From positions 2,170,001 to 2,234,000 of the forward strand of contig NZ_CP133038.1 in NCBI RefSeq assembly GCF_033060595.1: DNA of 64,000 nt. Direction: 5' to 3'. The translations under genes and the position numbers were made by a program. The stretch comes from Pyramidobacter sp. YE332 (GTDB lineage Bacteria; Synergistota; Synergistia; Synergistales; Dethiosulfovibrionaceae). Of this stretch, positions 1-64,000 are shown piece by piece. The notes under the pieces are model-generated. The model had not been told where the DNA came from. It made no database searches and saw only the letters and a list, made by a program, of their open reading frames with translations. Numbering within the stretch: position 1 is the stretch's first letter; each line of letters starts with the position of its first letter.

Positions 1-248
1 TTCTCCTTCTGAGCGATCAGCTCGAGCAGATCGACGTACACGCCCCGCATTGTGCCGCGAGAGTCGATCTGAAGATACGGAGGCTGCGTCTCCATACAGA
101 GCACGCGTATTGTCCGCCCTTCGCCCGCGCCGATCACCATGTCGGGCACCGCTTCAACCCCAGCGGCGGTTTTTCCGCTCCACAGGATCTGCATCAGACA
201 AAAGAGCGGCAGAGTCGTTCGCAACACCGCACGGAAAATTCTCGTCAT
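1..248 (-). CDS. Extracellular solute-binding protein (SBP_bac_3-like), N-terminal fragment
   Basis: This is the 5' part of a minus-strand gene that runs off the left edge. The 82 visible residues begin with a basic N-terminus and a hydrophobic signal segment (about residues 8-27). They continue into the first strand and helix of a family-3 solute-binding domain, with the pattern LCMETQPPYLQIDS followed by GVYVDLLELIAQK. Such domains bind amino acids in the periplasm, either as ABC components or as input domains of membrane sensors (BvgS or GGDEF type). The missing C-terminus decides which. An upstream in-frame ATG at 287 is possible; neither start has a strong ribosome-binding site. Confidence 0.7.
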   Translation of the reverse strand, partial: MTRIFRAVLRTTLPLFCLMQILWSGKTAAGVEAVPDMVIGAGEGRTIRVLCMETQPPYLQIDSRGTMRGVYVDLLELIAQKE

Positions 249-855
249 CTCAGCACCGTCACTCGTTCGGATGATCGATATTGTCATCTTGCGAATCCGC
301 GCAAAAAGACAAAGATCTTGTTTGTTAATAATAACACATACCGAATAAAAAGAGGAGCCTTATGCAAAATGGGGTCAAACATCAGAGAGTAAAGAAGGCG
401 ATGCCGTTCGGCAAAAGCAATGAATTCGGATTTCTCCATGGAATCACAACGACGTCCGCAGCGTCGACGGTGTTTCTCGTAGCTTTTCTGGGTTTCAGCT
501 TTGCATCTTGTTTTGTCCCCTTGTACAACCTCGTTTGATCTCATCGCGCACCGCGTTGGGGACGCAGTTGAGCTCTTTGACTCTTTGAATGACCGACCAC
601 CCGTCTTTGGGACGTCCCTAAATTGGTATCCGGCCAGCGTAAGTCAGATGTTTTCCCTTTCGGCGTCCTTCTGTGGTAGAATTGCCTCACAGCAGCATCC
701 TCCGTGGCGGTGTCGATTGGCGCTTATTTAGGGGGCTTGTTTTACTTCTTACCCTCCCAGATGTTCAACTTCACTTTGCAATGAGCCATCACGAGTATCC
801 GTGTGGTGTAGATTCAGGACAAAGCCGGCCGCGCTGCTGAGTCGCCGGTGCGATC
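249..855. other. Intergenic stretch without a recognisable gene
   Basis: I find no ORF here with a recognisable family, start signal or codon pattern. Short open frames exist on both strands, but their translations are rich in Arg, Ser and Cys and have no domain pattern. No tRNA or strong terminator is visible. The stretch could hold decayed sequence. Confidence 0.4.
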
Positions 856-876
856 ATGGAACGGAGCGTGAAAAGC

Positions 877-1242
877 ATGAATCTTTTTCTCTGTTACGAC
901 AGATGCAGCACATGCAAAAAAGCCGAACAGTGGCTGAAAGACAACGGCGTCTCCTACGAAAAGCGCCCTATCGTGGACGCTCGCCCCACGGTCGCCGAAC
1001 TGCGCGCGTGGCACGAAAAAAGCGGTCTGCCTGTGCGGCGCTTTTTCAACACAAGCGGAATACTCTACCGTTCGCTGAACGTCAAGGACCGCCTGCCCGG
1101 CATGTCCGACGAGGAAGCGTATGAGCTTCTGGCCACAGACGGGATGCTCGTCAAGCGTCCTCTGCTGGTTACGCCTGAAGCCGTGCTGCCCGGTTTCAAA
1201 GAAGCGGACTGGGCCAAGGCCCTGAAAAAACAGCGCCTGTGA
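877..1242 (+). CDS. ArsC/Spx/YffB-family thioredoxin-fold protein
   Basis: 121 residues, the usual length for the ArsC/Spx family. The protein opens with a beta strand and then CYDRCSTCKKAEQWL, which contains the CxxC motif at the start of helix 1, followed by VSYEKRPIVDARPTVAEL. A conserved late segment, GMLVKRPLLV, matches the family's RPxxV region. Members are either glutathione/thioredoxin-linked arsenate reductases or Spx-like RNA polymerase partners, and sequence alone does not separate these. I prefer ATG 877 to ATG 856 because homologues start just before the first strand and GGAG lies upstream. The gene stands alone and is followed by a hairpin. Confidence 0.85.
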   Translation: MNLFLCYDRCSTCKKAEQWLKDNGVSYEKRPIVDARPTVAELRAWHEKSGLPVRRFFNTSGILYRSLNVKDRLPGMSDEEAYELLATDGMLVKRPLLVTPEAVLPGFKEADWAKALKKQRL

Positions 1243-1265
1243 AAAACGCGCATCGCGTCAATCAT

Positions 1266-1302
1266 GAGGCCGTCTCAAAAGTCAATTGAGGCGGCCTCTT
1301 TG
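1266..1302 (+). terminator. Rho-independent terminator-like stem-loop after the ArsC/Spx gene
   Basis: Arms gaggccg and cggcctc extend inward through ctcaa/ttgag to about 13 paired bases, followed by tttgc. It lies 23 bases after the stop codon and is also the left end of the MITE-like element, so the element may supply the terminator. Confidence 0.6.
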
Positions 1303-1320
1303 CTATATCTTTGATGAGCT

Positions 1321-1346
1321 CTATGCAGTGCTACAGCACTGCATAG
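1321..1346. repeat. 26-bp perfect palindrome
   Basis: Arms CTATGCAGTGCT and AGCACTGCATAG are exact reverse complements separated by 2 bases. It sits in the middle of the MITE-like element. Confidence 0.9.
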
Positions 1347-1409
1347 AAGCGGAACGAAGCGGTATCATGTATCTTGAAAGACAGTTCTGTAGTTTTGGGA
1401 CAGCTTCTC

Positions 1410-1729
1410 TCAATGACTCATAATTTTCAGACGACAACACACGTAAAGAACAAAACGACGGAATCATTTCCTAAATCTTTATCTCGCTGGGGAAAACTGT
1501 TACACTTTTAATGGTTTGGACGTTTCTTTAATCGAGAATTTGCGTCAACTCTTTCATGGGCATGAGAAAAGAAATTTTGTTCAAAGCGCCATCTTCAGTT
1601 GGACACATTCTTGCCAGATCTTCCTTCTTAAATTCCTTATCGTGCAGTACCGGGCCGTCCATGGGGGCAGCGCGGAGTGTTCTTATAAATCCTGCAAACG
1701 GCAGGCAGATTTCAAGGAGGTCATTAGGA
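1410..1729. other. Leader region upstream of the first C69 dipeptidase gene
   Basis: No gene is recognisable. An open frame runs in from 1556 in frame with the dipeptidase, but its translation lacks conserved features and the proper start is at 1730. I see no near-consensus promoter. Confidence 0.4.
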
Positions 1730-3388
1730 ATGGAAATGAAACGTTTCTCGGCAGCGGCCTTCGCCAGCGCCGCCCTGCTCTTCTCGGCGGCGGCGGCGAT
1801 GGCCTGCACGCCCATGGGAGTGGGCGCCAAGGCGTCGGCGGACGGCTCCGTCATGGTGAGCCACACCTGCGACGGCTGGTACGACAACCGCATCAAGATC
1901 ATTCCCGGCGGCGACCACAAAGAAGGCGAAATGGTCGACATCTACAACGTCATGTGCGTCGACACCCGCCCCAACAAGCCGCTGCGCAAAGTCGGCGAGA
2001 TCCCACAGGTCGCGCACACCTACACCTACTTCCAGATCGGCTACCCCTTCATGAACGACCAGCAGCTGATGATGGGCGAGTTCACCTGGAGCGGGCGCGA
2101 CGAACTGGCCTCCACCGAAGGCCTGATGTACATCGAGAACCTCGAGGCGCTCGGACTGGCCCGCGCCAAGACGGCCCGCGAAGCCATCAAGGTCATGGGC
2201 GAGCTGGCTGAAAAGTACGGCTACGCCGACGGCGGCGAGACGCTGATCATCGGCGATCCCAAGGAATGCTGGGTCTTCGAGGTCTGCGGCGGCGGCCTGT
2301 GGAACAAGGATTCCGGCACCCCCGGCGCTCACTGGGCGGCCAAGCGTCTTCCCGACGACGAAGTGTTCGTCGGCGCCAACCGTTCGCGCCTCGGCGTCAT
2401 CGATCTGAACGACACCGAGAACACCATGCACTCCACCGACATCACCAAGCTGCCCGAGGCCATGGGCTGGTGGAAGCAGGGCGAGCCCTTCGATTTCTCC
2501 ACGATCTTCAACCCCGAGCCCTACGGCTACGCCTACTACGCCGCACGCCGCGAGTGGAGAGCCCTGAACCTGGTCGCTCCTTCCCTGAAGTTCCCCGTGC
2601 TGGCCAAGTGGGAGATGTACCCCTTCTCCGTCAAGCCCGACAAGAAACTTTCCGTCAAGGACATCATGGACGTGTACAGCGATCACCTTGAAGGCACCGA
2701 CTACGACCTCACCAAGGGCCTGGCCGCCGGCCCCTTCGGCTGCCCCAGCCGCTGGCAGACGCCCAAGGACGTTCGTCCCGAAGGCCGCAAGGGCGACGAC
2801 TGGGAGCGTCCCATCGCGCTGTTCCGCTGCTCCTACAGCTTCGTCTCCCAGAGCCGCGCCGACATGCCCGACGCCGTGGGCGGCGTGCTGTGGTTCGGCG
2901 AGGATTCCCCCGATACCACCGTCTACGTTCCCATCTACTGCGGCGTGACCTCCGTGCCCAAGGCGTGGAGCGAGACGAAGCGTCACGTGTTCGACCGCGA
3001 CAGCGCCTGGTGGGCGTTCAACCTCGTCAACAACTGGGCGACGATCCGCTGGGACGCCATCTATCCCGAGATCCGCGCCAAGAAGGCCAGCTACGAGGAC
3101 AAGTTCTTCGCCGACCAGAAGACGATCGAAGACCACGCCGTCGAGCTGTACAAGAAGGATCCCAAGAAGGCGGTCGAATACCTGACGGCCTACACCAACA
3201 AGGCCATGAACGAAGTCAACGACGGCTGGTGGGATTTCGCCTTCGAGCTGATCGGCAAGTACTGCGACGGCGGCGTCATGCAGCCCGACGGATCGCAGAA
3301 GACCCCCGGCTATCCCACGGAATGGCTCAAGGCGGTCGACTTCGGCGGCATGACCGAGCGCGACCTGAAAGCAACCAACAGCAAGTAG
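1730..3388 (+). CDS. Exported C69-family dipeptidase, paralogue 1
   Basis: 552 residues. A signal peptide covers about residues 1-25 and ends ...AAAAMA. The next residue is Cys in CTPMGVGAKASADGS, the N-terminal nucleophile typical of peptidase family C69 (PepD-type Ntn hydrolases), which would be exposed by signal-peptide cleavage. Further family segments are HTYTYFQIGYPFMND, EALGLARAKTAREAIKVM and CSYSFVSQSRADMP. The enzyme probably cleaves dipeptides in the periplasm. ATG 1730 has AAGGAGG nine bases upstream; ATG 1736 is an alternative. It is the first of three paralogues in this block, next to transport genes, which suggests peptide breakdown followed by uptake. Specificity cannot be read from the sequence. 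Confidence 0.93.
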   Translation: MEMKRFSAAAFASAALLFSAAAAMACTPMGVGAKASADGSVMVSHTCDGWYDNRIKIIPGGDHKEGEMVDIYNVMCVDTRPNKPLRKVGEIPQVAHTYTYFQIGYPFMNDQQLMMGEFTWSGRDELASTEGLMYIENLEALGLARAKTAREAIKVMGELAEKYGYADGGETLIIGDPKECWVFEVCGGGLWNKDSGTPGAHWAAKRLPDDEVFVGANRSRLGVIDLNDTENTMHSTDITKLPEAMGWWKQGEPFDFSTIFNPEPYGYAYYAARREWRALNLVAPSLKFPVLAKWEMYPFSVKPDKKLSVKDIMDVYSDHLEGTDYDLTKGLAAGPFGCPSRWQTPKDVRPEGRKGDDWERPIALFRCSYSFVSQSRADMPDAVGGVLWFGEDSPDTTVYVPIYCGVTSVPKAWSETKRHVFDRDSAWWAFNLVNNWATIRWDAIYPEIRAKKASYEDKFFADQKTIEDHAVELYKKDPKKAVEYLTAYTNKAMNEVNDGWWDFAFELIGKYCDGGVMQPDGSQKTPGYPTEWLKAVDFGGMTERDLKATNSK

Positions 3389-3412
3389 TTTTTTCGCTTC
3401 CGCACCAGCGTT

Positions 3413-3464
3413 AAAAAGCCGGCGGAACTTTGCCGCCCCGGCGCAGAAGTTCCCGCCGGCTTTT
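3413..3464 (+). terminator. Stem-loop between the first two C69 genes
   Basis: Arms aaaagccggcggaactt and aagttcccgccggctttt pair over about 16 bases and end in TTTT. It probably attenuates or ends the first dipeptidase transcript before the second paralogue. Confidence 0.75.
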
Positions 3465-3520
3465 CGTCTCGTGAAACGGAGAATCCGAACGTCTGACCCA
3501 TCATAAGGAGGTAAAGGACC

Positions 3521-5122
3521 ATGCGAGCAAAGAGCACTGTCATTTCCAGCATACTTGGCGTCATGCTTCTCGCCGGAGCGGCTTCGGCCTGCACCGACGT
3601 GGTCGTCGGAGCGAAAGCTTCCGCCGACGGTTCCGTCATCACTTCCCATACCGCGGACGGCGCGTTCTACGACGCGCAGGTGCGCTTCATCCCCGGCGGC
3701 AAGCATGCCGACGGCGAGATGACGCCCGTTTTCTGGAACATCACCAACGACGAATCCGCCGAGATCACGAAGATCGGCGAAATCCCCCAGGCGCCGGAAA
3801 CCTACGGCTATTTCCACGTCGGCTACCCCTTCATGAACGAGTACGGCCTGGCGATCGGCGAAAGCACATTCGCCCAGAAAGTCGAAATGAAGACGTTCCG
3901 GCCCGACGCGCGCGCCATCCTGACGATCGAGCAGCTCGAAGTCCTCGCGCTGCAGCGCACCAAGACCGCCCGCGAGGCCATCGCCCTGATCGGTTCTCTG
4001 GCGGAAAAATACGGATTCCTCGGCTCCTGTGATTTCGAAGGTGAAAGCCTGACGATCGCCGACGGCAAGGAAGCCTGGCTGTTCGAGATCCGTTCCGCCG
4101 GCATGATGTGGACGCCCGAAAGCGGCAAGCCCGGGGCGTACTGGGTCGCTCAGCGCGTTCCCGACGATATGGTGCTGATTACCTGCAACGTGGCCCGTAT
4201 CCAGGAAGTCCATCCCGAAGACACGGACAACTTCATGGCCTCCAAGGACTACCGCCAGTTCGCCATCGACATGGGCTGGTGGGATCCCGCAAGCGGCGTC
4301 CCCTTCAACTGGGCGAAGGCCTACGCCCCTTACACGGGCGGCTGGGCGCTGTCGTCCGACTGGGTCCGCAACCGTCTCTACTCGCTGTACCGCCGTCTCG
4401 ATCCCGACCGCGAGTGGGATCCGCTGGCGGAAGCGACGTCTTATCCCTTCGCCGTCAAGCCCGGCAAAAAGCTCTCCGTGCAGGACGTGCAGGCAATGCT
4501 GCGCAGCCATCACGACGGCACGCAATTCGACATGTACGACGCCGACGAATGGTTCATCCGCAAGGACGGCAAGCTCGTCAAAAGCCCTCTGGCCTCGCCG
4601 TTCCCCACCCGCGACATGCGCGCGCTGCTGAAGATGAACTACAGCCGCCCGGTCTCGGTGATCAACTGCGCCTACAGCTTCGTCGCCCAGGCCCGCAACG
4701 GCATGCCCAAGCCCTTGAGCACCATCCTGTGGTTCGGCTTCGACGCGCCCCACACCACCTGTTACGTCCCCATCTACTGCGGCGCGACCGACACAAAGGC
4801 CAGCTGGCGTCAGTTCGACCGCGACAGCTACACGCCCGAATCCGCCCAGTGGACGTTCATGCTCGCCGACGACCTCGTCTTGAAACGCTACGCCGAGGCC
4901 ATGGCCGATCTCGAAGCCGTGCGCACGCCTCTCGAAAAGAGCTTCTTCGACGAGACGGCCCGCATCGACAAGGAAGGCGCCGAACTTTACAAAAAAGATC
5001 CCGCCGCTGTCAGCAAGAGGGTCACCGATTTCACCATCGACTGCATGGACAAGGCCGAAAAAGCCTGGCATCAGCTGAACAGGACGTTGATCACCAAGTA
5101 CATCAACAACAAGAAGAGTTAA
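3521..5122 (+). CDS. Exported C69-family dipeptidase, paralogue 2
   Basis: 533 residues with a signal peptide of about 23 residues ending ...GAASA, followed at once by the catalytic Cys in CTDVVVGAKASADGS. Family segments include YGYFHVGYPFMNEYG, EVLALQRTKTAREAIALIG and CAYSFVAQARNGMP. It has diverged from paralogues 1 and 3: ADGAFYDAQ replaces CDGWYD after the nucleophile region, so substrate range may differ. The start at 3521 is fixed by AAGGAGG eleven bases upstream. It is expected to act in the periplasm on dipeptides. A DUF6305 gene follows 103 bases downstream with no terminator between, so the two are probably co-transcribed. Confidence 0.92.
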   Translation: MRAKSTVISSILGVMLLAGAASACTDVVVGAKASADGSVITSHTADGAFYDAQVRFIPGGKHADGEMTPVFWNITNDESAEITKIGEIPQAPETYGYFHVGYPFMNEYGLAIGESTFAQKVEMKTFRPDARAILTIEQLEVLALQRTKTAREAIALIGSLAEKYGFLGSCDFEGESLTIADGKEAWLFEIRSAGMMWTPESGKPGAYWVAQRVPDDMVLITCNVARIQEVHPEDTDNFMASKDYRQFAIDMGWWDPASGVPFNWAKAYAPYTGGWALSSDWVRNRLYSLYRRLDPDREWDPLAEATSYPFAVKPGKKLSVQDVQAMLRSHHDGTQFDMYDADEWFIRKDGKLVKSPLASPFPTRDMRALLKMNYSRPVSVINCAYSFVAQARNGMPKPLSTILWFGFDAPHTTCYVPIYCGATDTKASWRQFDRDSYTPESAQWTFMLADDLVLKRYAEAMADLEAVRTPLEKSFFDETARIDKEGAELYKKDPAAVSKRVTDFTIDCMDKAEKAWHQLNRTLITKYINNKKS

Positions 5123-5225
5123 GCGTCTGGAAACGCCTGAACGGTTCAGCGCCGCTTCCGCAGGGAAAACGGCCTGGATCGTTCAGTTGCTTCATCAATT
5201 CTTATCTTTCACTGGAGGTTTTTTC

Positions 5226-5786
5226 ATGAAAAAGTTATCCGCCGTTTTTGTCGCCTTGCTCGCCGCCTGCGTGCTGAGCAGCTTCGCGTTCGCCGTGGAA
5301 GTGCCCAAGCTGAACGCGCCCTTTATCGTTACCACCTGCGGCCAGAGCCCCGGCGCCGTCATGGTGCACATGTCGGCCATGCAGTCGAAGATCGCAGCCA
5401 ACCACGACAACAAACTCACCGCCGACAAGCTGGCCGCCGCCAACGCCAAGACGCTGATCGTCACTTCCGGCACCAGCATGAAGGGCATGGGCGCCGCCGG
5501 CACCAACGTTGAAAACGAGATCGCCCGCTGCACCGAGCTGATCGCCGAAGCCAAGAAGCTCGGCATGACCGTGATCGGCGCTCACATCGAGGGCATGGCC
5601 CGCCGCACCGACAACTCCGACGCCGCTTCCATCGAAGCCGTGATGAAGGACGCCGATGTAATCCTCGCCGTCACCGACAGCGACAGCGACGGGTTCTTCA
5701 CCAAGTACGCCCAGGAACACAACAAACCTCTGATCGTCGTCAAAGACGCTCTGGCCATCGGCCCCGCGCTGAAGGCCGCCGAATAA
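5226..5786 (+). CDS. Exported DUF6305-family protein
   Basis: 186 residues: a signal peptide (about 1-23, ending SFAFA), then a Rossmann-like alpha/beta domain with APFIVTTCGQSPGAVMVHM, KTLIVTSGTSMKGMGAAG, LGMTVIGAHIEGMARRTDNSD and DADVILAVTDSDSDGF. I recognise this pattern as DUF6305, a family without an assigned function. Strands that end in TCG, TSG, GAH and TDSD suggest a ligand pocket at the strand C-termini. ATG 5226 has CTGGAGG upstream. The gene follows a C69 dipeptidase and precedes a permease, which hints at a periplasmic accessory or binding role in peptide or amino-acid uptake. That role is inference. Confidence 0.75.
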   Translation: MKKLSAVFVALLAACVLSSFAFAVEVPKLNAPFIVTTCGQSPGAVMVHMSAMQSKIAANHDNKLTADKLAAANAKTLIVTSGTSMKGMGAAGTNVENEIARCTELIAEAKKLGMTVIGAHIEGMARRTDNSDAASIEAVMKDADVILAVTDSDSDGFFTKYAQEHNKPLIVVKDALAIGPALKAAE

Positions 5787-5790
5787 GGCA

Positions 5791-5834
5791 AAGGCGTTCC
5801 CGCAGCCTGTTCGCCGCTGGAACGCCTTATTTTT
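5791..5834 (+). terminator. Rho-independent terminator after the DUF6305 gene
   Basis: Arms aaggcgttcc and ggaacgcctt are perfectly complementary and are followed by TTATTTTT. It separates the dipeptidase/DUF6305 unit from the permease unit downstream. Confidence 0.85.
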
Positions 5835-5884
5835 CCGCGCTCTTTTCCATTTAAATTTTTTCCGTTGAAAGGACGTATTTGTCA

Positions 5885-7219
5885 ATGACTATGTTTGTCC
5901 ATTCTTCGCTGGTGCTGGCTGCGGTCGTCGTAGCGTTCGCCATCGGCAAGAAAATGAAGATAAGCACGGAGCTGTCCATGTTTCTCTCGGCCCTGGTCGG
6001 GCTGGCGGTGCACGCGCTGCTTCCGAAGGGCGTCGACCCCCGTTCGCCCCTTCCCTTTGTGGAAATGATCCGTCACGTGGTCGAAGGTTCCTTCACTTAC
6101 TTCGACGTGTGCCTGACCTTCCTGACGGCCACGTTTTTCATGATGCTCTACAAGGAGTCGGGCGGCGTGGCCTACATCGTGCGCTGCATCGTGCGCAGCT
6201 TCCATGCGCACCGTTTCGTCTGCCTGCTCTTCCTTACGGTCCTGATGCTGGTTCCCGGCGCCATCACCGGTTCGGGAGCGACGACGGTGCTGACGGTCGG
6301 CTCTCTGGTCGGTTCGGTGCTGATGACCATGGGCGTCTCCGAAGACCGCCGCGTGGCGCTGATCTTCCTGCTCGCGGCCATGAGCGCGGCCTGTCCGCCC
6401 ATCAACCTGTGGGCCATGATGGCGGCCGCCGGCGCGAACATGCCCTACGTCGGATTCGGCGCGCCGCTGGCGCTGATGTCGATCGTCGGCGCTTTGTTCT
6501 CCACCTTCTGGCTGGCCGGGCGCGGTAAACCGATCGACGTGGAGCAGGCGCTGAAGGAACTGCCCGAAGCTCCGGCCGGATGGAATTGGCAGAAAGCCGT
6601 CATTCCCTTCGTGGTGCTGGTCGGTCTGGTCATCGCCGGACGCGCATTCCCCTTCAACTTCCCCGTCCTCGGCCTGCCGCTGGTGTTCATGATCTCGGCT
6701 CTTTCCGTCATCGTGCTGAGCCCCATTCGCCTGCGCATCTTCGCGGTCGCCCGTCAGACGGTCGAGAACCTGCTCGGCCTGGTCGGCGCGATGGTCGTCG
6801 TCGGCACGCTGATCCAGGTGCTGGCGCTGAGCGGTGCCCGCGGGCTGCTGTCGCTGATGGTGGTGACGCTGCCGTTGACGGTGCTGTTCGCCACGCTGTG
6901 GATCATCCTGCCGCTTTCCGAAGGCGTGCTCCAGTACGCCGTCGCGCCTCTGTTCGGCGTGCCGCTGATCATGCTGTTCAACATGCTCGGGCTCGACCCG
7001 ATCGTGTCGCTTTCCACCTGGTCGGTGATGTGGCCCGTCGGCGACTGTCTGCCTCCCACCGCGGTGGTCGGGCGCGCGGCGGTCATGGAGCTTGACTACA
7101 AGGGAAATTACTGGGGCGGTTTCGTCAAGACCGCGCTGGTCCCCATGCTCTTCATCCTCGCCGTCTGCACGGCCTGCATGGTGTACAGCAAAGAGCTCGC
7201 CGCTGTGATTGGAGGTTAG
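5885..7219 (+). CDS. DctM/IT-superfamily large membrane permease
   Basis: About 444 residues with roughly 12 hydrophobic segments across the whole length. PGAITGSGATTVLTVG and AACPPINLWAMMAAAG resemble the two helix-break motifs of TRAP large permeases and related ion-transporter superfamily carriers. No DctP or DctQ gene adjoins it, so it may be a secondary carrier or a two-component system with the 54-residue protein that follows. GAAAGGA lies 12 bases before ATG 5885 and 6 bases before an in-frame TTG at 5879, so the start is uncertain by two codons. Substrate is unknown; context (dipeptidases, aspartoacylase-like enzyme) suggests an amino acid, acyl-amino acid or peptide. Confidence 0.75.
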   Translation: MTMFVHSSLVLAAVVVAFAIGKKMKISTELSMFLSALVGLAVHALLPKGVDPRSPLPFVEMIRHVVEGSFTYFDVCLTFLTATFFMMLYKESGGVAYIVRCIVRSFHAHRFVCLLFLTVLMLVPGAITGSGATTVLTVGSLVGSVLMTMGVSEDRRVALIFLLAAMSAACPPINLWAMMAAAGANMPYVGFGAPLALMSIVGALFSTFWLAGRGKPIDVEQALKELPEAPAGWNWQKAVIPFVVLVGLVIAGRAFPFNFPVLGLPLVFMISALSVIVLSPIRLRIFAVARQTVENLLGLVGAMVVVGTLIQVLALSGARGLLSLMVVTLPLTVLFATLWIILPLSEGVLQYAVAPLFGVPLIMLFNMLGLDPIVSLSTWSVMWPVGDCLPPTAVVGRAAVMELDYKGNYWGGFVKTALVPMLFILAVCTACMVYSKELAAVIGG

Positions 7220-7225
7220 TCGATC

Positions 7226-7390
7226 ATGATCATGCTGAACAATATCGTTATGTGGCTGTATTACGGGATCGCCGCGTTCTTCCTGCTGGCGGTGGTCATG
7301 AACTTCGTCAAGACGAAAGATCCGCAGAAAGCCGTGCTTTACAGCATCGTCATGATGCCCTTCGTACTGCGCCTTCTGCGCCTCAAGTAA
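7226..7390 (+). CDS. Small single-pass membrane protein next to the permease
   Basis: 54 residues. One strong membrane segment (about residues 7-26, WLYYGIAAFFLLAVVM) is followed by NFVKTKDPQKAV and a second hydrophobic stretch, SIVMMPFVLRLLRLK. GGAGG lies ten bases before ATG 7226, and the gene starts 6 bases after the permease stop and ends 15 bases before the next gene, so translation is well supported by position. I do not recognise a family. Its place suggests a small subunit or stabilising partner of the permease. Confidence 0.75.
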   Translation: MIMLNNIVMWLYYGIAAFFLLAVVMNFVKTKDPQKAVLYSIVMMPFVLRLLRLK

Positions 7391-7405
7391 AGGAGGGCGC
7401 GCGCA

Positions 7406-8575
7406 ATGAATCTGAAAGCCGTAAAATGCCTTGCTCTCGTCGTCGCCGGAGCGGCGGCGGCCACCGCAGGCATGCTCTTCAAAGAACACCGCGAATTCAA
7501 GGAACCGGTCGTGCCCAGCGCGGCGCTGACTCAGGTCAAAAAACTGAGCGAATACTTCCCCGACGGCGGGCTCAAAGGGACCGTCAACGACGCCAACGTC
7601 TACTTTTTCGACAGCGGCGTGCCCGGCGGCACGATCCTGATCATCGGCGGCACTCACCCCGAAGAGCCGGTCGCCAACATGTCGGCCCAGGTTTTCACGG
7701 AGAACGTGAAAGTCACGCAGGGACGGGTGATCGTCATCGATCGCCTGAACACCAGCGGCTCGACGCTCACGCGTCTGGGCGAAGCCTATCCCCGCTTCAC
7801 TCACGTCAAGACGGACTGGGGCGTCAAACGCTGGCGTTTCGGCGACCGCGCCAGCAATCCTCTCGACTCGTGGCCCGATCCCGAAGTGTACATCCACTAC
7901 CCCAGCGGCCAAAATCTGGCCTACATGGACATCCGCAACGCCAACCGCGCCTGGCCGGGGCGCGCCAACGGGCTGCTCACGGAGCGCACAAATTACGCCG
8001 CCATGCAGCTGATCCGCCAGGAACGCGTCGACATGACGATGGACTTCCACGAGGCCGAGCTTGAGTATCCCGTCGAGAACACGATGGTCGTGCATGAAAA
8101 GGGGCAGGACGTCGGCGCGATGACGTCGATGACGCTGACCTCGACGATGTTCGACGTCCCCATCGGCATGGAATTCTCGCCCAAAGCCCTGCACGGCCTG
8201 TCGCACCGCGAGATCGGCGACCACTCCGAGGCCACGTCCTATCTGTGCGAAGTGGCCGAGCCGATGCTCGACCGTATCCGCGGCATCACCGACGAAGAAC
8301 TGGCGATGTCGGGCAAGGACCGTTTCGTCATGAAAGCCGGCGAGCACCATCTGCTCTACTCGCCCATCGACGAGAACGGCTGGCCGGCGGAAAAGCGCGT
8401 GGCGCGCCACGTGCAGACCGTGCTGACGCTGATCGAAGTCAACAACATGATCCATCCCGACAAGACCATCCTGATCGAGGACGTCCCCGGCTACCGGGAG
8501 ATCATGGATAAAGGGCTGGGATTCCTGTTCCACAATCCCGCCGAAGCTCCCAAGGACCGTCTGTATTACGATTAG
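7406..8575 (+). CDS. Succinylglutamate desuccinylase/aspartoacylase-family zinc hydrolase, membrane-anchored or exported
   Basis: 389 residues. An N-terminal hydrophobic segment (about residues 7-24) is an uncleaved anchor or signal peptide. The catalytic domain shows GGTHPEEP, the HxxE zinc site of the M14-like AstE/AspA family, then VIDRLNTSGST, a long insert, and the third-ligand region MDFHEAELEYP. LCEVAEPMLDRIRG lies near the C-terminus. Family members hydrolyse N-acyl amino acids; outside the cytoplasm it might release amino acids from acylated or modified peptides. AAGGAGGG precedes ATG 7406. It sits between the permease pair and the third dipeptidase with short gaps, consistent with one transcript. 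Confidence 0.85.
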   Translation: MNLKAVKCLALVVAGAAAATAGMLFKEHREFKEPVVPSAALTQVKKLSEYFPDGGLKGTVNDANVYFFDSGVPGGTILIIGGTHPEEPVANMSAQVFTENVKVTQGRVIVIDRLNTSGSTLTRLGEAYPRFTHVKTDWGVKRWRFGDRASNPLDSWPDPEVYIHYPSGQNLAYMDIRNANRAWPGRANGLLTERTNYAAMQLIRQERVDMTMDFHEAELEYPVENTMVVHEKGQDVGAMTSMTLTSTMFDVPIGMEFSPKALHGLSHREIGDHSEATSYLCEVAEPMLDRIRGITDEELAMSGKDRFVMKAGEHHLLYSPIDENGWPAEKRVARHVQTVLTLIEVNNMIHPDKTILIEDVPGYREIMDKGLGFLFHNPAEAPKDRLYYD

Positions 8576-8609
8576 GCCTCAAAGCCAATTCACGAAGGAG
8601 GAAAAAAAT

Positions 8610-10277
8610 ATGAAACGTATTTCCGCAACGCTTTTCGCCGGCGCCGCTCTGATAGCCGCCGCTTCGGCATCGGTCGCCTGCACGCCTATGGGCGTCGGCC
8701 CGAAGGCCACCGCCGACGGTTCGATCCTCGTCGCCCATACCTGCGACAGCTGGTACGACGCCCGCGTGCGCGTGGTGCCCGGCGGCGAGCACCAGCCCGG
8801 CGAAATGGTCGACGTCAAGATCGTCTCCTGCATGGACAGCCGTCCCGGCCGTTCGCTGACGGTCGCCGGCCAGATCCCTCAGGTCGAGCGCACCTACACG
8901 TATTTCCATATCGGCTATCCGTTCCTCAACGAGCATCAGGTCATGATCGGCGAGCACACATGGACCGGCCGCGATGAAGTGCAGAGCGCCAGCGGCCTGT
9001 TCTACATCGAGAACCTCGAGGCCCTCGGCCTGCAGCGCGGCAAGACCGCCCGCGAAGTGATCAAAGTCATGGGCGAACTGGCCGAAAAATACGGCTACGG
9101 CGATGGCGGCGAAGGCCTGGTCATCAGCGACGGCAAGGAATTGTGGGTCTTCGAGATCTGCGGCGCCGGCCTGCTGTGGACGAAGGACAGCGGCAAACCG
9201 GGCGCCATCTGGGCGGCCCGCCGCGTGCCCGACGACGAGTTCTTCGTCGGCGCCAACCGTTCCCGCCTCGGCGTGATCGACTTCAACGACAAGGACAACT
9301 TCATGTACTCCGCCAACATCACCGCGCTGGCCGAGGAAATGGGCTGGTGGAAAAAGGGCGAGCCCTTCAACTTCTCGCACATTTTCGACAACGGCAGCTA
9401 CGGCGAAGCGGCCAAGAACAGTTTCGGCAGCTCGCGCCGCGAGTGGCGCGCTTTCGACATCGTCGCGCCCTCTCTCAAGCTGACGCCCGGCTCGGGCCTT
9501 CAGGATTATCCGTTCTCGGTCAAGCCCGATCACAAGCTGACCGTTCAGGATCTTGAGAAGATCTACAGCGACCACCTCGAAGGCACGCCCTACGACATGA
9601 CCAAGGGTCTGGCGGCCGGCCCCTTCGGTTCGCCCGCCCGCTTCCGCCCGCAGAAGCCCAAGCACGACATGGAAGACCGCAAGGCGTGGGCTTCCTGGGA
9701 ACGCGCCATCGCCGTGCCGCAGTGCTCCTACAGCTTCATCGGCCAGACCCGCGCCGACCTGCCCGCGGCGATCGGCGGCGTGCTGTGGTTCGGCCTCGCC
9801 GCTCCCGACACGACCGTTTACACGCCCATCTACGCCGGCGTCACCGAACTGCCGCAGAACTGGGGCGACAACGACCGCGTCAACTTCAACACGGAGAACC
9901 CCTGGTGGGCGTTCAACTTCGTGCAGCAGTGGGCGCAGCACCGCTGGGACATGATGTACCCCGAGATCCGCGCCAAGAAGGCCGCGATCGAACAGCGTTA
10001 TTTTGACGCGCAGCCCGGCGTCGAAAAACTGGCGCTTGAGCTCTACGCCAAGGCTCCCGCCGCGGCCAAGGCGTTCCTGACCAACTACTGCGCCACGAAC
10101 ATGAAAGCGCTGGAGAAAGATTGGTGGGCCTTCGCCGCGCAGCTGATCTCCAAGTACGGGCAGATGCCCTTCTACGTCGAAGACAACAAGATCAAGCAGC
10201 CCGGCTACGATCCCGAGTGGCTCAAGGCCGTCGATTTCGGCAATACGATGGCCGACGACGTCAAGAACGGGCGCTAA
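8610..10277 (+). CDS. Exported C69-family dipeptidase, paralogue 3
   Basis: 555 residues. A signal peptide (about 23 residues, ending SASVA) is followed by the nucleophile Cys in CTPMGVGPKATADGS. HTCDSWYD, TYTYFHIGYPFLNEHQ, EALGLQRGKTAREVIKVM and CSYSFIGQTRADLP closely match paralogue 1, so these two are recent relatives and paralogue 2 is the outlier. It is expected to be a periplasmic dipeptidase. GAAGGAGG lies eight bases before ATG 8610. It ends its operon: a parS-like palindrome and a strong terminator follow. Confidence 0.93.
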   Translation: MKRISATLFAGAALIAAASASVACTPMGVGPKATADGSILVAHTCDSWYDARVRVVPGGEHQPGEMVDVKIVSCMDSRPGRSLTVAGQIPQVERTYTYFHIGYPFLNEHQVMIGEHTWTGRDEVQSASGLFYIENLEALGLQRGKTAREVIKVMGELAEKYGYGDGGEGLVISDGKELWVFEICGAGLLWTKDSGKPGAIWAARRVPDDEFFVGANRSRLGVIDFNDKDNFMYSANITALAEEMGWWKKGEPFNFSHIFDNGSYGEAAKNSFGSSRREWRAFDIVAPSLKLTPGSGLQDYPFSVKPDHKLTVQDLEKIYSDHLEGTPYDMTKGLAAGPFGSPARFRPQKPKHDMEDRKAWASWERAIAVPQCSYSFIGQTRADLPAAIGGVLWFGLAAPDTTVYTPIYAGVTELPQNWGDNDRVNFNTENPWWAFNFVQQWAQHRWDMMYPEIRAKKAAIEQRYFDAQPGVEKLALELYAKAPAAAKAFLTNYCATNMKALEKDWWAFAAQLISKYGQMPFYVEDNKIKQPGYDPEWLKAVDFGNTMADDVKNGR

Positions 10278-10316
10278 GGCTCCCGAAAAAAACGGCATGA
10301 ATTAACCTGACAGCAC

Positions 10317-10332
10317 TGTTCCACGTGGAACA
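10317..10332. other. parS-like ParB-binding site
   Basis: The 16-bp sequence TGTTCCACGTGGAACA is a perfect palindrome. It fits the well-conserved bacterial chromosomal parS consensus (TGTTNCACGTGAAACA and its symmetric variants). It lies in a non-coding gap, as parS sites often do, and I found no other copy in the window. ParB binding is inferred from sequence alone. Confidence 0.7.
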
Positions 10333-10338
10333 TTCGAA

Positions 10339-10388
10339 GAGGCCGAAGGCTGATGAATCAGATTTCATCAGCCTTCGGCCTCTTTTTA
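10339..10388. terminator. Bidirectional terminator between convergent peptidase genes
   Basis: Arms gaggccgaaggctgatgaa and ttcatcagccttcggcctc are perfectly complementary over 19 bases and are followed by TTTTTAT. It ends the dipeptidase transcript and can also serve the M18 aminopeptidase gene converging from the right. Confidence 0.9.
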
Positions 10389-10428
10389 TCGGCGGCGTAT
10401 CAAAAAGGAAACGACGTTCCTGCGTCCC

Positions 10429-11841
10429 TTAGCGCAGATAATTTTTCATCTCGGCGGCGCTGTTGAGGAAGGCCTCGTAGGCGCGCGCCGTTTCGTAGAC
10501 GTCGGCTTTGCTGGCCAGTTCGAAGGGGGCGTGCATGCTCAGCAGAGCCACGCCGCAGTCGAGCACGTGCATGCCGTAGCGAGAGGCGAAGGGCGCGATC
10601 GTGCCGCCGCCGCCCAGGTCGATGCGTCCCATGGTGCTGATCTGCCACGCCACGCCGGCGTCGTCGAAAACGTCGCGAACCATGGCGACGAATTCGGCAT
10701 TGGCGTCGTTGCAGCCGCTTTTGCCCTTGGAGCCGGCGTACTTGACGATGGCCGGTCCGCTGCCGAGGCGCGCGGTGTTGTTCACCTCGAACGCGTCGGC
10801 GAAATTCGGGTCGTAGCCGACGGTGACGTCGGCGGACAGCAGTCTGGAATTCTCCAGCGCCAGATCCAGGTCCAGCGCGTCGCCGCCGCATAGGCGCACG
10901 AGGCGGGCGGCAAGGTTTTCCATGTAATGGGAGTTCATGCCGGCGTTGCCGTTGCTGCCGACTTCTTCCTTGTCGACGAACATCACGCCGGCGGTGTAGG
11001 CCGGGCGCGCCACGTTCAGCATGGCCCGCAGGGCGGTGTAGACGCAGACGCGGTCGTCGTGCGCGTAGGACGCGATCATCGAGGCGTCGAGGCCGACATC
11101 GCGCGCGCGGCCGGCGGGGACCGCTTCGAACTCGGCGCTGACGAAATCCTTTTCGGCGATGCCGTAGCGTTCTTCCAGCAGCGCGAGGATCTGTTTCTTG
11201 ACGGCATCCCCCTCGGCCCCGGCCAGCGGCACGGAACCGACGACGAGGTTCAGTTCTTCGCCTTTGAGCCCCTCTTCGAGAGAGCGCTTCATCTGCTCGG
11301 CGGAAAGGTGCTTGGGCAAATCGCTGACGTACATGACGGGATCGTTTTCGTCCTCGCCGACGACGACGTCGACGCGCTCGCCGCCTTTTTTGACGACGAC
11401 ACCGTGCAGGCTGAGCGGCAGCGCCGCCCACTGGTATTTTTTGATGCCGCCGTAATAATGGGTTTTCATCAACGCGTAGCCGTCCTTCTCGTAAAGGGGG
11501 TTGGCGCGCAGGTCGAGGCGCGGCGCGTCGGCGTGGGCGCAGATCAGGTTCATGCCGTCGGTCAGCGGTCTTTGGCCGATCACGAAGAGCGCGGCGGCCT
11601 TGTTCTGGCGCAGCGCGTACACTTTGTCGCCGGCGTTCAGTTCGCGGTGCGCCACGCACAGCTCGTCGAGGTCTTCATAGCCGGCGGCGCGCGCCTGACG
11701 GATCACTTCGGCCGCGGTCTCGCGTTCGGTCTTGCACACGTCGAGAAAGGCCTTGTAACCTTCGGCGAACTCCATGATCGCGCTCTGCTTGTCCTGCTTC
11801 CAGAGCGACGGATAAAGACGGGTAAAACCGTTCTGACTCAT
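10429..11841 (-). CDS. M18-family aminopeptidase (aspartyl aminopeptidase type)
   Basis: 470 residues, the usual size for peptidase family M18. Metal-site segments are visible: LICAHADAPRLDLR with the first His, FVDKEEVGSNGNAGMNSHY with the catalytic and ligand acidic residues, and a C-terminal GRIDLGGGGTIAPFASRYGMHVLDCG. The family forms large tetrahedral complexes in the cytoplasm and removes N-terminal residues, often acidic ones. The start at 11841 is set by GGGAGGT just upstream; the earlier in-frame ATG overlaps that ribosome-binding site. It converges on the exported dipeptidases, so peptides cut outside could be finished by this enzyme inside. Confidence 0.93.
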   Translation of the reverse strand: MSQNGFTRLYPSLWKQDKQSAIMEFAEGYKAFLDVCKTERETAAEVIRQARAAGYEDLDELCVAHRELNAGDKVYALRQNKAAALFVIGQRPLTDGMNLICAHADAPRLDLRANPLYEKDGYALMKTHYYGGIKKYQWAALPLSLHGVVVKKGGERVDVVVGEDENDPVMYVSDLPKHLSAEQMKRSLEEGLKGEELNLVVGSVPLAGAEGDAVKKQILALLEERYGIAEKDFVSAEFEAVPAGRARDVGLDASMIASYAHDDRVCVYTALRAMLNVARPAYTAGVMFVDKEEVGSNGNAGMNSHYMENLAARLVRLCGGDALDLDLALENSRLLSADVTVGYDPNFADAFEVNNTARLGSGPAIVKYAGSKGKSGCNDANAEFVAMVRDVFDDAGVAWQISTMGRIDLGGGGTIAPFASRYGMHVLDCGVALLSMHAPFELASKADVYETARAYEAFLNSAAEMKNYLR

Positions 11842-11950
11842 TGAGATACCTCCCATAAAACTTAAGATGAATTCGTCCCGTAATTTCAGATTATACCGGA
11901 AAACGGAAGAAACCGCAGACGGAATGCCGCTCTGGATATGAAAAGATCAT

Positions 11951-11971
11951 AAAGTTAGCCTGATATGTACC
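11951..11971 (+). repeat. Left 21-bp inverted repeat of the island
   Basis: It starts AAAGTTAGCC and continues into TGATATGTACC. It is the exact reverse complement of 23535-23555. Confidence 0.9.
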
Positions 11972-12008
11972 TTCCTTACTGGCTGTCCAGTAAAGAGGGT
12001 ACATATCA
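11961..12008. mobile_element. Collapsed IS3-type remnant: two outward ends back to back
   Basis: 48 bp beginning TGATATGTACC and ending GGTACATATCA, with inner arms TTACTGG and CCAGTAA around CTGT. Read on the minus strand it starts TGATATGTACCCTCTTTACT and then GGACAG, which aligns with the IS3 end at 23515-23545 at TGATATGTACCC and TGGACA. It therefore looks like the two ends of an IS3-family element with the interior deleted. It folds into one long hairpin followed by a T run on the plus strand and may also act as a terminator. Confidence 0.55.
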
Positions 12009-12081
12009 ATTTTTTTTCTTTGGCTATACTATAAAGAAATAGTATTACAGAAGTACTTCAAGTTAGCAGCTTAGCCGATGA

Positions 12082-12909
12082 TCATGGCAGATACCCAAGA
12101 GCACAAGAAAGCTCTCGTGCTGCTGCAAGTAGCTTGGGGATAACATTTTGCGCTTCCTGCTTGATATCGCGACCCATGATCTTTGCGAGAGCAACGCTCA
12201 TGGCAGCGATAGTGGCACCTCTGTAATTACGAATAGGAGCTGCAATGCAGTAAAGGCCTTCAACATATTCTTCATCGTCAATACTGTACCCGCGCTCTCT
12301 CGTCTGGGCCAATTCAGTGCAAAGAGCTTCAAGGTCAGTGATTGTATTAGCAGTATACCGACGGAGCTGCAGGAGGTCTTCATGGCATTGAATTGTGTTT
12401 CTTGCCGCTGTCTCCGACGAATTTCTATAATTTTCCCGAATCTCTTCTTCCGGAAGAGCCGCAAGAAGCATTTTGCCGAGCCCTGTACAGTAAGCCGGCA
12501 TGTAGGCACCTAGAGGAAGATTGACGCGTATGGTGGACTGGCTCTCGATTTTTTCGATATAAGCGATGGCATAGGACTCCATAACAGCAATGTTCACACC
12601 TTCGCCTGTCTGATTCGCGAGACGCGCCATGAAAGGTTTCGCGATTTGACTCAGCCCTAGTGAACGCACAACGCTGTGACCAAGATCGAAAAACTTTAGA
12701 CTATTCGAGTATTTAAGATTACTTTTATTCTGATTTACATAGCCAAGAGAGCGTAGCGTAGCTAAAAGCCGGTGTACAGTGCTGCGGTCAAGAGAAAGAA
12801 GAGAACTTAGTTCAGAAATGCCTAATTCTTGATGTACTTTAAGCATTTCCACAATAGAAAAAGCACGTTCAATTGACTGGACTCGCCCGGCGTTTGACTT
12901 ATTATCCAT
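12082..12909 (-). CDS. IclR-family transcriptional regulator
   Basis: 275 residues. The N-terminal winged helix covers about residues 10-65, with SIERAFSIVEMLKVHQELGISELSSLL and the recognition helix DRSTVHRLLATLRSLGYV (shown as parts). The C-terminal effector domain (about 85-265) includes YCTGLGKMLLAAL and RERGYSIDDEEYVEGLYCIA, typical IclR signatures. AAGGAGAG precedes ATG 12909. It is transcribed away from the PanE-like gene across a 295-bp gap that contains a strong promoter and a TTCG/CGAA repeat, so it probably controls the island's catabolic genes in response to a small organic acid. Confidence 0.93.
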   Translation of the reverse strand: MDNKSNAGRVQSIERAFSIVEMLKVHQELGISELSSLLSLDRSTVHRLLATLRSLGYVNQNKSNLKYSNSLKFFDLGHSVVRSLGLSQIAKPFMARLANQTGEGVNIAVMESYAIAYIEKIESQSTIRVNLPLGAYMPAYCTGLGKMLLAALPEEEIRENYRNSSETAARNTIQCHEDLLQLRRYTANTITDLEALCTELAQTRERGYSIDDEEYVEGLYCIAAPIRNYRGATIAAMSVALAKIMGRDIKQEAQNVIPKLLAAARELSCALGYLP

Positions 12910-13009
12910 AATAACTCTCCTTCATGTGTTCTGTAGTAAAAAATACCCAATAAGCTGCATAATCGGAAGAATCTTTAGGCTAAGATTAGCAGGTAGGTAA
13001 ATAAAGTGA

Positions 13010-13037
13010 TTGACATCTGGTGAAGGTTATGTATAAT
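13010..13037 (+). promoter_or_regulatory. Sigma-70-type promoter of the PanE-like gene
   Basis: TTGACA at 13010-13015 and TATAAT at 13032-13037 are separated by 16 bases. Both hexamers match consensus exactly. It points toward the reductase gene at 13205, with a leader of about 160 bases. Confidence 0.85.
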
Positions 13038-13059
13038 GATTTTACTAGGCAATATACCG

Positions 13060-13082
13060 TTTCGCAATACGAAATTAATTCG
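13060..13082. promoter_or_regulatory. Candidate IclR operator, three TTCG/CGAA half-sites
   Basis: TTCG at 13061, CGAA at 13070 and TTCG at 13079 recur with 5-base spacers, giving two overlapping inverted repeats. The centre TTTCGCAATACGAAA is symmetric over 5 bases on each side. The site starts about 16 bases after the predicted transcription start, where a bound repressor would block initiation. Assignment to the neighbouring IclR protein is inference. Confidence 0.5.
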
Positions 13083-13204
13083 GATTTTATGATCTTTATT
13101 CATGAATAAGCACGATAAGTCATGAAAAATTATGGAGTATAATTTGATAATCATAGTAATTGGCCTTTGTTTTTATAGCTTTCATAGTTAAAGGAGGAGA
13201 TACC

Positions 13205-14113
13205 ATGAAGATTGCCATTATCGGCGCAGGGGCGATGGGGAGCCTTTTTGGTGGTTATCTGTCGCAGAAGAACGACGTTTATCTTGTGGATATTTGGGAA
13301 GCTCATGTAAACGCAGTGAACGAGCAGGGGCTCAAAATTGAGGAGAAAAACGGAGCACTTCGCGTCTTTCACCCGAAGGCGACAACAGACGCAAGCACTG
13401 TAGGCGCAATTGATCTCGCGATCGTGTTCGTAAAATCCATCCAGACCGCCGAGGCAATGGAAAAGAACCATTCATTAATTGGTCCTGATACGATAGTGCT
13501 CTCTCTTCAGAATGGTTACGGCAATGACGCAGATATTTGTCGCTTTGTCGATAAAAAGAACGTTATCCTCGGCACCACGGCACATGGTTGCACAATGAAG
13601 GGGCCTGGACACGTATACCACGCTGGGGTTGGCTTAAACCATATCGGGCCAATTATCGGAGAGTGCGCAGCGGCTGCAAATGTGGCGGACGTGTTGACTG
13701 CCTGCGATTTGAAAACTGATGTTTCCAGCGATGTCATGAGACTTGTATGGAGCAAGCTGTTTGTCAATGTGGGGATCAACGCGATAACCGCTTTGCTGAA
13801 GATGCCTAATATCTGTATTGCTGAAAATCATTACGCCAACGCGCTGTCGAAGGAATTGGTATACGAGGCTGTAAAAACGGCAAACGCCGGTGGGGCCAAT
13901 TTTGATCCATCTCAGGTGTTTGCGAACGTGGTAGACATTGCGCGCGCGACGGGAGCGAACCAGTCGTCCATGTTGCAGGATGTGTTGAAGAATCGGAAAA
14001 CCGAGATCGGTAAAATCAACGGCGCCGTTATAAAAGAAGCTGAAACACAGCATGTGGACGTGCCCGTGAACAGTACGATCGTGAAATTGATTCAAGCTTT
14101 GGAATTGCAATAG
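13205..14113 (+). CDS. Ketopantoate reductase family (ApbA/PanE-like) NADPH oxidoreductase
   Basis: 302 residues, the normal PanE length. The Rossmann motif GAGAMGSLFGGYL is at residues 7-19. Further family features are VKSIQTAEAM, LQNGYGNDADI and GTTAHGCTMKGPGHVYHAG in the N-terminal domain and SKLFVNVGINAITALLKMPN in the helical C-terminal domain, which carries the active-site Lys region. The classical reaction reduces 2-dehydropantoate to pantoate with NADPH; many family members act on other 2-oxo acids or run in reverse. AAAGGAGGAG precedes ATG 13205. It is first in the island's plus-strand series, and a PanB gene lies beyond the IS110 insertion, which supports a C6 pantoate-type substrate. 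Confidence 0.85.
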   Translation: MKIAIIGAGAMGSLFGGYLSQKNDVYLVDIWEAHVNAVNEQGLKIEEKNGALRVFHPKATTDASTVGAIDLAIVFVKSIQTAEAMEKNHSLIGPDTIVLSLQNGYGNDADICRFVDKKNVILGTTAHGCTMKGPGHVYHAGVGLNHIGPIIGECAAAANVADVLTACDLKTDVSSDVMRLVWSKLFVNVGINAITALLKMPNICIAENHYANALSKELVYEAVKTANAGGANFDPSQVFANVVDIARATGANQSSMLQDVLKNRKTEIGKINGAVIKEAETQHVDVPVNSTIVKLIQALELQ

Positions 14114-14360
14114 AGCGTTACACTATGGCTCTGTCTCAGGTGGAAGCGTTTACAACAAATATCGTTAACTTAAAGGAGACCAGCTATTAAAAGTCAAGCA
14201 GGAAATTCGAGCTCATGCCCGAAGTATTTCTAGCCGGTTGCCCGCGTGAAAAAGCCAAAGCGCCCCTGAAAACGGCATATTGGACAGAACTCAGACAAAA
14301 CAAGCACGCGAACGAGCTCACACGGAAGCGACACGGGCAGGGAACCCCGCGGGAACAGGA

Positions 14361-15548
14361 TCATTCTATGCCCTGGCGGCGTACCTCGTAAGGTTTGTTG
14401 GCTTTCAGAACAGCGTAAATCGTATAAAGCAGTTTTCTCGACACAGCCCCCAATGCAGTCCCATGCGCTTTCCCCTCGCCGCGCTTCTTTTCGTAGAACG
14501 CTTTGAAGACAGGATCGCATCTGACTGCTATCAGCGCCGACATCCAGACAGCTCGTCTCAGGTAGGGGGATCCTTTCTTGGACAAGCGGTTGTGCTGGCC
14601 GACATAGTTCCCCGATTGAAACGAAGTCGGATCGATCCCGGCAAAGGCGACGAGTTTCTTGGGATTGGAGAAACGACTGATATCGCCGATCTCACCGAGG
14701 ATCACGGCGCCCGTCGCCGGCCCCACGCCGGGGACAGTGAGGATGACAGAGCTAAACTTCCTCAGCTGCCGGGCGATCTTCTTGTCGATCTCATCGATCT
14801 GCTTCTCCGTGAATTCGATCTGTTCGATGAGAATCCTGATTTGAAAGGCAAAGGCATCCGAACACAGAGTCAGGCCGACCGAACGCGCCGCCAGAGACTT
14901 GAGCTCACGGGCTTTGTCAGTACCGTGCCGGCCCCGGCTGGTTTTTCTGAGCAAAGCGGCCAGCGATTTCGTGTTCACGTCGACCACCTGTTCCGGAGTG
15001 CCGTACGTCTTGAGAAATGCCTTTGAACTCTCGCCAAAGACGTTGGAGAACAAGGCGGCATACTCCGGAAACACCTGATCCAGAACGGTGACGACCTGTC
15101 GCTTGTAGTCGGCGCAGGAGTCCTTGAGCGACTCTCTGAAACGGGCCAGATTGCGCAGCGCCATGATATCTTCATCAGCCAGATGAGTTGCGCTGAACGA
15201 GCCGAAACGGATCACCTCAGCCACCAGAAAGCAGTCGACCGCATCCGTTTTCTGCTTCCGGATGTGGAAGTTCCTCAGACTGTCGGATTGGATCGGGTTG
15301 ATCACATGCAGAGCAAAACCCTGCTCCCGCAGAAAGGAGTAGAGCGCGAGCCAGTAATGACCGGTCGCCTCCATGCCGATACAGAAGGCCTCCCGCTCGG
15401 GAAGACTCTGTTCGAGAAAGAGCAGAAGCTGCTGAAAGCCCTCCTGCGCATTGGCGAAACGCAGCGACTTGCCGACGTGGCTGCCGTCCTCCCTGATAAG
15501 CCCTGCTTCGTGATTGTTCTTCCCGATGTCAATACCAAGATAGTACAT
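14361..15548 (-). CDS. IS110-family DEDD transposase
   Basis: 395 residues. The N-terminal RuvC-like DEDD domain starts YLGIDIGKNNHEAGLI, continues to IGMEATGHYWLALY and HIRKQKTDAVDCFLVAE, giving the acidic residues. The C-terminal Tnp20-type domain has TVPGVGPATGAVILGEIGD and FAGIDPTSFQSGNYVG, followed by KKGSPYLRRA with the conserved serine region. All expected motifs are present and the frame is intact, so it may be active. GAGGTGA precedes ATG 15548. Known IS110 recombinases are guided by an RNA encoded in a non-coding end of the element. Confidence 0.95.
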   Translation of the reverse strand: MYYLGIDIGKNNHEAGLIREDGSHVGKSLRFANAQEGFQQLLLFLEQSLPEREAFCIGMEATGHYWLALYSFLREQGFALHVINPIQSDSLRNFHIRKQKTDAVDCFLVAEVIRFGSFSATHLADEDIMALRNLARFRESLKDSCADYKRQVVTVLDQVFPEYAALFSNVFGESSKAFLKTYGTPEQVVDVNTKSLAALLRKTSRGRHGTDKARELKSLAARSVGLTLCSDAFAFQIRILIEQIEFTEKQIDEIDKKIARQLRKFSSVILTVPGVGPATGAVILGEIGDISRFSNPKKLVAFAGIDPTSFQSGNYVGQHNRLSKKGSPYLRRAVWMSALIAVRCDPVFKAFYEKKRGEGKAHGTALGAVSRKLLYTIYAVLKANKPYEVRRQGIE

Positions 15549-15564
15549 GAGTCACCTCACCACA

Positions 15565-15725
15565 ACGTATTTGCAGGTGAATTCTCACGCTTCCTGCGGC
15601 TCACAACCTCCTTGGACAGACGGAGAAGACTTTCGGTCTCAACATCCAGCTCATTCGTGAACTGCCGCAAGAGGTGAGGCGCCACTCTCCTTTACGAGGA
15701 AATGTCCCCAAGGAAACAAACGGCG
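15565..15725 (-). ncRNA. Candidate IS110 bridge (seek) RNA region
   Basis: This is the non-coding flank upstream of the transposase, where IS110-group elements encode their guide RNA. On the minus strand it can form nested stems: TTGCGGC near 15670 pairs with GCCGCAG near 15597, and a hairpin AGAC-CGAA-AGTCT lies between them. These features suit a structured RNA, but guide loops have not been matched to target or donor sites. IS1111-group elements place the RNA downstream instead, so 14114-14360 is the alternative. Confidence 0.4.
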
Positions 15726-15819
15726 ACGCTCACACTGCATGCTGACATTATCGCAGATTGTTCCGTTCAATAATCTGTCAACAAGTGCGACTACATTATT
15801 CTAGGAGGAGGAGTTTGTG

Positions 15820-16656
15820 ATGACGAAAAAGAAAATGACTATTATGGATTTTCAGAAGTACAAAGACGAGGGCAGGAAATTTTCCTACGTAACGGCTTAT
15901 GATTATACTACGGCTTCAATCGTAAACGATAGTGAGGTAGAAGTGATTCTCGTCGGAGATTCTCTCGGCATGATTATGCTTGGCTATAGCGGTACCACCG
16001 CTGTGACCATGGATGATATGATTCATCATATCCGCCCCGTCGTCAAGGGAGCTCCGAATACCTTTATCGTGGGGGACATGCCCTTTGGTTCCTATAACGT
16101 GAGCTGCGAGCAGGCTATCATGAATGCGACACGCCTGATCAAGGAGACGGGATGCGATTGCATTAAGCTTGAAGGCGGCGTCGAGATGGCTGATAAAGTC
16201 GCCGCAATCGTCAAGGCCGGCATCCCCGTAATGGGCCATATTGGCATGACCCCTCAGACCGCTACTTCCTTTGGCGGATTTAAGGTGCAGGGTGGTACGC
16301 CTGAGAGCGCCCGCAAGATTATTGAAGACGCCAAAATTCTTGAAAAAAACGGGGCGTTCTCCATCGTTCTTGAGTGTGTCCCCAACTGTGTTGCCAGGGC
16401 TATGTCCAAAGAAGTGAAAATACCCATCCTCGGAATAGGCGCTGGCCCCGACGTAGACTGCCAGGTTCTGGTTACACAGGACCTTCTCGGCATGTACGGC
16501 GAGTTTAAGCCCAAATTCGTCAAACAGTTTGCCCAGATTCGCCAGGCTATGGTTGAAGGCCTTAACGAATTTCATAAAGAGACCCTCGATGGCACGTTCC
16601 CTTCGCATGAATTCTGCTTCAACAAGCAGGTTGATATTCCTCCAGCATCGGAATAA
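15820..16656 (+). CDS. panB: 3-methyl-2-oxobutanoate hydroxymethyltransferase
   Basis: 278 residues, full family length. Motifs in order: VTAYDYTTASIVND, the Mg-binding VGDSLGMIMLGY (Asp), FIVGDMPFGSY (second Asp), CIKLEGG (Glu), GHIGMTPQTATSFGG, LECVPNCVA with the catalytic Glu, and PILGIGAGPDVDCQVLV. The enzyme interconverts 2-oxoisovalerate plus methylene-tetrahydrofolate and ketopantoate. No panC or panD is near; instead it sits among IclR, transporter and amidohydrolase genes on an acquired island. A catabolic, reverse-direction role is therefore possible. ATG 15820 follows AGGAGGAGGAG, and GTG 15817 is an alternative. Confidence 0.93.
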   Translation: MTKKKMTIMDFQKYKDEGRKFSYVTAYDYTTASIVNDSEVEVILVGDSLGMIMLGYSGTTAVTMDDMIHHIRPVVKGAPNTFIVGDMPFGSYNVSCEQAIMNATRLIKETGCDCIKLEGGVEMADKVAAIVKAGIPVMGHIGMTPQTATSFGGFKVQGGTPESARKIIEDAKILEKNGAFSIVLECVPNCVARAMSKEVKIPILGIGAGPDVDCQVLVTQDLLGMYGEFKPKFVKQFAQIRQAMVEGLNEFHKETLDGTFPSHEFCFNKQVDIPPASE

Positions 16657-16729
16657 CTTTGGCGTCTTTCAGTAAAACGGTTTTATGCGCGCGAATATAC
16701 AAAAAACATATCATCAAGGAGGTAAAAAC

Positions 16730-17698
16730 ATGAAAAAATTGCTTGCACTCGCGACAGTCCTTTGCACTATGTTAAGCACAAGCGCGTTTGCCGCAGAAGT
16801 CCTTAAAGCCTCACATTCTGTGGCACCTTCTCACCCTTACCATCTTGGACTTGTAAAATATGCTGAACTGGTCAAAGAGCGCACAAATGGCGAAGTGTCC
16901 ATTGATATTTTCCACTCTGCGCAGCTCGGAAATGAACGCGATAACATCGAAGGGCTTCAAATGGGGACGCTGGATCTGTGCGTTTCCTCTACAGGCCCCA
17001 TGGGTGGCTTTGAACCTAAATTCCTGATGTTTGATCTTCCTTTCCTATTCCGCGACCGAGAACACGTTTATAAGGTGCTCGATGGAGCAATCGGCGAGGA
17101 GCTTTTAAAGAAACTAGCCGACGTTGGCATCGTGGGAGCTGCCTACTGGGAAAACGGTTTCCGACAGGTTACGAACTCCAAGCGCCCGATTAACTCGGTA
17201 GCCGACATCAAAGGTTTAAAGCTTCGTACCATGGAGAACCAGGTCCATATGGATGCTTTCCGCGCCCTTGGCGTTGACCCGACTCCTATGGCCTGGAGTG
17301 AGGTCTTCACAGCTCTTCAGCAGGGAGTTATTGACGGACAGGAAAACCCTGTGCCCATAATTTACGTACAGAAGCTTGTAGAAGCCAATCAGAAATATCT
17401 TGCCGTGACGAACCATGTTTATTCGCCATCACTCCTTCTGATCAGCGCAATCACACTCGAACGCTTTGACGAGAATACCCGCAGAATTCTCGTTGACACA
17501 GCCAAAGAGGTGGCACCCTATCAGCGCGGTTTGATCAAACAGATGGATGACGAACAGATTGGCTTGCTCCAGGAAGCAGGCATGACAGTGACCTATCCCA
17601 ATCAGGATGAATTTAAGGCAGCATGCGTACCTGTCTACGAGAAATATGAAAAGAAATTTACAAAAGAACTCATTGACAGCATTATAAATACGAAGTAA
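16730..17698 (+). CDS. dctP: TRAP transporter solute-binding subunit DctP
   Basis: 322 residues. A signal peptide of about 20 residues ends AFAAE. The mature protein shows the DctP pattern: LKASHSVAPSHPYHLGLVKYAELV, FHSAQLGNERDNIEGLQMGTLDL (shown in parts), FLFRDREHVYKVLDG, and YWENGFRQVTNSKRPI with the Arg that clamps a substrate carboxylate. GLKLRTMENQVHMDAFRALG and VFTALQQGVIDGQENP follow. It binds a carboxylate ligand in the periplasm for the DctQ/M pair downstream. AAGGAGG precedes ATG 16730. The neighbouring PanE/PanB genes make a pantoate-like or 2-oxo acid ligand plausible. Confidence 0.95.
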   Translation: MKKLLALATVLCTMLSTSAFAAEVLKASHSVAPSHPYHLGLVKYAELVKERTNGEVSIDIFHSAQLGNERDNIEGLQMGTLDLCVSSTGPMGGFEPKFLMFDLPFLFRDREHVYKVLDGAIGEELLKKLADVGIVGAAYWENGFRQVTNSKRPINSVADIKGLKLRTMENQVHMDAFRALGVDPTPMAWSEVFTALQQGVIDGQENPVPIIYVQKLVEANQKYLAVTNHVYSPSLLLISAITLERFDENTRRILVDTAKEVAPYQRGLIKQMDDEQIGLLQEAGMTVTYPNQDEFKAACVPVYEKYEKKFTKELIDSIINTK

Positions 17699-17849
17699 AA
17701 GATGCGTTTAAAAGCATTAAGTTTCTGAAATTGAATTCATTATTTCGTAACAGATAATACTATGCTTCTATAGATGCTTGATTGCGTTTCAATTTTACAA
17801 ATCAAGTATTTCTATCTAAAGGCATGATAGCGAAGTTTAGTGTAGGTGA

Positions 17850-17880
17850 GAGGCTGCGTTGCAAAGACGCAGCCTCTTTT
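17850..17880 (+). terminator. Terminator/attenuator between dctP and dctQ
   Basis: Arms gaggctgcgt and acgcagcctc pair perfectly and are followed by TTTT. Read-through would give less of the membrane subunits than of the binding protein, a common arrangement. Confidence 0.8.
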
Positions 17881-17894
17881 AGGAAGGAGTGCGC

Positions 17895-18374
17895 ATGATG
17901 CATAATGTCAGCAACGCTCTGAATTACCTTGTGGAGAAAATTATCTGCGTGTTATTGGCAGCTATGACGGTGGTGACCTTTGCACAGGTCGTTTTCAGAA
18001 TAATGCATGGCTCTCTGCCATGGTCCGAGGAACTGTCGCGTTACATGATGGTCTATCTGACGTTTCTTGGTTTGAGTGTCGGTGTCAAACGCGGTGCCTT
18101 AATAGAGATCGAAGCTTTTATGAGTTTTTTCCCCAAGTCAATACAGCGCTGGACTGCCGTATTCGTAACGATGCTGAATATGGCATTCTTCTACATCTTG
18201 ATTCGATATGGCATCAAGATAACGATGATCACACTTCGCCAGACATCCCCCGCTATGGGCGTGAAAATGGGCTATATTTACGCTTCAATTGCCATTGGTG
18301 CGGCGTTGATGATGCTTCACTCTCTTGATAGTCTCATTCAGAGCTTTAAAAGGGCGGTAGATGGACATGAGTAA
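17895..18374 (+). CDS. dctQ: TRAP transporter small membrane subunit DctQ
   Basis: 159 residues with four membrane helices (about residues 15-37, 50-70, 90-110 and 130-148). WSEELSRYMMVYLTFLG is the DctQ signature, followed by SVGVKRGALIEIEAF. It forms the membrane complex with DctM. AAGGAGTGCGC precedes ATG 17895; ATG 17898 and GTG 17889 are also in frame. The gene overlaps dctM by 14 bases, which suggests coupled translation. Confidence 0.93.
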   Translation: MMHNVSNALNYLVEKIICVLLAAMTVVTFAQVVFRIMHGSLPWSEELSRYMMVYLTFLGLSVGVKRGALIEIEAFMSFFPKSIQRWTAVFVTMLNMAFFYILIRYGIKITMITLRQTSPAMGVKMGYIYASIAIGAALMMLHSLDSLIQSFKRAVDGHE

Positions 18375-19653
18375 CGATATCGCATTGATACTTTTTGGAT
18401 CGTTGCTGGTTCTGTTTTTCCTGAAGGTTCCTATCGGTTTTTCCATCGGAATAGCTTCGGTGCTCACTTTGATGCTATGCACTCGCGTTCCCCTACAAGT
18501 GGTACCTCAGAGGCTTTTTACCGCGACGGACTCATTTCCATTCATGGCTGTACCATTCTTTATCCTGTCTGGTAGCTTGATGGAACAGGGGGGAATATCT
18601 CAAAGACTGATCTCCCTCGCAAGTGCCTTTCTTGGAGCTTGTCACGGAGGGTTGGGTATGGTATCCATCGTAGCCTGCATGTTTTTTGCGGCGATTTCCG
18701 GTTCCTCCGCCGCAACCACAGCCGCTATTGGAGGCATCATGATTCCCGCCATGGTCAAGCACAGCTACGACGTAGGTTTTGCTTCCGCGGTCAACGCCTC
18801 AGCGGGGACCATCGGAATCATCATTCCCCCCAGCATTCCCTTTGTTACTTACGCTGTGCTTACAGGCGCGTCAGTGGGAGCCATGTTTCTCGGCGGAATG
18901 ATTCCCGGTCTGCTGATGGGGCTGTCTCTGATTGTCATAGTCTATGTGATTTCGCGTAAGCGTGGGTATAAAGATGAATATACGGCCAGCTGGCATGATT
19001 GCTGGGTTGCTTTTAAAGACGCGATTCTCGCGATCTTCATGCCTATCATCGTCATAGGCGGCATTTACAGCGGCATGTTCACGCCGACAGAGGCGGCTGT
19101 CGTGGCTGTCGTTTATGCCTTTGTCATTGGAACTTTTGTCTATCGTCAGCTTAAATTCAAGGTTATTGTAGATGTGCTGATCGAATCCGCGGTCAGCACG
19201 GCGGGTATCCTGTTTTTGATCGCTGCTGCATCGCTGTTCGGCTGGATTTTGACGAACAACAGAATCCCCGACGTGATCGCCAAATGGATGCTTTCCGTAT
19301 CCTCAAATCCGGTGATAATCCTGTTGCTGATCAACGTGCTTCTGCTTGTTGTCGGCACGTTCCTTGACACCGTGGCGGCGTTAATCATCCTGGTTCCCAT
19401 ACTTTTCCCGATTTCTGTCCAGCTTGGCATTGATCCTATTCACTTTGGTCTGATAATTTGTGTCAACCTGGCTATTGGACAGGTTACTCCGCCTTTTGGA
19501 ATCTGCCTTTTTGTGGCTTGTGGTGTCTCTGGCATTAAACTTGAGAAAATCGCAAAGAGCGTTTTGCCTTTCATTCTGGCGCTCGTGGTGGATGTGCTTC
19601 TCGTCACTTATCTGCCCTGGCTCAGCACATGGTTGCCCCGAGCCCTGATGTGA
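18361..19653 (+). CDS. dctM: TRAP transporter large permease subunit DctM
   Basis: 430 residues with about 12 membrane segments. DctM signatures are present: SGSLMEQGGISQRL, ISGSSAATTAAIGGIMIP, the first helix-break motif IIIPPSIPFVTYAVLTG, and GQVTPPFGICLFVACG as the second repeat's equivalent. It is the Na+-driven transport subunit for the substrate delivered by DctP. ATG 18361 and ATG 18367 are both possible; the first overlaps dctQ by 14 bases. The gene lies on the island between panB and the GltS-like symporter. Confidence 0.95.
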   Translation: MDMSNDIALILFGSLLVLFFLKVPIGFSIGIASVLTLMLCTRVPLQVVPQRLFTATDSFPFMAVPFFILSGSLMEQGGISQRLISLASAFLGACHGGLGMVSIVACMFFAAISGSSAATTAAIGGIMIPAMVKHSYDVGFASAVNASAGTIGIIIPPSIPFVTYAVLTGASVGAMFLGGMIPGLLMGLSLIVIVYVISRKRGYKDEYTASWHDCWVAFKDAILAIFMPIIVIGGIYSGMFTPTEAAVVAVVYAFVIGTFVYRQLKFKVIVDVLIESAVSTAGILFLIAAASLFGWILTNNRIPDVIAKWMLSVSSNPVIILLLINVLLLVVGTFLDTVAALIILVPILFPISVQLGIDPIHFGLIICVNLAIGQVTPPFGICLFVACGVSGIKLEKIAKSVLPFILALVVDVLLVTYLPWLSTWLPRALM

Positions 19654-19764
19654 CGACAATGCGGTGCGGGCATATCTGTCATGCCACAGCTGACAGATGG
19701 CTGTGAGGTTGTTGTGCATTACAATTGTTGATCCTGTGGTGCAAAATAATCATAAGGAGGAGGA

Positions 19765-21207
19765 ATGAAAATGACAGCTTTAGCGTGGATAGGGGTAATG
19801 TTTATTCTCGCAGTGCTATTGCGGGCAAAGATCTTCTTTTTAGGGAAATCTCTGGTACCTGCATGTGTCATTGCAGGTGTTGTCGGGTTCGCATTTATGA
19901 ATACGACTGGACTTGGCGGTTCCTCATCGGCTGATTACAGCTACATTTCAGGGCAACTCTATACGTTCCTTTTTATTAACATGGGTATTACTCTCGCGGC
20001 GAAAAAAGATCAGGCGGCACATAAAACAATGCCACACCGTCTTTCGGGGTTCCGTGAAAAAATTGCTGGCAGCATGTTTTCAGGTATCCTTGGAATGGGC
20101 TCGTTCTGGGCTCTAGCCTATTCGTTCCAGGCTCTGATCGGTTTCGGCCTTCTGTGCCTGATTGGACAATACTGGGGGATGGATCCTACATATGGGCTCC
20201 TCATCTCTTTCGGTTTCGCTCAGGGGCCTGGACAGGCAGTCACATACGGAATTCAGATGGAGGCTGCGGGGTGGAGCCACGCTGTTCAGGTGGGCATTAC
20301 CTTTGCGTCTATGGGCTTTCTGGTCGCGTTTATCTTCGGCGTACCCTACGCAAAGAGGGGCATCAAAATGGGAATCGCAAGTTCAAGCGTCCGCCTTGGC
20401 GACGACGTAGCCCTGGGATTTTATGAGCCTGAAAAACAAGAAAATTACGGCAAGCTCACAACTTTTGGCGGCAACCTTGATGTCCTGACATTCCACGTCG
20501 CTCTTGTTGGCGTGGCTTGGATTATGGGTATCTATGTCGGCAAGCTGTGGGGGTTCTTCCCCGGCTATTTTGGAAGACTCTTCTCTCAGTTGCTGTTCTT
20601 TAACGGCATGCTCTGCGCCTATGCCCTCCGCTGGTTCGTCGGCAGGTTCGGGCTGTTAAAGTATCTCGACAGAGGTACTCAGATCCGCATTGGCGCTCTC
20701 TGCACAGACCTGATGGTGGCTTCAGCTTTCATGGCCATTGACATGCAGATCGTGGGCAAGTGGATGGTGCCTATTCTGATCATCTGCGTAGTCGCCTCTC
20801 TTGTCACGTGGTACGCCATTCTTTACTTCGGCGCGCGCTTTGGCGGAAGTAACGACTTTGAGCGCATTCTCGGTGAGTGGGGAACCGCGACGGGCACGAA
20901 CGCTACGGGACTCTCTCTTGTCCGTATCGTCGACCCCGAAGCGGAGACAACAACCGCGGCGGAACTGGGGCCAGCAAACATCGTGAACGTTCCCGCGTCA
21001 TACTTTGTCATGCCTGCTATTCTGGCCTACTCAGCCCGTTCCATGAGCAGGAGCTCTATGATCTTCTGCCTTGTGGCTGTTCTCGTCAGCTATCTTGTCT
21101 TTATGCGCGTCGTCGGCGTTTGGGGCAAGAAGACCTTTGACATGGCAAAAGGCGAGAAGTACCAGGATGGCAAACTCATCATGAAAGACGGCAAAACGGT
21201 GGCATGA
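19765..21207 (+). CDS. GltS-like sodium:glutamate symporter family protein
   Basis: 480 residues with 10-12 hydrophobic segments in two halves. The N-terminal half has KSLVPACVIAGVVGF and LYTFLFINMGITLAAKKD. SFGFAQGPGQAVTYGIQ in the first half and GEWGTATGTNATGLSLVRIV in the second resemble the paired glycine-rich loops of GltS carriers. The C-terminal tail is hydrophilic. Family members take up glutamate with Na+; this divergent member could carry another amino or organic acid. AAGGAGG is 4 bases from ATG 19765 and 10 bases from ATG 19771, so the second start may be the real one. Confidence 0.8.
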   Translation: MKMTALAWIGVMFILAVLLRAKIFFLGKSLVPACVIAGVVGFAFMNTTGLGGSSSADYSYISGQLYTFLFINMGITLAAKKDQAAHKTMPHRLSGFREKIAGSMFSGILGMGSFWALAYSFQALIGFGLLCLIGQYWGMDPTYGLLISFGFAQGPGQAVTYGIQMEAAGWSHAVQVGITFASMGFLVAFIFGVPYAKRGIKMGIASSSVRLGDDVALGFYEPEKQENYGKLTTFGGNLDVLTFHVALVGVAWIMGIYVGKLWGFFPGYFGRLFSQLLFFNGMLCAYALRWFVGRFGLLKYLDRGTQIRIGALCTDLMVASAFMAIDMQIVGKWMVPILIICVVASLVTWYAILYFGARFGGSNDFERILGEWGTATGTNATGLSLVRIVDPEAETTTAAELGPANIVNVPASYFVMPAILAYSARSMSRSSMIFCLVAVLVSYLVFMRVVGVWGKKTFDMAKGEKYQDGKLIMKDGKTVA

Positions 21208-21362
21208 CATTTATTGACAACTGAAATGCTGTGACTGTTCTCTGCGGGATCGGTCCTGAGGTGAGAATCGCAGGCAGGCTAATGGTTTGGCATGTTTGTG
21301 TCTGCGGGACACTGTGGGGCCGGTCCTTGAATTTATTATGAAATAGCTGAGGGAGTGAGAAT

Positions 21363-23051
21363 ATGAAGACGCGCGACCACAAAGGAAGAATATCGGAAAG
21401 CATGATTGGAGGCTATTCATATCTGGATACAGCTTTTATAAATGGCAAAGTGATCACTGTGAACGAAGCCGACGAGATTGTTGAGGCCGTCGGCGTCAAG
21501 GGAAACAAAATCGCCTTTATCGGAAGCGACAGTGAGATAGACGGCCTCATCGCCCCTGAAACGCGGGTCATTGACCTCAAGGGACGAACGCTGATGCCTG
21601 GCATCAACGATACTCATTTTCACCCGATACTGAACGGAATGCTCGGCTGCGATCCCAACTCGGCTATTATTGACACAACGCTCAAGCGTTGCGGTTCCAT
21701 TGTCGAACTTCTGGATTTGCTTCGCTGTGCAGTCCAGCATAAGAAGCCAGGCGAGTGGATATCCATGATGGGTTATGAACCACTGCTTCTGTGCGAGAAG
21801 CGGCATCCGACTTTAGAAGAGCTTGACGAGGTTGCTCCTTTAAATCCAGTCCAATGCATGCACGGAGGCGGGCACATTTGCATGTATAACACCCTGGCGC
21901 TGGCGTGCCTTGGCGTGACATCGCCAAAGGACGCCGCGAAATTTCCCCCCGATGAGGTAGAAGTGGTAAATGGAGCCCTCACTGGCATGGTGAGAGGTCA
22001 CACTCACTTTTTACTCTGGTCTCACGTCGGTTACACGGAAGACCAGCAGAAAGAAGCGGCGCTGGTGTCGCAACGGCAATTGCTTGAGGCTGGAGTCACT
22101 TCGGTTGGAGATATGGGAGAATGCGGGCGCACATCTTATCACGTTATGCAGAAACTCTGCCGTGAAGGTGCGTTCAAAGTGCGTGTCAACATGGCGCTTC
22201 ACAGCATCTTTGGCAAACCATTCTCTCTTGCTGAGAATCAGAGCTGGCTTGACCTAGGATTCCTCACGGGCCTTGGCGATGAACATTTCAGAGTAGGACC
22301 GTGCAAATTCATGATCGATGGCGGTTCAGGTGGTCCATCCTGCGCGACTCGTGAGCCCTATTCACATGCCCCCTCAATGGTTCGCGAAAGAGGCTGGGAG
22401 CGCCAGGAAGTTTCAGACTACATTAAGAAGATAAATGACGCCGAATGCCAGGCTACAGCGCACGCCATTGGTGACCTTGCTATTGAATTCATGATAGAGG
22501 GCTTTGAAAGGGTCTTTGCTGAAGATCCTGACAGAGTGCGGCGTTTGCGCCATCGGATTGAGCACTGCACGATAGTCGATCAGGATCTGATTGACAGAAT
22601 GGCGGTCATGAACATCTGCCCGTCTGTCAATGCCGGTCTCGTCGCCATGCTCGGAGCCAATTTCACGCGCTTTTACGGTGAACGAAACAGATATCTTGGG
22701 GCACTGAGAAGCATGATTGACAAAGGAGTAAAATGCTCGCTTCACAGTGACGCGCCCTCCGGACCAGTGGGACTTAAGTGCATTGACGGTTGTGTCAACA
22801 GGTATGACAGAGTAAAGGGCGTTCAGTGCGATCGTACTCAGGCTATAACCCCTCTTGAGGCGATTCGAGTCGCAACGCTTAACGGCGCATATTCTACTTT
22901 TGAGGAAAACATCAAGGGCAGCGTAGAGGTTGGCAAGCTGGCTGACTTGATAGTGCTTTCTGATGACATATTGAGCATTGCTCCTATGGACATTGACAAA
23001 CTGAAAGTTGATATAACAATGATTGATGGTGATATCCTCTTCTCAAGATAA
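21363..23051 (+). CDS. YtcJ-like metal-dependent amidohydrolase (Amidohydro_3)
   Basis: 562 residues. The N-terminal beta-sandwich has AFINGKVITVNEADEIVEAVGVKGNKIAFIG (shown in parts). The barrel starts with LMPGINDTHFHPILNG, where the HxH pair binds metal, and later has ATAHAIGDLAIEFMI, RHRIEHCTIVDQ and SLHSDAPSGPVGLK, giving the remaining His residues and the catalytic Asp. The C-terminus closes the sandwich (VEVGKLADLIVLSDD). YtcJ-like enzymes, including N-substituted formamide deformylase, cleave amides. Substrate is unknown; in this island it could release a carboxylic acid or amine from an imported amide. GGGAG precedes ATG 21363. Confidence 0.88.
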   Translation: MKTRDHKGRISESMIGGYSYLDTAFINGKVITVNEADEIVEAVGVKGNKIAFIGSDSEIDGLIAPETRVIDLKGRTLMPGINDTHFHPILNGMLGCDPNSAIIDTTLKRCGSIVELLDLLRCAVQHKKPGEWISMMGYEPLLLCEKRHPTLEELDEVAPLNPVQCMHGGGHICMYNTLALACLGVTSPKDAAKFPPDEVEVVNGALTGMVRGHTHFLLWSHVGYTEDQQKEAALVSQRQLLEAGVTSVGDMGECGRTSYHVMQKLCREGAFKVRVNMALHSIFGKPFSLAENQSWLDLGFLTGLGDEHFRVGPCKFMIDGGSGGPSCATREPYSHAPSMVRERGWERQEVSDYIKKINDAECQATAHAIGDLAIEFMIEGFERVFAEDPDRVRRLRHRIEHCTIVDQDLIDRMAVMNICPSVNAGLVAMLGANFTRFYGERNRYLGALRSMIDKGVKCSLHSDAPSGPVGLKCIDGCVNRYDRVKGVQCDRTQAITPLEAIRVATLNGAYSTFEENIKGSVEVGKLADLIVLSDDILSIAPMDIDKLKVDITMIDGDILFSR

Positions 23052-23235
23052 GAAGTGCAACCTCTCAACGGAAAAGAGTTTTTCGATACCGTGTTGCATT
23101 TACTTTGGGGTTTGGCATGTCAGAAATTATATAATTAAGTTTCAGAATTCATCTTGCATCTCAGAACTGTTTTCCGCATAATAGACACCACAGAACGTAC
23201 AATTTTGGGCGCTGGTTGCGCCGCAAGAATACAGA

Positions 23236-23514
23236 TGGCAGTATCAGCATGAATTGAAAGCACACGGTATTATCCAGTCGATGTTAAGGAAAGGCAATTG
23301 CTACGATAACTGTATTATGGAGACGTTCTTCGGGAGACTGAAGAATGAGATGTATTATAGACATGAGCAGGAATATAGGGCATTTAAGGATTTTACCAGT
23401 GCAATCAGAAAATATATAAAATACTATAACAATGAGCGGAACCAGATCAAAACAAAATGGATGCCGCCTGTAAAGTACAGGATAGCATCCATGTCTCGCG
23501 AGTTCGATCAGTAA
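23236..23514 (+). pseudogene. IS3-family transposase, C-terminal remnant
   Basis: About 92 residues of the rve DDE domain: WQYQHELKAHGIIQSMLRKG, then NCYDNCIMETFFGRLKNEMY with the catalytic Glu region, and YIKYYNNERNQIKTKWMPPV. The first two catalytic Asp regions and OrfA are missing, so it cannot be functional. IS homology begins abruptly near 23236. Downstream, 23515-23545 is the element's right end (tip GGTACATATCA). Confidence 0.9.
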
Positions 23515-23534
23515 TCATTGTGTCCAGGATTCTG

Positions 23535-23555
23535 GGTACATATCAGGCTAACTTT
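23535..23555 (-). repeat. Right 21-bp inverted repeat of the island
   Basis: Reverse complement of 11951-11971. It contains the IS3 tip GGTACATATCA followed by GGCTAACTTT and ends 10 bases from the sufU stop codon. Confidence 0.9.
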
Positions 23556-23565
23556 GCGGCTTTTT

Positions 23566-24012
23566 TCAGCGTTTCTTCGCGGCGTTGTCGAGGTTCCGCA
23601 GGATCTCGTCCATGGTATGCCAGCCCAGCACGGCGCACTTGACGCGCGCCGGCATGTGGGAAACGTCGCGCAGCGCGCCGGCCTCTTCGAGCTCTTCGAT
23701 CTCTTCCTCGGAGGCCGCGCCCTGGATCATGCGCCGGAAGATATCCGACAGACGCAGGGCCTCCTCTTTCGTGCGGCCGATGACGAGGTCGAGCATGATG
23801 TCCGCCGAAGCCTGCGAGATCGCGCAGCCGTCGCCCGCGAACGCGCCGTCGACGATGACGCCGTTTTCGATTTTGAGGCTGAGCGTGATGTCGTCGCCGC
23901 AGGACGGGTTGACGCCTTCCAGCGAGAAGCCGGCGTTTTCGAGCGCGTGTTTGTGCGCCGGACGAACGTTGTGTTCGGTGAGGATTTCGTTGTAAAACGT
24001 CCTATTCTCCAT
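23566..24012 (-). CDS. sufU: SufU-type iron-sulfur assembly protein
   Basis: 148 residues. Conserved zinc/sulfur residues are in place: Cys38 and Asp40 in NPSCGDDITL, Cys63 in GDGCAISQAS, and Cys126 in VKCAVLGWH. This spacing matches SufU, which takes sulfur from SufS as a zinc-dependent sulfurtransferase. LRLSDIFRRMIQG is the helical insert. It overlaps the 3' end of sufS by 11 bases and ends the suf operon. The stop codon lies only 10 bases from the island's right repeat, so any original downstream terminator may have been displaced. Confidence 0.93.
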   Translation of the reverse strand: MENRTFYNEILTEHNVRPAHKHALENAGFSLEGVNPSCGDDITLSLKIENGVIVDGAFAGDGCAISQASADIMLDLVIGRTKEEALRLSDIFRRMIQGAASEEEIEELEEAGALRDVSHMPARVKCAVLGWHTMDEILRNLDNAAKKR

Positions 24013-25243
24013 CGCGGCCCATCTTCTTTCGGATGCCCGCCAGGCAGGCGATAAAACGGCGGATGTCTTCCTCCGTGTTGTAAAAGGCGATGCTGGCGCG
24101 CGCCGTCGAGCGGCAGCCGAGATGTTCGAGCAGCGGCTGGGCGCAGTGATGGCCGGCCCGCACGCAGATGCCGGCTTCGTCGCAGATCGCCGCGATGTCG
24201 TGCGGATGCACCCCGTCGACCGTGAAGGAAAGGATGCCGTGGTGGTCGAGTGGATCGCCGCTGCCGAGCACATGCACGTGCGGGATCTTTTTCATTTCCG
24301 CCAGCGCCAGCGCGCAGAGGGCGTTTTCGCGGCGCTGGATCGTTTCGAAGCCGACGGACTGGATGTATTCGATCGCCGCCGCCAATCCCGCGGCGCCGCC
24401 GGCGTTGACGGTGCCGGCCTCGAACTTGTGCGGCACGGGCGCGTAGGTGGCGCCGTCGCGCCGGACGGACTCGATCATCTCGCCGCCGTAGAGGAAGGGC
24501 GGCATTTTGTCGAGCAGCTTGCGCCGTCCGTACAGCACGCCGACGCCCATCGGCGCCAGCATCTTGTGCCCGGAAAAGGCGAGAAAATCGACGCCGAGCT
24601 CCCGCACGTCCACGGGCAGGTGCGGCACGCTCTGCGCGCCGTCGGCGACGAGGATCGTGCCGTTGCGGCGGCACAATTCGGCAAAAGTTTTGAGATCGTT
24701 TTCCACGCCCAGCACGTTGGAAACGTGCGTCACCGCCGCCAGCCGCGTGCGCGGCGTCAGCGCCACGGCGAACGTTTCCGCCGTCAGGGAGCCGTCCGGC
24801 GCGCAGTCGACAAACTTCAACGCCGCGCCGGCCGCGCGGGCGGCGTTCTGCCAGGGCAGCAGATTGCTGTGGTGCTCCATGACGCTGACGAGGATCTCGT
24901 CGCCGGGGCGCAAAAAGTTCATGCCCCAGCTGTAGGCGACGAGGTTCAAGCTCTCCGTGGCGTTGCGAGTGAAAACGATCTCCTCGGGCGCGGCGGCGTT
25001 GACGAACTTCTGAACGGCCGCGCGCGCGTTTTCGTAGGCCTCCGTCGCCGCCACGCTCAGCCGGTACAGGCCGCGCAGCGGGTTGGCGTTGTTTTTCTCG
25101 TAATAATCCCGCACCGCGTCCAGCACGCGCTTTGGCTTCTGCGTCGTCGCCGAGCTGTCGAGATAGACCAGATCTTTATCGGCGAAAATCGGAAAGTCGC
25201 CGCGCAGGCGCTCGTCTTCCCGTTTCAGTTCCGTTTCATTCAT
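24002..25243 (-). CDS. sufS: SufS cysteine desulfurase
   Basis: 413 residues, a class-II PLP-dependent desulfurase. DLVYLDSSATTQKP is near the N-terminus; TVLVADGAQSVPHLPVD-type residues stack the cofactor, FSGHKMLAPMGVG contains the PLP-binding Lys, and GICVRAGHHCAQPLLEHLG holds the active-site Cys that carries the persulfide. It supplies sulfur to SufU and the SufBCD scaffold in the cytoplasm. It overlaps sufD by 8 bases and sufU by 11, indicating translational coupling. Confidence 0.96.
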   Translation of the reverse strand: MNETELKREDERLRGDFPIFADKDLVYLDSSATTQKPKRVLDAVRDYYEKNNANPLRGLYRLSVAATEAYENARAAVQKFVNAAAPEEIVFTRNATESLNLVAYSWGMNFLRPGDEILVSVMEHHSNLLPWQNAARAAGAALKFVDCAPDGSLTAETFAVALTPRTRLAAVTHVSNVLGVENDLKTFAELCRRNGTILVADGAQSVPHLPVDVRELGVDFLAFSGHKMLAPMGVGVLYGRRKLLDKMPPFLYGGEMIESVRRDGATYAPVPHKFEAGTVNAGGAAGLAAAIEYIQSVGFETIQRRENALCALALAEMKKIPHVHVLGSGDPLDHHGILSFTVDGVHPHDIAAICDEAGICVRAGHHCAQPLLEHLGCRSTARASIAFYNTEEDIRRFIACLAGIRKKMGRDGE

Positions 25244-26294
25244 CGTTCGTTCCTCCGTTCAACCAGCGTTCCACGCCGCGCCGCGTCGTTTCGTCGGGAA
25301 TTTTCGCGGCCACGGCGGCGACGCGCGCGCGGGCCATCATCTCGTACGCGTCGTCGCGGGGCAGCCCGCGCGACTCAAGATAAAACAGCAGCCGGTCGTC
25401 GAGGCGTCCGATCGTGGCGCCGTGATTGCCCGTCACGTCGTCTTCGCCGCAGAGGATCAGCGGGATCGTCCGGTTGACGACGCCGTCGTCCAGCAGCAGC
25501 ACGTCCTCTTTTTCGTCGCCCGACGCCTGCGCGGCGCCGCGGCGAAAGTCGATCGTACCGCGGAACAGTTTGAAAGCCTTCTCCCGCAGCACGCCGGAAG
25601 CGTTGATCTCGCTTTGCGTGCGGCGTCCTTCGTGCAGCGCCGTGTAGTTCATGTCGAGCCGTTCGGTTCCGCGCAACAGATAGCCGACGTCGGCCTTCAG
25701 CGCGCTGCGTCGCCCTTCGAGGGCACACTGCGCGCCCATGAAGACGTTCCCGCCGCCCAGCGCCAGCTGGATCAGCTCCACCCGCGCGCCGTCGGCGCAC
25801 CGCGCGCCCACGTCGTTGAAAAACGTCAGCCCGCCGCCAAGCCGTTGGATCTGCACCAGACGCAGCAGCGAGTTCCGCCCCAGCGCCATCTTCGTCTGCG
25901 CGCCGGCGAACCCCGCCGCGCCGGGGGCCGAACGGAAATCCATGACCGCCGTCAGCTCGCCGCCTTCGCCCGTCTCCAGCTCCACGGCGTTGAACGCTGC
26001 CGCGCCGTCCGCATAATCAAAGCTGAAACGCAGCGCTTCGTCCACTTTTCCAGCGGCCGCGTATCTGCGGACCGGCAGCGCCGCCTCCTCCACCAACCGC
26101 TCCACGTCCGGCCCCATGCCGGACGCGCAGCGCAGCGACGGCGCGGGCAGCGTTTCATCCGCGACGCCCGCGGGGACTTCGGCGGCAAAAGCTCCCTCGC
26201 CGCCGACCCGCGCAGCCGTTTCCGTCCCGTTCATGCGCAGCCAGTTCCACGTCGGCGCGGGCAGGCGATTGACCTTCATCTCCATCGAATCCAT
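25236..26294 (-). CDS. sufD: SufD-like Fe-S scaffold subunit
   Basis: 352 residues, shorter than many SufD proteins. The C-terminal SufBD beta-helix core is clear: DEKEDVLLLDDGVVN, CGEDDVTGNHGATIGRLDD and FYLESRGLPRDDAYEMMA, in which the late His and Arg-Gly segment are hallmarks of the family. The N-terminal part is poorly conserved. It pairs with SufB and, with the SufC ATPase, assembles Fe-S clusters. It follows sufB by 15 bases and overlaps sufS. Confidence 0.9.
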   Translation of the reverse strand: MDSMEMKVNRLPAPTWNWLRMNGTETAARVGGEGAFAAEVPAGVADETLPAPSLRCASGMGPDVERLVEEAALPVRRYAAAGKVDEALRFSFDYADGAAAFNAVELETGEGGELTAVMDFRSAPGAAGFAGAQTKMALGRNSLLRLVQIQRLGGGLTFFNDVGARCADGARVELIQLALGGGNVFMGAQCALEGRRSALKADVGYLLRGTERLDMNYTALHEGRRTQSEINASGVLREKAFKLFRGTIDFRRGAAQASGDEKEDVLLLDDGVVNRTIPLILCGEDDVTGNHGATIGRLDDRLLFYLESRGLPRDDAYEMMARARVAAVAAKIPDETTRRGVERWLNGGTNDE

Positions 26295-26309
26295 GAAAGT
26301 TTTCCTCCT

Positions 26310-27719
26310 CTAGCCGATGCTGCCCTTCATTTCCAGGCGGATCAGATTGTTCATTTCCACCGCGTATTCCAGCGGCAGCTCCTTGGAGACGTTGTCGGCG
26401 AAACCGCTGACGATCATGGCGCGCGCCTCGTCCTCGGGGATGCCGCGCGACATCAGGTAGAACACCGCTTCGTCGCTGATGCGGCCGATCTTGGCTTCGT
26501 GACCGACGTCGGCATCCGGCGTGCGGACGTCCACAGCGGGGATCGTGTCGCTGCGGCTGATCGCGTCGAGCATCAGCGACTGGCACGAGACCGACGACTT
26601 GGCGCGCTTCGCTGCGGCGTTCACGACCACGGCGCTGCGGAAGGTGCCGACGCCGCCGTCCTTGGAGATCGAGCGTGTGGCGACGTACGACGACGTCGAG
26701 GGCGCGGCGTGCACGACCTTCATGCCCGTGTCGAGATTCTGCCCGCGCCCGGCGAAGGTGATGCCGGTGAACTCCATGCGCGCGCCGTCTCCGTTCAGGA
26801 TCGTCATCGGATAGAGATACGAGACGTGCGAGCCGAACGATCCCGACACCCATTCCATGATTCCGCCCTCCTCGACGACGGCGCGCTTGGTGTTGAGGTT
26901 GTACATGTTCTTCGACCAGTTCTCGATCGTGGAATAGCGCAGCCGCGCGTTTTTGCCCACGAACAGCTCTACGCAGCCGGCGTGCAGGTTGGCCACGTTG
27001 TACTTGGGCGCCGAGCAGCCTTCGATGAAGTGCAGGTCGGCTCCTTCGTCGAGGATGATCAGCGTGTGCTCGAACTGTCCCGCGCCGGGCGCGTTGAGGC
27101 GGAAATACGACTGCAGCGGAATCTCCACCTTCACGCGCGGCGGCACGTAGACGAAGGAGCCGCCCGACCAGACCGCGCCGTGCAGCGCCGCGAACTTGTG
27201 GTCGCGCGGCGGCACCAGCTTCATGAAATGCTCCCGGATCATCTCCGCGTACGGGCCGCGCAGCGCGCTCTCCAGATCGGTATAGACCACGCCCTGCGCC
27301 GCCACTTCGGCCTTGACGTTGTGATAGACCAGCTCGGAATCGTACTGCGCGCCGACGCCGGCCAGCGACTGCCGCTCCGCCTGCGGGATGCCGAGGCGCT
27401 CGAACGTAGTTTTGATGTCCGCCGGCACGTCGTCCCAACTCGCGTGCATGCGCTCCGTATCGGGGCGCACGTAGGTGACGATGTTTTCCATGTTCAGCCC
27501 GTCGAGCGGCGGCCCCCAGTCGGGGAGCGGCAGCTCGCCGTAAACTTTCAGCGCGTTCAGGCGAAACTCGCGCATCCACGGCGGATCGTTTTTTTCCGCG
27601 GAGATCCGGGCGACGATCTCCGTCGTCAGCCCCTCTTCGACTTTGTAGGCGTCCTTGCCGTCGAAACGGAAGTCGTAGCGGCTGCGGTCCAGGTCTTCGA
27701 CGTACGTCTTTTCTTTCAT
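26310..27719 (-). CDS. sufB: SufB Fe-S scaffold subunit
   Basis: 469 residues, full SufB length. The N-terminal region has DPPWMREFRLNALKVY, typical of SufB. The beta-helix core includes VPPRVKVEIPLQSYFR, HFIEGCSAPKYNVANLHAG with a conserved Cys, GDGARMEFTGITFAGRG, and SKDGGVGTFRSAVVVN. The C-terminus GHEAKIGRISDEAVFYLMSR carries the late conserved Glu/Lys region. It is the scaffold on which clusters are built. The start at 27719 follows AGGTGAG. Confidence 0.96.
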   Translation of the reverse strand: MKEKTYVEDLDRSRYDFRFDGKDAYKVEEGLTTEIVARISAEKNDPPWMREFRLNALKVYGELPLPDWGPPLDGLNMENIVTYVRPDTERMHASWDDVPADIKTTFERLGIPQAERQSLAGVGAQYDSELVYHNVKAEVAAQGVVYTDLESALRGPYAEMIREHFMKLVPPRDHKFAALHGAVWSGGSFVYVPPRVKVEIPLQSYFRLNAPGAGQFEHTLIILDEGADLHFIEGCSAPKYNVANLHAGCVELFVGKNARLRYSTIENWSKNMYNLNTKRAVVEEGGIMEWVSGSFGSHVSYLYPMTILNGDGARMEFTGITFAGRGQNLDTGMKVVHAAPSTSSYVATRSISKDGGVGTFRSAVVVNAAAKRAKSSVSCQSLMLDAISRSDTIPAVDVRTPDADVGHEAKIGRISDEAVFYLMSRGIPEDEARAMIVSGFADNVSKELPLEYAVEMNNLIRLEMKGSIG

Positions 27720-27724
27720 GGAGC

Positions 27725-28471
27725 TCACCTGCCGAGAAAGCGTTCGAAACCGCGCGCGCCGATCTCGTCGACCAGCTCCGCGCCGCCGGAAGCGACGAGC
27801 CGCCCCCGAGCGAGCACGTGCGCGGCGTCGACGCGCAGCGACTCGAGGATGCGCGCGTTGTGCGTGATGATCATCAGCGCCGCGTTTTCGTCCTTCTGAT
27901 ATTCGCGGATGCCGGCGGAAACAACGTGCACCGCGTCGACGTCGAGCCCCGAATCCGTCTCGTCGAGGATGGCGAAGGACGGCTTGAGCATGAGCAGCTG
28001 AAGGATCTCCGCTTTCTTCTTCTCGCCGCCGGAAAAACCGACGTTCAGATCGCGGTCGGCGTAAGACGGATCCATGTGCAGGACTTCCATCGCCTTCGCC
28101 AGATCCTTGCGGAAAGCTCCAAATTTGACGCGCTCGCCCGTGCGCTGCTCCAGCGCCGTGCGGAGAAAACCGCTCAGCGCCAGCCCGGGCACTTCCAGCG
28201 GCGCCTGAAACGACAAAAACATCCCCGCTTTGGCGCGCTGCGCCGCGGATGTTTCGGTCACGTCCCGGCCGGCGAAAAAAATTTTCCCCGCGCCGACCGC
28301 ATAGCGCGGATCGCCCATCAGCGCGTACCCCAAGGTCGACTTGCCGGCCCCGTTCGGCCCCATGAGGACGTGTGTCTCGCCGGCGTTCACCGTCAGGCCG
28401 ACGCCGCGAAGGATCTCCCGGTCCTCCACGCGCACGGTCAGGCGATCGACTTTCAACAGTTCTTTCAACAT
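27725..28471 (-). CDS. sufC: SufC ATPase
   Basis: 248 residues of an ABC-type ATPase: Walker A GPNGAGKST, Q-loop in LSFQAPLEVPG, signature VGFSGGEKKKAEIL and Walker B FAILDETDSGLDVDAV. It binds SufB and SufD and drives their rearrangement during cluster assembly. First gene of sufCBDSU; GGGGGAG precedes ATG 28471, and an excellent promoter lies 40 bases upstream. No SufA, SufE or SufR gene adjoins. Confidence 0.96.
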   Translation of the reverse strand: MLKELLKVDRLTVRVEDREILRGVGLTVNAGETHVLMGPNGAGKSTLGYALMGDPRYAVGAGKIFFAGRDVTETSAAQRAKAGMFLSFQAPLEVPGLALSGFLRTALEQRTGERVKFGAFRKDLAKAMEVLHMDPSYADRDLNVGFSGGEKKKAEILQLLMLKPSFAILDETDSGLDVDAVHVVSAGIREYQKDENAALMIITHNARILESLRVDAAHVLARGRLVASGGAELVDEIGARGFERFLGR

Positions 28472-28510
28472 GGAACTCCCCCATTGATCTCGGATTGTCA
28501 TGATAAACCT

Positions 28511-28538
28511 ATTATATCAATATGTTTTTCTCCGACAA
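28511..28538 (-). promoter_or_regulatory. Sigma-70-type promoter of the suf operon
   Basis: On the minus strand TTGTCG and TATAAT are spaced by 16 bases, about 40 bases before the sufC start. No obvious Rrf2-type operator is visible. Confidence 0.8.
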
Positions 28539-28742
28539 GAATAAATTCCTATAAAAAAGATCGGCAATGATTTTTACGGAATGGGATTCCCGCCGCGGAA
28601 AATTCTTCGTCGCCTGTTTCCGCAAAGTCGTCCGAGGTGAAGCGAGCGATATGAAAGAGCCCTTTGCGCGTTTTCGACAAAATGAAGCGAAACTTTCGAC
28701 GAACTTTGCCTGATCAATCGTCCGCTTGAAAAAATTCAGGCC

Positions 28743-28770
28743 TTGTCAAAGGGGGAAATCACCCTATAAT
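28743..28770 (+). promoter_or_regulatory. Sigma-70-type promoter of the amino-acid ABC operon
   Basis: TTGTCA at 28743-28748 and TATAAT at 28765-28770 are spaced by 16 bases. Transcription would begin near 28778, leaving a leader of about 175 bases before the ATPase gene. Confidence 0.75.
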
Positions 28771-28953
28771 TATTATGACCTCGTCCTCGTGACGAGAGAC
28801 TCCACTGCCGGCCATCCCAGCGCCGCGCAGTTGGAATACGAAGGGGCGAAAACTTTTACACAAAAAAATGCCGGACCCTGTGGGAGCAAACCGGCGCAGG
28901 CTATAGGGAGGACGACGGCTTCATGTCCGACCTGTAACAGGAGGATGAGACTT
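28771..28953 (+). promoter_or_regulatory. Long untranslated leader of the ABC operon, possible structured RNA
   Basis: The leader has no convincing ORF. It contains a GAGAGACTCC box and later ACGAAGGGGCGAAAAC, which partly resemble segments of glycine riboswitches, but the conserved AGG(C)AAAAGGAC part is not recognisable. No terminator hairpin with a T run precedes the coding region, so any control would act on translation. I do not assign a class. Confidence 0.3.
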
Positions 28954-29754
28954 TTGACCAACGCGGCTGTACCGTTGATCCAGGTGAAAAACCTGCGCAA
29001 GAGTTACGAAGACGGAGCGACCATTTTAAAGGGAGTCTCCATCGACATTGAAGAAGGGGACCTTGTTTCCATCATCGGCCCCTCGGGCTGTGGCAAATCC
29101 ACCTTTCTCAGGTGTTTGAACTGCCTCGAATACATCGATTCCGGCACGATTTCCATAGCCGGCGTAACGGTCAGCCGTTCCACTGAGGACGAAGAGAAAG
29201 ACCGGGATTTCGACAAGAAGTTCCTCGACGCCTGCCACAAGATGCGTCAGGAAGTCGGAATGGTTTTTCAGAGTTTCAATCTCTTCCCGCACAAAACCGT
29301 TCTTGAAAACATCATGCTGGCCCCGATGGTGGTCAAGCATGTCAAAGAAGAGGACGCCAAAAAACAGGGCCTTGAACTGCTCGACAAAGTCGGCCTGTCC
29401 GATTTTGTCGACAAGTATCCCGTCACCATGTCGGGCGGGCAGACCCAGCGCGCCGCGATCGCCCGCGCGCTGGCCATGCAGCCCAAGGTGATGCTGTACG
29501 ACGAGCCGACTTCGGCGCTCGATCCGGAGCTGGTCGGAGAAGTCCTTCAAGTCATGAAGGATCTGGACCGCGACGGCATGACCCAGGTCGTGGTCACCCA
29601 TCAGATGAACTTCGCCCGCGACGCCTCGGACTACATCGTCTTCATGTACGACGGCGAAATCGTCGAGAAAGAAGACGGCGACGTCCTCTTCACCCAGCCC
29701 AAGGATCCCCGCACGCAGAACTTTCTGCGCCATCTCAACGGAGTGAGCTACTGA
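28954..29754 (+). CDS. Polar amino-acid ABC transporter ATP-binding protein
   Basis: 266 residues from a TTG start. Walker A GPSGCGKST, Q-loop VFQSFNLFPHKTVLEN, signature MSGGQTQRAAIARALAM and Walker B VMLYDEPTSALDPELV place it in the GlnQ/HisP group. TTG 28954 has AGGAGG nine bases upstream, while in-frame ATG 28945 directly abuts that ribosome-binding site, so TTG is preferred. Its stop overlaps the next start (TGATG), and it is the only ATPase for two SBP-permease fusions that follow. Confidence 0.93.
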   Translation: MTNAAVPLIQVKNLRKSYEDGATILKGVSIDIEEGDLVSIIGPSGCGKSTFLRCLNCLEYIDSGTISIAGVTVSRSTEDEEKDRDFDKKFLDACHKMRQEVGMVFQSFNLFPHKTVLENIMLAPMVVKHVKEEDAKKQGLELLDKVGLSDFVDKYPVTMSGGQTQRAAIARALAMQPKVMLYDEPTSALDPELVGEVLQVMKDLDRDGMTQVVVTHQMNFARDASDYIVFMYDGEIVEKEDGDVLFTQPKDPRTQNFLRHLNGVSY

Positions 29755-31319
29755 TGAAACGGCTGCGTACTCTTCTCTGCGCCCTGCTGGCGCTGCTGGC
29801 CATCGTCTCTCCGGCCCTGACGGCGGATCAGCCGATTCTGAGGTGGGGCGGCGATTCCGAGGGCAACGTGCCGTACATGTTCATGGATCCCCGCGACGAC
29901 AAGATCATGATCGGCTTCGAGATCGACATCGTCAACGCTCTGGCCGAACGCATGGGGATGACGCCTCAGTTCGTCCACAACGGCTGGGACAATCTGATCC
30001 CCGGCCTCAACCTCGGGCTGTACGACATCGCCCTGAGCGGCCTGGAGATCACGCCGGAGCACAAAGAAGAAGTCGATTTTTCGCTTCCTTATTACAAAAC
30101 GTTCCTGCAGCTGGTCGTTCAGAGGGGCAATCCCGTCCGCATCAATTCGCTGGAGGACTGCGTAGGCAAACGCGTCGGCACGCTGAAACAATCCTACGCT
30201 TTCTTCACGCTGGCCGATGCCGGCGTGGATGAGATCCGCACCTACGACAACGAGATCAACGCCTATCAGGACATGGCCCATGACCGTCTCGACGCGGTGC
30301 TGATGGATTCGCCGATCGCCATCTTCTACGCCGGTTTCAACACGGATCTGGAGTTCGTCGGCGAGCCGATCGGCGAGATCAGTTACGGCATTCCCGTGCG
30401 CAAGGGCGAGACCGAGCTGCTGGCCAAACTGAACGCAGCGCTGGTTTCCATCCGCGACGACGGCACGCTGCGCGGCATTTACGACCGCTGGAACATGTGG
30501 ACGCCCGTCATGGCAAAATTCTTCAACGACGATTCGCCGGCCCGCTTCGGCCCCGACAAATTCAATGTCTGGGCGGAGTATCAGCGGCAGGGCATGACGC
30601 TGAAACAGCGCTTCGAACGCTACGTGGGTTTTCTGCCCACGTTCGGCAAGGCCGCCGTCGTCACGCTGGAAGTTTCGGTCTGCGCGATGAGCCTGGCCAT
30701 CGTGCTGGGGCTGCTGCTGGCGATCACGCGCCTTTTCGCGCCCAAACTCCTCTCCCGTCTGGCGACGGCCTACATCGAGGTAGTGCGCGGCACGCCGGTG
30801 CTGATCCAGCTGTTTTTCATCTTCTACGGTCTGCCCAACATCGGCATCAAACTGTCGCCGTTCATGGCCGGCGTGATCGGCCTGGGCATGAACTACGCCG
30901 CTTATGAGGCCGAAAACTACCGCGCCGGATTGATGGCAGTGCCGCGCGCTCAAATGGAAGGGGCCCTCGCCTTGGGCATGGACAAACGCCAGGCGCTGCG
31001 CTACGTGGTCATCCCCCAGGCCGTGCGCGTCTCGCTGCCGCCGGTGACCAACGATTTCATCTCGCTGCTCAAAGATTCGTCGCTGGTCTCCATGATCACG
31101 CTGATCGACCTGACCAAGGCTTATGGTCAATTGGCGAACACTTATTACGATTATTTCGGCATCGGCATCATGGTCGCCGTGATCTACTTCCTGTTGGGGC
31201 TGCCCTTTGTGCGTCTGGCCCGCTACACCGAACGCCGCCTCGCCGTGGCCATCCGCGGCAACCGCTCTGGAAAGCATGGCCGCGACGCGACGCTGCGCCC
31301 CGCGAGCTATCACAATTAA
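29754..31319 (+). CDS. Amino-acid ABC transporter: solute-binding domain fused to permease, copy 1
   Basis: 521 residues. A signal segment (about 1-23) is followed by a family-3 solute-binding domain (about 28-255) with GFEIDIVNALAERMGM, LIPGLNLGLYDIALSGLEIT and YDRWNMWTPVM. A BPD_transp_1 permease domain follows (about 290-500), with helices such as AAVVTLEVSVCAMSLAIVLG and the ATPase-contact EAA-type loop YRAGLMAVPRAQMEGALALG. The binding domain is thus tethered to the membrane pore, as in Gram-positive GlnPQ-type systems. Uptake of a polar amino acid is likely; the ligand is unknown. Confidence 0.92.
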   Translation: MKRLRTLLCALLALLAIVSPALTADQPILRWGGDSEGNVPYMFMDPRDDKIMIGFEIDIVNALAERMGMTPQFVHNGWDNLIPGLNLGLYDIALSGLEITPEHKEEVDFSLPYYKTFLQLVVQRGNPVRINSLEDCVGKRVGTLKQSYAFFTLADAGVDEIRTYDNEINAYQDMAHDRLDAVLMDSPIAIFYAGFNTDLEFVGEPIGEISYGIPVRKGETELLAKLNAALVSIRDDGTLRGIYDRWNMWTPVMAKFFNDDSPARFGPDKFNVWAEYQRQGMTLKQRFERYVGFLPTFGKAAVVTLEVSVCAMSLAIVLGLLLAITRLFAPKLLSRLATAYIEVVRGTPVLIQLFFIFYGLPNIGIKLSPFMAGVIGLGMNYAAYEAENYRAGLMAVPRAQMEGALALGMDKRQALRYVVIPQAVRVSLPPVTNDFISLLKDSSLVSMITLIDLTKAYGQLANTYYDYFGIGIMVAVIYFLLGLPFVRLARYTERRLAVAIRGNRSGKHGRDATLRPASYHN

Positions 31320-31368
31320 TCTTATTCACGTACCGCCATCTTCCAGAATGCGAGGTTGATACTACTTC

Positions 31369-32928
31369 ATGAGAATCAAGCCGAAGATAGGCGTCATCGT
31401 GTTTGCGACGCTGCTTTCCGCTTCATGCTCTTTCGCCGCCGAGTTCATGCCCGACACAGTGTTGAGATGGGGCGGCAACTCCGAGGGCGGAGTGCCCTTT
31501 ATCCTGTACGACCCTTCCGAGCCCGAAAAACTGACGGGCTTCGAAACCGAAATCGCCGAGGCGCTGGCGGCTGAAATGGGATTGAAACCCCAGTTCGTGC
31601 AGAACGTCTGGGACATCCTCATCCCCGGCATGCAGCGCGGTCTTTACGATATCGCCATCAACGGCATCGAGGTGACGCCGGAGCGGCAGGAGATGATCAA
31701 CTTTTCCATTCCCTACTACGTCACCTACCTGCAGATGGTCGTCCCCAAGGGCAATCCCGCCGGCGTCAGCAACCTCGAAAACGCGCGCGGCCACACGATC
31801 GGTACGCTGCGCGGCTCTTATGCCTACGAGACGCTGGCCAAGGCCGGCATCGCCGACATCCGCAGCTACGAAAATGAAGCCACGGCGTACCAGGACATGC
31901 AGAACGGGCGCCTTGACGCCGTCGTCATGGACGCGCCCATGTCGATCTATTATTCGCAATTCAATCCCATGTTCGAGTTTGTGGGCGAACCGATCGGCCG
32001 CATGGAATACGCCATGACGATCCGCAAGGGAGAAGAGGCGTTTTTAAAGCGCGTCAACGAGGCGATCGTGACGCTGCGCGACGACGGCACGCTGCGCCGC
32101 ATCTACGACCGCTGGAACCTTTGGAACCCGCTCATGGCGGAATACTTCAACGACGACCGTCCGGCGCTCGAGAGACCCGTCATGTACGAGCATTGGGCGG
32201 ATATCCAGCGCGGCGCGCGCAGCTGGCCGGAACGGATCAAACGCTACGTCGGCTTTTTGCCGTCGTTCGGACGCGCCGCCGTCGTGACGCTGGAGGTTTC
32301 CGTCGCTTCGATGGCTTTGGCGCTGGCCGTCGGCCTCTTCATCGCCGTCTGCCGCCTCTTCGGCCCGCTGCCGCTGCGGGCGTTCGCCACCTGTTACACG
32401 GAATTTATCCGTGGAACGCCGGTGATGATCCAGCTGTTTTTCATCTTCTACGGACTGCCCAACGTCGGCGTGCAGCTCTCGCCCTTCGTGGCCGGAACAC
32501 TGGCGCTGGGGCTGAACTACGCCGCCTACGAGTCGGAGAACTACCGCGCCGGGCTGGAAGCGGTGCCGCGCGCCCAGATGGAAGGCGCGCTGGCGCTCGG
32601 CATGACCAAACGAGAAGCGCTGCGCCACGTGATCCTGCCCCAGGCGATCCGCGTTTCCCTGCTGCCGATGACCAACGACTTCATCGCCCTGCTCAAGGAC
32701 TCCTCGCTGGTTTCCATCATCACGCTCGTCGATTTGACTCGCACCTACGGGCAGCTGGCCACGGTCAACTACGACTACTTCGGCACGGGGTTCATCGTCG
32801 CGGTCATCTATCTGCTGATCGGCACGCCTTTCGTGCGCATCGCGCGCAAGCTGGAAAAGAAGCTCAACGTCTCCCTGCGCGGGCGCCGCGTCTTCGCCGT
32901 CCACCGCGCGGCGAATTACAACGAGTGA
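31369..32928 (+). CDS. Amino-acid ABC transporter: solute-binding domain fused to permease, copy 2
   Basis: 519 residues with the same architecture as copy 1: signal segment, family-3 binding domain (GFETEIAEALAAEMGL, LIPGMQRGLYDIAINGIEVT) and permease (about 288-498) with YRAGLEAVPRAQMEGALALG. Large stretches are identical, so it arose by tandem duplication. Differences cluster in the binding domain, which suggests a different ligand or affinity. Two fused permeases and one ATPase fit a heterodimeric pore carrying two receptors. No strong Shine-Dalgarno is visible upstream of ATG 31369. Confidence 0.92.
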   Translation: MRIKPKIGVIVFATLLSASCSFAAEFMPDTVLRWGGNSEGGVPFILYDPSEPEKLTGFETEIAEALAAEMGLKPQFVQNVWDILIPGMQRGLYDIAINGIEVTPERQEMINFSIPYYVTYLQMVVPKGNPAGVSNLENARGHTIGTLRGSYAYETLAKAGIADIRSYENEATAYQDMQNGRLDAVVMDAPMSIYYSQFNPMFEFVGEPIGRMEYAMTIRKGEEAFLKRVNEAIVTLRDDGTLRRIYDRWNLWNPLMAEYFNDDRPALERPVMYEHWADIQRGARSWPERIKRYVGFLPSFGRAAVVTLEVSVASMALALAVGLFIAVCRLFGPLPLRAFATCYTEFIRGTPVMIQLFFIFYGLPNVGVQLSPFVAGTLALGLNYAAYESENYRAGLEAVPRAQMEGALALGMTKREALRHVILPQAIRVSLLPMTNDFIALLKDSSLVSIITLVDLTRTYGQLATVNYDYFGTGFIVAVIYLLIGTPFVRIARKLEKKLNVSLRGRRVFAVHRAANYNE

Positions 32929-32981
32929 TACTGTTTCTTATTGAAAAAGTCGAACGCGAGGGCGCTGCGGGAGAGATTCAC

Positions 32982-33028
32982 AAAGCGAGCTGCGCAGACC
33001 GTATAGAGTGGTCTGCGCAGCTCGCTTT
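32982..33028. terminator. Strong stem-loop between convergent ABC and LysR genes
   Basis: Nineteen-base arms aaagcgagctgcgcagacc and ggtctgcgcagctcgcttt are perfectly complementary. T runs are short, but the stem is stable and lies where two transcripts converge. Confidence 0.75.
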
Positions 33029-33180
33029 ATCGATCTTCTCCACAATGCTTCTTCGGAGATCGTCCAATGTTTTATCGCTCGGGTCTGCCCTTGTCTTCTC
33101 GGCTTCTTCACGATACCCCTTGTTCTCATTGAGGACAAACGGGCGGCGACGCCGGGGATCGCCGCAAGTCTTTCGCTCTT

Positions 33181-34074
33181 CTACTGCGGCTGACTCAACT
33201 GCTGTTGTTCGGCTTTCTGGATCAGGAAAGAGATCAACACTTCCACGGCTTTGGTCTCGCACAGGCCGTAGACGAGATGAAAAGCGCGATACACTGCCGG
33301 TTTGAAGGTCAGCACGGCGACGGCCGGCGAGGTTTGGGCGGCGAAACGCGAGACGATGCCCGCTTCGGCACCGTTAGCGACGGCGTTGACCACGCCCATG
33401 GTGTGACCGAACTGCAGCTCCGGCTCTTTGAAAGTGCCCGTGCGGCTCTTGTAGATGCGCTCCCACGTCTGCCGGCTGCCCGAGCCGGAGGTGCGCCCGA
33501 CGAGCTTGAGCCCGCCGATTTCTTCCATGGGGATGTATTTTCTCGCGGCGAGCGGATGATTGTGGTTGACGATCAGCACCAGCTCGTCGTGATAAAAGGG
33601 CAGGCTGGTGAAACCCGGCAGGCTCCGGTCGGAGCCGATCACGGCAAGATCGGCCTTTTTGTCGGAAAGATCCTCGAGCGCCGACTGCGAATCGCCTTGC
33701 GTGACCTGTACGCTCACGCCGGGATGTTTTTCCATGAACTCTACGAGGATCTCCGGCAAAATGAAATCGCCGGGGATGGAACTGGCGCTGATGCGCACCG
33801 TGCCGTAAAGTTCCTGAGAGATCTCGGCGATCTGGATCCGCGCTTTCTTGCGGGTATCCAGCATCTTCAGCGCCGCTTTGTAGAGCACCGCGCCTTCCGA
33901 CGTGAGCGTAGAATGTTTATGGCCGTTGGCGAACATGGAAGCGCCCATTTCCGCTTCGATGCGGGCCACGCGTTTGCTCACCGCCGGCTGCGAGACTCCC
34001 AGAGCAGCGGCAGCGGCGGATATGCTTCCCTTTTCCACGATGGAAACGAACGTCTCCAACTCCTTGAAATCCAT
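33181..34074 (-). CDS. LysR-family transcriptional regulator (CysB/CysL-like)
   Basis: 297 residues. The helix-turn-helix covers about residues 3-62: ELETFVSIVEKGSISAAAAA and LGVSQPAVSKRVARIEAEMG. The effector-binding domain includes VRISASSIPGDFILPEILVE, DLAVIGSDRSLPGFTSLP and VNAVANGAEAGIVSRFAA, typical of LysR regulators of the CysL/selenium-metabolism subgroup. AAGGGAGC precedes ATG 34074, and the upstream in-frame ATG at 34140 is too early. The target is unknown. It is divergent from the XRE gene and converges on the amino-acid ABC genes. Confidence 0.92.
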   Translation of the reverse strand: MDFKELETFVSIVEKGSISAAAAALGVSQPAVSKRVARIEAEMGASMFANGHKHSTLTSEGAVLYKAALKMLDTRKKARIQIAEISQELYGTVRISASSIPGDFILPEILVEFMEKHPGVSVQVTQGDSQSALEDLSDKKADLAVIGSDRSLPGFTSLPFYHDELVLIVNHNHPLAARKYIPMEEIGGLKLVGRTSGSGSRQTWERIYKSRTGTFKEPELQFGHTMGVVNAVANGAEAGIVSRFAAQTSPAVAVLTFKPAVYRAFHLVYGLCETKAVEVLISFLIQKAEQQQLSQPQ

Positions 34075-34161
34075 GCAATCAGCTCCCTTGCCGTCAAAGT
34101 CTATAAATAAAAAGAATGAAGTGTCAGGGACATTATACATGAAATTCGCCGTTTGGGGTAC

Positions 34162-34190
34162 TTGTCAACAGAAATTTATTGTAGTATAGT
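34162..34190 (+). promoter_or_regulatory. Promoter of the XRE-ImmA gene pair with adjoining palindrome
   Basis: TTGTCA and TATAGT are spaced by 17 bases. GTGTACAC, a perfect 8-bp palindrome at 34193-34200, overlaps the predicted transcription start and is a candidate operator for the XRE protein. Confidence 0.75.
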
Positions 34191-34223
34191 ACGTGTACAC
34201 TAATCAACAGGGAGGTCTTTTTG

Positions 34224-34607
34224 ATGACTCTAGGTCTTCGGATCCGCACGCTTCGCAAGGCGCTCAAGATGACGCAGCAGCAGCTCGCCGACGCGACGGA
34301 AGTCAGCAGGATTTACATTCAGGCGCTCGAGAGCAACCGCCGCAGTCCTTCGATGAAACTGCTCCACCGTCTTGCCGACAGGCTCGGCGTGGAGACCTCG
34401 GACCTTCTCGAGGAATTTCCTCGCGACACCGGCGGTCGTCTGCAGCTGGAAGAGCTCTTCGCCGGTCCCAAGCCGATGGAGATCTGGTACCGCAGCCACA
34501 AGCTCTCCGAAAAGGACGTGCACATGGTCCACCGGCTGATCGACGCCGCTCTGTCGGATTGGGAAGGCGAGCCGAAGCGTGGCAGATCGAGAAGAGCGAG
34601 AGATTAG
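34224..34607 (+). CDS. XRE-family transcriptional regulator
   Basis: 127 residues. The Cro/C1-type helix-turn-helix spans about residues 5-60: LRIRTLRKALKMTQQQLADA, VSRIYIQALESNRRSPSMKL, HRLADRLGVETSDLLEEF. The rest is short and charged. GGAGGT lies seven bases before ATG 34224. It overlaps an ImmA/IrrE-like peptidase gene, so it is probably a repressor that the peptidase cleaves, as in ICE and phage regulators, though no integrase is near this pair. Confidence 0.9.
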   Translation: MTLGLRIRTLRKALKMTQQQLADATEVSRIYIQALESNRRSPSMKLLHRLADRLGVETSDLLEEFPRDTGGRLQLEELFAGPKPMEIWYRSHKLSEKDVHMVHRLIDAALSDWEGEPKRGRSRRARD

Positions 34608-35034
34608 CGCGGAAGAGGATTTCGTTTTTCCGCCGCCGCCCCGGTACATCGAGCCGTCGATCCTGAAAGAGGCGGCGGAGTGGCAGGGTTTGGACGAGTT
34701 CGACGCGCTGGCCAAGCTGGAAGAGCGCGTTTCTCTCGAGGTCGAGACGGCGCGCGTGCCGATGAGCCCCGACATGTGGGGTTTCACCTACACCAATCGC
34801 GAGCTGCGCCGCTGCCGCATCCACCTCAACAGCCGCCTGCCCCGCTTCTGGCAGGGCTTCGCCTTGTTCCACGAGATCCACCATCTGCTGCACGACAGCC
34901 GCGGCTGCTACTTCTGGTCGCAGACCAACGCCAACATGAACGCCTACGAATATCAGGCCGACCAGTTCGCCTGGGCCGTGCTGATGCGCGAGTGGGGCGA
35001 GGGCGACGGGGAGAGCGAAGAGTTCGGCGAGTGA
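34579..35034 (+). CDS. ImmA/IrrE-family metallopeptidase-like protein
   Basis: 151 residues from a GTG start that overlaps the XRE gene by 29 bases. The zinc motif HEIHHLLH (HExxH) is at about residues 96-103 in FALFHEIHHLLHDSRGC, followed by the third-ligand region NAYEYQADQFAWAVLM. Family members cleave XRE-type repressors or act in the DNA damage response. The tail is acidic. The pairing supports a protease-repressor switch, but substrate and inducer are unknown. Confidence 0.85.
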   Translation: MADREEREISAEEDFVFPPPPRYIEPSILKEAAEWQGLDEFDALAKLEERVSLEVETARVPMSPDMWGFTYTNRELRRCRIHLNSRLPRFWQGFALFHEIHHLLHDSRGCYFWSQTNANMNAYEYQADQFAWAVLMREWGEGDGESEEFGE

Positions 35035-35073
35035 TTTTCCGTCGAAAAAAGATCAAACTGAGGAGGCCATTTT

Positions 35074-36078
35074 ATGAAAAAGATATTTCTGTTCCTCTGC
35101 GCTTTCGCGCTGGCGTCGTCCGCCGCCGCGGGTTTCGCCTATAACATCGACGTCACCGTCGGCGGCGTCAGGTACACGGGGCGCACGTTCGGCAACGGCG
35201 TCGAATACCGCGTGGGCGGCAAAGTCGTCGGCTACGCGAAGACAATGGGCGGCGTGCTGACCTACACCGCGCCGAACAACGCCACGCTCGGCACCGTGCG
35301 CAAAGTGGGCAACCGCTGGGAATATCGCGACGCCCGCAACGCCCCTATCGCCCGCGTGGAAGAGCTGGGCGGACGCCACACTTACAAGAGCGCGAACGGC
35401 AGCGTCATCGGCTACGCCGTGCCGCTCGGGGGCCGCACCGAATACCGCGCCGGCAACAACGCCGCGATCGGCAGCGCCGACACCAACACGCTGCCGTTCC
35501 GCCCCATCCCGCTGGAGAATTATCTGAAACGGCAAAAGAAAGCGCCCGCCGCCAAGGGCGTCTGCCTGACCCGCATCACCAAGCTGACGCCCGGCGGGCA
35601 GGCGATCGGCGCGGGGCTGCAGCCGGGCGATTTCCTGATCACCTTCGCGGGCAAGGACTGGACGATTTTCGACCTGCTGAACGCTTCTCATGAAGTAATG
35701 CATCCTAAAGTCGCTGAAAAGGTCAAATCGACCCGTGAAGACGACCATCTCGTCATGATCGTCTACCGTCCCGTCCCCGGCGAGCGCGACCACGCCGGCG
35801 GCGCGATCGTCGCGCTGGCGCCGATGAACCCCGGCATGAAAGGATATACCTACACCACGGCGGCGGACTGCGAATATTACACGGTCGCCGGATCGAAAAA
35901 GTATGCCGCCGAGATCAAGGCCATCTATGAGCGCTGGCTTGAACAGGAAAAAGCCAAGGCGGAACAGCCCGCCGGCGCTCCGGAGAAGTCGCCCGAAGAC
36001 GGCGGCGCGGCCGGGAAAAGCTCCGCTTTGAACGCCGCGCTTCGTGTGCTTGAACTGTTGGCCGCCATCCTTGGCTGA
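35074..36078 (+). CDS. Exported protein with about five 20-residue repeats and a PDZ-like domain
   Basis: 334 residues. A signal peptide (about 1-21, ending AAAGFA) is followed by repeats at about residues 35-130, each built as GG-x-x-x-Y-x-x-x-x-x-x-x-I/L-G, for example HTYKSANGSVIGYAVPLGGR and TEYRAGNNAAIGSA. A PDZ-like domain follows (about 160-250) with LTRITKLTPGGQAIGAGLQ and PGDFLITFAGKDW. The C-terminus is Lys/Glu/Ala-rich with a final hydrophobic helix. No protease residues are visible. I do not recognise the protein as a whole; it may be a periplasmic scaffold or sensor. GAGGAGG precedes ATG 35074. Confidence 0.7.
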   Translation: MKKIFLFLCAFALASSAAAGFAYNIDVTVGGVRYTGRTFGNGVEYRVGGKVVGYAKTMGGVLTYTAPNNATLGTVRKVGNRWEYRDARNAPIARVEELGGRHTYKSANGSVIGYAVPLGGRTEYRAGNNAAIGSADTNTLPFRPIPLENYLKRQKKAPAAKGVCLTRITKLTPGGQAIGAGLQPGDFLITFAGKDWTIFDLLNASHEVMHPKVAEKVKSTREDDHLVMIVYRPVPGERDHAGGAIVALAPMNPGMKGYTYTTAADCEYYTVAGSKKYAAEIKAIYERWLEQEKAKAEQPAGAPEKSPEDGGAAGKSSALNAALRVLELLAAILG

Positions 36079-36089
36079 TCCATCGAGCG

Positions 36090-36130
36090 AAAAAGGGGAA
36101 CGCCGGAATTTTTTCGGCGCTCCCCTTTTT
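36090..36130 (+). terminator. Rho-independent terminator after the PDZ protein gene
   Basis: Arms aaaaaggggaacgccg and cggcgctccccttttt pair with one mismatch, ending in a T run. Confidence 0.85.
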
Positions 36131-36206
36131 CGCGGCGTTTGAGGCAATCGCGACGCTTGGCCGGGAAAGGACGACCTCCATCTGATCGATCGGCGGATTT
36201 TCGCCG

Positions 36207-36235
36207 TTGACGGGCGGCGTCGCTTTTTGTAAAAT
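36207..36235 (+). promoter_or_regulatory. Promoter of the RpiR-family regulator gene
   Basis: TTGACG and TAAAAT are spaced by 17 bases, 45 bases before the TTG start codon. Confidence 0.7.
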
Positions 36236-36279
36236 ATTAATGTACTTTTGTTTATTAGCGATGAAAGAGGTGTTATCCA

Positions 36280-37152
36280 TTGGAAGCGAATAAATTGCAG
36301 GAACTTCTGCGCAGCAATCTGGACTCGATGCCCTCCAAGGCGCGCCGCGTCGTCGAATACCTTCTCACTCACATGCGCGAGGCGGCCTTCGTCTCCATCG
36401 GCGACGTGGCCGAGCAGCTGAACGTCTCCAAGGCGCAGCTCGTGCGCGTGGCGCGCATCCTCGGCTTCACCGGCTACGCCGACCTCAAGAGCGCGCTCAA
36501 GGAATCGGTGCTCGAACAGGTTAATCCCGCGGCGATGCTGGCCCGCGCCATGAGCGAAGAGGGCGATCTGTCGGAGCGCATCCGCCAGATGGAACACGCC
36601 AATCTCGAAGACACGTGGAACCGCCTACGCGTCGAAGACGTGCGCGCGTTCTGCGAACTCGTCAAATCGGCCGAGGGCATTTACTGCGCCGGCTGGAGCA
36701 TCTCCGGCATGATGGCCGAATGCCTGCACAGCCGCCTGCGCGAGTTGGGGCTGCGCGCCCATCAGATGTACCCCGGTTCCGGCTGCCTGACGCTGATCGA
36801 GCAGGCCCGCAGCGTCCGCAAAAGCGACCTGATCATCGCCTTCGACCTGCCCAGCTACTCGGTGCTGCTCACCGAGGCGCTGCAGCGGGGCCGGCGCAAC
36901 GGCGCCAAAATCGTCACCATCACCGACAGTCCCGCCGCGCCGATCTGCAGCGACGCCGACCTGTCGTTCTTCGTCAGCGACAACAGCCCCACCTTCGGCA
37001 GCAGCCTGATCGGACCGTTGTTTTTGATCCACATCCTCACCTCGCGTCTCTCCATCGACATGGGCGACGACGCGATGAACGCGCTGGCCGAGCAGAGCAG
37101 GATCCTCCGCGACGAGCGCCTGTACCATCCCGTCTACTCGCTGCGGTATTGA
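36280..37152 (+). CDS. RpiR-family regulator (HTH plus SIS domain)
   Basis: About 290 residues from TTG 36280, which has AGAGGTG upstream. The N-terminal HTH_6 domain (about 5-80) includes MPSKARRVVEYLLTHMREAA, FVSIGDVAEQLNVSKAQLVR and VARILGFTGYADLKSAL. The SIS domain (about 120-260) includes GIYCAGWSISGMMAECLHSR and SDLIIAFDLPSYSVLLTEAL, but the usual Ser-Gly phosphosugar-binding pattern is altered to GWSISG and DLPSYS. The effector may thus not be a sugar phosphate. It is a lone gene that converges on cbiA, and its regulon is unknown. Confidence 0.88.
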   Translation: MEANKLQELLRSNLDSMPSKARRVVEYLLTHMREAAFVSIGDVAEQLNVSKAQLVRVARILGFTGYADLKSALKESVLEQVNPAAMLARAMSEEGDLSERIRQMEHANLEDTWNRLRVEDVRAFCELVKSAEGIYCAGWSISGMMAECLHSRLRELGLRAHQMYPGSGCLTLIEQARSVRKSDLIIAFDLPSYSVLLTEALQRGRRNGAKIVTITDSPAAPICSDADLSFFVSDNSPTFGSSLIGPLFLIHILTSRLSIDMGDDAMNALAEQSRILRDERLYHPVYSLRY

Positions 37153-37164
37153 TTCTTTTTGAAT

Positions 37165-37222
37165 AAAAAATCCAGCCTGAACGGCTGTTCCGATCGGAAC
37201 AGCCGTTCAGGCTGGATTTTTT
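37165..37222. terminator. Perfect 58-bp palindromic bidirectional terminator
   Basis: A poly-A arm, TCCAGCCTGAACGGCTGTTC and a central CGATCG are followed by the exact reverse complement and a poly-T arm. It ends both the RpiR transcript and the long cobalamin operon; the cbiA stop codon overlaps its right edge. Confidence 0.95.
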
Positions 37223-38600
37223 ATCGGGAGCGGGCGAAGCGTTCACAGGCGTCCACAAAATTGCAGGCGAGCTGCGGGCTGCCGGCGAAGTGCAGGTGGA
37301 GATACGAGGCCAGCACGTTCGCACTCGCGTAACCGGCGGCATACGCCGCGCCGGTACGCTTTTTGACGAAACGCCAGGCGGCGCTCGCTTCCGTCCTCTC
37401 GTCGGGCTGCACCGAGGAAAAATGGAACTCGTGGCCGCGCACGACGGTTCCGGCGGGACAGAGTACGGTGTCGCGCAGAGCTGTGGCCTCGACGTAGCCG
37501 ACGGTCTGCAGCTTGGGGTTCATGCGGCACGCGGCGGGGATCAGGCCGGCCATGGCGAATGCGCGCCCTTCGAAATCGGTCAGCGAGCGCGTCAGGTACA
37601 TGTAGCCGCCGCATTCGGCGTAGATGGGCATGCCGGCGCGGGCCGCCGCGGCAAGTTCGCTTTTCATCGCGTCGTTGGCGGCGAGACGTGCGGCGAACAT
37701 CTCCGGGAAGCCGCCGCCGAAGATCAGGCCGTCCGCGTCGGGAAGCTCCTTGTCGTCGAGCGGGCTGAAGAAGACGAGCCGCGCGCCGGCGTGCTCCAGT
37801 TCGGCGAGGCTTTCCGGATAATAGAACGAAAAGGCCTTGTCGCGCGCCACGCCGATCACGGCCCGGCGTTCCGCCGCGGACGGGGCGGGACGGGGAGAAA
37901 ATTCCAGCGCCGGCGCTTCCGCGGCGATCCTCAGCAGCGTCTCGAGATCGACGGAACGTTCCACGCACTCGACCAGCGCGTTGAAGTCATGTTCCCCGCT
38001 TTCTTCCGCGGGCAGCAGGCCGAGGTGCCGTTCCGAGACGGCGAACCGTTCGTCGCGTTTCAGGGCGCCCAGCACGGGGATACCGAGGCGGTCCATGGCT
38101 GCCGCGATCATGTCGCGGTGCGCGTCCGAGCCGAGGCGGTTGAGGATCACGCCGCAAAAGTCTACGCCGCGGTCGTATTCGCGAAATCCCAGCGCCAACG
38201 CCGCGGCGCTGTCACCCATCGACTTGCAGTCGATCACCAGCGCCACGGGGGCGCGTAGCTTTTTGGCGATCTCCGCGGTGCTGCTGACGCCGCCGCGCCC
38301 GCCGTCGTACAGCCCCATCACTCCTTCGACGACGGCAAGATCGGCTTGCGAAGAGTTTTCCGCGAACAGGCGCTCCATCGCCGTCTCGTCCATCAGCCAG
38401 GTGTCGAGATTGTGCGCGGGGCGTCCGCTGGCCTGGGCCAGATAGCCGGGGTCGATGTAATCGGGGCCGATCTTGCAGGCCTGCACGGCCAGGCCGCGCT
38501 TTTTCAGGGCGGCGAGGATGCCGCAGGTGAGCGTTGTTTTGCCGCAGCCGCTCTGAGTGGCAGCGATGACGAGACGGGGGAACTTTTTCAGCGCGCTCAT
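37221..38600 (-). CDS. cbiA: Cobyrinate a,c-diamide synthase
   Basis: 459 residues. The N-terminal ATP domain has LVIAATQSGCGKTTLTCGIL (P-loop GCGKTT), KIGPDYIDPGYLAQASGRP and VVEGVMGLYDGG. The C-terminal class-I glutaminase domain has ADGLIFGGGFPEMFAARLAA, the nucleophile Cys in PIYAECGGYMYLTRSL and the late His in RGHEFHFSS. It amidates the a and c side chains of cobyrinate with glutamine and ATP. It is the last gene of the operon, 255 bases after hemB, across a repeat-like gap. Confidence 0.96.
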   Translation of the reverse strand: MSALKKFPRLVIAATQSGCGKTTLTCGILAALKKRGLAVQACKIGPDYIDPGYLAQASGRPAHNLDTWLMDETAMERLFAENSSQADLAVVEGVMGLYDGGRGGVSSTAEIAKKLRAPVALVIDCKSMGDSAAALALGFREYDRGVDFCGVILNRLGSDAHRDMIAAAMDRLGIPVLGALKRDERFAVSERHLGLLPAEESGEHDFNALVECVERSVDLETLLRIAAEAPALEFSPRPAPSAAERRAVIGVARDKAFSFYYPESLAELEHAGARLVFFSPLDDKELPDADGLIFGGGFPEMFAARLAANDAMKSELAAAARAGMPIYAECGGYMYLTRSLTDFEGRAFAMAGLIPAACRMNPKLQTVGYVEATALRDTVLCPAGTVVRGHEFHFSSVQPDERTEASAAWRFVKKRTGAAYAAGYASANVLASYLHLHFAGSPQLACNFVDACERFARSR

Positions 38601-38680
38601 GGTCGTTCACTTCCTTTCGCCGAAGCGCTCCCGCTCCGGCCTATGCTGTCGCTATAGCAAACGCACCGTAAAACAAGATC

Positions 38681-38826
38681 TCCCACGGAGAAGCGGCGAA
38701 GCGGAGAAAAACGGGATCAAAACGGAAACGACCACGGAGGCACAAAGGCTCGAAGAAAAGCAGAAGAAAGACATGAGGGGAAAGTACCTTTCCCATTTCA
38801 ATCTCCGCGTCGCCACTTCTCCGCGG
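38681..38826. repeat. Repeat-like intergenic element with imperfect inverted ends
   Basis: The left end CCACGGAGAAGCGGCGAAGC and the reverse complement of the right end, CCGCGGAGAAGTGGCGACGC, match at 17 of 20 bases. Between them is a hairpin GGGAAAG-TA-CTTTCCC (38779-38794). Phrases such as CCACGGAGGCACAAAGGC resemble intergenic repeats scattered in many bacterial genomes. It separates hemB from cbiA and carries no plausible gene. Confidence 0.5.
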
Positions 38827-38855
38827 CGGCTGTCGTTCAAAAATTTCCGGCATTC

Positions 38856-39836
38856 CTAAAAGGCGACGCGCCCTTCTTTGAGCCAGCGGGCCAGGTCGAG
38901 GGCCGAGTAGGTGACGATCACGTCGGCTCCGGCGCGCGCCAGGCTGTACGCCGCTTCGGCGACGGCGCGCGATTCGTCGAGCCAGCCTTTGGCGGCCGCG
39001 GCCTTGATCATGGCGTACTCGCCGCTGACGCAGTAGGAACCGACGGGCACGGGGCTGATCTCTTTGACGGCGCGCAGCACGTCCAGGTAGAGCAGGCCGG
39101 GTTTGACCATGATCATGTCGGCGCCTTCTTCGATGTCGAGTTCTGCTTCCTTGAGTCCCTCGCGCGCGTTGCGCGGATCCATCTGGTAGCCCCGGCGGTC
39201 GCCGAAGGCCGGCGCGGAGCCGGCGGCGTCGCGGAAGGGGCCGTAGAACGCCGAGGCGTATTTGACGGCGTAAGAGAAGATGATCTTGTCCTTCATGCCG
39301 GCGGCGTCCAGTCCGGCGCGCAGGGCGGCGACGTGGCCGTCCATCATGTCGGAGGGAGCGACGACGTCGGCCCCCGCCGCGGCCTGGGAAACGGCGATGC
39401 GCGTCAGGTACTCGAGCGTCTCGTCGTTGTCCACCTTTTCGCCGTGAAGGATGCCGCAGTGGCCGTGCGAGGTATATTCGCACATGCACACGTCGCCGAT
39501 GAAGGTGATCTCGGGAAAAGCTTTTTTGCCGACGCGCAGCGCCTGCTGGATGACGCCGTTCTCGTCCCACGCGCCGGTACCGGTTTCGTCCTTGCGCTCG
39601 GGCAGGCCGAAGAGCAGCACGGCTTTGACGCCGCAGCGCGCCATCTCTTCGAGGACGAGCGGGAAGGTGTCGGGGCTGTAACGTTTCTGCCCGGGCAGCG
39701 AGGGGATGTCTTCGACGATGCCGCAGCCTTCGCGGATGAACACGGGGTAGATGAACATATCGGCGCTGAGGCGCGTTTCCGCGACGAGGTTGCGGAGCGC
39801 CGGGGTCTGGCGCAGTCTTCTCGGTCTGACGATCAT
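38856..39836 (-). CDS. hemB: Porphobilinogen synthase (5-aminolaevulinate dehydratase)
   Basis: 326 residues. VAPSDMMDGHVAALRAGLD and KIIFSYAVKYASAFYGPFRD contain the first Schiff-base Lys; DMIMVKPGLLYLDVLRAVK contains the second. The metal loop has FIGDVCMCEYTSHGHCGIL, giving the Cys residues of a zinc-type enzyme. It condenses two 5-aminolaevulinate molecules. The start overlaps the cobA-hemD stop by 4 bases. Placing it in the B12-regulated operon ties early tetrapyrrole supply to cobalamin demand. Confidence 0.97.
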   Translation of the reverse strand: MIVRPRRLRQTPALRNLVAETRLSADMFIYPVFIREGCGIVEDIPSLPGQKRYSPDTFPLVLEEMARCGVKAVLLFGLPERKDETGTGAWDENGVIQQALRVGKKAFPEITFIGDVCMCEYTSHGHCGILHGEKVDNDETLEYLTRIAVSQAAAGADVVAPSDMMDGHVAALRAGLDAAGMKDKIIFSYAVKYASAFYGPFRDAAGSAPAFGDRRGYQMDPRNAREGLKEAELDIEEGADMIMVKPGLLYLDVLRAVKEISPVPVGSYCVSGEYAMIKAAAAKGWLDESRAVAEAAYSLARAGADVIVTYSALDLARWLKEGRVAF

Positions 39837-41284
39837 GATCTGCCATCTTCTTTCAAAGTATTGATAAGGTCTTCCAGCGTCGCGCGGGCGGCGACGCGGA
39901 TGTTTTTCAGCCCCAGCCGTTCGGCTTCGCGCGCGGTCTGCGCGCCGATGCAGCAGGCCAGCGGCGCTTCCAGTTCGGGGCAGGCTTTTTTGAAGCCGCG
40001 CACAGTGGAGGCGCTGGTGAACAACACGGCGTCGACATTTACGGGCTGAAACGGAGCCGCGAGCGTTTCGGTGCGGTAGAGGGGCACTTCGCTGAAAACG
40101 ACGCCGCGGGCGCGCAGCGTCTCGGTCAGCTCGGGCGAGCCGTCAAGCGCGCGGAACAGCAGCGCGGAGCCGCCTCGGCCGGCCAGTTCTTCGGCCAGAT
40201 GGACGCCGTCGTAAACGGCGGGGACCAGATCGGGACGGAGCCCGCGCTCGCGCAGCGCCGCGGCTGTGGCGGGGCCGATGGCGGCGATTTTGGCCGCCCC
40301 CAGTTCACGCACGTCGCGCCCTTCCGCGGCCAGACGCGCGAAGAAGCATTCCGCGCCGGTGGCGCTGGTGAAACCGACCCAGTCGTAGCCGTCCAGCGGC
40401 GGCAGTTTCGTCTCCAGCGGCGCGGCGGCGATGCAGGGAAATTCCACCACTTCGGCGCCGAGGTCGCGGAGCATCCGCGACAACCGTCCCTGACGGTTGG
40501 CCGGGCGCGTGACGAGCACTTTTTTGCCCCACAGCGGCAGTTTCTGCCGCCAGGCGAACCGCGACGCCAGAGCGGCCGCGGGGCCGACAAGGATGACGGC
40601 CGGCGCGCGCAGCCCGAAGTCGCGGGCTTTGCGTTCGAAATCGCCCAGAGTCCCGACGAGCGCGCGCTGGCAGGCGGTCGTACCCGATTCGACGGCCGCC
40701 GTCGGCGTGTCGGCGGCGAAACCGCGCGCCAGCAGCTGCGAACAGATCTCCGCAATGGCGGTCGCGCCCATCAGAAACACGAGCGTGCCGTTCAGCCGCG
40801 CCAGCGCGTCGTAATCCTGCGCGGCGATGCCGCCCTCCTTGGTGTGGGCGGTGACGATGTGCAGCGAGTTGGCGAGGCCGCGGTGCGTGACGGGGATGCC
40901 GGCGCACTCCGGCGCGGCGATCGCCGAAGCGACGCCGGGCACGACCTCGTAGGGGATGTCGTGCGCCAGCAGCGCTTCGATCTCCTCGCCGCCGCGGCCG
41001 AACAAAAACGGATCGCCGCCTTTGAGGCGCACGACGTTATGTCCATTCAGCGCTTCGCGCACGATCAGAGCCTCGATCTCGCGCTGCGGCACGGGGTGGC
41101 GGCCGCCCTCCTTGCCCACGTCGATACAGCGCGCGGTGCGGGGCATGAGCGCCAGCACGCCGTCGCCGACGAGGCGGTCGAAGATCACGACTTCGGCGCG
41201 CTCCAGAACTTCGCGGCCGCGGCAGGTGAGCAGCCCGGGATCGCCCGGACCGGCGCCGACGAGCCAGACTTTGCCGACGGACAT
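39833..41284 (-). CDS. cobA-hemD: Fused uroporphyrinogen-III C-methyltransferase and uroporphyrinogen-III synthase
   Basis: 483 residues. The N-terminal SUMT domain (about 1-245) shows VWLVGAGPGDPGLLTCRG, VVRLKGGDPFLFGRGGEE and YEVVPGVASAIAAPECAGIP. The C-terminal HemD domain (about 250-480) starts LWGKKVLVTRPANRQGRLSR and includes DWVGFTSATGAECFF and AAIGPATAAALRERGL. The protein cyclises hydroxymethylbilane and then methylates uroporphyrinogen III at C2 and C7 to precorrin-2. This fusion is known in anaerobes. It follows hemC closely (4 bases). Confidence 0.96.
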   Translation of the reverse strand: MSVGKVWLVGAGPGDPGLLTCRGREVLERAEVVIFDRLVGDGVLALMPRTARCIDVGKEGGRHPVPQREIEALIVREALNGHNVVRLKGGDPFLFGRGGEEIEALLAHDIPYEVVPGVASAIAAPECAGIPVTHRGLANSLHIVTAHTKEGGIAAQDYDALARLNGTLVFLMGATAIAEICSQLLARGFAADTPTAAVESGTTACQRALVGTLGDFERKARDFGLRAPAVILVGPAAALASRFAWRQKLPLWGKKVLVTRPANRQGRLSRMLRDLGAEVVEFPCIAAAPLETKLPPLDGYDWVGFTSATGAECFFARLAAEGRDVRELGAAKIAAIGPATAAALRERGLRPDLVPAVYDGVHLAEELAGRGGSALLFRALDGSPELTETLRARGVVFSEVPLYRTETLAAPFQPVNVDAVLFTSASTVRGFKKACPELEAPLACCIGAQTAREAERLGLKNIRVAARATLEDLINTLKEDGRS

Positions 41285-41288
41285 GAGA

Positions 41289-42179
41289 TCACCTCGTCTT
41301 TCCGAGAATTTTTTCGGCCAGCATTTCGCCGAGCCGCTGCGCTTCTTCGCGGCGTCCCGTCAACGACGCGCGAAGTTTCAGGCCGCGACTTTCGTCGGCG
41401 AAAAAGCCCGTCAGCTTCATCTCGCCGCCGCGAAGCTGCGCGCACGCGCCGACGGGCGACGCGCAGCCGCCGCCGAGCGCCGCCGAGAAGACTCGTTCGG
41501 CGCGGGCGCAGTCCGTCGCGTCGGGGTCGAAAACGGCGTCGAGCCAGTCTTCGTTTTTGTCGCCGGCGCGTCCTTGACAGGCGAGGATTCCCTGTCCCGG
41601 CGCGGGGACGATCTCGTCGACCGAAAAGTAACGGCTGACGCGCGCGTTCAAGCCGAGGCGCGCCAGTCCCGCGGCCGCGAGGATCAGCGCCGAGAACTGG
41701 CCTTCGTCGAGCTTGCGCAGGCGCGTGCCGACGTTGCCGCGCACCGGACGCACCTCGGCGCCGGCAAACAGATCGAGCGCCTGCAGGCGGCGTCGCGCCG
41801 ACGAGCAGCCGATCACAGCGCCGTTCATGGCCGAGACTCCGTCGGGCAGCACGAGCGCGTCGCGGGGATCGCCGCGACGGAAGCAGGCGAGCAGCGGCAG
41901 CCGTTCGTCCTGCGCGGCGGGCAGGTCCTTGAGGCTGTGGACGGCCACGTCGATGCGGCCGTTGAGCAGGGCCTCTTCCAGTTCCCGCGTGAAAAGTCCC
42001 TTGATGCCGAACGCGTCCGACGCTTCCGAGAACGGTTTCATGTTCACGTCGCCGCTGGTGGCGATGGGCACGAGTTCGAGACGGTATTCGGGATGGGCGC
42101 GCCCGACGGCATCCATGACAAGGCGCGTCTGCGCCAGCGCCAGATCGCTCTTGCGGCTGCCAAAACGAAGGATTTTCAT
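41289..42179 (-). CDS. hemC: Hydroxymethylbilane synthase (porphobilinogen deaminase)
   Basis: 296 residues. FGSRKSDLALAQTRLVMDAV starts the protein; FTRELEEALLNGRIDVAVHS, IGCSSARRRLQAL and GNVGTRLRKLDEGQFSALIL form the active-site arginine loops. FSAALGGGCASPVGACAQL contains the Cys that anchors the dipyrromethane cofactor. It polymerises four porphobilinogens. Its start overlaps the cbiJ-sirC stop by 4 bases. Confidence 0.97.
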   Translation of the reverse strand: MKILRFGSRKSDLALAQTRLVMDAVGRAHPEYRLELVPIATSGDVNMKPFSEASDAFGIKGLFTRELEEALLNGRIDVAVHSLKDLPAAQDERLPLLACFRRGDPRDALVLPDGVSAMNGAVIGCSSARRRLQALDLFAGAEVRPVRGNVGTRLRKLDEGQFSALILAAAGLARLGLNARVSRYFSVDEIVPAPGQGILACQGRAGDKNEDWLDAVFDPDATDCARAERVFSAALGGGCASPVGACAQLRGGEMKLTGFFADESRGLKLRASLTGRREEAQRLGEMLAEKILGKTR

Positions 42180-43399
42180 CGGCGGTTTTCTTCTTTCCTA
42201 TGGAGTTCTTCGGCGACGATCCCGGGCCAGATCTCTCTGAGGCGGTCGGCCAGGCGGCGCGTCAGAGCCGGATCGAGTCCGCCGCTCGACGCCGATACGG
42301 CGGCCGCGCCGCAATGAATCAGCGCGGGAAAGTAAAAAGTGCCCTCGGCGGCGTTGTCGGCGATGCTGACGGGGACGCCGCGTTTTTTCGCCGCGGCGGC
42401 GATCAGGCGGTTCTGTTCGCGATTGTCGGTGGCGGCCACGGCCAGGACCGCGCCGTCGAGGTCGCTCTCGCGCCATTCGCGCGCGGCGGTGTCGAAACCG
42501 TCCCATCCTTCGCAGAACGCGACGGCGACGGCGCGCACGTCGGCGCCGCAGCTTTTCAGCGTTTGCGCGCGCCGCAGGGCGACGGGGCCGCCGCCGATCA
42601 GCAGGGCTTTCTTGCCCTCGAGCGGCAGCAGCATCGGAAACAGCGGCGGACATTCGAGTTTCATCTCGCGCCGCAGCCACAGCATCGCTTCGTCGACAGT
42701 CGCCCCTTCTTCGTCACCGCGGCCGATAAGAATGACGCGCGCGCCGCGGTTCTGCGCCGCGCGCAGCTTTTCCTCCATGCCGCCGGACGCGCCGCCGTCC
42801 TTGGTGACGATCACCGTCGCGCCGGTGGCCGCGAGCATTTGCTCGTTCATGGCGGCGCTGAACGCTCCCTGCATGGCGATCAGGTGCCCAGCGTCGTAGC
42901 CCAGTGCCTCGCATTGGGCGATCACGTCCGACGTGGGCAGCACGCGGGCGAAAAGACGCTCCTTTGCGCGGCTTACGCCCGCGAAGGCCGGCAGCTCTTT
43001 GCTGCCCACCGTGAGCAGGACTTTCTCGCCGCCGCCGTCCAGCAGCGCCGCCGCCTCTTCCGGCGTGGCGACCGCGGTCACGTCGCCGAACAGCGGCGTT
43101 CTGGCGCGCGCCACGCGCAGCAGCTTCACGCCCGTGCGTTCGCAGGCGCGGCGCACGTTCTTCGTCACTTCCAGCGCGTAAGGGTGCGTGGCGTCGATCA
43201 CGTGGGTGACCTTCTCGGCACGGAACAGATCTTCCATGGCCGTTTCGTCGAGACGGCCCGTGAGCACGCGCACGTTTTCGAGCCCTTCAAGCAGCTTGGC
43301 GCCGTAAGCGGTGGCCACGCAGCAAACGGCCGGCACGCCGCGGCGCAGCAGTTCGCGCGCCTCGGTCGTGCCGCCGAAGACCAGCAGCCGCCCGTTCAT
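42176..43399 (-). CDS. cbiJ-sirC: Fused precorrin-6A reductase (CbiJ) and precorrin-2 dehydrogenase (SirC/CysG-N)
   Basis: 407 residues. The N-terminal half (about 1-245) is CbiJ: LLVFGGTTEARELLRRGV, THVIDATHPYALEVTKNVRR and MQGAFSAAMNEQMLAATGAT (shown in parts), followed by VTKDGGASGGMEEKLRAA. The C-terminal half (about 255-407) starts LPLEGKKALLIGGGPVALRR, a Rossmann GGGPVA motif, and contains AVAATDNREQNRLIAAAAKK and FPALIHCGAAAVSASSGGLD, typical of the siroheme/precorrin-2 dehydrogenase. One part reduces cobalt-precorrin-6A and the other oxidises precorrin-2 to sirohydrochlorin, so the fusion joins non-adjacent steps. A bypass to siroheme is also possible. Confidence 0.92.
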   Translation of the reverse strand: MNGRLLVFGGTTEARELLRRGVPAVCCVATAYGAKLLEGLENVRVLTGRLDETAMEDLFRAEKVTHVIDATHPYALEVTKNVRRACERTGVKLLRVARARTPLFGDVTAVATPEEAAALLDGGGEKVLLTVGSKELPAFAGVSRAKERLFARVLPTSDVIAQCEALGYDAGHLIAMQGAFSAAMNEQMLAATGATVIVTKDGGASGGMEEKLRAAQNRGARVILIGRGDEEGATVDEAMLWLRREMKLECPPLFPMLLPLEGKKALLIGGGPVALRRAQTLKSCGADVRAVAVAFCEGWDGFDTAAREWRESDLDGAVLAVAATDNREQNRLIAAAAKKRGVPVSIADNAAEGTFYFPALIHCGAAAVSASSGGLDPALTRRLADRLREIWPGIVAEELHRKEENRR

Positions 43400-44118
43400 G
43401 GCCGCTGATAGCCGCGCGGCGTGACGAGGCGGCCGTCGAGGAATTTCGTGGCGCTGCTGCCGACGATGGCCGTGCAGAACATGTCGAGCTTCTCGTCGGC
43501 GAGTGCCCCCAGCGTGGTCAGATGCGCCTCTTCGCCGTCGCGCCCGGCGCTGCGCACCCAGCCAGCCGCCGTGTCGGCGCTTTTCGTCTTCAGCAGCGTT
43601 TCGCAGGCCAGACGCAGATTGTCGGGACGCCCGCGGCTCATGGGGTTGTAAAGGCAGATCACGAAATCGCCGGCCGCGGCCGCTTCGAGGCGGCGCGCGA
43701 TCAGCTTCCACGGCGTGAGCAGGTCGCTGAGGCTGACGACGGCGAAGTCGTGCGTCAGCGGCGCGCCGAGCACGGCCGCGGCGGCGCAGGCCGCCGTGAC
43801 GCCGGGCACGACGGTCACCTCGTCGCGTCCCGCCGCCACTTCGAGCATAATGCCCGCCATGCCGTACACGCCGGGGTCGCCGCTGGAAACGACGCCTACC
43901 GTGCTCCCCGCCAGCGAACGGCGCAGCGCGTCTTCGCAGCGCTGCACTTCGCCCTTCATGGGCGAGACGACCAGTTCCTTGCGTCCCTCGAAACGGGGCG
44001 CGATCAGGTCGACGTACGTTTTGTAGCCGACGATGACGTCGCATTGTTCCAGCGCCGCGAGCGCGCGCGGCGTCAGCTGGTCTTCGCCTCCGGGGCCGAG
44101 GCCGACGACGTAGATCAT
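43396..44118 (-). CDS. cbiH: Cobalt-precorrin-3 C17-methyltransferase
   Basis: 240 residues of the SAM-dependent tetrapyrrole methylase fold: MIYVVGLGPGGEDQLTPRAL, GYKTYVDLI, VGVVSSGDPGVYGMAGIMLE and VTVVPGVTAACAAAAVLGAP. FVICLYNPMSRGRPDNLRLA is specific for the CobJ/CbiH group. It methylates C17 and drives ring contraction with CbiG. It overlaps cbiG and cbiJ-sirC by 4 bases each. Confidence 0.96.
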   Translation of the reverse strand: MIYVVGLGPGGEDQLTPRALAALEQCDVIVGYKTYVDLIAPRFEGRKELVVSPMKGEVQRCEDALRRSLAGSTVGVVSSGDPGVYGMAGIMLEVAAGRDEVTVVPGVTAACAAAAVLGAPLTHDFAVVSLSDLLTPWKLIARRLEAAAAGDFVICLYNPMSRGRPDNLRLACETLLKTKSADTAAGWVRSAGRDGEEAHLTTLGALADEKLDMFCTAIVGSSATKFLDGRLVTPRGYQRP

Positions 44119-45116
44119 GCTTGCGCCTCCGTATCAGAAACGTTCTTCATGGATGGGTCCGCCTTCTCCGTGTGATCGAAAAATTTTCGCCGCGCCAGCG
44201 CGAAAGTGACGCCGGGATAGCGCGCTTTGCCGCGCAGCAAAACGCCGAGCCCCGAAGCCAGAACGGCCGCCCGTTCGCAGACGTTGCCCACGCCCGTGAC
44301 GTCGAGGACTTTTTGCGAATGAGAGAACTGCCCCGGCACGGCGGCGAGTTCCGCGGCCGGGAACGTGAGAAAGGGAACGCCCAGCTCGCGCGCCAAATCC
44401 GCCAAGCAGGGTTCGTTCTTTTTCAGGTCGATGGAAGCCAACGCGCAAAGCGACAATTTCGAGACTCCCGCGCCGCTTAAAAAATCGTCCAGCGCCGCGC
44501 GCAGAGCCGCGCTCGTCGTACCGCGCTTGCAGCCGACGCCGAGCGCAAGGTTGCGCGGCCGCAGCCACAGCGTCACCGGCCAGGGCGCGGGCTGTTCCAT
44601 TTCGGTGACGGCGACGCCGATTTTTTCGCCGTCGAGCGCGGCCGCGGAAACGCTTTTGACCGTGCCGATGTTTTCGATGGCGCAGTCGTGTTCTTTCGCC
44701 CACGCGTCCACGGCTTCGACCTTATGGACGTCGGTCGCCGTGGTGATTATCGGACGGCCGCCCGTCAGCGCCGCGACGCGGCGCGCCAGCTCGTTGGCGC
44801 CGCCGAGATGCCCCGAAAGCAGCGAGATCACGTTCCGTCCCCGATCGTCGAGACAGACGACCGCGGGGTCGCGCGTCTTGTCCTTCAGGCACGGAGCGAC
44901 GGCGCGCACAGCGATGCCGCAGGCCGAGACGAATACCAGCGCGTCGCTGGAGGAAAAACGTTCGCGCGTCCAGACGGCGATCGAGCCCGTCAGAGGCGAG
45001 ACGTCTCCGCCGGCGTAGCGGGGCGGGGCCCAGGCCCGCCCGCCGAGACGGGCGGCGATCAGCCGGGCCAGTTCCGTCCCGTCGCGCGTGAAGGCGACGG
45101 CGTGAAGGGACGTCAT
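44115..45116 (-). CDS. cbiG: Cobalt-precorrin-5A hydrolase
   Basis: 333 residues. The N-terminal domain (about 1-110) includes LVFVSACGIAVRAVAPCLKD and DDRGRNVISLLSGHLGGANE. The middle region has GGRPIITTATDVHKVEAVDAW. The C-terminal CbiG_C domain (about 205-320) starts LALGVGCKRGTTSAALRAAL and has SIDLKKNEPCLADLARELGV. The enzyme opens the delta-lactone and expels acetaldehyde, a mark of the anaerobic, early-cobalt pathway. ATG 45116 is preferred over longer frames. Confidence 0.95.
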   Translation of the reverse strand: MTSLHAVAFTRDGTELARLIAARLGGRAWAPPRYAGGDVSPLTGSIAVWTRERFSSSDALVFVSACGIAVRAVAPCLKDKTRDPAVVCLDDRGRNVISLLSGHLGGANELARRVAALTGGRPIITTATDVHKVEAVDAWAKEHDCAIENIGTVKSVSAAALDGEKIGVAVTEMEQPAPWPVTLWLRPRNLALGVGCKRGTTSAALRAALDDFLSGAGVSKLSLCALASIDLKKNEPCLADLARELGVPFLTFPAAELAAVPGQFSHSQKVLDVTGVGNVCERAAVLASGLGVLLRGKARYPGVTFALARRKFFDHTEKADPSMKNVSDTEAQA

Positions 45117-45868
45117 CGGCTGGCCTTGCGGAAGCCGTGCGAGAACGAGGCGTCGTAGAGCTTCGACAGCTCGTAGTCCTCGCCGAGGAATCCACCCACG
45201 AGGATCAGCGCCGTGCTGCGGACGCCCGCTTCCGCCGCCATGGCCGCGATGGTCGAAACGTCGCCGCGCAGCACCTTCTGTTCGGGCCACGACGCCTTGT
45301 AGACCACGGCCGCGGGCGTGTCGGGCGCGTAACCGCCCCGCATCAGCGCCGCGCAGGTCTCTTCCAGCAGACCGGAGGAAAGGAACAGCGCCATCGAAGC
45401 GCCGTGAGAGGCCAGCGACGCCAGCTTCTCGCCGGGAGGTACCGGCGTGCGCCCCTCCATGCGCGTGATGATCAGCGTCTGGCTGACGGACGGCAACGTG
45501 TATTCCGCCTCCACGGCGGCCGCGGCGGCGCAGAACGAACTGACGCCGGGCGTGATGTCGTAGGCGACGCCCAACGCTTTGAGCCGGTCGATCTGCTCGC
45601 GGATCGCGCCGTAGATCGACGGGTCGCCGGTGTGCAGCCGTACCACTTCAAGGCCGCGGCGGTCGGCGTCGGCCATTTTCTCTATCACCTCGTCCAGCGT
45701 CATCGAAGCGCTGTTGTAGATCTCGCAGCCTGCGGGCGTGCCGTTCAGCAGTTCGGGATTGACCAGCGAACCGGCGTAGATCACCATGCCCGCCCGCGCC
45801 AGCAGTTTCGCGCCGCGCAGCGTGATCAGGTCGGGCGCGCCGGGGCCGGCGCCGACAAAGTGGATCAT
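45113..45868 (-). CDS. cbiF: Cobalt-precorrin-4 C11-methyltransferase
   Basis: 251 residues. MIHFVGAGPGAPDLITLRGA, VIYAGSLVNPELL, VVRLHTGDPSIYGAIREQID and YDITPGVSSFCAAAAAVEAE are the CobM/CbiF signatures; SQTLIITRMEGRTPVPPGE follows. It transfers a methyl group from SAM to C11. It overlaps cbiG by 4 bases and begins one base before the cbiET stop. Confidence 0.97.
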   Translation of the reverse strand: MIHFVGAGPGAPDLITLRGAKLLARAGMVIYAGSLVNPELLNGTPAGCEIYNSASMTLDEVIEKMADADRRGLEVVRLHTGDPSIYGAIREQIDRLKALGVAYDITPGVSSFCAAAAAVEAEYTLPSVSQTLIITRMEGRTPVPPGEKLASLASHGASMALFLSSGLLEETCAALMRGGYAPDTPAAVVYKASWPEQKVLRGDVSTIAAMAAEAGVRSTALILVGGFLGEDYELSKLYDASFSHGFRKASR

Positions 45869-45869
45869 G

Positions 45870-47099
45870 TTATCGTCCTTCTTTCTGTATGCCGGCGGTG
45901 AACGCCGAAAAGATGGTGACGGGGTTCTGCGCGGCCATGATGAGCGTGCCGCCGATCTTTTTGGCGCGGCCGACTGCCACCTGTACGGCGTCGAAATCAT
46001 GGAAGCCGGCTCCGGCGAGGTTCTCGGCCGCGGCCGCGTAGGTTTTGAAGGCTACCGCCGAGACGACGACACGGATCCCTTCGCCGAGCGCGGCGACGGC
46101 GCGCAGCAGCTCCGGCAGTTCCGGGCCGCTGCCGCCGACGAAGACGTGCGTGGGGCGCGGCAGCGACGGCAGCACGGCGGCGTTGTCGCCCTCGTACAGC
46201 GCGACGTTGTGCCGGTGGAACTTTCTGACGTTGCGGGCGATCAGCGCCGCGGCTGCGGGATTTTTCTCCACGGCGCAGACCCGACCGTCTGCGCAGAACA
46301 GCGCCGCCGCGACCGTCACCGAGCCAGTGCCCGCGCCCAGATCCCAGAGCGTCGAATCGCGGCGCAGACGCAGCTCGTCGAGGATCGCCGAGCGCACGGT
46401 CTCGCGCGTCATCGGCACGTCCGCGCGGAGAAAATCGTCGTCTCGCGGGCGCGCCTGCGGCGCGCTCCACGGCGAAGGATTTTCGATCAGAACCAACGAC
46501 AGATCGTCGTATTCCCGCGCCGCCAGTTCCGCGGGAGAACCGCGGCTGAGGCGCTGGTCGCCGTAGCTGAGCCGCTCGCCGACGGTGAGACGCAGGTGGT
46601 CCATGTCCCAGTCGGCAAGCAGGCGGCAGAGGCGGCGCGGGTTCCACTGCGGCCCGCAGAAGAAGATCGTCTTTCTGTTCTGGTCGGCGGCGTCGAGGAC
46701 CTTCGCCTCGCCGAGATCGCGCCCGTGCCCGGAGAGGACAACGGCGTCGATCCACGTTTCGCGTGCGGCGGCGCACAGGCTTTGCAGCGAACTGACGCCG
46801 GGGATCACTTCGAGGTCGTCGCCGGGGAAGCGTTTTTTGAGCAGCGGCAGTAAACTGAACACGCCCGCGTCGCCGGAGACGAGCACGGCCACGGAATTTC
46901 GGTCGAGCGCGGCGTCGACGGCGGCAAACGTCTCCTCGAATTTGCCGAGGGCGATGACGTTGGGATGGCCGCCCGCCAGCGCGCGATGGCGCGGCGCGGC
47001 GACCACACACCCGGCGCGCCGGATCGTTTCGCGCGCGGCGGACGTCAGTTGATCGGCGCCGCCCGGGCCGACGCCGACGACGAAAAGTTTATTGCGCAT
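45870..47099 (-). CDS. cbiET: Fused cobalt-precorrin C5- and C15-methyltransferase (CbiE-CbiT)
   Basis: 409 residues. The CbiE part (about 1-205) has LFVVGVGPGGADQLTSAARE, VSGDAGVFSLLPLLKKRFPG and EVIPGVSSLQSLCAAARETW. The CbiT part (about 215-400) is a Rossmann-type methyltransferase with MTRETVRSAILDELRL and the SAM loop LWDLGAGTGSVTVAAALF, then VCAVEKNPAAAALI and HVFVGGSGPELPELL. The fusion, equivalent to CobL, methylates C5 and C15 and decarboxylates the C12 side chain. It overlaps cbiD by 11 bases. Confidence 0.96.
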   Translation of the reverse strand: MRNKLFVVGVGPGGADQLTSAARETIRRAGCVVAAPRHRALAGGHPNVIALGKFEETFAAVDAALDRNSVAVLVSGDAGVFSLLPLLKKRFPGDDLEVIPGVSSLQSLCAAARETWIDAVVLSGHGRDLGEAKVLDAADQNRKTIFFCGPQWNPRRLCRLLADWDMDHLRLTVGERLSYGDQRLSRGSPAELAAREYDDLSLVLIENPSPWSAPQARPRDDDFLRADVPMTRETVRSAILDELRLRRDSTLWDLGAGTGSVTVAAALFCADGRVCAVEKNPAAAALIARNVRKFHRHNVALYEGDNAAVLPSLPRPTHVFVGGSGPELPELLRAVAALGEGIRVVVSAVAFKTYAAAAENLAGAGFHDFDAVQVAVGRAKKIGGTLIMAAQNPVTIFSAFTAGIQKEGR

Positions 47100-48189
47100 G
47101 GGCGAGTTCCTCCGCGAAGGCCGCCGCGCCGGCGCTCGCGCCCAGCAGTCGGCCCTGATTGTCGATAAAAGCGGCTTCCACGGCGAGGTCGCCGAACATC
47201 CGCTCGCGGCAGCGCTTTGCCGTCACCTCGGCCAGCGTCGTCCAAAGGAAGTCGAGCTTTTCTTCGCGGACGATCTGCATGGCGACCTCGGTCGTAGTGC
47301 TCTCGTAAAGTTTCCTGACGATCTCGCGTCCCGCTCCGGCCAGAGCGGCCTGCGTGCAGAGGGCTTCGCGGCGGCCGTCGCCGGTGCGGTTGTAGGTGTC
47401 GAACGTTCCCGCGGCAACCTTGAGCAGCTTACCGGGGTGGCCGCAGATCAGCGCGCGTTCGAACTTGAGCCGCAGCGCCTCGTCGAGCACAAAGCCGATG
47501 TAGTTGCCCGTGTGCATGATGACGCGCCCGCCGATGTTCCATACGTGCCGCATGGCCTTTTCGCCGCTGTTGCCGAAGCACAGGCCGACGCACTTCAGCC
47601 CCGACGAAGCGAACGTGCTCAGTTCCAGCAAGAACGAAGCGTAGACCGACTCGACGTTGTACGGCTTGACGATGCCTGTGGTGCCCAGCACCGACAAACC
47701 GCCGGCGATGCCGAGACGGGGGTTGAACGTGTGCGCGGCCTTTTCTTCGCCTCCGGGGATGGAGACGGTGACGCAGGCGCGGCGCGGGCCGATGACGGCG
47801 CGCAGCGCCTCTTCGATCATTTGGCGCGGCACGGGATTGACGGCCGCTTCGCCGACGGGGATTTTCAGCCCCGGCAGCGTCACTGTGCCCACGCCCGGGC
47901 CGGCCCTGAAGGAGACGGGGCCGTCGCCGTCGCCCAGTTCCACCGACGAGATCACCGTCATGCCGTCGGTGGCGTCGGGGTCGTCGCCGGCATCCTTGAC
48001 GACGCCGCAGGCCGGAAAGGCGTACTCGACGATGTCGAGCGTGAGTTCCTTGCCGGCGGGCGTGACGATGCGCACCTGCGCGGGGCACCGCCCCGTCGTC
48101 AGGCGCAGCGCCGAAGCCTGCGCGGCCGCGGCGGCGCAGCTGCCGGTGGTGAAACCTTCGCGCAGGCCACGGCTATCGTGTAATTCCAT
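47089..48189 (-). CDS. cbiD: Cobalt-precorrin-5B C1-methyltransferase
   Basis: 366 residues. LREGFTTGSCAAAAAQASAL is the CbiD N-terminal signature. DAGDDPDATDGMTVISSVEL, GTTGIVKPYNVESVYASFLL and ALICGHPGKLLKVAAGTFDT (HPGKLLK) are conserved. This enzyme is specific to the anaerobic pathway. It overlaps cbiC by 17 bases and cbiET by 11. Confidence 0.96.
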   Translation of the reverse strand: MELHDSRGLREGFTTGSCAAAAAQASALRLTTGRCPAQVRIVTPAGKELTLDIVEYAFPACGVVKDAGDDPDATDGMTVISSVELGDGDGPVSFRAGPGVGTVTLPGLKIPVGEAAVNPVPRQMIEEALRAVIGPRRACVTVSIPGGEEKAAHTFNPRLGIAGGLSVLGTTGIVKPYNVESVYASFLLELSTFASSGLKCVGLCFGNSGEKAMRHVWNIGGRVIMHTGNYIGFVLDEALRLKFERALICGHPGKLLKVAAGTFDTYNRTGDGRREALCTQAALAGAGREIVRKLYESTTTEVAMQIVREEKLDFLWTTLAEVTAKRCRERMFGDLAVEAAFIDNQGRLLGASAGAAAFAEELAHAQ

Positions 48190-48784
48190 AGAGCAGCGCG
48201 TTGAGGACCGCCGAGGCGACGGCGGAGCCGCCCTTGCGTCCCATGGCGGCGATCGAGGGCACGGCGGTGCGCGCCAGGCGTTCCTTGGACTCGATCACGT
48301 TGACGAAACCGACGGGCACGCCGACGACCAACGCCGGACGGGCCTCGCCCGCGTCGATCAGCTCGCAGAGGCGGATCAGCGCCGTCGGCGCGTTGCCGAT
48401 GGCGAAGATGGCCTGCGGCGTCTCGCGCACGGCCGCCTCCATGCTCACCACGGCGCGGGTGACGCCGCGCGACGCGGCTTCTTCGCGGACGGCGGCGTCC
48501 GACATGCGGCAGACGACCTGCACGCCCAGCGTCTGGCAGGCTTTTTTGTTGACGCCGGCGGCGGCCATCATCGTATCGGTGACAATGGTCGTCCCGGCGC
48601 GGAGCGCTTCGCGGGCGCGCCCGACCACGTTCGGCGTGAAGCGCAGGTTCTTCTGGAACTCGAAATCGGCGGTCGTATGGATGACGCGCATGACCACGGG
48701 CAGGTTCTCCTCCGGTCCTTGCCACGGTTCCATTTCGGCGACGATCGTTCTCATGCTCGCCTGTTCGATCTCTTCCGGTCTCAC
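48173..48784 (-). CDS. cbiC: Cobalt-precorrin-8 methylmutase
   Basis: 203 residues from GTG 48784, preceded by AGAGGTGA. The order is PEEIEQASMRTIVAEM, VVMRVIHTTADFEFQKNLRF with the catalytic His, TTIVTDTMMAAAGVNK, and ALVVGVPVGFVNVIESKERL. It moves the methyl group from C11 to C12, forming cobyrinate. The longer open frame upstream belongs to the membrane-protein gene in another register and is not part of it. Confidence 0.95.
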   Translation of the reverse strand: MRPEEIEQASMRTIVAEMEPWQGPEENLPVVMRVIHTTADFEFQKNLRFTPNVVGRAREALRAGTTIVTDTMMAAAGVNKKACQTLGVQVVCRMSDAAVREEAASRGVTRAVVSMEAAVRETPQAIFAIGNAPTALIRLCELIDAGEARPALVVGVPVGFVNVIESKERLARTAVPSIAAMGRKGGSAVASAVLNALLYGITR

Positions 48785-48816
48785 AGCGTTCACCTCTTCT
48801 AAGGCAAAATTTCGTT

Positions 48817-49710
48817 TCACAGACACAGCGGCAGCGCCGCCAGCGCCAGCGTCAGCAGGCTGAGCGCGGCCGACGCGGCGACGTTCCACAGCAGCATGGA
48901 CTGGGCGACGGCGCGCGGGAAAAAGCCGAAGTAATAGCCGGCGTTGGTGCGCACGAGCCGCGTGATCAGGCTCAGGCTGTTGCCGAAAAGCAGCGCGAAA
49001 ACCGCCTGCGCGGTCGACAGCTCGCCCGCGGCCAGACTGCCCCCGGCCAGCGCCAGCGCCGCGGAAACGTGGGCGAAAGACGCCGCCGCCACCGCCATGG
49101 CGGGCAGGGGGAAAAAGGCGCTGCCGCGCAGCCAGAGCTGTAGATATTTTTCCGCCCATGGCACGACGAGCACGGCGAGCGCGTAGAAGAACCACGCCAG
49201 CGGCAGCGTTTTCAGCAGCTTGAAGCCGAATCTCCGCGCCGTTTCGCCGCCCGCCGCCGTTTCTTCCAGAGGCCGGTCGTCGTGTTCGCCGCGGTTGAGA
49301 ATGAAAAGCTCGAGCGCGAATTTCGCCGCCGAGCGGAACAGCAGCGTCAGCGCGAAGAACGCGCCCGCCCAGCCGGCCAGACTGCACGACAAAACCATCG
49401 TCGCGACCCAGCGGCGCGCGTAGGCCGGAAAAGCCAGCAGCAGCGTGCCCCATTTGGCCGTGCGCGGCGAAATGCGCCCGCTGTCCAGCGCCGAAGCTAC
49501 CACGGCGGCGCCGGCTTTCGACGAGCCGATGCTGACGGTCAGCGCCGCGCCGAGCGTAGCGCCGATGCCCCATCGTTTCAGCCAGGGCAGGGCGCGCCGC
49601 AGCGCTTTGTCCGCCAGCCCCGTGCGGACGATCAGCGCGCCGATCAGAAAACCGGCGAGAATGTCGATCGTCAGCCGCAGTTCGCCGCGGAGCAGACGCG
49701 CCCAGTCCAT
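48817..49710 (-). CDS. Nucleoside-recognition (Gate) domain membrane protein within the cobalamin operon
   Basis: 297 residues with about eight hydrophobic segments. IGATLGAALTVSIGSSKAGA and AFPAYARRWVATMVLSCSLA form paired helices with the Gate-domain pattern; a charged loop (RGEHDDRPLEETAAGGE) splits the protein. It lies between cbiL and cbiC in the operon, so a part in cobalt or corrinoid movement is likely. It has no sequence motif of CbiM/CbiQ or NikA-type cobalt carriers. Start 49710 lacks a strong ribosome-binding site, but its ATG lies 3 bases from the cbiL stop. Confidence 0.75.
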   Translation of the reverse strand: MDWARLLRGELRLTIDILAGFLIGALIVRTGLADKALRRALPWLKRWGIGATLGAALTVSIGSSKAGAAVVASALDSGRISPRTAKWGTLLLAFPAYARRWVATMVLSCSLAGWAGAFFALTLLFRSAAKFALELFILNRGEHDDRPLEETAAGGETARRFGFKLLKTLPLAWFFYALAVLVVPWAEKYLQLWLRGSAFFPLPAMAVAAASFAHVSAALALAGGSLAAGELSTAQAVFALLFGNSLSLITRLVRTNAGYYFGFFPRAVAQSMLLWNVAASAALSLLTLALAALPLCL

Positions 49711-49712
49711 GG

Positions 49713-50402
49713 TCAGCGCCACAGCAGCAGGATCGAAAGGTATTCCTCGGCGGGGCCCAGGGCCGCGGCGTCCGTGAAGATCTTTTGGTCGGGCAGACCG
49801 GCGCGGTCGATACGCAAAATCTTGTTCCACGGGCCGGCTTCTTCCACCGTCGAGCGGAGCTGTCCACGCAGCGCGCAGGGCTTGTAGACCGCGGCGGCGT
49901 CGGCCGCTTTCAGCGCAGCGGCGATCCGTTCGCGCGACGCCGTGGCGGGGACGATGGCGAGGATCTCGCTCCCCATGGCGAGGAACGAGCCGGACTTCGC
50001 CGCGGCCAGGCAGTGCGCCGAGATGCCGGGCGTCAGCTCGAGTTCCAGTTCGGGGACGATCTGCTTCCACAGCTCGTAAAGGTAGAAACCCGTGGCGTAG
50101 AGCGTAGAGTCGCCGATCACGGGCAACACGACCGTCTCGGCGTTTTGCCAGAGAGGGCGCAGCTCTTCCAGCTGCGCTTTCAGCGCCGCGTCGCGGGATG
50201 TCGCGTCGCCGGTCATCGGAAACAACACCGGCGTCGTTTTCAGATCGGGCAGATGCGGTCGTACGGCCTGTTCGGCCACGCTGGCCCGTTCCGCATGAGA
50301 ATGGGGGCTGAGCACCAGGTCGGCCCGCTCGATCAGTTTCAGCGCGCCGGCGGTGACGAGATCGGGATCGCCGGGACCGACGCCGGCAACGATAAATTTC
50401 AT
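49713..50402 (-). CDS. cbiL: Cobalt-factor-II C20-methyltransferase
   Basis: 229 residues. FIVAGVGPGDPDLVTAGALK begins the methylase fold; VVLPVIGDSTLYATGFYLYE and LELTPGISAHCLAAAKSGSF identify CbiL/CobI. LPVIGDSTLY replaces the usual VAFLTLGDP pattern, as in this subgroup. It methylates C20 after cobalt insertion. It is the first corrin-ring enzyme after the transporter genes. Confidence 0.95.
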   Translation of the reverse strand: MKFIVAGVGPGDPDLVTAGALKLIERADLVLSPHSHAERASVAEQAVRPHLPDLKTTPVLFPMTGDATSRDAALKAQLEELRPLWQNAETVVLPVIGDSTLYATGFYLYELWKQIVPELELELTPGISAHCLAAAKSGSFLAMGSEILAIVPATASRERIAAALKAADAAAVYKPCALRGQLRSTVEEAGPWNKILRIDRAGLPDQKIFTDAAALGPAEEYLSILLLWR

Positions 50403-50406
50403 GGGA

Positions 50407-51261
50407 TCACTCTCCGTAAAAAATGCGGATCAATTCCGCCCCGCCCGTTTTGAGCCCAAGCAGCGAGGGACGGCTCAGCCAGTACTCGGGGATCTGCGCG
50501 AGCTTGACGGAAGCGAGCGCCGCCGCCCACGGGCGGGCTTTGACTTCGTCGAGCGAGGCGCGGTTCATCGGCCCGTGCTGGACGAGGTAGACGTCCAGTC
50601 CCCCGGCGAGCAGCTTCATGACGCGCTCTACTCCCCAGGGAGCGACGGCGCTGCCGCGGCGGATCGGTTCGGCTTCCGCGGCGGCGTTCGCGCCTCCGGC
50701 CAGTTCGATCAGATGCGCCGCCCACGAATCGGGGGAACAGGTGTGCAGTTCCTTGGCCGTGGCTTCGACGAAGACCGACGGCGCGGGGCGGCCGCCTCGT
50801 CGCGCCGCCGCTGCCTGCCGGATTTCATCGCAGGCTTGCGCGAACTGGGCTTCCGCCGCCTGCGGAGCAACGCCGATCAGCGGCGCCAGCGCCCGCAGGT
50901 AGGCGGTGAAAGAGTCCCACGAGGGCGGATCGACGCGCATGACGGGAACTCCGGCGCGTTCGAGCACGCCGCGCAGTTCGGGATTTTGCTTTTCCACCAG
51001 CGTACGCGTCAGCACGAGATCCGGCTTGAGCGCCAGCAGCGCCTCGGCGCCGACGTTGAGGGCGAAGCGCGGCAGATCGGTGAGGCGCGATGGTTCGTCG
51101 TTTTTCGACAGCGCGATCAACCTTCCCTCGCCGCCCAGGGCGATAATGTTGTCGGTGTGCCCCGAATAGAGCGAAACGATGCGCTCGTAAGCCGTCGCCG
51201 GCGCGGCCCAAACGAACGCCATCAGAAAAATGATCAGCGTTTTTTTGAAGAAGGATGCCAT
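50407..51261 (-). CDS. btuF: ABC transporter solute-binding protein, BtuF/cobalamin or cobalt-chelate type
   Basis: 284 residues. A signal peptide (about 1-24, ending PATA) precedes a type-III binding fold: YERIVSLYSGHTDNIIALGG, LLALKPDLVLTRTLVEKQNP and a long connecting helix, then FVEATAKELHTCSPDSWAAH and VYLVQHGPMNRASL. This fold binds cobalamin, haem or siderophore. Its operon and the B12 riboswitch favour a corrinoid. It overlaps btuD by 28 bases. Confidence 0.85.
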   Translation of the reverse strand: MASFFKKTLIIFLMAFVWAAPATAYERIVSLYSGHTDNIIALGGEGRLIALSKNDEPSRLTDLPRFALNVGAEALLALKPDLVLTRTLVEKQNPELRGVLERAGVPVMRVDPPSWDSFTAYLRALAPLIGVAPQAAEAQFAQACDEIRQAAAARRGGRPAPSVFVEATAKELHTCSPDSWAAHLIELAGGANAAAEAEPIRRGSAVAPWGVERVMKLLAGGLDVYLVQHGPMNRASLDEVKARPWAAALASVKLAQIPEYWLSRPSLLGLKTGGAELIRIFYGE

Positions 51262-52019
51262 GCTTTATCACCTTCGGGCGAAATGTAGGGGACGAACGGC
51301 GTGTCGTAAAGTTTTTCCAGCACGCCGCCGTCGATGCGATCCGCGCGCCCGGCGGCGATCAGTTCGCCGCCGCGGAGAGCGAGATAACGGTCGGCGCAGG
51401 ACAGCGCGGCGTTGATGTCGTGGGCGACGACGATCACAGTTTTCCCGCCGGCGGCAAGCCCGCGCATGAGGCGGAAGGCATGCTGGGCCTGGCGGGGATC
51501 CATGGCCGAAGTCGGTTCGTCGAGCAAAAAGATGGGCGGATCCTGGGCCAGTACCATGGCGAGGAGCACGCGCTGCCGCTCGCCGCCCGACAGTTCGGTG
51601 ACGGGGCGGAAGAGCAGCGACGCGATTTCCAGACGCTCGGCTGCCGCCTGAATGGCACGGTCGTCCGCGGGCGAGCGCCGAGCCAGCAGACGCTGGTACG
51701 GCAGACGGCCGAAACCGATCACGTCGTAGACGCTGAAAGCCGCTTTCATGACCGCCTGCTGGGCGACGACGCCGAGCAGGCGGCCGAGCTCGCGGCGAGG
51801 ACAGCGCCGGATCTCGCGCCCGCCGAGCGCGAGGCTGCCCCGATAGGGCAAAAAACCGCCCAGCGTTTTGAGCAGCGTGCTTTTGCCGCTGCCGTTGGGG
51901 CCGATCAGAGCCGTCACCAACCCCGGTTCGACCGAGCCGGAAACGCCTCTGAGGACTTCGCGGTCCCCGTAGCCGGCGCTGAGATCGCGCAAACAATACG
52001 AAAGAGACGGCGCGGTCAT
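51234..52019 (-). CDS. btuD: ABC transporter ATP-binding protein, BtuD type
   Basis: 261 residues. Walker A GPNGSGKSTLL, Q-loop GVVAQQAVMKAAFSVYDVIG, signature LSGGERQRVLLAMVLAQDPP and Walker B IFLLDEPTSAMDPRQAQ place it in the FecE/BtuD group. It overlaps btuC by 4 bases and btuF by 28. It powers BtuCF import. Confidence 0.93.
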   Translation of the reverse strand: MTAPSLSYCLRDLSAGYGDREVLRGVSGSVEPGLVTALIGPNGSGKSTLLKTLGGFLPYRGSLALGGREIRRCPRRELGRLLGVVAQQAVMKAAFSVYDVIGFGRLPYQRLLARRSPADDRAIQAAAERLEIASLLFRPVTELSGGERQRVLLAMVLAQDPPIFLLDEPTSAMDPRQAQHAFRLMRGLAAGGKTVIVVAHDINAALSCADRYLALRGGELIAAGRADRIDGGVLEKLYDTPFVPYISPEGDKAWHPSSKKR

Positions 52020-53032
52020 TTTCTTTTCACCAGAATCCAGCAGAAAAAAGGGCCGCCGATCAGCGCCGTGATCACGCCGACGGGCAGTTCCCCGAGACGC
52101 TGGGCCGCTCCGTCCGCCAGCGCCGTCAGCAGAGCGCCGGCGAGGAAGCTGAAGACCAGCAGCGGCCGGTGCGAGGGCCCGATGAGGAGCCGCAGGACAT
52201 GCGGCGCCACCAGCCCCACGAAACCGATGATGCCGAAACTGCTCACGCTCATGGCCGTGCCCAGCGATGCGGCGCAGAGCAGACGCCGCCGCAGTTTTTT
52301 CTCGTCGACGCCGAGCATTTCCCCCTGCCCTTCGCCGAGCGAGACGGCGTCGAGCCGTCGCCCGTAAAGCCAGGCCGGGACCAGCGTGATCGCCGCGCCC
52401 AGCCAGACCAGACGCGCCGCCGCGGGCGAAGCGCCGGAAAAACTGCCCATCAGCCAGAGCACGATCGCTCCCAGCTTGTCGTCGGCGACGGCCTTGAGAA
52501 GCGTCACCCCCGCCGAGAGCACGGCGTTGGCGACGATGCCCGCCAGCACCAGATACGCGCCGCTGCCGCCGTTTTTGCGCGCGATCAGATTGACCAGCGC
52601 CAGCGAACCGAGCGCGCCGGCGAACGCCGTCGGCGTCACCGCCAAGCGGTCGAAGAAAAATCCCACCGCGCCGCCGAACGCCGCGCCCGCGGCGATGCCC
52701 AGCGTGTAAGGTTCGGCCAACGGATTGGCCAAAAGCCCCTGCAGGACGACACCCGAGACGGCGAGCAGCCCCCCGGCTCCCGCCGCCGCGAAGAACCGCG
52801 GCAGGCGGACGGCGCGGATCACCAGCGCCTCGGCGGTCTCGCTCTCGGCGGCGGGAAGAAACGGCGAGAGCAGTTCAAAGACGCGGGAGAGTGGAATATT
52901 CCACTCTCCCTGCGTGATTCGCCACAGCGCCGTCAGAAAGAGCAGAACGCCGAGCGCCGCTCCGAGGCGGAAGTATCGCGCACGAAGTTGCGAACGCCAG
53001 CGCTCGAGATTTCCGACAGGCGACGGAGGCAT
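52016..53032 (-). CDS. btuC: FecCD-family ABC permease, BtuC type
   Basis: 338 residues with about ten membrane helices. RLPRFFAAAGAGGLLAVSGV, VLQGLLANPLAEPYTLGIAA and GIIGFVGLVAPHVLRLLIGP (with HRPL nearby) are FecCD signatures. LVLAGIVANAVLSAGVTLL is a central helix. ATG 53032 lies just downstream of the cbiK stop and has no clear Shine-Dalgarno, so translation is probably coupled. It forms the import pore with BtuD. Confidence 0.93.
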   Translation of the reverse strand: MPPSPVGNLERWRSQLRARYFRLGAALGVLLFLTALWRITQGEWNIPLSRVFELLSPFLPAAESETAEALVIRAVRLPRFFAAAGAGGLLAVSGVVLQGLLANPLAEPYTLGIAAGAAFGGAVGFFFDRLAVTPTAFAGALGSLALVNLIARKNGGSGAYLVLAGIVANAVLSAGVTLLKAVADDKLGAIVLWLMGSFSGASPAAARLVWLGAAITLVPAWLYGRRLDAVSLGEGQGEMLGVDEKKLRRRLLCAASLGTAMSVSSFGIIGFVGLVAPHVLRLLIGPSHRPLLVFSFLAGALLTALADGAAQRLGELPVGVITALIGGPFFCWILVKRK

Positions 53033-53034
53033 GT

Positions 53035-53927
53035 TTACTTCATCATTTCCTTCAGGTGTTCCACGAAGGCGGCGGTAACGTTCTTGTCCTCGCCAAGGCC
53101 CTTGATGTAAGTCTCGACGGCGAAGCCTTCCTTCTTGAGGATGCTGTACCAGGACTCCGGATCGTCTTTGTCGGCCATGTCGTTGTTGGCGTGGTCGCCG
53201 GCCACGATCATCAGCGGCGAGACGAGCGTCTTCTTGTAGCCGGCTTTCTTCAGCGCGGCGACGACGTCTTCGATCAGCGGCGTGTTCTCGACGGTGCCGA
53301 TGAAGAAACGGCCGTCGGCGACTTTGTTTAGGGCGACCTGAAGCTGGCTGTACATGGCGTTGGCGATATGGTGCGGCGTGCCGTGTCCCATCAGCACGAC
53401 GGCGGTGTCCTTGCCGGCGAGTTTTTCGAATCTCTTCACGAGGATCGCGGCCATCTCGTCGCAGCCTTCGACGCTGGACAGGAACGTCTTGCCGAGGCGC
53501 AGATCCTTGATGCCGTATTTGCCTTTCAGTTCGCCCCAAGCTTCGACAACGTTCTTGATCTCGTCGTATTCGGCGCCGGGGATGATGTGCGTCGGCATCA
53601 CGCCGACCGTAGCGAACCCTTCGTCGTTCAGCTGCGCCAAAGCCATGACGGGCGTGGGGGAACGTTCTTCTTGCCTTCGCGGGCCAGCTTGCGGCGGATG
53701 ATGTTGGAGGTAAAGGCCAAGCGCACCTCGGCGCCGGGGAACGCCTTTTTGGCGGCGACGACCAGATTGTCGATCGCTTTGCGGGCGCTGGGCATGGAGG
53801 TGCCGAAAGAGGTGATCAGGATGGCCTGTTTCTCTTCCTTTTTGGCTTCCTTGGCGCAGGCGATCCCGGAGAAAGCGACGGCCACGAGGGTGACGGCGAG
53901 AATCATGGACTTAAAGGACATATTCAT
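53035..53927 (-). pseudogene. cbiK: Exported sirohydrochlorin cobaltochelatase, frameshifted
   Basis: Two overlapping frames together make a full CbiK. The first part begins at ATG 53927 (AAAGG upstream), has a signal peptide (about 1-25, ending GIACA), then AILITSFGTSMPSARKAIDN and LAFTSNIIRRKLAREGK. The second part carries PTPVMALAQLNDEGFATVG, PTHIIPGAEYDEI, VVLMGHGTPHHIANAMYSQL with catalytic His, and SPLMIVAGDHANNDMADKDD. The register breaks at a five-G run on the plus strand (53656-53660); one more base restores it. A homopolymer sequencing error is likely. A signal peptide makes it resemble the periplasmic CbiK of Desulfovibrio. Confidence 0.88.
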
Positions 53928-53976
53928 CAGACGACCTTTCATGAAATTTTTTTCCGAAGCTCGGGCCTCGGGAGAC

Positions 53977-54004
53977 AAAAAAAGACACGACCCTGCGTCG
54001 TGTC
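53977..54004 (-). terminator. Riboswitch expression-platform terminator
   Basis: On the minus strand, GACACGAC-GCAGG-GTCGTGTC is followed by TTTTTTTG. It lies between the cobalamin aptamer and the cbiK ribosome-binding site, so ligand binding probably stops transcription. Confidence 0.85.
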
Positions 54005-54077
54005 CTTCCGCCGCGGCTGTCACTGGTCAGCCGCACAGGAGTTCGCCCACGCAAACATTCCCCCTTTGCAAGCTCCC

Positions 54078-54210
54078 TTTAAAGAATATTCTGGCTTCTC
54101 TTCATCCTCGTCCGAGTCTTCCCAATAACGCGATCAGTGACGTGCTTCGGATTTGTCCGAGTTACAGCGGCGGGGCCGCGCCGGATTTCCACCGGCTTCC
54201 TCTTTAAACG
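54078..54210 (-). promoter_or_regulatory. Cobalamin riboswitch aptamer
   Basis: On the minus strand the conserved B12-box core is present: GAAGCCGGTGGAAATCCGGC, then GCGGCCCCGCCGCTGTAACT and, toward the 3' side, GAAGCCAGAA. The outer helix P1 forms between TTTAAAGA and TCTTTAAA. The aptamer lies between a good promoter and an intrinsic terminator upstream of cbiK. Adenosylcobalamin would repress the 17-gene operon below. A further hairpin GCGGCTG-N8-CAGCCGC (54013-54034) lies between the aptamer and terminator. Confidence 0.93.
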
Positions 54211-54233
54211 GAGTTCCATGTTCGATTGCCGTC

Positions 54234-54262
54234 ATTATAACACGGAGTCGCAGCCGCTTCAA
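54234..54262 (-). promoter_or_regulatory. Promoter of the cobalamin operon
   Basis: Minus-strand TTGAAG and TATAAT are spaced by 17 bases and lie directly upstream of the riboswitch. Confidence 0.75.
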
Positions 54263-54474
54263 TGAAACATAACGAAGATGAAAACGTTTTTTGCGCGGCG
54301 GAAAATGACGAAGCCCCGGCTCCGTGCCGAAGAAACGCGCCGCCGAATTTTTGGGGGCGGACGCGGCGACAAAATTCTGCAATCGGCGCTTGCCAATTTG
54401 GCGGCGAAAAATTACCATATAACCGGTGATCGAAGAAAATATCGCGTTACATTTCTCATGGAGGTGCTTCTTAA

Positions 54475-54885
54475 TTGGAAAATTCACTGCGCCTTGAAGT
54501 GGTTACATCGCTCCGCCCCGAGGCGGTCGTCGATCTTTACATGGATGCCGGCTGGTGGGAAGAGGGCTGGAGCGAAGACGTCATCCCCGCGATGGTGGCC
54601 AATTCCTTCCGGTTCGTGGCGCTGTTCGACGGCGGCGAGCTGGTCGGCATGGGACGCGCCCTTTCCGACGGCGTCAGCGACGCTTACATTCAGGACATCG
54701 TGGTGCGCACCGATTACCGCGGTCAGGGCTGGGGGAAGAAGATCGTTTCCCGGCTTGTGAAGGAACTCCGCGCCGTCGGGATCGACTGGATCGGTCTGGT
54801 CGGCGCTCCGGGCACCCAAGCCTTTTACGAGAAGCTCGGCTTCAGCGAAATGCCCCAGTTCGTGCCCATGAAGTATCAGTGCTGA
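54475..54885 (+). CDS. GNAT-family N-acetyltransferase
   Basis: 136 residues from TTG 54475, which has GGAGGT upstream. The GNAT core includes RFVALFDGGELVGMGRALSD, DAYIQDIVVRTDYRGQGWGK with the acetyl-CoA loop RGQGWG, and LVGAPGTQAFYEKLGFSEMP. The acceptor is unknown. It diverges from the cobalamin operon and is followed 150 bases later by an acyl ligase gene. Confidence 0.9.
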   Translation: MENSLRLEVVTSLRPEAVVDLYMDAGWWEEGWSEDVIPAMVANSFRFVALFDGGELVGMGRALSDGVSDAYIQDIVVRTDYRGQGWGKKIVSRLVKELRAVGIDWIGLVGAPGTQAFYEKLGFSEMPQFVPMKYQC

Positions 54886-55035
54886 GCCGGACTGAAGACA
54901 TAAAAGCATCCGTTTGCCTTGAAAAGGAGAATCGTGTAGAATTCTTGAAATGCGTCCTTGCCAGGGCGCGCCAAGCTGAGAAATGAGCCGGCCGGCGCGG
55001 AGATTCTGCCGCCGCTTTATCTGAGGAGGAAACAA

Positions 55036-56508
55036 ATGGAACGTCTTGAAGATCTCCTGCTGGAGAGTTTGAGAAAACGCGCCGCCGCGGATGTGTTTTG
55101 GTGGGACGGGGAGTGGCTGAAGGGGCAGGCGCTGCTGGACGCCGTCGCCGCGGAACGCGAAGCGCTGACGGCGGCCGGTTTCAAAGAAGGGCAGCGGCTC
55201 ATGACGCTGCTGCCCAACTGCCCGGCGCTGCTGACGTTGACTCTTGCCGTCTGGACCCTGAAAGGCACGCTGGTCCCGCTGAACATGCGCGCCGGCACCG
55301 ACAATCTGCTGCCCACCATCGACCTCGTGCAGCCGTTCGCGATCGCGGTCGCGCGCGGCGACGCCAAAGCCGCAGCGGGCGTGCTGCGCTACCCCGTCGT
55401 GGAGATCGAGCCGACGACAGGCACGCTTGACAAATTCCGCGGCGTGGAACGCAAAACGACGACGTCCGACTGGGCCGTGTTCTTCACGACCTCGGGCACG
55501 ACCGGCCTGCCCAAGGCCGTGCCGCTGAGCCACGAAAATTTCGTCGACAACGTGCGCTCGATCTGCAAACATTTCCCGATTTATCCGAGCGACACGATCA
55601 TCTGGGCGCTGCCGAACTTCCACTCCTTCGGCCTGACGCTCTCCATGCTGCTGCCCCAATACGCCGGCGCGAAAGTCGCCGCCGTGCCCGCATTCATGCC
55701 GCCGCTGAAAACGCTCGAGGCGATCCGCGACGCCGGCTGTACCGTGCTGTTCCTCGTGCCCGCCATGCTCGAGTTCCTGAAGCGTTCGGCCGCACACAAT
55801 CCCATCGAGATCAACTCGGTCCGCGCCGTCATTACCGGCGGCGACCGGCTCAATACGATGCTCGACCAGGCCAGCATGGAGCTGTTCGGCCATCCCATTC
55901 TCGAAGGCTACGGCACGACCGAGTGCTCACCCGTCGTCACCTTCAACAACGACGAAAAGACGCGCAAGCTCGGCACCATCGGTCCCGTCCTGCCCGGCTA
56001 CGAGTGGAAAGTCTGCGATCAGCAGGGCAACGCGCTGCCGCCGGAAACGCCCGGCGTGCTCAAACTGCGCGGCAAGTCCGTGTTCCACGGCTACTACGAA
56101 GCGCCCGAAGTCACCGCCGAGCGCCTCGCCCCCGACGGCTGGTACGACACCGGCGACGTCGTCAAATACGACGCGGACGGCTACATCACCGTGCTCGACC
56201 GCCTCACCGACATCATCATCGTCGGCGGTTTCAACGTCTATCCCCAGGAAGTGGAACGCATCCTCAACGTCCATCCGTCGATCGCCCAGGCGGCCGTCGT
56301 GGCCATGCACCACCTCGTCAACGGCGAGATCCCGCGCGCTTTCGTCGTGCTCAAGGAAGGCGCTTCGGTCACCGACCGCGACATCATCGAATACTGCAAG
56401 GGCAAACTCGCCAACTACAAGATCCCGCGCAAGGTCGATTTCGTCGAGAGCCTGCCCGTGTCGCCTTCGGGCAAGATCCTGCGCCGCAAGCTGAGAGAGC
56501 TTGAGTGA
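55036..56508 (+). CDS. AMP-forming acyl-CoA synthetase/acyl ligase
   Basis: 490 residues of the ANL superfamily. The P-loop-like motif is FFTTSGTTGLPKAVPLSHEN; GYGTTECSPVV, GWYDTGDVVKYDADGYI and DRLTDIIIVGGFNVYPQEVE follow, and the C-terminal catalytic Lys lies in LPVSPSGKILRRKL. The N-terminus is shorter than in acetyl-CoA synthetases, as in acyl-ACP synthetase or O-succinylbenzoate-ligase relatives. LPNFHSFGLTLSMLLPQYAG resembles the acyl-ACP ligase part of Aas proteins, so phospholipid acyl recycling is one option. GAGGAGGA precedes ATG 55036. Confidence 0.9.
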   Translation: MERLEDLLLESLRKRAAADVFWWDGEWLKGQALLDAVAAEREALTAAGFKEGQRLMTLLPNCPALLTLTLAVWTLKGTLVPLNMRAGTDNLLPTIDLVQPFAIAVARGDAKAAAGVLRYPVVEIEPTTGTLDKFRGVERKTTTSDWAVFFTTSGTTGLPKAVPLSHENFVDNVRSICKHFPIYPSDTIIWALPNFHSFGLTLSMLLPQYAGAKVAAVPAFMPPLKTLEAIRDAGCTVLFLVPAMLEFLKRSAAHNPIEINSVRAVITGGDRLNTMLDQASMELFGHPILEGYGTTECSPVVTFNNDEKTRKLGTIGPVLPGYEWKVCDQQGNALPPETPGVLKLRGKSVFHGYYEAPEVTAERLAPDGWYDTGDVVKYDADGYITVLDRLTDIIIVGGFNVYPQEVERILNVHPSIAQAAVVAMHHLVNGEIPRAFVVLKEGASVTDRDIIEYCKGKLANYKIPRKVDFVESLPVSPSGKILRRKLRELE

Positions 56509-56569
56509 CGTCTGGCCGGCCCAAAAGCTTTCGCCGCCCGGGCGAATTTTTTCAGAGGTGAGAGAAGAA

Positions 56570-57459
56570 GTGAAGAAATTTGTCCTGGCGCTGCTGCTGA
56601 CGTTCGCATTCATGCCGGCGGCGTTTGCCGCGCGCATGCGGCTGACGGTGCCGGAAGAGGCGCCGATCGGTCAGCCTTTTTTTCTGGAGCTGCGCGCCAA
56701 CGAAGCGATCGGCGACGTCACGGTGACGTGGCGCGGGCAAAAGTTTGTCCTCGCGCCGCGCCGCAACGCCGTGCGCACGATCCTCGGCGCGCCCAACGAC
56801 GCCAAACTGGCCGGATCGACGCTGCCCGTGCAGGTAGAGTTCGACTGCGGTGCCAAAGGCCGGATCCGGGCCGAACGAAAAATCAAAGTGACCGGCTACC
56901 GTTACCCCAAACAGGTGCTCACAGTCGCGCCGAAGATGGTCACTCCGCCTCAGTCGGAGTTGAAACGCATCGCCGAAGAGCGCCAGCTCGTGCGGAAAGC
57001 GCTGGCGACGCGCAGCAAAGGCGGCGTGCTGCCGCGCCGTTACGTGCCCCCGTGCCGGGGATCCCCACCGCGTATTTCGGCGGCTTCCGCGTCTACAACG
57101 GCGTGCCCCGCAGCGGCCATGGCGGCCTCGACCTGCGCGCCGCCGTCGGTACGCCGGTCAGAGCGATCGCCGACGGTACGGTCGTGCTCGAAGGGGCCCA
57201 TTATTTTTCCGGCGGCGCCGTCTACGTGGATCACGGCGGCGGCGTGCTGTCCGCCTATTTCCATCTTTCGAAGAACCTCGTCGAAGCCGGCCAGAAAGTG
57301 AAAGCCGGCGACGCGATCGCCCTTTCCGGCGCGACGGGGCGCGTCACCGGACCGCACCTCCACCTCGGCCTTTTCAGCGGCGGCGCGGCGCTCGATCCTC
57401 TGCCGCTGCTCGAACCACAAAGATTGCCCAAAGGCGTGGAAGTGCTGTACGAATTTTAG
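56570..57459 (+). pseudogene. M23-family peptidase, frameshifted
   Basis: The gene starts at GTG 56570 (AGAGGTGAG upstream) with a signal peptide (about 1-21), then a beta-rich domain with PEEAPIGQPFFLELRANEAI, up to ATRSKGGVLPRRYVPP. The frame then breaks at a five-C run (57047-57051). In the next frame, FGGFRVYNGVPRSGHGGLDL carries the zinc HxxxD motif and TGRVTGPHLHLGLFSGGAAL the HxH motif of LytM-type endopeptidases. One extra C restores a single protein of about 297 residues that would trim peptidoglycan cross-links in the periplasm. A sequencing slip is more likely than true loss. Confidence 0.85.
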
Positions 57460-57506
57460 GCTTCGATTTTATTTATCCAAGGAGGAACCACGATGAAAAA
57501 ATCACC

Positions 57507-57752
57507 ATGTTCATGTTCGAAAGCTGCCCTCACTGCAAGCTGGCCCGCAAGTGCCTCGACGAGCTGAAGGCCGAACACCCCGAGTACGCCGCCGTTCCGT
57601 TCGAGATGGTCGACGAGAAGAAACAGCCCGACGTCGCCGCGAAGTACGATTACTATTATGTGCCCACGTTTTTCGTGGACGGCGAGAAAGTTCACGAAGG
57701 GCACGCCGAGAAGGCCGACGTGGAAAAAGTCTTCAAGGCCGCCCTGGCATAG
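57507..57752 (+). CDS. Thioredoxin/glutaredoxin-like protein with CPHC motif
   Basis: 81 residues as read. MFMFESCPHCKLARKCLDEL holds the CxxC redox motif; VPFEMVDEKKQPDVAAKYD and YYYVPTFFVDGEKVHEGHAE, with the cis-Pro segment VPTFF, complete the fold. A better start is ATG 57493, which has AAGGAGGAACC upstream, but its frame is joined only if the A run at 57496-57501 gains one base, giving MKKITMFMFESCPHC. The gene is therefore probably a few residues longer, with a homopolymer error at its start. It is likely a cytoplasmic disulfide reductase. Confidence 0.85.
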   Translation: MFMFESCPHCKLARKCLDELKAEHPEYAAVPFEMVDEKKQPDVAAKYDYYYVPTFFVDGEKVHEGHAEKADVEKVFKAALA

Positions 57753-57769
57753 CGAGAAAATCGCACGCG

Positions 57770-57800
57770 AACGCCCCGCCTCACGGCGGGGCGTTTTCGT
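57770..57800 (+). terminator. Rho-independent terminator after the thioredoxin-like gene
   Basis: Arms cgccccgcc and ggcggggcg surround TCAC-like bases and are followed by TTTTCGTTT. Confidence 0.85.
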
Positions 57801-57925
57801 TTCGAACAGGTTACAGGAACTGAACAAAATTGCCGCTGCGGCTTCTTGATTCCCGCAAATTTATGTATAATGGCGGCAACGCATCTTTCGTCGGGCGCGA
57901 AAAAGCCCGACCGATCAGGAGGCTG

Positions 57926-59344
57926 ATGCCCGTGTACAAGGAAACGATCGCCGCTCTTCTGGCGGCCGCTGTGCTGGCCGTCCCCGCCGCGGCGAAGGAC
58001 GGCCGCGCCTCAAAACGCCCCGAACGTCCCGTGCTGACGACGGAGACGGCCCTTGAACTGGCCTGCGCGAACAATCCCTCGCTGGCGGCCGCCGAGGCCC
58101 GCATCGAACAGGCCCGGCAGCAGCTCGCCCAGGCCCGCGCCGACAAACTGCCCAAGCTGTACGCCGCGCTCGCCGGGGCGTGGCAGGGCGAGGAGGGAAA
58201 AGTTCCTGCTGTTGTAACCGTCGATCCAAAGTCCGATCCGCCTAAAGTTTTCAGCGGTTACGCCCTCAATTCCTTCGAAGAGGCGTATCAGGCCGCGCTC
58301 GGCGTGCAGTGGCTGCTTTTCAGCAGCGGCGCCGTCGAGAACACGATCGCCGCGCGCACAATGGCCTTCCGCGGCATTCAGACCCGCGAAGTCCGCACCG
58401 GCCAGGCCGTGGAGAACGCCGTGCTCGTCTCCTATTACAACCTGCAGCGCGCCCGCGCCAAGCTGGCCGTGGCCGAAGAGGTGCTCGCGCTTTCCAAAGA
58501 ACATCTGTCGCAGGTCAGGAACTTTTTCAAGTACGGCGTCGTCGCTCAGGACGAAGTGCTGCGCGTGGAAGTCGACGTGTCCAACGGCGAGCTGAACGTG
58601 ATCTCCGCCAAAAACGCCGTGGACGTGCGCTGGCGCGCGCTCGAACGCGCCGTCGGCACCGAGCTGCGCTCGAAATTCGACCTGCCGGAGCCGGACCGGA
58701 ACGCGGCGCCGAAAGACGCGCCCCACTGGGACGAGGCCAGCCTTTACGCCCTGCGTCCCGAGCTGAAGGCGCTCGATTTCTCGCGCCGCGCCGCGCTGGC
58801 CGTCGCCGCCGCGTCGCGCGCGTCTACCGGTCCGAAGATTGTCGCCGGCGGAGAAGTTTTCAACACGGGGCGCGATTTCTGGCCCGACGATCTGGACACG
58901 TGGAAGCTGTCGCTCAGCCTGCGATGGGATTTCTACGACGGCGGCAAGGCCCGCGCCCAGGTCAAGGAGTACAGAGCGCGGGCGCAGGAACTGCTCGCCC
59001 AGATCGAAGACGTGAAACGGCAGGTCGCGCTGGAGGTCTCGTCGGCGCAGCTGAACTTCGAATCGGCGCGCCAGCGCATCGACGTGGCTTCACGCCAGGT
59101 CGCCAGCGCGCAGGAAGATTACCGCATGGCCCTGTTGCGCTATAAATCCAGCGTCGGCACCAACCTCGACGTGCTCGACGCCCGCACCGCCCTGACCAAC
59201 GCCCGCACTCAGCTCGTCGACGCCGTTTACGACATGAACAGCAGCCGCGCCGATCTCGACTACGCGCTCGGCCTTTCGGAACGGTTCAAGCTGCCCGACG
59301 CCGTTCCGCCCGCGGCGGCAGGACGGAACGGCGCGAAAAATTGA
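57926..59344 (+). CDS. TolC-family outer-membrane efflux protein
   Basis: 472 residues with a signal peptide (about 1-20, ending PAAAKD). The two OEP halves are visible: TETALELACANNPSLAAAEA, RIEQARQQLAQARADKLPKL, and later RWDFYDGGKARAQVKEYRAR and ALLRYKSSVGTNLDVLDART. Long alpha-helical coiled coils separate short strands. It would form a trimeric channel for a secretion or drug-efflux system, whose inner-membrane parts are not in the window. CAGGAGG precedes ATG 57926. A TATAAT lies about 50 bases upstream. Confidence 0.93.
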   Translation: MPVYKETIAALLAAAVLAVPAAAKDGRASKRPERPVLTTETALELACANNPSLAAAEARIEQARQQLAQARADKLPKLYAALAGAWQGEEGKVPAVVTVDPKSDPPKVFSGYALNSFEEAYQAALGVQWLLFSSGAVENTIAARTMAFRGIQTREVRTGQAVENAVLVSYYNLQRARAKLAVAEEVLALSKEHLSQVRNFFKYGVVAQDEVLRVEVDVSNGELNVISAKNAVDVRWRALERAVGTELRSKFDLPEPDRNAAPKDAPHWDEASLYALRPELKALDFSRRAALAVAAASRASTGPKIVAGGEVFNTGRDFWPDDLDTWKLSLSLRWDFYDGGKARAQVKEYRARAQELLAQIEDVKRQVALEVSSAQLNFESARQRIDVASRQVASAQEDYRMALLRYKSSVGTNLDVLDARTALTNARTQLVDAVYDMNSSRADLDYALGLSERFKLPDAVPPAAAGRNGAKN

Positions 59345-59506
59345 AAAGCGAGGCGGCGGAGCGGTCGTTTTCATCGAACAAGCGGCCGTTTCGCCGCGCT
59401 CTTTTCGCGCTTTTTCGCCCGCCGAAGGCTCGTCGAAAGGACGACACAGGATGGAGGTTGTTCTCCCGAGCCGCACGCCGCGAACGAAGAAATTTGCATT
59501 TGCCCG

Positions 59507-59534
59507 TTGACTTTTGACGAAAACCCTTTATAAT
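59507..59534 (+). promoter_or_regulatory. Promoter of the tRNA cluster
   Basis: TTGACT and TATAAT are spaced by 16 bases and lie 13 bases before the first tRNA. Confidence 0.85.
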
Positions 59535-59547
59535 GTCTTCCTGTCAG

Positions 59548-59623
59548 GCCGGCGTAGCTCAGTTGGTAGAGCAGCTGACTTGTAATCAGCAGGTCATCAG
59601 TCCGACTCTGATCGCCGGCTCCA
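59548..59623 (+). tRNA. tRNA-Thr (anticodon TGT)
   Basis: Acceptor GCCGGCG pairs with CGCCGGC, with encoded CCA. The anticodon loop CTTGTAA has TGT, reading ACA. D-arm and TTCGA-type arm are in place with slight variation (GTCCGACTC). Confidence 0.95.
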
Positions 59624-59646
59624 GTTTTGACAACTTCATACGACGT

Positions 59647-59732
59647 GGTAGTGTGGCCGAGTGGTCAATGGCATCAGACTGTAAATCTGACGGCGAGAGC
59701 CTACGGTGGTTCAAATCCACCCGCTACCACCA
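59647..59732 (+). tRNA. tRNA-Tyr (anticodon GTA)
   Basis: 86 bases with a long variable arm, as for class-II tRNAs. Acceptor GGTAGTG pairs with CGCTACC; anticodon loop CTGTAAA contains GTA. CCA is encoded. Confidence 0.95.
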
Positions 59733-59740
59733 TTTTTTAA

Positions 59741-59816
59741 GCCGACTTAGCTCAGTAGGTAGAGCACATCCATGGTAAGGATGGGGTCCCCGGTCCGAAT
59801 CCGGGAGTCGGCTCCA
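59741..59816 (+). tRNA. tRNA-Thr (anticodon GGT), integration target
   Basis: Acceptor GCCGACT pairs with AGTCGGC, with encoded CCA. The anticodon stem CATCC/GGATG encloses ATGGTAA with anticodon GGT, reading ACC. It is the last tRNA before an integrase gene and probably carries the attachment site. Confidence 0.95.
59790..59816 (+). other. Putative attL at the 3' end of tRNA-Thr
   Basis: Tyrosine integrases of this type commonly recombine in the T-arm and acceptor 3' half of a tRNA. The integrase starts 220 bases away on the same strand and phage-type genes follow. The matching attR must lie beyond the window, so the core cannot be delimited. Confidence 0.4.
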
Positions 59817-59951
59817 TTTTTTTATCTTTTTGCCGTTGACAAGCAATGTTTTTCAACGAAGATTAAAGATTGGGGACGTTGCGCCGCAACGTCTCTGTTT
59901 GTTATAATTCGTTTAAAGTCGTTAAGTGTCATTGGTTGTTATTATGCTCGA

Positions 59952-60024
59952 TCGGTGACGTAAAGTGGTGACTTAAAACTGCCCTATCGTTTCGAGTCAC
60001 CGCTAAAATCGGTGACTTGAAACG
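59952..60024. repeat. Four iteron-like repeats upstream of the integrase
   Basis: Copies are TCGGTGACGTAAAG (59952), GTGGTGACTTAAAAC (59965), GTTTCGAGTCACCGC in inverted orientation (59989) and TCGGTGACTTGAAACG (60009). They share GGTGAC followed by an A-rich tail. The last overlaps the integrase ribosome-binding site, so they could be arm-type integrase sites or autoregulatory operators. An upstream TATAAT lies at 59903-59908. Confidence 0.65.
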
Positions 60025-60036
60025 GAGGCGTTGAAA

Positions 60037-61275
60037 ATGCTCGATCGAACGGGGAAGAAAAAGAAGGCTGACGGCACGCCGCTGACGAAGGTGACGATCG
60101 ACCAGGCAAAGCCGGAAGCCAAGGCGTATGTCTTGGCCGATACGGCGAATGGTCTGTATCTGCGCGTCTACCCCAGCGGGTTGAAGAAGTGGGTCATCCG
60201 CACGCGCATCGGCGGCGTGGAGGCTCGCCGGACGATCGGCAGGTATCCCGACATGTCGCTGAAAGACGCCCGCATCGAGGCGAGCAACATCGCCGAAGAT
60301 CTGTTGAACGGGCGGGCGCTGCGCGGACCGTCTTTGCAGCAGCTGGCCGACCGTTGGCTGACGGAGTTCGTGCGCAAGAAAACGCCCGACGAGGAGTACA
60401 TCAAGCGCCTGCGCTTCTCGTATTTCAGCGCGGCGCTGCGGCAGAAACCCTGCGCCGACGTGACGCGCCGCGAGCTGGTCATGGATCTGAAGCGGATCCA
60501 GAAAGAGCATTCGTACAAGACCGCCCAGCGCACCGCGACCATCGTCACCGGCCTGTTCGACTACGCGCTCGACGAAGGCGTGCTCGGCAAAAGCCCGGCC
60601 GGCAATCTGTCGCGCGCGCTGATCCCCGACTCGCCCGAGGACACGGAGCAGCAGCACTTCGCGGCGGTCACCGATCCTGCCGGCGTCGGGCGCCTGATGC
60701 GCGCCATCGACACCGTTTCCACGCCGACGACGCGTCTGGCGCTGCTGTTTGTGATGTACACGTTCGTGCGCCAGAAGGAGATGCGCCAAGCAACGTGGGC
60801 GGAAATCGACTTTGAAAAACGTCTCTGGATCATTCCCGCGTCTCACACCAAGCGCCGGCGAGAACAGCGAGATCATGTGGTGCCGCTGTCGCGCCAGGCC
60901 ATGGCGATTTTGGAAACGCAAAAAATGCGCTCATTCACCAGCAAAGAGGCGCTGATCTTTCCGTCCGATATCAAGGGGGCCCAGCTGCCGAAGACGCTGC
61001 TGCTCAACGCCGTGAAAACTCTGCACGCGACGCTGCCGGAAGACCAGCGTCCGCCGGAGACGACGGTGCACGGCTTCCGCGCGACGGCCAGCACGCTGCT
61101 GAACGGCATGGGATTCCCCCGCGACGTGATCGAACGCCAGCTGTCGCACAAGGAGCGCGACAAGGTGCGTAATGCGTACAACCGCTTCGAATACATCGAG
61201 GAACGCACGGCGATGATGCAGGTCTACGCCGACTATCTGGATGCTTTGCGTGACGGCACCCCGACATATGAGTGA
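60037..61275 (+). CDS. int: Tyrosine-type integrase (P4/DUF4102 type)
   Basis: 412 residues. The N-terminal DUF4102 domain (about 1-95) includes NGLYLRVYPSGLKKWVIRTR and RRTIGRYPDMSLKDARIEA. The SAM-like core-binding domain follows. The catalytic domain shows the first Arg in FVRQKEMRQATWAEID, then HTKRRREQRDHVVPLS, the HxxR box in VHGFRATASTLLNGMGF, LSHKERDKVRNAYNRFEYIE with the late His and nucleophile Tyr. GGAGG precedes ATG 60037. It integrates the element into the adjacent tRNA-Thr. Confidence 0.95.
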   Translation: MLDRTGKKKKADGTPLTKVTIDQAKPEAKAYVLADTANGLYLRVYPSGLKKWVIRTRIGGVEARRTIGRYPDMSLKDARIEASNIAEDLLNGRALRGPSLQQLADRWLTEFVRKKTPDEEYIKRLRFSYFSAALRQKPCADVTRRELVMDLKRIQKEHSYKTAQRTATIVTGLFDYALDEGVLGKSPAGNLSRALIPDSPEDTEQQHFAAVTDPAGVGRLMRAIDTVSTPTTRLALLFVMYTFVRQKEMRQATWAEIDFEKRLWIIPASHTKRRREQRDHVVPLSRQAMAILETQKMRSFTSKEALIFPSDIKGAQLPKTLLLNAVKTLHATLPEDQRPPETTVHGFRATASTLLNGMGFPRDVIERQLSHKERDKVRNAYNRFEYIEERTAMMQVYADYLDALRDGTPTYE

Positions 61276-61283
61276 AAAACAAA

Positions 61284-61330
61284 AAAGAGCGGGCACCGTC
61301 AATGACAGACGATGCCCGCTCTTTATTTTG
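61284..61330. terminator. Bidirectional terminator between integrase and convergent phage genes
   Basis: Arms aaagagcgggcaccgtc and gacgatgcccgctcttt pair with one mismatch. A-rich and T-rich flanks on both sides let it act in both directions. Confidence 0.9.
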
Positions 61331-61706
61331 CTATGGCCATACTCGCAGCTCCGACCAGCAACCCCAGCAGGAGCCCCTGTGCCCGTCCACGCCTGATGCG
61401 TCTATTATACTCCGCCCGCTCCGCCGCCAGCTCGCGCCGGAGGTCCACGACGAGCCGCCGCGTATCCTCCGCCTGCGCGGCGATCTCCGCCCGCAGATCG
61501 TCCAGTCCCTGCCGCAGGACGCGGGCGCTCTCGCGATCCGCCGTCCAGCCGGCGATGGTGTCGCGCATGGCGGCCTCGGAGAGCAGATACCCGTCGGAGA
61601 CGCGCTGAACATCAGCGGCCTGCGCGATACTCTGCCAGCAGAACGTCGAGAGCAGTAGCGAGACGGTCAGCAGGTAGATCATCAGTCCGCTTTTTGGCTT
61701 GAGCAC
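61323..61706 (-). CDS. Membrane protein with coiled coil, downstream member of a spanin-like pair
   Basis: 127 residues from GTG 61706, which has GGGAGGTGA upstream. An N-terminal signal or anchor helix (about 9-27), a charged helical centre (EIAAQAEDTRRLVVDLRREL and AAERAEYNRRIRRGR) and a C-terminal hydrophobic helix (GLLLGLLVGAASMAIAK) are visible. It overlaps the upstream gene by 95 bases in another frame, an arrangement like phage spanin genes. There is no clear lipobox. The function is not certain. Confidence 0.6.
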   Translation of the reverse strand: MLKPKSGLMIYLLTVSLLLSTFCWQSIAQAADVQRVSDGYLLSEAAMRDTIAGWTADRESARVLRQGLDDLRAEIAAQAEDTRRLVVDLRRELAAERAEYNRRIRRGRAQGLLLGLLVGAASMAIAK

Positions 61707-61902
61707 GAACAGTCACCTCCCTTTGTCTGGTGGCGTCCACGATGGCATCCGCCCGGCGCTCGGACGTGGCGGCGCTCTCGCGCAGGCGGGAGATCAGCGC
61801 GTCCGTCTCACGCCAGTCCTGATATTGACGCCAATAGATAAACGCCAGCAGTCCGACAACGACAACCGCCGCCAGCCATAACAGCCAAGATTTTTTCGTC
61901 AT
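61612..61902 (-). CDS. Small membrane protein with coiled coil, i-spanin-like
   Basis: 96 residues. One membrane helix near the N-terminus (WLLWLAAVVVVGLLAFIYW, residues about 5-23) is followed by a charged helix (QDWRETDALISRLRESAATS). Inner-membrane spanins have this layout. GGAGG lies nine bases before ATG 61902. Its 3' part overlaps the next gene, and it lies downstream of rha. Confidence 0.6.
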   Translation of the reverse strand: MTKKSWLLWLAAVVVVGLLAFIYWRQYQDWRETDALISRLRESAATSERRADAIVDATRQREVTVRAQAKKRTDDLPADRLATALDVLLAEYRAGR

Positions 61903-61913
61903 CTCGCATGTCC

Positions 61914-61953
61914 TCCAATAAAACAAGGCGGCCCCCTGTAGAGGTCGCCTTGT
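61914..61953 (-). terminator. Terminator after the Rha gene
   Basis: On the minus strand ACAAGGCG and CGCCTTGT pair around a loop and are followed by TTTTATT. It separates rha from the spanin-like pair. Confidence 0.8.
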
Positions 61954-61969
61954 CCGTTATTCAGATGCA

Positions 61970-63049
61970 TTACAGCGCTTCGAAATACTTCTTCATCCAC
62001 TCGCGGGCGAACTCGCTGTACGCCCACAGCCGGGATTCATTTTTGCCCCTCTGGTCGGCGTACCAATAGCCGAACTCGTTGCGTTCGCCCTTGGGCGCTT
62101 TCAGCCGGTAGCGGAGCGCGACTTTACCGATGTATCCCCGGCTCGTCTCGAACTCTTCCGCCAGCTGCGTGGCGGTGTAGTAGCCGCGCGCCGGAGGGAC
62201 GAAGCGGTAACAGCGCCGACGCCGTCGCGCCTTCTTTCCCGGCAGAGGCAGCGCCAGCTGGTCTTCCTTCCGCGGCGCGCTTTCCGGCAGCTTCTCAGGC
62301 CCTTTGGTCAGGATTGATTCGGGCTTCTTCATCCCCTCCAGCAGCGCCAGATTGCGGCGCAGCAGTTCGAGGCGTTCGGCCTCGTGATCCACTTCGATCT
62401 CGACCACGCGGTCGGAATGCCCGCGGATGATCTCTTCCATGGCGTTGAAGGCCTTGATGTAGGCTTCTTTGAACGCCGCCGCTTTCTTGCCCGTGTAGCC
62501 CATCACGAGGAACGTGAACCCGTCGCGGGTCATCATGTAGTAGGGAACTTCTTTTTGCGCGCCGTTAGCAACTTCAACGGTTCGGGACAAGAGCTCAAAA
62601 TTGAGCTTTTGAAAATCAAAGGAACAGTCCAGCTCTTTAATATCTCGCATCACATTTTTATGTTCCTTCTCGAAATACTTGGACACGTCCATGCTGCCGA
62701 CGCGGGCTTCGCCCTTCCAGAGCGTCACGCCGAGGGTGGAGCTTTCGGGCGCGACCGGCCGGGCGAAGAAGCCGTAGGTCACTTCCTGATTCGACCAGTT
62801 GTTGAACATCGACTCCAGCGATTCGAGACTGACCTCGCAGTTGTGCTTGATCAGGTCGGCGATGTACAGATACGCCACGAACAGATTGTCGCCGTACTTC
62901 CATCTCCGGTCGACGCCTTCGGGGAACCTGTGAAGCCCCTGATTCCAGAGCGCCAGCGCTTCGCGAATCGCCATGGCCCGAACGGCCTCATTGGGGAGCT
63001 GGTTGAACAGATGGTCCTTGCCGTAGAGTTTCGGTAATGGTGCGAGCAT
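61970..63049 (-). CDS. Rha-family phage regulatory protein with extra N- and C-terminal regions
   Basis: 359 residues. The centre (about 113-215) is a pRha domain: VGSMDVSKYFEKEHKNVMRD, FELLSRTVEVANGAQKEVPY and YYMMTRDGFTFLVMGYTGKK, followed by AFKEAYIKAFNAMEEII. Before it lies an unrecognised region of about 110 residues (YGDNLFVAYLYIADLIKHN); after it come a basic stretch (GKKARRRRRCYRFV) and a helix-turn-helix-like end (YYTATQLAEEFETSRGYIGK). Rha proteins modulate phage development. GGAGGT lies before ATG 63049. The first codons are duplicated at 63410-63441. Confidence 0.85.
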   Translation of the reverse strand: MLAPLPKLYGKDHLFNQLPNEAVRAMAIREALALWNQGLHRFPEGVDRRWKYGDNLFVAYLYIADLIKHNCEVSLESLESMFNNWSNQEVTYGFFARPVAPESSTLGVTLWKGEARVGSMDVSKYFEKEHKNVMRDIKELDCSFDFQKLNFELLSRTVEVANGAQKEVPYYMMTRDGFTFLVMGYTGKKAAAFKEAYIKAFNAMEEIIRGHSDRVVEIEVDHEAERLELLRRNLALLEGMKKPESILTKGPEKLPESAPRKEDQLALPLPGKKARRRRRCYRFVPPARGYYTATQLAEEFETSRGYIGKVALRYRLKAPKGERNEFGYWYADQRGKNESRLWAYSEFAREWMKKYFEAL

Positions 63050-63138
63050 GTTTTTACCTCCATGAATAATCGCTCATCCACAGAGGGCAGAAGATTGTGG
63101 TATAATCTCCATGGAACCTCTGTGGTTCTGGGGCCCCG
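63018..63138. repeat. Duplicated 120-bp module, copy A
   Basis: About 93% identical to 63410-63529. It covers the first codons and ribosome-binding site of rha (minus strand), an inverted repeat CCACAGAGG/CCTCTGTGG, and a plus-strand extended -10 promoter. Identity stops at CCCCG, after which each copy has its own terminator stem. Confidence 0.9.
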
Positions 63139-63189
63139 AATAACCAAGTCCGGCCAAAGACTTGATGGTTATTCGGGGTTGCCTTTTTT
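63113..63189 (+). ncRNA. Candidate small RNA, copy A
   Basis: TGG-TATAAT (63098-63106) is an extended -10 with a weak -35 (TCCACA). The predicted transcript has a first hairpin GGAACC-TCTGT-GGTTCT and a second stem pairing CCCCGAATAACC with GGTTATTCGGGG, followed by TTTTTT. An ATG at 63111 opens MEPLWFWGPE, but it lies at the predicted transcript start. The 3' stem overlaps the end of the excisionase-like gene in antisense. Confidence 0.45.
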
Positions 63190-63327
63190 GAGTTCGCTTT
63201 CAGGAATGCGCCACGCCTTCCCGAACTTTACGCCTTTCATTCGGCCTGTACGCAGCCATATCCTCACGGTGTCAATGTGAACTCCAATGATTTCGGCAAC
63301 CTCCTTTACTGTGAGAAGTTTATCCAT
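63169..63327 (-). CDS. Excisionase-type helix-turn-helix protein
   Basis: 52 residues. KLLTVKEVAEIIGVHIDTVR, IWLRTGRMKGVKFGKAWRIP is the complete winged HTH_17/MerR-like domain found in phage excisionases and small regulators. GGAGGG lies before ATG 63327; the earlier in-frame ATG overlaps it. It probably binds element DNA to control excision or transcription. The last codons lie in the arm of the copy A terminator. Confidence 0.88.
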   Translation of the reverse strand: MDKLLTVKEVAEIIGVHIDTVRIWLRTGRMKGVKFGKAWRIPESELKKGNPE

Positions 63328-63366
63328 TTCTCGCCCTCCTTCCTTATTCACGATGATACCATATGA

Positions 63367-63441
63367 TTAAAGATGATTCAAGGGGGGCAGAAAAATATTC
63401 TCGAAGAGGTTGCCGTAGAGTTTCGGTAGTGGTGCGAGCAT
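63367..63441 (-). pseudogene. Duplicated 5' stump of rha
   Basis: A 24-codon frame starts at ATG 63441 with GGAGGT upstream. Its first ten residues, MLAPLPKLYG, equal those of Rha, and it then diverges (NLFENIFLPP) and stops. It is part of the duplicated module and probably does not function. Confidence 0.7.
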
Positions 63442-63529
63442 TTTTTACCTCCATGAATAATGGCTCATCCACAGAGGATAGAAGATTGTGATATAATCTC
63501 CATGGAACCTCTGTGGTTCTGGGACCCCG
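63410..63529. repeat. Duplicated 120-bp module, copy B
   Basis: About 93% identical to 63018-63138 in direct orientation, with roughly eight differences. The extended -10 and both arms CCACAGAGG and CCTCTGTGG are unchanged; differences fall mostly outside them. Confidence 0.9.
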
Positions 63530-63577
63530 TTCATCTGTCTTCTGCCGAGAAGATTTTGCAGATGCGCGGGGTTTTTG
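63504..63577 (+). ncRNA. Candidate small RNA, copy B
   Basis: TGA-TATAAT (63489-63497) is an extended -10. The transcript would share hairpin 1 with copy A and then form a different terminator: ACCCCG-N2-CATCTG pairs with CAGATG-N2-CGGGGT, followed by TTTTTG. It ends at the stop codon of the convergent RHH-like gene, just as copy A ends at that of the excisionase-like gene. Confidence 0.45.
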
Positions 63578-63766
63578 CTATTTGTCCGCAGGTTCAAATT
63601 TTAATGTACCGGCGGCAAAGCGTTCCATAAAATTCTCAAGCACGGTGTTCATGGGAAGCCCCAACTCCACGCACTTAATCTTGAAAGGCAGTAGCTTTTC
63701 AGAATTAATCGTCGTGGTGAAGGTTTTTCTTCCCCTTGAGTTTTCCTCTTCGCCTCGCTTTGCCAT
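63578..63766 (-). CDS. Small ribbon-helix-helix-like protein
   Basis: 62 residues. A basic N-terminus precedes RKTFTTTINSEKLLPFKIKC, a short strand and helix, and VELGLPMNTVLENFMERFAA, the second helix, as in Arc/CopG-type repressors. GAGGTGA precedes ATG 63766 and a consensus promoter lies upstream. It is likely an autoregulated DNA-binding protein of the element. Confidence 0.7.
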   Translation of the reverse strand: MAKRGEEENSRGRKTFTTTINSEKLLPFKIKCVELGLPMNTVLENFMERFAAGTLKFEPADK

Positions 63767-63793
63767 GTGTATATCACCTCGCTTTCAGGACAC

Positions 63794-63822
63794 ATTATAA
63801 ACATGTTTTTACATAGTGTCAA
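63794..63822 (-). promoter_or_regulatory. Consensus promoter of the RHH-like gene
   Basis: Minus-strand TTGACA and TATAAT, both exact, are spaced by 17 bases. The spacer holds AAACATGTTT, a perfect palindrome that may be the autoregulatory operator. Confidence 0.85.
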
Positions 63823-63888
63823 GTATTAACACGTTTATGAATATCCCGGAAGCATTCCTACAAGAATCCAATTTTGAATTCGCGTAAC

Positions 63889-64000
63889 TTACTCATCGTG
63901 CCCACGGCGATCCCACTTCCCCTCCGACAGCCACTTTTGCAGACCGTCGAACGCGGCCTGCAGCGTCTCCTGGATCTCGGTATAGCAGATGTCCAAAAGA
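63889..64000 (-). CDS. C-terminal fragment of an unknown element protein
   Basis: The last 37 codons of a minus-strand gene enter from the right edge. Visible residues include DICYTEIQETLQAAFDGLQK and WLSEGKWDRRGHDE. I do not recognise a family. Codon use fits the neighbouring genes. Confidence 0.55.
   Translation of the reverse strand, partial: LLDICYTEIQETLQAAFDGLQKWLSEGKWDRRGHDE

Follow-up and report, generated by a model that had tools for sequence, protein, structure and literature searches.

A predicted antisense RNA switch in the leader of a prophage antirepressor gene of Pyramidobacter

The window analysed here is a stretch of 64,000 nucleotides from Pyramidobacter sp. YE332 (contig NZ_CP133038.1, positions 2,170,001 to 2,234,000), and coordinates are positions within it unless otherwise stated. 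The minus strand carries, in this order, the gene of an Arc-like ribbon-helix-helix (RHH) repressor (63578..63766; phrog_3180), a module designated module 2, a truncated ant start, an HTH regulator gene, module 1, and ant. The ant gene (61970..63049), which we propose as the target of the modules, encodes a 359-aa Rha-domain antirepressor-like protein (PF09669, E 1e-28; phrog_518, phrog_373 and phrog_63, for which the PHROGs labels are Rha-like and anti-repressor). The truncated ant start (MLAPLPKLYGNLFENIFLPPLNHL, 24 codons, 63367..63441) lies behind module 2, apparently as a duplication scar, and the HTH_17/excisionase-like regulator gene (63169..63327) has its stop codon within the terminator of module 1. 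A promoter scan placed a perfect TTGACA-17-TATAAT promoter in front of the Arc-like operon (63794..63822, minus strand) and TTGAAT-17-TATCAT in front of the HTH gene (63353..63381, minus strand). Inside the spacer of the former is a palindrome, TATAAACATGTT/AACATGTTTTTA, at 63796-63811, a possible candidate for an autorepression operator.

The original prediction had assigned this locus to an integrative element, which can be specified as a prophage by its terminase, head-tail, tail and endolysin genes, together with a CI-like repressor that has a UmuD-like part. Its insertion site is the 3' end of a tRNA-Thr gene, and on the second contig of the assembly attP is found in joined form. The att core, AGTCGGCTCCATTTTTT, was found at ~59808 in the window and at 104892 in the same numbering, beyond the window. 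On the second contig (18 kb; L006, G000:C2), the prophage ends are joined at the tRNA-Thr att site, with the junction at about 13911-13930, an indication that the sequenced DNA included an excised form of the prophage, circular or tandem. The CI-like repressor with its UmuD-like peptidase part is encoded at the far end of the prophage (L009 4520-5236; 103520-104239 in window numbering) and is the likely partner of the antirepressor.

The two modules lie in a direct repeat (63018-63138 and 63410-63529) whose copies are 94-95% identical, in agreement with the two near-identical copies of about 120 bp that had been predicted. The repeat stops where the two terminators start to diverge, and it also includes the Shine-Dalgarno (SD) sequence and codons 1 to 10 of the antirepressor gene on the minus strand. 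Each copy has a plus-strand promoter, TCCACA-18-TATAAT with TG before the -10 (63077..63106 and 63468..63497), and the promoter scan returned four sites in the region, including both of these, against 1.3 per shuffled region. The extended -10 had been described as unchanged; both sites were indeed found by the scan, but the base after TG differs (TGG in one promoter, TGA in the other). From these promoters we predict sRNA1 (63113..63189), a countertranscript of the ant leader, and sRNA2 (63504..63576), both on the plus strand, about 73-77 nt long and with two hairpins each. Specifically, sRNA1 consists of a 5' hairpin (63114-63128), a terminator stem (63134-63178) and a T-run (63184-63189), and sRNA2 of a 5' hairpin (63505-63519), a terminator from 63525 and a T-run (63572-63576). 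Both predicted RNAs fold far better than their shuffles (z of -4.6 and -5.3, respectively). As had been claimed, the first hairpin (GAACC-UCUGU-GGUUC) is common to both RNAs and the terminator arms are unlike each other; the 5' 20 nt are identical. The T-runs of both terminators are found on the plus-strand side only, indicating that the stems end plus-strand transcripts and are not separators of minus-strand genes; a terminator of the sense (minus) strand was ruled out, as that side has no T-run. A mini-ORF (MEPLWFW) had also been noted at the transcript start; its ATG is present in both copies, but the ORF is not conserved in the relatives described below and was hence rejected.

The leader of ant in module 1 contains, in this order, segment A (CCACAGAGG, 63117..63125, minus strand), which is the complement of the 5' hairpin of the RNA, the complement of the antisense -10, segment B (CCUCUGUGGAUGA, 63074..63086, minus strand), which is a copy of the recognition part of the RNA, and the SD arm (UUAUUCAUGGAGG, 63057..63069, minus strand; SD GGAGGU at 63056-63061). 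Segment B is predicted to pair either with A (9 bp, -17.6 kcal/mol) or with the SD arm (13 bp, -16.5 kcal/mol). The region covered by the RNA stops ~63 nt before the ant start codon and leaves the SD uncovered. Because the sRNA promoter lies upstream of that codon, the RNA cannot cover the ribosome site directly.

We consider it probable that both plus-strand RNAs are countertranscripts that repress ant translation through this A/B/SD switch, module 2 having arisen by cassette insertion. The promoters, the two-hairpin RNAs, the plus-only terminators, the antisense position, the A/B/SD complementarity and its recurrence are derived from the sequence, and we infer the RNA-dependent refolding of the leader and the shut-off of ant translation. 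In the absence of the RNA, A would pair with B and the SD would be open. The RNA would contact the leader, probably via its 5' hairpin and terminator loop, and once A was occupied, B would form a 13-bp stem with the SD, shutting off ant translation. Repression of the upstream promoter by the Arc-like protein, together with the antisense RNA, would keep the antirepressor silent in lysogens.

Antisense control of antirepressors is already known from P22 and P1/P7. The P22 arc-sar-ant region resembles the window in having an RHH repressor gene, an antisense RNA whose terminator overlaps the repressor stop, and an antirepressor gene, and sar, like the window RNAs, is ~70 nt long with two hairpins. 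The window RNAs likewise lie on the opposite strand between the Arc-like and antirepressor genes and terminate at the upstream stop, the upstream gene being that of HTH_17 for module 1. Unlike P22, the window has an extra HTH gene and two modules. Furthermore, sar is transcribed from a promoter within ant and extends to the ribosome site, whereas in the window the RNA would be made from a promoter in the leader, the SD stays uncovered and an A/B switch is present. A direct block of the ribosome site as by sar, in which CCUCUGU of the RNA pairs in trans with AUGGAGG at the SD, would draw on the fact that CCUCUGU is the same in the RNA and in segment B. We regard this as unlikely, since the covered region ends ~63 nt upstream of the start codon while sar ends 1 nt before ant, CCUCUGU of the RNA is within its own hairpin, and segment B offers 13 pairs in cis against 7. 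By analogy, the window RNA would work like sar; it is not filed as sar because it has no Rfam match at cut-off and its promoter lies outside ant. The covariance model of sar (RF00262) gave no match to the window modules up to E 10, while P22 itself scored 97.8 bits.

A search for the module in further genomes, suggested along with the original prediction, found the same layout again, extended -10 included, in different letters. With the window antirepressor alone as a query, no relatives were obtained from IMG/VR or GTDB contigs, and relatives were therefore reached by whole-genome search; an exact 30-nt module pattern and a profile of the antirepressor N-terminal domain also gave zero matches in IMG/VR. 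The relatives include antirepressors from the same bacterial family, which share the N- and C-terminal parts and have a different middle domain. In these loci the anatomy is the same and the letters differ: the stop of an Arc-like gene lies in the terminator, followed by the 5' hairpin, the extended -10, the leader and ant. The window Arc-like repressor shares 48-49% identity with its Arc-like counterparts in the relatives (two matches from a search with this protein, L246 and L247, were discarded as false), and in one relative, L022, an HTH gene and another terminator precede the same leader. The layout was also found in an IMG/VR contig (L095), a further Synergistota genome (L116), Firmicutes genomes (L161, L221, L224 and L225) and named phages chosen solely by RHH protein similarity, namely phiCDIF1296T, Funu2, phiJH1301-1, ES-S-0107-01 and Streptococcus Javan phages. 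The A/B/SD layout thus occurs with unrelated sequences in prophages of Synergistota, Firmicutes and Fusobacterium. For example, A, B and SD are GAAAGAAGUA, UACUUCUUUC and GAAAGGAG in L161 and CCAAAAUAAAGGUUUGU, GCAAACCUCUAUUUUGG and AUGGAGGUUU in L221; as read from the sequences, the letters change across loci and the A/B/SD logic is kept.

A scan for the layout in 1.3 Mb gave 23 matches, of which about 10 were distinct, compared with 0.67 per shuffled set; in its strict form it recovered only 3 of the 12 named-phage loci, the rest being placed by eye from their leaders. The distance from the upstream stop to the start codon was 112-136 nt in the main set. The pattern TATAAT-N-GAATAACC-N-GGTTATTC matched 74 stretches, mostly by chance, with only L142 (identical to L095), L161 and L173 being relevant, and an L161-type pattern added one more contig from IMG/VR and, out of 391 genomes, no additional one. 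The downstream genes are mostly of antirepressor type, and not all are recognised as such (L095, L173, L221 and some Streptococcus phages). In L173 (~1740-1895), a Synergistaceae MAG, the module lies before the gene of a 705-aa membrane protein resembling a TRAP-type transporter and lacks an upstream RHH gene; this module is perhaps a captured or stray copy.

We compared the cost of opening the SD after removal of the antisense-covered part of the leader. The median change was +5.6 kcal/mol in 10 non-redundant modules and -0.06 in 397 control genes (p 1.7e-7), the main-set modules being partly chosen for A:B pairing and in some cases mutually related. The covered state by itself, on which modules had not been chosen, also differed from the controls (p 2e-5). 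In addition, five short-leader phages picked by their RHH protein only all agreed, with changes of +3.9 to +7.0. L225 is an exception, in that A:B is present and closure by B:SD is almost nil. Note that the best predicted fold of the full window leader already closes the SD (P unpaired 0.43), indicating that A:B and B:SD are nearly balanced and that the on-state would rest on co-transcriptional or kinetic effects.

Leaders of 155-181 nt were observed in L231, L235, L236, L239, L240 and L242, which are Streptococcus phages and a satellite. These loci have the same RHH gene and antisense RNA and leave the SD unclosed. In several of them B lies in a hairpin followed by TTTTT, which is likely an antisense-controlled transcription attenuator. 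SD closure is strong with short leaders and weak with long ones, and the two types appear to use different outputs. In pT181, antisense pairing removes an anti-element and frees a segment for the off structure (PMC4878617). The window leader resembles this attenuation in its two mutually exclusive pairings, one of which is predicted to be removed by the antisense RNA; the pT181 output is transcription termination, whereas that of the window would be SD closure. The off structure in the window is not an intrinsic terminator, as no U-run follows B:SD; a U-run is found in the long-leader Streptococcus phages. ctRNA_pT181 (RF00242) had no match in the window, and the antisense RNA of one relative, L238, matched it weakly (33.6 bits, below the cut-off of 56). 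These comparisons bear on a transcriptional effect on the minus-strand transcript, either promoter collision or antisense-induced termination, which the convergent promoters and the pT181-like hairpins of several long-leader relatives (PMC4878617) would favour. For the window we consider it quite unlikely, given that the B:SD stem is followed by UAAAAAC and that the strong SD closure of short leaders contrasts with weak closure in long ones.

The original prediction had taken the 3' ends of the convergent regulator genes as the targets, with each terminator stopping exactly at a gene end. The sRNA1 end (~63189) does fall within the final 7 codons of the HTH gene, counting the stop, and that overlap would speak for regulation of this gene; the sRNA2 end (~63576) is reached 2 nt before the RHH stop codon, and this RNA has no overlap with the RHH coding region. 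Furthermore, the conserved half of the RNA, its 5' hairpin, faces the downstream leader, in the relatives that of a mostly antirepressor-type gene, and the variable half faces the upstream gene, making regulators as targets very unlikely. What was retained is the prediction of two mobile-element RNAs of ~75 nt that share their 5' part and vary in their 3' part, which the anatomy and the relatives support.

We next consider the recognition loop. A terminator loop with UUGG in the antisense or sense RNA was present in 20 of 25 modules against 3.4 expected (maximum of 11 in 2000 shuffles), some modules being related so that the events are not all independent. In window module 1 the U-turn is in the sense loop, UUUGGCCG, and module 2 has no UUGG. 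YUNR U-turns mark the recognition loop of either partner in antisense pairs that start by loop contact (PMC4485353), and such a U-turn on either strand is found here. That the repeats are merely a duplicated promoter/operator region with a terminator and an RNA without function is hardly credible: inverted repeats around a promoter can be operators, but A and B change along with the SD across phyla and U-turn loops are enriched in the terminators.

Two further systems invite comparison with the A/B/SD switch. In pMV158 (copG - RNAII - repB), as in the window, a repressor gene is cotranscribed with the target and the antisense RNA is intergenic, and CopG is also an RHH protein; unlike the window, the target is a plasmid replication initiator and RNAII is 48 nt with a single hairpin. 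The stretch of mRNA covered by RNAII lies immediately 5' of the translation start signals, and translation is inhibited (PMC4485353, PMC5717011). The c4 RNA of P1/P7 is an antisense RNA that holds a phage antirepressor off (PMC12197685), as the window RNAs would; unlike them, it pairs in trans with sequences around the ribosome site. The module region had no match to any Rfam family at cut-off, sar and c4-type RNAs included, and matches of CopA and PK-repBA in the window were weak and far below cut-off. A MAFFT alignment of the RNAs was too poor as a basis for a covariance model. The switch is apparently widespread and without an Rfam family. A literature search, mostly without subscription papers, found no account of it in these phages and does not establish priority.

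The double module has a counterpart in L161, a Peptostreptococcaceae MAG (sense strand, about 2100-2900), where two modules with a common 5' half and unlike terminators occur in the order RHH gene, module, truncated rha start, second RHH gene, second module and intact rha. As far as the sequence tells, this is the window layout, a tandem cassette with a truncated target start. In four module pairs (L161 m1/m2, L016/L017, phiJH1301-1/Javan566 and Javan53/Javan169), the 5' half and leader are 90-94% identical and the terminators 57-74%. Module 2 appears to be a scar that the insertion of a repressor cassette left behind. In the simplest account, recombination between phages inside the conserved leader would insert a repressor-plus-terminator cassette before ant, leaving a truncated ant start and a second RNA identical in its 5' 20 nt. 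Because this end is kept, sRNA2 probably acts on module 1 in trans, and the module 2 leader may soak up RNA.

More tentatively, and with doubts that outweigh our confidence, these loci could form a cross-phylum class of immunity cassettes (repressor - countertranscript RNA - antirepressor) with one switch design and two outputs, SD closure in short leaders and a terminator in long ones. The repressor and terminator would be exchanged as a unit, and each insertion would leave a trans-acting RNA that sets cross-immunity between prophages. If the proposed antisense control of ant holds, prophages of Synergistota, Firmicutes and Fusobacterium, Streptococcus and Clostridioides phages among them, would commonly have such control, and a conserved switch independent of sequence would make control loci findable. 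It would also explain the silence of antirepressors in these prophages and the rebuilding of immunity regions by cassette exchange, and provide a source of many natural antisense/leader pairs.

The antirepressors themselves show a mosaic structure. The ant protein of the window and those of L016, L017, L018 and L022 have common N- and C-terminal parts and differ in the middle domain, which is Rha in the window and BRO-N-like in the other four; this domain exchange may have swapped the target specificity.
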